Source: Candidatus Krumholzibacteriia bacterium (GTDB taxonomy: Bacteria; Krumholzibacteriota; Krumholzibacteria; WVZY01; JAKEHA01). Taken from it: a stretch of 8,413 nucleotides of DNA. Positions 1-8,413 of the stretch are shown in pieces. The stretch is from assembly GCA_029863355.1 (NCBI GenBank), contig JAOTVO010000106.1, positions 1 to 8,413 on the forward strand. The letters are read 5' to 3'. Every line of letters starts with the position of its first letter. The stretch's first letter is position 1. Both the position numbers and the translations under genes were made by a program. Below the pieces are notes generated by a model. The model was not told where the DNA came from. It did no database searches and saw only the letters and a program-made list of their open reading frames with translations.

Positions 1-1
1 G

Positions 2-295
2 CCCAACATGCACAGCGCGGCCTTCGTGGCCCTGACGCTCTCGGTGGGGCTGGCCGACGGATTCGATTCGATCGTGTTTACGCTGGCGCTGTGCGTGACC
101 GCCATGGCCAGCGTCGACACCTGGAACGTAAAGGGAGCGGCTTCGCGTCACGCCGAGCTCACCGTGCTCATGCTCGATCGTCTGAGCGCCACGGGAAGGG
201 AATTCGAGCGGGGTCGAAAGGTGCTCTCTTACACGCCGGTGGACGTCCTCGCCGGCGCCGCCCTGGGAGCCGTCATCGCGCTCTTGGCCGGCTGA
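2..295 (+). CDS. DUF212 / YuiD-like divergent PAP2-family membrane protein, C-terminal part
   Basis: This is the C-terminal 97 codons of a gene that enters from the left edge. The reading frame is open to the edge. The ATG at position 8 is probably internal, because the residues across it (P-N-M-H-S-A) line up with the conserved PSSHSA motif of the DUF212 family, which is distantly related to acid phosphatases and haloperoxidases. Other family-like features are the GLADGFDS segment, a hydrophobic stretch, a polar helix (HAELTVLMLDRLSA), and the C-terminal HTP-like motif YTPVDVLAGAALG followed by a hydrophobic tail. Family members are small multi-pass membrane proteins of about 150 residues with no firmly established function. 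The motif reads PNMHS where PSSHS is usual. The gene ends 20 bases before dxs and is probably cotranscribed with it. The family call is fairly confident; enzymatic activity is unknown. Confidence 0.75.
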   Translation, partial: PNMHSAAFVALTLSVGLADGFDSIVFTLALCVTAMASVDTWNVKGAASRHAELTVLMLDRLSATGREFERGRKVLSYTPVDVLAGAALGAVIALLAG

Positions 296-305
296 CGACG
301 CCGGC

Positions 306-310
306 GGAGG
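306..310 (+). promoter_or_regulatory. Ribosome binding site of dxs (decides the start)
   Basis: GGAGG sits five bases before the ATG at 316. It fixes the dxs start there and not at upstream in-frame ATGs, which would run through the preceding gene in another frame. Confidence 0.8.
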
Positions 311-315
311 TGAAC

Positions 316-2223
316 ATGTCCCGGAAACTGCACACAATCCAATCGCCGGCGGACCTGAAGCGCCTCGACGCGAGCGAGCTGCCCGAGGTGGCGCGCGAGT
401 TGCGCGACGAGATCCTCGAGCAGGTCGGCAAGACGGGCGGCCATCTCGGCGCCAGCCTCGGCGCCGTCGAGCTGACACTGGCGCTGCACTACGTCTTCGA
501 CACGCCCCGCGACCAGATCGTCTGGGACGTCGGACACCAGGCGTACGGCCACAAGATTCTCACCGGACGCCGCGAGCGTTTTCCAACCCTCCGTCAGAAG
601 GGAGGGCTGAGCGGTTTCCCCAAGCGCGACGAAAGCGAGTACGACACCTTCGGCGTCGCGCACGCGAGCACGGCCATCAGCGCCGCGCTGGGGATGGCCA
701 CCGCGCGGGATCTGTCGGGAGAGGACTTCAAGGTGGTGGCGGTGGTCGGCGACGGCGCGCTGACGGGCGGGATGGCCTTCGAGGCGATCAACAACGCGGG
801 CATCCTGCACAAGGACCTCATCGTGATCCTGAACGACAACAGGATGTCGATCTCCAAGAACGTGGGCGCGCTGAGCACGTACCTCACCCGCATCACCACG
901 GGCAAGGTGTACAACCGCCTCGAGGCGGACGTCTGGGAGCTCATGGGTCTGATCCCCAAGCTGGGCGGCAAGGCGCGCAAGCTGGCGCGCAAAATCAAGG
1001 AGAGCATCAAGACGCTGGTCGTGCCCGGCGTGATCTTCGAGGAGCTGGGCTTTCGCTACTTCGGACCCATCGACGGGCACGACGTGGGCTTCCTCGTGCA
1101 GACGCTGCGCGATGTCCGCGACCTCAAGGGGCCCATCCTCGTGCACACCATCACGCAGAAGGGAAAGGGCTACGAGTTCACGGAGAAGGACCCCCTGTGC
1201 GCGCACGGCGTGACCCGCTTCGACAAGATCCCCGGCGACATCCCCTCCAAGAAGGGGACGCCGGCCTTCACCGACGTCTACGGCCGCACCATCCTAGACA
1301 TCGCGCGCCGGGATCCGAAGGTCGTGGCCATCACGGCGGCGATGCCGGACAACACCGGCCTGACCGCGTTCGGCCAGGAACTGCCGGAGCGCATGTTCGA
1401 CGTGGGCATCGCCGAGCAGCACGCGGTGACCTTCGCGGCCGGGCTGGCCACGCAGGGCTTCAAGCCCATCGTCACGATCTACTCCACTTTTCTGCAGCGC
1501 GCGTATGACCAGGTGATCCACGACGTGGGCATCCAGAACCTCCCCGTGCGCTTCGTCCTCGACCGCGGCGGCCTGGTCGGCGAGGACGGCCCTACGCACC
1601 ACGGCGCGTTCGACCTGAGCTACCTCCGCATCGTTCCGAACTTCGTCGTCATGTCTCCCAAGGACGAGAACGAGCTTCGGCACATGATCCACACCCTGGT
1701 GCGTTACGCGAACGGACCCATCGCGCTCCGCTTTCCGCGCGGCGCGGGTCTCGGCGTGGCGCTCGACGCCGAGCTGCGCGAGCTGCCCATTGGCCAGGGG
1801 GAGTTGCTGCGCGAGGGGGCCGACGTCGCCTTCGTCGCCATCGGCACCATGGTGCAGACCGCCCTGCGCGCCGCGGACGTGCTCGCCGAGCGCGGGGTGC
1901 AGGCCGGCGTCGTCAACGCGCGCTTCGTCAAGCCGCTGGACAGGGCGCTCCTCGACCGGACCCTGGCCGGCGAGCCCGGGGTGGTCACGGTGGAGGACAA
2001 CGCGGTCAAGGGCGGTTTCGGGTCCGAGGTGAACGAGTACCTCGTCGCGCAGGGCTACGAGACCGCGCGCCTCTGCAACCTCGGACTGCCCGACCGCTTC
2101 GTCGAACACGGCACGCGCGCCGAGCTGCTCGAAGACGTGGGTCTGTCCGTCGGCGGGCTGGTGCAGGCTGCGCTGGCGGCGGTGGAGACGCGCCGTCGCC
2201 TTTACGGCCCGCTGACGGGCTGA
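316..2223 (+). CDS. dxs: 1-deoxy-D-xylulose-5-phosphate synthase
   Basis: This cytoplasmic, thiamine-diphosphate-dependent enzyme condenses pyruvate with glyceraldehyde 3-phosphate to give DXP, the first step of the MEP isoprenoid pathway. The protein has 635 residues, close to the usual 620-640. Visible in order: GKTGGHLGASLG (residues 38-49, His43), WDVGHQAYGHKILTGR (70-85, His74), the ThDP/Mg motif GDGALTGG (145-152) ending at NDNRMSISKN (173-182), the central domain with catalytic GIAEQHAVTFAAGLA (Glu367), DRGGLVGEDGPTHHGAFD (416-433, His428), and a transketolase C-terminal domain ending near GLPDRFVEHG. The segment usually written VGHSST or AGHAST reads VAHAST (residues 114-119), a Gly-to-Ala change. 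The start at 316 is preferred because of the GGAGG site and because it gives the family's normal N-terminus. It lies 13 bases upstream of nadK, probably in the same operon. Confidence 0.97.
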   Translation: MSRKLHTIQSPADLKRLDASELPEVARELRDEILEQVGKTGGHLGASLGAVELTLALHYVFDTPRDQIVWDVGHQAYGHKILTGRRERFPTLRQKGGLSGFPKRDESEYDTFGVAHASTAISAALGMATARDLSGEDFKVVAVVGDGALTGGMAFEAINNAGILHKDLIVILNDNRMSISKNVGALSTYLTRITTGKVYNRLEADVWELMGLIPKLGGKARKLARKIKESIKTLVVPGVIFEELGFRYFGPIDGHDVGFLVQTLRDVRDLKGPILVHTITQKGKGYEFTEKDPLCAHGVTRFDKIPGDIPSKKGTPAFTDVYGRTILDIARRDPKVVAITAAMPDNTGLTAFGQELPERMFDVGIAEQHAVTFAAGLATQGFKPIVTIYSTFLQRAYDQVIHDVGIQNLPVRFVLDRGGLVGEDGPTHHGAFDLSYLRIVPNFVVMSPKDENELRHMIHTLVRYANGPIALRFPRGAGLGVALDAELRELPIGQGELLREGADVAFVAIGTMVQTALRAADVLAERGVQAGVVNARFVKPLDRALLDRTLAGEPGVVTVEDNAVKGGFGSEVNEYLVAQGYETARLCNLGLPDRFVEHGTRAELLEDVGLSVGGLVQAALAAVETRRRLYGPLTG

Positions 2224-2236
2224 TCGGGAGTAAGTA

Positions 2237-3079
2237 ATGGCCGCGGGACCCTTTCAGCGCGTCGGCCTGGGGGCGAATCTCGCCAAGGACGAGGCGGCGG
2301 GACTCGTCGAGCGGCTCCTGCTCTCGCTCGTCTCCGAAGGCTTCGACGTCTTCCTCGACGACGACTTGCGTCCGCACGTGCGCGCCGAGAACGGCACGCG
2401 CTACGGCATCCCCGCGGACGCCGACCTCATCCTCAGCGTCGGCGGCGACGGCACGGTGCTCAAGTTCGCCCGCCGCTTCGCCGAGGCCCAGATCCCCATT
2501 CTGGGCGTCAAGATGGGTCGTCTCGGCTTCCTCACCGAGGGGCGTATAGAGCAGGTGGCGCGCTGGCTGCGCGAGGGCCGCTATCAGATCCAGCGCCGCA
2601 TGCGCATCGCCGCCGAGATTCGCGGGGGCGCGCAGCCGCAGGCGGCCTTCACCGCGCTCAACGACGTTGTCGTCCACGGGTCGGGTTTCTCGCGCATGGT
2701 ACGCGTGCGCGTCGAAGTGGATGGCCGTCTCGTGCGCGAGTACGCGGCCGACGGCGTCATCGTGGCTACGCCGACGGGATCGACGGCCTATTCGCTGGCC
2801 GCGGGGGGACCGCTGGTGGAGCCGACGATCGAGGCCATGGTGCTGACACCGCTCAACCCGCACACCATGCGCGTGCGGCCGCTGGTCGTGGACGCGAGGC
2901 AGCGCATCACCATCTCCGTGCTGGCTGCGCGGGCGGACATTCGCGTTACCATCGACGGTCAGGAGGGCGTGTCTCTGCCGGACGGCCAGCACGTGCTCGT
3001 CCACGAGAGCGAGAAGTTCACACCGCTCGTCGTCCCCGTAGACTACGATTTCTTCGAGCTGCTCCGCGAGAAGCTCTGA
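2237..3079 (+). CDS. nadK: NAD kinase
   Basis: ATP-dependent NAD kinase (PpnK/NadK family) phosphorylates NAD to NADP in the cytoplasm. The 280-residue length is typical. Diagnostic motifs are visible: SVGGDGTVLKFAR with GGDGT at residues 69-73 (nucleotide binding), GVKMGRLGFLTE (the GxxxGFLxE loop), ALNDVVVHG with Asn142-Asp143, and DGVIVATPTGSTAYSLAAGGP (172-192), the NAD-binding and catalytic segment. The C-terminal beta-rich part (VTIDGQEG) is also standard. The family often has Asn-Glu where this protein has Asn-Asp at 142-143, a conservative change. A GGGAG site at 2226-2230, six bases before the ATG, supports the start. The gene sits between dxs (13-base gap) and recN (15-base gap). 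Placement next to recN is common in many bacteria. NADP(H) supplied here is needed by DXP reductoisomerase, but that link is inference. Confidence 0.95.
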   Translation: MAAGPFQRVGLGANLAKDEAAGLVERLLLSLVSEGFDVFLDDDLRPHVRAENGTRYGIPADADLILSVGGDGTVLKFARRFAEAQIPILGVKMGRLGFLTEGRIEQVARWLREGRYQIQRRMRIAAEIRGGAQPQAAFTALNDVVVHGSGFSRMVRVRVEVDGRLVREYAADGVIVATPTGSTAYSLAAGGPLVEPTIEAMVLTPLNPHTMRVRPLVVDARQRITISVLAARADIRVTIDGQEGVSLPDGQHVLVHESEKFTPLVVPVDYDFFELLREKL

Positions 3080-3094
3080 CGACGACGACGCGCC

Positions 3095-4786
3095 ATGCTC
3101 ACGCAGCTGCGCATACGCAACCTCGCCATCGTCGACGACATCACCCTGGTGTTTGCTCCCGGCCTAAACGTGCTCACCGGCGCCACCGGGGCGGGGAAGT
3201 CCCTCATCGTGGGTGCGGTGAACTGGCTATTGGGCGAGAAGGCCGAGCTCGAGGACATCCGCCGCGGCGAGGAGATGGCCGACGTGGAGGCGACCTTCGC
3301 GGCCGACGCCGCGCACGCCGCCGCGCTGACGGTACGCCGCGTGGTGCGGCGAAGTGGCCGCGGGCGGTGTTTCATCGACGGCCGTCCGGTCACCGCGCGC
3401 GAGCTTCGCGAGACGTGCGCACGCCTGGTGGCTCCGCACGGCCAGAACGAGCAGTCGCGCCTGCGCGACCCGACCAGCCACGCCGCTTTCCTAGACGCCT
3501 TCGCCCACAGCGCTCCGCTGCTCGCGCGCTACCACGAGGCGCTCGCCGCGTACCGGTGCGCCCACGGCGCCCTCTCCGTCTTCACGGCGCAGCTGGCCGC
3601 GGCCCGCGAGAAGCGCGAGCTCCTCGAGCATCGCCTCGGTGAGGTGGAGCGCGCGCGGCTCCAGCGCGGAGAGCGCGAAGAGATCGAGCGCAAGATGCGC
3701 GTGATGGCGCACGCGGAGCGGATCGCCGAAGCCTTGGCCTTCGCGTGCGAGGCGCTCTACGACGCGGACGATTCCGCCGCCGCCCTGGCCGCGCGCGTGC
3801 GCCGGCGCCTGGAGACGATCGCGGAGGTCGACGAGCGCCTGGCCGGGTTCGCCTCCCAGGTGGAGGCGGCGCGCCTGACCCTCGACGAGTGCGCCGCCGG
3901 CCTGCGCGCGTACCTGGTGTCGGTCGAGTACGACCCCGCCGAGCTGCGCCGCCTCGAAGACCGCCTCGCCCTCGTCCTCGGCCTGGAGAAACGCTACGGG
4001 ATGAGCGCCGACGTCATCGTGGACGAGGCGTTGCGGTGGCGGGAAGCGCTGGATGGGATTGCGCTCTCGGACGAGCGGCGCTCGGAGCTGGAGAGCGCTT
4101 GCGAGGCGGCGGCTGCGGGGCTCGCACGCGCGGCGCACGCGCTCGGCGAGACGCGGCGCCGGGCCGGCGTCGATCTGGACGCGCGCATGAGCGCGGAACT
4201 CGAGGCGCTGGAGATGCGCGGCGCGCGCTTCCGCACCTTGATCGAGCGCGTCGAGGATCCGGCGAGCGACGTGCGCGTGGATGGGCACGCCGTGGCCGTC
4301 TTGGAGGACGGCGCCGACGTCGTTCGCTTCCGCGTGCGCAGCAATCCCGGCGAGCTCGAAGGCGGCGTGGAGCGAATTGCCTCTACCGGAGAGGCGTCGC
4401 GCATCGCGCTCGCTCTGAAGCGCCTCACGGGCGAAGGCGCGCAAGGCACCACTCTCGTCTTCGACGAGATCGACGCCGGCGTGGGCGCGGACCTCGGCGC
4501 CGTGATCGGGGAGAAACTCCTTGATCTGAGCGCGCGTTATCAAGTAGTTTGCATTACTCACATGCCCCAGATCGCCGCGCGGGGCCGGCTGCATCTCGTC
4601 GTCTCCAAGCGAGGTCGCGCGGGTCGCGTCGCCGTCGAAGTGACCGCGGTCGCGGGAGAAGCGCGCCGCCGCGAGATTGCCCGCATGCTCGGGGGCGAAG
4701 AGGGTAGCGCCCACCGGGCAGCCCTCGCCGACGAGCTGCTCCGGGGGACACCCACCGCCGCAAAACGTACGCGCATGCGCCCGTAG
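3095..4786 (+). CDS. recN: DNA repair protein RecN, with variant ATPase motifs
   Basis: RecN is an SMC-like ATPase that helps repair double-strand breaks by tethering DNA ends and working with RecA. The 563-residue length fits the family. The N-terminal head has LRIRNLAIVDDI, then Walker A GATGAGKS (29-36), where the family usually has GETGAGKS, and a Q-loop HGQNEQ (115-120) in place of HGQHEH. A charged, coiled-coil region spans about 150-370. The C-terminal head carries the signature STGEASR (430-436), where SGGELSR is usual, then Walker B FDEIDAGVG (456-464) and the H-loop CITHMPQIA with His489. Walker lysine, Walker B acids and switch His are all kept, so it is probably functional. No clear ribosome binding site precedes the ATG; the 15-base spacer is a GAC run, so translation may be coupled to nadK. 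The TAG stop lies inside the downstream tRNA gene. Confidence 0.93.
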   Translation: MLTQLRIRNLAIVDDITLVFAPGLNVLTGATGAGKSLIVGAVNWLLGEKAELEDIRRGEEMADVEATFAADAAHAAALTVRRVVRRSGRGRCFIDGRPVTARELRETCARLVAPHGQNEQSRLRDPTSHAAFLDAFAHSAPLLARYHEALAAYRCAHGALSVFTAQLAAAREKRELLEHRLGEVERARLQRGEREEIERKMRVMAHAERIAEALAFACEALYDADDSAAALAARVRRRLETIAEVDERLAGFASQVEAARLTLDECAAGLRAYLVSVEYDPAELRRLEDRLALVLGLEKRYGMSADVIVDEALRWREALDGIALSDERRSELESACEAAAAGLARAAHALGETRRRAGVDLDARMSAELEALEMRGARFRTLIERVEDPASDVRVDGHAVAVLEDGADVVRFRVRSNPGELEGGVERIASTGEASRIALALKRLTGEGAQGTTLVFDEIDAGVGADLGAVIGEKLLDLSARYQVVCITHMPQIAARGRLHLVVSKRGRAGRVAVEVTAVAGEARRREIARMLGGEEGSAHRAALADELLRGTPTAAKRTRMRP

Positions 4787-4853
4787 CTCAGCTGGATAGA
4801 GCACTGGCCTCCGGAGCCAGGAGTCGCAGGTTCGAATCCTGCCGGGCGTACCA
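4777..4853 (+). tRNA. tRNA-Arg (anticodon CCG), CCA encoded
   Basis: A full 77-base cloverleaf can be folded by eye. Acceptor stem: 4777-4783 with 4843-4849. D arm: GCUC 4786-4789 with GAGC 4799-4802. Anticodon stem: CUGGC 4804-4808 with GCCAG 4816-4820. The anticodon CCG is at 4811-4813, followed by G37, and reads Arg codon CGG. The variable loop is five bases. T arm: GCAGG 4826-4830, loop UUCGAAU, CCUGC 4838-4842. Then A73 and an encoded CCA at 4851-4853. The first acceptor pair is G1-U72, a wobble where most tRNAs have G-C. The first ten bases overlap the 3' end of recN. The leader GTACGC (4767-4772) is complementary to GCGTAC (4846-4851) at the tRNA 3' end, and GCGCATGCGC (4771-4780) is a palindrome across the mature 5' end, so alternative precursor folds are possible. 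Confidence 0.96.
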
Positions 4854-4864
4854 TTTTTCCACGT

Positions 4865-4870
4865 AGGGAG
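4865..4870 (+). promoter_or_regulatory. Ribosome binding site supporting a GTG start
   Basis: AGGGAG lies seven bases before the GTG at 4878 and supports the non-ATG start of the small gene. It falls in the 24-base spacer between the tRNA CCA end and the start codon, so it would lie on the 5' leader released if the tRNA is cut from a longer transcript. Confidence 0.6.
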
Positions 4871-4877
4871 TACCGTC

Positions 4878-5084
4878 GTGCTCCAGGCCGTCTTCAGGCT
4901 GTTCTTGCTCGCCCTTATCGTCCACAGCATCGGACGCCTCCTGCGCCGCGTCCGCGCGCCCGGGCGGGGCGGCATTTCGCAAGAAGGAGACGTGAATCGG
5001 GGCAAAAACCCCCGCTACGATGGGCTGACCCCCTACGAGATCGCCGACGGCGAGTTCGAAGAGATCCCCCAGGATCGGGCCTAG
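4878..5084 (+). CDS. Small hypothetical membrane-anchored protein (68 residues)
   Basis: I do not recognise this gene. The GTG start is chosen for its upstream AGGGAG site; there is no ATG alternative. Residues 4-19 form a short hydrophobic helix (AVFRLFLLALIVHSIG). A basic cluster follows (RLLRRVRAPGR, 20-30), then a polar linker and an acidic C-terminal tail with YEIADGEFEEI at 53-63. A short N-terminal anchor with a positive stop and a Tyr/Glu-rich tail suggests a single-pass protein with a cytoplasmic tail, possibly a partner-binding tail. The coding evidence is circumstantial: good ribosome sites at both ends, a tight junction with the next gene, and no competing gene on the other strand. 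The stop codon TAG is part of the next gene's AGGAG site, so the two are probably translationally coupled. Confidence 0.6.
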   Translation: MLQAVFRLFLLALIVHSIGRLLRRVRAPGRGGISQEGDVNRGKNPRYDGLTPYEIADGEFEEIPQDRA

Positions 5085-5093
5085 GAGCCGCCG

Positions 5094-5420
5094 ATGCTGA
5101 TCAAGACCCGCCGACCCCGCCACTCCAGCAAGTTCTCGTCGCGCTTCAGGGCCTCCTCCCATAAGCGGCAGGAATACGCGGCCACCGTGTACACCATGGC
5201 GGCCGTCAAGGGCATGCTGGCCATCGTGCTCGCCGTGGCGGCCGTGCAGGCGTTTCGAGCCGTGGACGTCCACGCCGCCGACCTGCCGCTGCCGATCAAG
5301 CTGGCCCTGCCCGTCGCGCTGGCGGCGGGCGGCCTCCTGTCGTTGCGGGCCTGTGTGCGCAACTTCCAGGAGGGGCGCGAGATATGGCGGCGCCGCCGCG
5401 AGCCCCCCGCGGACCACTGA
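5094..5420 (+). CDS. Hypothetical protein with two membrane segments and a basic N-terminus (108 residues)
   Basis: I do not recognise this gene. The ATG is preceded six bases upstream by AGGAG (5083-5087), which overlaps the previous gene's stop. Residues 1-27 carry about nine Lys/Arg and only one acid, and are probably cytoplasmic. Two hydrophobic segments follow, roughly 36-54 (AAVKGMLAIVLAVAAVQAF) and 66-87 (LPIKLALPVALAAGGLLSLRAC), joined by a short loop containing VDVHAADLP. The tail, from about 88, is again basic (FQEGREIWRRRRE). The positive-inside rule predicts both ends in the cytoplasm and a small periplasmic hairpin loop. With the preceding small membrane protein it forms a two-gene unit, possibly a complex. 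It ends 149 bases before the GGDEF gene, which has its own promoter, so the two units are probably separate. Function is unknown. Confidence 0.65.
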   Translation: MLIKTRRPRHSSKFSSRFRASSHKRQEYAATVYTMAAVKGMLAIVLAVAAVQAFRAVDVHAADLPLPIKLALPVALAAGGLLSLRACVRNFQEGREIWRRRREPPADH

Positions 5421-5569
5421 CCCCGCCCCCGGACCGGTCTCCCTAATGGGTTCGCTTGATTGAGGTTATGGCGTTCCGTGGCATGGGACTTGCTCGGCCC
5501 AAACGGACCCTGTGCGGGCCGGGGGTGTGCCTCGCCCGCAACGCGAGGTCAGCTCTTTAAATCGCTGTC
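5421..5569 (+). other. Intergenic regulatory region upstream of the GGDEF gene
   Basis: This 149-base gap holds no gene that I can support. It contains an 8-base palindrome GACCGGTC (5432-5439), the sigma-54 promoter (5479-5494), and a possible short stem CGGCCC/GGGCCG (5495-5500 with 5516-5521) that straddles the predicted transcription start. From about 5551 onward it turns A/T-richer up to the start codon. I see no U-tract terminator after the preceding gene. Confidence 0.6.
5479..5494 (+). promoter_or_regulatory. Sigma-54 (RpoN) -24/-12 promoter
   Basis: The sequence TGGCATGGGACTTGCT matches the RpoN consensus TGGCACG-N4-TTGCW at all fixed positions except C-to-T at the sixth base. The invariant GG (5480-5481) and GC (5492-5493) are separated by exactly 10 bases, as RpoN requires. 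Transcription would start near 5505, giving a leader of about 65 bases before the GGDEF gene at 5570. Such promoters need an AAA+ enhancer-binding activator, which is not encoded in this window, and expression would normally be conditional (starvation, development, motility or surface signals). This is a sequence match only; the start site is inferred. Confidence 0.7.
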
Positions 5570-6622
5570 ATGAAGAAATTTGTAAAGCACCGCGAACTCC
5601 TGTTCTCGACCCTGTCCGAGATCACCAGCCTCATCGTCGCCGGCAACGACAAGAAGCTGATTTTCGAGCGTCTGCTCGATTGCTCGCTCATCGTCCTCGA
5701 CGCCGAGCGCGTCTACCTGCTGGAACTGGAGCGCGACTCCGTGGTCAAGTACTCGAAGTCCCGGCAGAGCGGCGGGGAACAGCTCCGCGTCGAGGTCCTG
5801 CGCGACTCGTCGGTGGTCCGCGACTGGATGCTGCGCGAAGGCGGCGCCAAGGAGCGGTTCCAGCGCGGCGGGGAGCTGGCCTTCGACCTGCCGATCCTGA
5901 CCAACCGCTACCTCCAGGAAGCGGACTCCAGCGGCGTGATCATCTCGGCGCCCCTGGTGGCCAAGAAATCGATGTTCGGGCTCCTGGTGGCGCTGCACCA
6001 CGACGACGGCCAGCTCTACACCCAGGAGGATATCCAGCTCGTCACCGTCCTGGCCAACCACGCGGCCATCGCCGTGGAAAACGCGTTGCTCTACCAGAAG
6101 CTCGAGCGCGAGGCGGTGACGGACGGCCTGACCTCCGTGTTCAACTACCGCTTTCTGATCTCCTCGCTCGAGACTGAGATCAAGCGCGCCCGCCGCTTCA
6201 AGCAGTCCTTCTCGTTCGTCATGCTCGACGTCGACAACCTCAAAACGTACAACGACCGCCACGGTCACCTCGGCGGCAGCCAGGCCCTGAAGGAGATCGC
6301 CACGATCATCAAGGCCAGCTGCCGGGAGATCGACCTGGTGAGCAAGTATGGGGGCGACGAATTCGGCATCCTTCTGCCGCAGACCGGACTCACCGGCGCA
6401 GAAAGGGTCACCCGGCGCGTCGTCGAGGCCGTGGGCCGCCACCGCTTCGACAGCGAGAGCACCGGGCTGCTCACCTGCAGTGCAGGCATCTCCACTTTCC
6501 CGCGCGACGGTCAGACCGTGCGCGAACTCATCTCCGCCGCCGATAAGGCGCTCTTCCAGGCGAAGCGGTCGGGCAAGAACTCGGTCCTCACGACCGAGGA
6601 CCTGATCGGGGAAATCGCTTGA
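5570..6622 (+). CDS. GAF-GGDEF cyclic dinucleotide synthase, candidate Hypr (cGAMP-producing) variant
   Basis: A soluble 350-residue protein with no membrane segment or signal peptide: an N-terminal GAF-like sensor (about 10-170), a linker helix ending LYQKLEREAVTDGLT, then a GGDEF domain (about 184-340). GGDEF domains join two nucleoside triphosphates into a cyclic dinucleotide. It aligns without gaps to PleD: metal ligand Asp220, base-contacting Asn228, inhibitory-site motif REID (252-255), and YGGDEF with GGDEF at 261-265. The enzyme therefore looks active and feedback-inhibited. The key oddity is Ser237 (in GHLGGSQAL), where PleD has Asp344 reading guanine. Ser at this place defines Hypr GGDEFs such as Geobacter GacA, which make 3',3'-cGAMP. 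ATG 5570 is the only sensible start, since TAA at 5558 blocks the frame. No good ribosome site is visible, but the early codons are A/T-rich. A sigma-54 promoter lies upstream. Canonical c-di-GMP synthesis remains possible. Confidence 0.93.
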   Translation: MKKFVKHRELLFSTLSEITSLIVAGNDKKLIFERLLDCSLIVLDAERVYLLELERDSVVKYSKSRQSGGEQLRVEVLRDSSVVRDWMLREGGAKERFQRGGELAFDLPILTNRYLQEADSSGVIISAPLVAKKSMFGLLVALHHDDGQLYTQEDIQLVTVLANHAAIAVENALLYQKLEREAVTDGLTSVFNYRFLISSLETEIKRARRFKQSFSFVMLDVDNLKTYNDRHGHLGGSQALKEIATIIKASCREIDLVSKYGGDEFGILLPQTGLTGAERVTRRVVEAVGRHRFDSESTGLLTCSAGISTFPRDGQTVRELISAADKALFQAKRSGKNSVLTTEDLIGEIA

Positions 6623-6629
6623 CGCACGC

Positions 6630-6662
6630 CGGGCCCGGGGCAAATCGGTTCTTGCCGGCCCG
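6630..6662 (+). terminator. Hairpin after the GGDEF gene, possible terminator or attenuator
   Basis: CGGGCC (6630-6635) pairs with GGCCCG (6657-6662), and stacked inside it GGCAA (6639-6643) pairs with TTGCC (6652-6656), with an 8-base loop and a 3-base bulge (6636-6638) on one side. That makes 11 base pairs, beginning 8 bases after the stop codon. No U tract follows, so it is not a classical intrinsic terminator. It may slow polymerase, protect the 3' end, or act with Rho. Confidence 0.35.
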
Positions 6663-6686
6663 CCGCCCACCGTATAGGCTATAGCC
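6652..6686 (+). promoter_or_regulatory. Possible sigma-70 promoter and operator-like palindrome
   Basis: TTGCCG (6652-6657) resembles a -35 box. TAGGCT (6675-6680, 17-base spacing) or TATAGG (6673-6678, 15-base spacing) could be the -10. The perfect 10-base palindrome GGCTATAGCC (6677-6686) overlaps this -10 area and would suit a dimeric regulator. Each box is only a partial match, and the -35 falls in the right arm of the hairpin, so this is tentative. Confidence 0.3.
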
Positions 6687-6695
6687 GTTTCGAAG

Positions 6696-6701
6696 AAGGA
6701 G
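6696..6701 (+). promoter_or_regulatory. Strong ribosome binding site of the nucleotide-sugar dehydrogenase
   Basis: AAGGAG lies four bases before the ATG at 6706. It is the strongest Shine-Dalgarno match among the complete genes here and implies efficient translation. Confidence 0.75.
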
Positions 6702-6705
6702 TTGT

Positions 6706-8001
6706 ATGTCGCTGATCGAGAAAATCCGCCGTAGGGATGCTTCTCTGGCCGTGATCGGCCTGGGCTATGTCGGCCTGCCCCTCCTGGTCGAATTCGCCCG
6801 GGCCGGGTTCCGCACCGTGGGCATAGACATCGACGCGGACAAGGTGCGGCGGGTGAACGCGGGCGAAAGCTACGTCGGCGACGTACCCGCCGCGGTGCTG
6901 GGCGAGGCGGTGGCCAGCGGCCGGCTGCGCGCGACGACGGATTTCTCGGTGCTCGCGCAGGCGGACACGGTCAACATCTGCGTGCCCACCCCGTTGCGCA
7001 AGACGCGCGACCCGGACATTTCCTACATCGTGGCGTGCGTCGAGGAGATCGCCAAGTACCTGCACGATCCGCAGCTCGTCATTCTCGAGTCGACCACCTA
7101 CCCGGGGACCACCGAGGAAGTCATCCAGCCCATGCTCGAGGCGGGTGGCTATCGCACGGGCGAGAACTTCTTCCTGGCCTTCTCGCCGGAGCGCGTGGAC
7201 CCGGGCAACGCCAAATTCAACACCAAGAACATACCGAAGGTGGTGGGCGGGATTACGCCGGCGTGCACGGAAGTCGCCGCCGCCCTCTACGCCAGCACGC
7301 TGGCCGAGGTGGTGTCGGTCAGCTCGGCCCGGGTGGCGGAGACGGTGAAACTCCTCGAGAACACCTTCCGCAGCGTCAACATTGGCCTGGTCAACGAGAT
7401 CGCGCTCATGTGCGGCAAGATGGAGATCGACGTGTGGGAAGTGATCGCGGCGGCGGCGACGAAGCCTTTCGGGTTCATGGCGTTCTACCCCGGACCGGGT
7501 CTGGGCGGGCACTGCATCCCCATCGATCCGTTCTACCTGTCCTGGAAGGCCAAGCTGGCCGGGTTCGAGGCCCGCTTCATCGAGCTGGCCGGCCAGATCA
7601 ACGGCTCGATGCCCGAGTACGTCGTGACCAAGGTTGCCGACACCCTGAACAGTCTGCGCAAGAGCGTCAACGGCTCCCGCGTGCTCGTCGTCGGCGTGTC
7701 CTACAAGGCCGACATCGACGACATCCGTGAGTCTCCGGCGCTGGACATCATCCGCCTCCTGCGCAAGCACGGCGCCGAGGTGGTGTTCCACGACCGGCTG
7801 GTGGACCCCGAGCACGCGGAGCTCGAGGGCACGCGGTACGTGGACCTCAAACCGGAGACGGCGCGCGCCTGCGACTGCGCCGTGGTAGTGACGGGGCACT
7901 CGGGGGTCGATTACCAAGTGCTGCTCGAGAACGCCCCCGCGGTGGTGGATACGCGCAACGTCTACAGTGGCGTGCGCTCACCGAAGATCGTCAAGCTCTA
8001 G
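6706..8001 (+). CDS. wbpA: Nucleotide-sugar dehydrogenase, probably UDP-N-acetylglucosamine 6-dehydrogenase (WbpA type)
   Basis: This is an NAD-dependent four-electron oxidoreductase of the UDP-glucose/GDP-mannose dehydrogenase family. It oxidises C6 of a UDP-sugar to a uronate in the cytoplasm. The 431-residue length matches WbpA. The N-terminal Rossmann domain has VIGLGYVGLPL (GxGxxG at 18-23) and Asp41 for the NAD ribose. SPERVDPG lies at 160-167, and the catalytic Lys215 and Asn219 in AETVKLLENTFR. The active-site Cys270 lies in GPGLGGHCIPIDPFYLSWKA. The C-terminal UDP-binding domain begins near RVLVVGVSYKADIDDIRESPA. The FYPGPGLGGHCIPIDPFYL wording is typical of UDP-GlcNAc/UDP-HexNAc dehydrogenases, less so of UDP-glucose enzymes, but the substrate is inferred. 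It is followed after 21 bases by a WbpP/TviC-like epimerase, which supports a UDP-GlcNAcA to UDP-GalNAcA route for a surface polysaccharide. Confidence 0.9.
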   Translation: MSLIEKIRRRDASLAVIGLGYVGLPLLVEFARAGFRTVGIDIDADKVRRVNAGESYVGDVPAAVLGEAVASGRLRATTDFSVLAQADTVNICVPTPLRKTRDPDISYIVACVEEIAKYLHDPQLVILESTTYPGTTEEVIQPMLEAGGYRTGENFFLAFSPERVDPGNAKFNTKNIPKVVGGITPACTEVAAALYASTLAEVVSVSSARVAETVKLLENTFRSVNIGLVNEIALMCGKMEIDVWEVIAAAATKPFGFMAFYPGPGLGGHCIPIDPFYLSWKAKLAGFEARFIELAGQINGSMPEYVVTKVADTLNSLRKSVNGSRVLVVGVSYKADIDDIRESPALDIIRLLRKHGAEVVFHDRLVDPEHAELEGTRYVDLKPETARACDCAVVVTGHSGVDYQVLLENAPAVVDTRNVYSGVRSPKIVKL

Positions 8002-8022
8002 AGCGGAGGAGAGAGCGAAGGA

Positions 8023-8413
8023 ATGGCCACGTACCTGGTGACCGGCGGCGCGGGCTTCATCGGCTCGAACCTCGTCGACGCCCTGCTCGCGCGCGGCGAG
8101 CGGGTGCGCGTGCTGGACAATTTCGCGACCGGGCGGGAGGAGAACGTGCGGGACTTCGGCGACCGGATCGAGCTGCTGCGCGGAGACATCCGCGACGAGG
8201 CCGCCGTGGATCGCAGCGTGGCCGGCGCGGACTACGTGCTGCACCAGGCCGCACTGGCATCGGTGCCGCGGTCGATCGCGGACCCGACCTCGAACAACGA
8301 GGTGAACGTGCAGGGCACGCTCAACCTGCTGCAGGCGGCGGTTCGCCACGGGGTCGCGCGTTTCGTGTATGCCTCGTCCTCTTCGGTCTACGGGGACAGC
8401 GAGCAGTTGCCCA
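8023..8413 (+). CDS. wbpP: NAD-dependent sugar epimerase, WbpP/TviC-like (N-terminal part, cut by window end)
   Basis: The first 130 codons of an extended short-chain dehydrogenase/reductase that interconverts GlcNAc- and GalNAc-type UDP-sugars (or their uronates) at C4. NAD binding is shown by VTGGAGFIGSN (TGGxGFIG at 7-14), Asp32-Asn33 in VLDNFATG, Asp55 in LRGDIRD, and HQAALASVPRSIADP (74-88), a segment very like that of Pseudomonas WbpP. The catalytic Ser region FVYASSSSVYGD (114-125) is present; the YxxxK pair lies beyond the edge. The purine-rich stretch GGAGGAGAG (8005-8013) upstream supplies the ribosome site, and the ATG directly begins the Rossmann strand. It is cotranscribed with the dehydrogenase across a 21-base gap. 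A dTDP-glucose or UDP-glucose epimerase/dehydratase is less likely, because of the SVPRS motif and the neighbour. Confidence 0.85.
   Translation, partial: MATYLVTGGAGFIGSNLVDALLARGERVRVLDNFATGREENVRDFGDRIELLRGDIRDEAAVDRSVAGADYVLHQAALASVPRSIADPTSNNEVNVQGTLNLLQAAVRHGVARFVYASSSSVYGDSEQLP

Follow-up and report, generated by a model that had tools for sequence, protein, structure and literature searches.

The closest described systems are the Hypr cyclases, GGDEF enzymes that make 3',3'-cGAMP. Both GacA of Geobacter (GSU1658 / Gmet_1914; PDB ID 6d9m) and Bd0367 of the Bdellovibrionota are reported to produce cGAMP and c-di-GMP, with c-di-AMP as a minor product of Bd0367 (PMC6456294, PMC9140294). 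The roles described as established for GGDEF-made cGAMP are metal oxide respiration in Geobacter and prey exit in Bdellovibrio. Natural GGDEF enzymes with Ser or Thr at the position that reads the base are reported to carry GGDE[F/Y] exclusively, and Ser combined with GGEEF is inactive in GacA (PMC6456294). The cross-dimer residue is Tyr303 in GacA of G. sulfurreducens (GsGacA) and Tyr304 in Gm GacA (GmGacA), and Arg occupies this position in 94% of predicted diguanylate cyclases; cGAMP is the predominant product when the residue is Tyr, Ser, Ala, or Gln, whereas two enzymes with Arg make more c-di-GMP (PMC6456294). The D-to-S change alone left four of five canonical cyclases inactive and the fifth still a diguanylate cyclase (PMC6456294), so that Ser alone is not proof of a Hypr enzyme.

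The window, meaning the whole stretch of 8,413 nucleotides that was analyzed, comes from a Candidatus Krumholzibacteriia bacterium and carries on the plus strand, in this order, dxs, nadK, recN, tRNA-Arg, approximately 720 bp, a gene for a GAF-GGDEF protein, a dehydrogenase gene, and the start of an epimerase gene. The dxs gene and the epimerase fragment were named by eye from the translation. In the features listed below, the PleD residues at the aligned positions are those that we take to be D344, F331, and R366, in agreement with the papers cited here.

2237-3079, plus strand: nadK
3095-4786, plus strand: recN
4777-4853, plus strand: tRNA-Arg(CCG), from the Rfam scan
5479-5494, plus strand: -24/-12 (sigma-54, RpoN) promoter-like element TGGCATGGGACTTGCT, 91 bp upstream of the start codon
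5570-6622, plus strand: open reading frame of 350 amino acids for the GAF-GGDEF protein, a predicted Hypr (cGAMP-making) cyclase
5654-6082, plus strand: GAF domain, predicted sensor, residues 29-171 (Pfam GAF_3, E 4.1e-10)
6023-6118, plus strand: predicted signaling helix between GAF and GGDEF, residues 152-183 (AlphaFold secondary structure)
6113-6580, plus strand: GGDEF domain, residues 182-337 (Pfam, E 3.5e-40)
6146-6148, plus strand: Tyr193, cross-dimer residue equivalent to GsGacA Tyr303 by alignment (role, PMC6456294)
6239-6241, plus strand: Leu224 (PleD F331), clade-specific substitution at a position of substrate contact, from the domain comparison
6278-6280, plus strand: Ser237 (AGC), base-reading or selectivity position (PleD D344, GsGacA S347), from the DNA and the alignment
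6323-6334, plus strand: I-site R252-x-x-D255, from the DNA
6344-6346, plus strand: Lys259 (PleD R366), clade-specific substitution at a position of substrate contact, from the domain comparison
6350-6364, plus strand: GGDEF motif, residues 261-265, from the DNA
6706-8001, plus strand: nucleotide-sugar dehydrogenase, the next gene downstream (Pfam; NCBIfam TIGR03026, 426.9 bits, above the cut-off)
8023-8412, plus strand: start of a sugar epimerase gene that continues beyond the window (tblastn matches in 13/13 loci)

The original prediction placed Ser237 opposite the canonical Asp, and the DNA indeed reads AGC at this codon, with Asp in the corresponding column of the canonical 5euh; in the alignment with 6d9m, 'GHLVGSQVL' lies under 'GHLGGSQAL' of the protein at the selectivity site. 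Asp220, Asn228, and the I-site residues Arg252 and Asp255 (RxxD) are likewise present in the DNA at the predicted positions. The register over the active site, said to be free of gaps against PleD, was found against 6d9m (GmGacA), PleD itself being matched by phmmer only (1w25, 3.1e-24). Residues 261-265 had been read as GGEEF, which is the motif of PleD; the actual motif is GGDEF, a correction that matters because of the inactivity of GacA when Ser is paired with GGEEF. By sequence, the best-matching solved structure is 6d9m, the Hypr domain from Geobacter (2.8e-38), and a profile search gave 9.7e-51 for this structure versus 1.3e-42 for the best canonical one. Three published marks of Hypr enzymes are thus present, Ser237, GGDEF, and a cross-dimer residue other than Arg (Tyr193), where the prediction had used Ser alone, and together with the intact catalytic and I-site residues and the nearest solved relative they support the predicted Hypr identity, more strongly than the original prediction had put it. 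The AlphaFold model (mean pLDDT 84.7, pTM 0.61) is composed of the GAF domain, a long helix, and the GGDEF domain, with residues 93-102 being poor. The top Foldseek matches were bacteriophytochrome-GGDEF enzymes with TM-scores below 0.5 and root mean square deviation values of at least 14 Å, so that the domain layout is not superimposable on these enzymes; 6d9m ranked 16th, over 182 alignment columns. Neither the model nor the Foldseek matches identified a ligand for the GAF domain.

The active-site residues are conserved well beyond the window. A protein search, in which the 7997 candidates sharing most words were scored, gave 1346 matches at E ≤ 1e-20; among the 120 of these that were listed, Ser237, Tyr193, the GGDEF motif, and the RxxD I-site are present in 120/120, and Asp220, Asp222, Lys225, Asn228, Glu264, and Lys332 are equally invariant. 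Close matches in named groups belong to Krumholzibacteriota and Latescibacterota, with Eisenbacteria MAGs less close, a distribution that would most likely place the source of the window among these lineages. No plasmid-borne copy with at least 60% identity was found among 14 records, the five listed having 31-39%. When 80 genomes were searched from the phylum of G001, the Krumholzibacteriia MAG that holds locus L001, 38 matched at E ≤ 1e-30, 35 of them at 1e-50 or better. Three of the 38 matches (G022, G082, and G085) are weak and could represent ordinary cyclases; the loci analyzed numbered 30. All 30 have Ser and GGDEF, and the cross-dimer residue is Tyr in 29 and Phe in one. Fixation of Ser237 in the 120 listed homologs and the 30 phylum loci shows that the serine did not arise by chance. 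The same genomes were also sampled for other full-length GGDEF domains, with matches shorter than about 120 residues or less significant than 1e-10 left out, and 14/14 of these domains keep Asp. Many of the relatives' genomes also carry one partial GGDEF match, and one homolog (L010:6001-6973) is split across two reading frames by either a natural break or an assembly error.

The comparison was extended to 83 Ser/Thr domains and 77 Asp domains, counts that include some genomes more than once. The motif is GGDEF in 83/83 of the Ser/Thr type, in agreement with the published Hypr rule, termed the Goldilocks rule (PMC6456294), and in the Asp type it is GGEEF in 49 and GGDEF in 23 of 77; a cross-dimer Arg occurs in none of the Ser/Thr domains versus 53 of the 77 Asp domains. 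Among the Bdellovibrionota Hypr domains, the selectivity residue is Thr rather than Ser in six of 16 (L141, L147-L150, and L153). The clade of the window differs from other Hypr domains at two further positions. Leu at the F331 position and Lys at the R366 position occur in 30/30 loci and in 119 and 120, respectively, of the 120 listed homologs, whereas the equivalents remain Phe and Arg in 32/32 other Hypr domains from Desulfuromonadales and Bdellovibrionota; in the 77 Asp-type domains Leu occurs in four and Lys in none. As F331 and R366 are among the residues of PleD reported to contact the substrate (PMC7186502), the activity of GacA is not simply transferable to this clade. The two changes amount to a variant of the Hypr pocket already described and call for caution in naming the exact product.

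Trees were calculated for 97 domains that remained after random thinning. With all columns included, the Hypr domains of the three groups formed one branch (support 96/90). When the five signature columns were removed this union was lost, occurring in 0% of 200 bootstrap trees in a bootstrap that had not settled; the window's clade still held together (95/88), and the Desulfuromonadales and Bdellovibrionota Hypr domains joined each other (97/83). An AU test with the signature columns removed did not reject a single Hypr clade (p-AU 0.232). The idea from the first trees that all Hypr domains share one origin was not kept, since the grouping depends on the five signature columns. Because the 6d9m domain served as the query that yielded the Desulfuromonadales and Bdellovibrionota sets, these are a biased sample. 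Separate evolution of the same residues in this clade and in the GacA group would be one reading of these trees.

The sigma-54 promoter of the original prediction is present at 5479-5494 and is conserved. The sigma-54-type pattern has one match in the window, with 0.01 expected by chance. In the first 11 loci, the window included, the element was found in 11/11, nine of them strict and two with one deviating base. The scoring consensus was written after these 11 sites had been seen, and the loci come partly from the same genomes; in the phylum set the element lies upstream of the gene in 25/25 assessable loci with at least 10 of 12 matches, five of the 30 being left out for missing upstream sequence or gene start. 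When each locus was shuffled 500 times, the score of its element was reached in no more than 14 shuffles, and 158 of 6000 random 220-bp windows reach score 10, the lowest among the 25 loci, which is an upper figure because the pool of windows includes true sites. Hypr genes of the GacA and Bd0367 types reach the promoter score in 0/32 cases within 200 bp upstream of the first possible start. RpoN was found in all 13 of the relatives' genomes tested.

The PrsR motif (TTTACA end) was not seen on reading 5300-5478 of the window. A string from a Gibbs search, located approximately 110-125 bp upstream of the -24/-12 element in most loci (17.4 bits versus 9.1-9.7 when shuffled), is missing from the window and its nearest relatives and is not claimed as an enhancer; we suspect that it is the coding end of a neighboring gene. 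A scan of 4700-6800 for sigma-70 promoters and terminators gave no promoter-like site and a single terminator-like site, which lies within the gene but on the minus strand and does not exceed chance, so that no barrier to read-through into the dehydrogenase gene was found.

The polysaccharide genes that had been noted next to the cyclase gene are a constant feature, with a dehydrogenase or epimerase gene downstream in 30/30 phylum loci and in 13/13 loci of a separate comparison. In the 13 loci the epimerase lies downstream in all and the dehydrogenase in 12 (one fragmented); in the 30 loci the dehydrogenase follows on the same strand in 19 (one fragmented) and the epimerase directly in 11. The epimerase copy of L008 is assigned to Pfam Epimerase. 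The upstream side is more variable. The recN gene is found in 8/13 loci, being absent from L003, L011, and L012 despite approximately 3 kb or more of upstream sequence, and in 11/30 loci with a flank of up to 1.5 kb. In one locus, recN and the cyclase gene are separated by a gene for an M28 peptidase (L006:3645-5333). The tRNA-Arg(CCG) gene of the window overlaps the 3' end of recN (4786) by approximately 10 bases. Between the tRNA and the sigma-54 element there is an open reading frame of 108 amino acids with a hydrophobic stretch (5094-5420); it has no Pfam family and no match among the 13 relatives searched, and therefore is perhaps not a gene.

Evidence on the export cluster and on a regulon comes from the genomes of relatives. 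Beyond the epimerase in L008 and L022 there are genes for an outer-membrane export protein, a Wzz-type protein, and a tyrosine-kinase-like ATPase, which score best or second best with the XrtA (exosortase A) versions of the NCBIfam models, at values below the cut-off. The XrtA models TIGR03007, TIGR03027, TIGR03018, and TIGR03098 are all below the cut-off and TIGR01007 is above it; in G005 an exosortase-A-type ligase, also below the cut-off, follows the export genes. The downstream export genes of the two relatives appear to resemble exosortase-A loci. The pattern TGGCATN5TTGCW has 10 exact matches in G005, whose protein is 70% identical, versus three for the reversed control, and in G029 and G083 it is barely above the control (five and five versus four and four). 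Among the matches in G005 are sites before the cyclase gene, the genes for an exosortase and a PEP-CTERM protein, an operon of HEAT-repeat and HD-GYP-type proteins, and a gene whose product resembles, by eye, a type IV pilin; a large part of the remaining matches is probably due to chance. The HEAT-repeat and HD-GYP-type pair is conserved and stands immediately behind this -24/-12 element in two genomes (L202:266-3653 and L203:236-3694, in G005 and G083), the HD and GYP motifs of the G005 protein are intact, and the pair is a candidate for a co-regulated dinucleotide hydrolase. Look-alikes of the first gene of this operon were seen by eye behind the same element in G001 and G002. By eye as well, L156/L174 and L167/L173 are look-alike pairs from different genomes behind the element, an unnamed protein and an apparent small lipoprotein. 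PrsR scored above the cut-off in 6/13 genomes. Sigma-54 control of PEP-CTERM genes is reported (PMC1569441, PMC9850573).

A GEMM riboswitch, suggested by the original prediction as a partner, was not found. RF01051 was detected in 0/36 relatives with up to 87 candidates scored per genome, the control genome G010 being positive, and an earlier GEMM-I scan gave 0/9 relatives and 2/2 positive control genomes with up to 150 candidates per genome; given these limits on first-look candidates, a diverged GEMM-I motif could be missed. The Rfam scan gave the tRNA alone in the window and nothing in L016. PilZ proteins are present in 12 and HD-GYP proteins in all 13 of the genomes tested. PmxA of Myxococcus is said to be an HD-GYP protein, which fits a title in the reference list of the paper on its activity. 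PmxA is reported to degrade cGAMP (PMC8844925).

From the observed residues and their conservation, the promoter pattern, and the gene order, we infer, with a probability of roughly three in four, a homodimeric, GAF-regulated, and RpoN-driven Hypr cyclase that would make mainly 3',3'-cGAMP with some c-di-GMP and tune exopolysaccharide. An enhancer-binding protein together with RpoN would drive transcription from the -24/-12 promoter, and the GAF domain would determine, via the long helix, how the two GGDEF domains are placed relative to each other. The cyclase would use ATP and GTP to yield cGAMP as the main and c-di-GMP as the lesser product, with Ser237 holding either purine by its Watson-Crick face and Tyr193 stacking over the base in the other half-site. 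Asp263 would hold Mg2+, Glu264 would act across the dimer, and a dinucleotide bound at R252/D255 would shut the enzyme off. The cGAMP formed may adjust how the exopolysaccharide of the adjoining downstream genes is made or exported, in a context similar to that of exosortase/PEP-CTERM systems.

The intact GGDEF fold and catalytic residues would also suit an ordinary diguanylate cyclase that tolerates Ser and Tyr and makes essentially c-di-GMP alone, as does the D-to-S mutant of GSU3350, a canonical cyclase with a GGDEF motif that remained solely a diguanylate cyclase (PMC6456294). However, Ser is here coupled with the cross-dimer Tyr, both fixed in all 120 listed homologs, and the 14 other GGDEF domains sampled from the same genomes all keep Asp, and we regard this explanation as unlikely. 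The unusual Leu and Lys at substrate-contact positions could instead mark a degenerate, non-catalytic domain that serves as a receptor, binding c-di-GMP or GTP at the I-site or the active site. Degenerate GGDEF domains usually lose catalytic or motif residues, whereas here the motif and the six residues named above, from Asp220 to Lys332, are invariant in the listed homologs, which makes a receptor quite improbable. The same two changes, found in 30/30 loci and 0/32 other Hypr domains at positions listed as substrate-contacting in PleD (PMC7186502), might also reshape the pocket of a purine-promiscuous cyclase such that another dinucleotide, c-di-AMP or a linear or mixed form, becomes the main product; against the cGAMP and c-di-GMP made by GacA and Bd0367, with c-di-AMP minor in the latter, this has the slimmest prospect of all.

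The predicted Hypr cyclase making mainly cGAMP would be new as an enzyme of this type that lacks Rec, shows pocket changes of its own, and is encoded behind a separate promoter as the first gene of a sugar-coat cluster, in little-studied environmental bacteria. A literature search found neither the name of this bacterial group together with GGDEF or cyclic di-GMP, nor PEP-CTERM, exosortase, and cGAMP together. The locus points to a conserved cGAMP node that may be tied to exopolysaccharide by promoter and position, and as the GEMM-I riboswitch was not found in the 36 relatives, it is a place to look for a new cGAMP reader. The clade is also a test case for whether Hypr specificity can be reached via more than one set of pocket residues.

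Comparison with the known systems places the protein closest to GacA, with which it has Ser, Tyr, the GGDEF motif, and the I-site in common. The one GacA-type protein scanned consists by Pfam of an N-terminal Rec domain and GGDEF, whereas the window protein has no Rec. The original prediction had opposed GAF here to the Rec of GacA; the lack of Rec holds, but the opposition is less sharp, as the region before GGDEF in 16 GacA-type proteins is weakly similar to GAF (53 columns, at a probability of 61.8%), and the 6d9m entry itself is named 'GAF domain-containing'. GacA-type domains keep Phe and Arg where the window's clade has Leu and Lys, and a -24/-12 element is absent from the 200 bp before the first possible start of their genes (16/16 Desulfuromonadales loci). 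Geobacter reads cGAMP via riboswitches (PMC8835794), in contrast to the GEMM-I result in the relatives of the window. The Bd0367-type enzymes of Bdellovibrionota are like the window protein in having Ser or Thr with GGDEF (16/16 loci), but their cross-dimer residue is Thr, Gln, Met, His, or Ser instead of Tyr, they have no sigma-54 element (16/16), and no similarity to the window protein was detectable before the GGDEF domain. The canonical diguanylate cyclases PleD, WspR, and GcbC share the fold and the catalytic core, but their selectivity residue is Asp and their cross-dimer residue is usually Arg. For the regulation, the nearest parallel is the PEP-CTERM/exosortase regulon with PrsK-PrsR and sigma-54, described in a paper whose accessible part makes no mention of GGDEF, diguanylate, or c-di-GMP (Haft et al. 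2006, PMC1569441). Like the window, this regulon has the sigma-54 promoter class beside exopolysaccharide genes, and the likeness extends to G005, where the same element precedes an exosortase gene and a PEP-CTERM gene, with PrsR approximately 5 kb from the exosortase gene.
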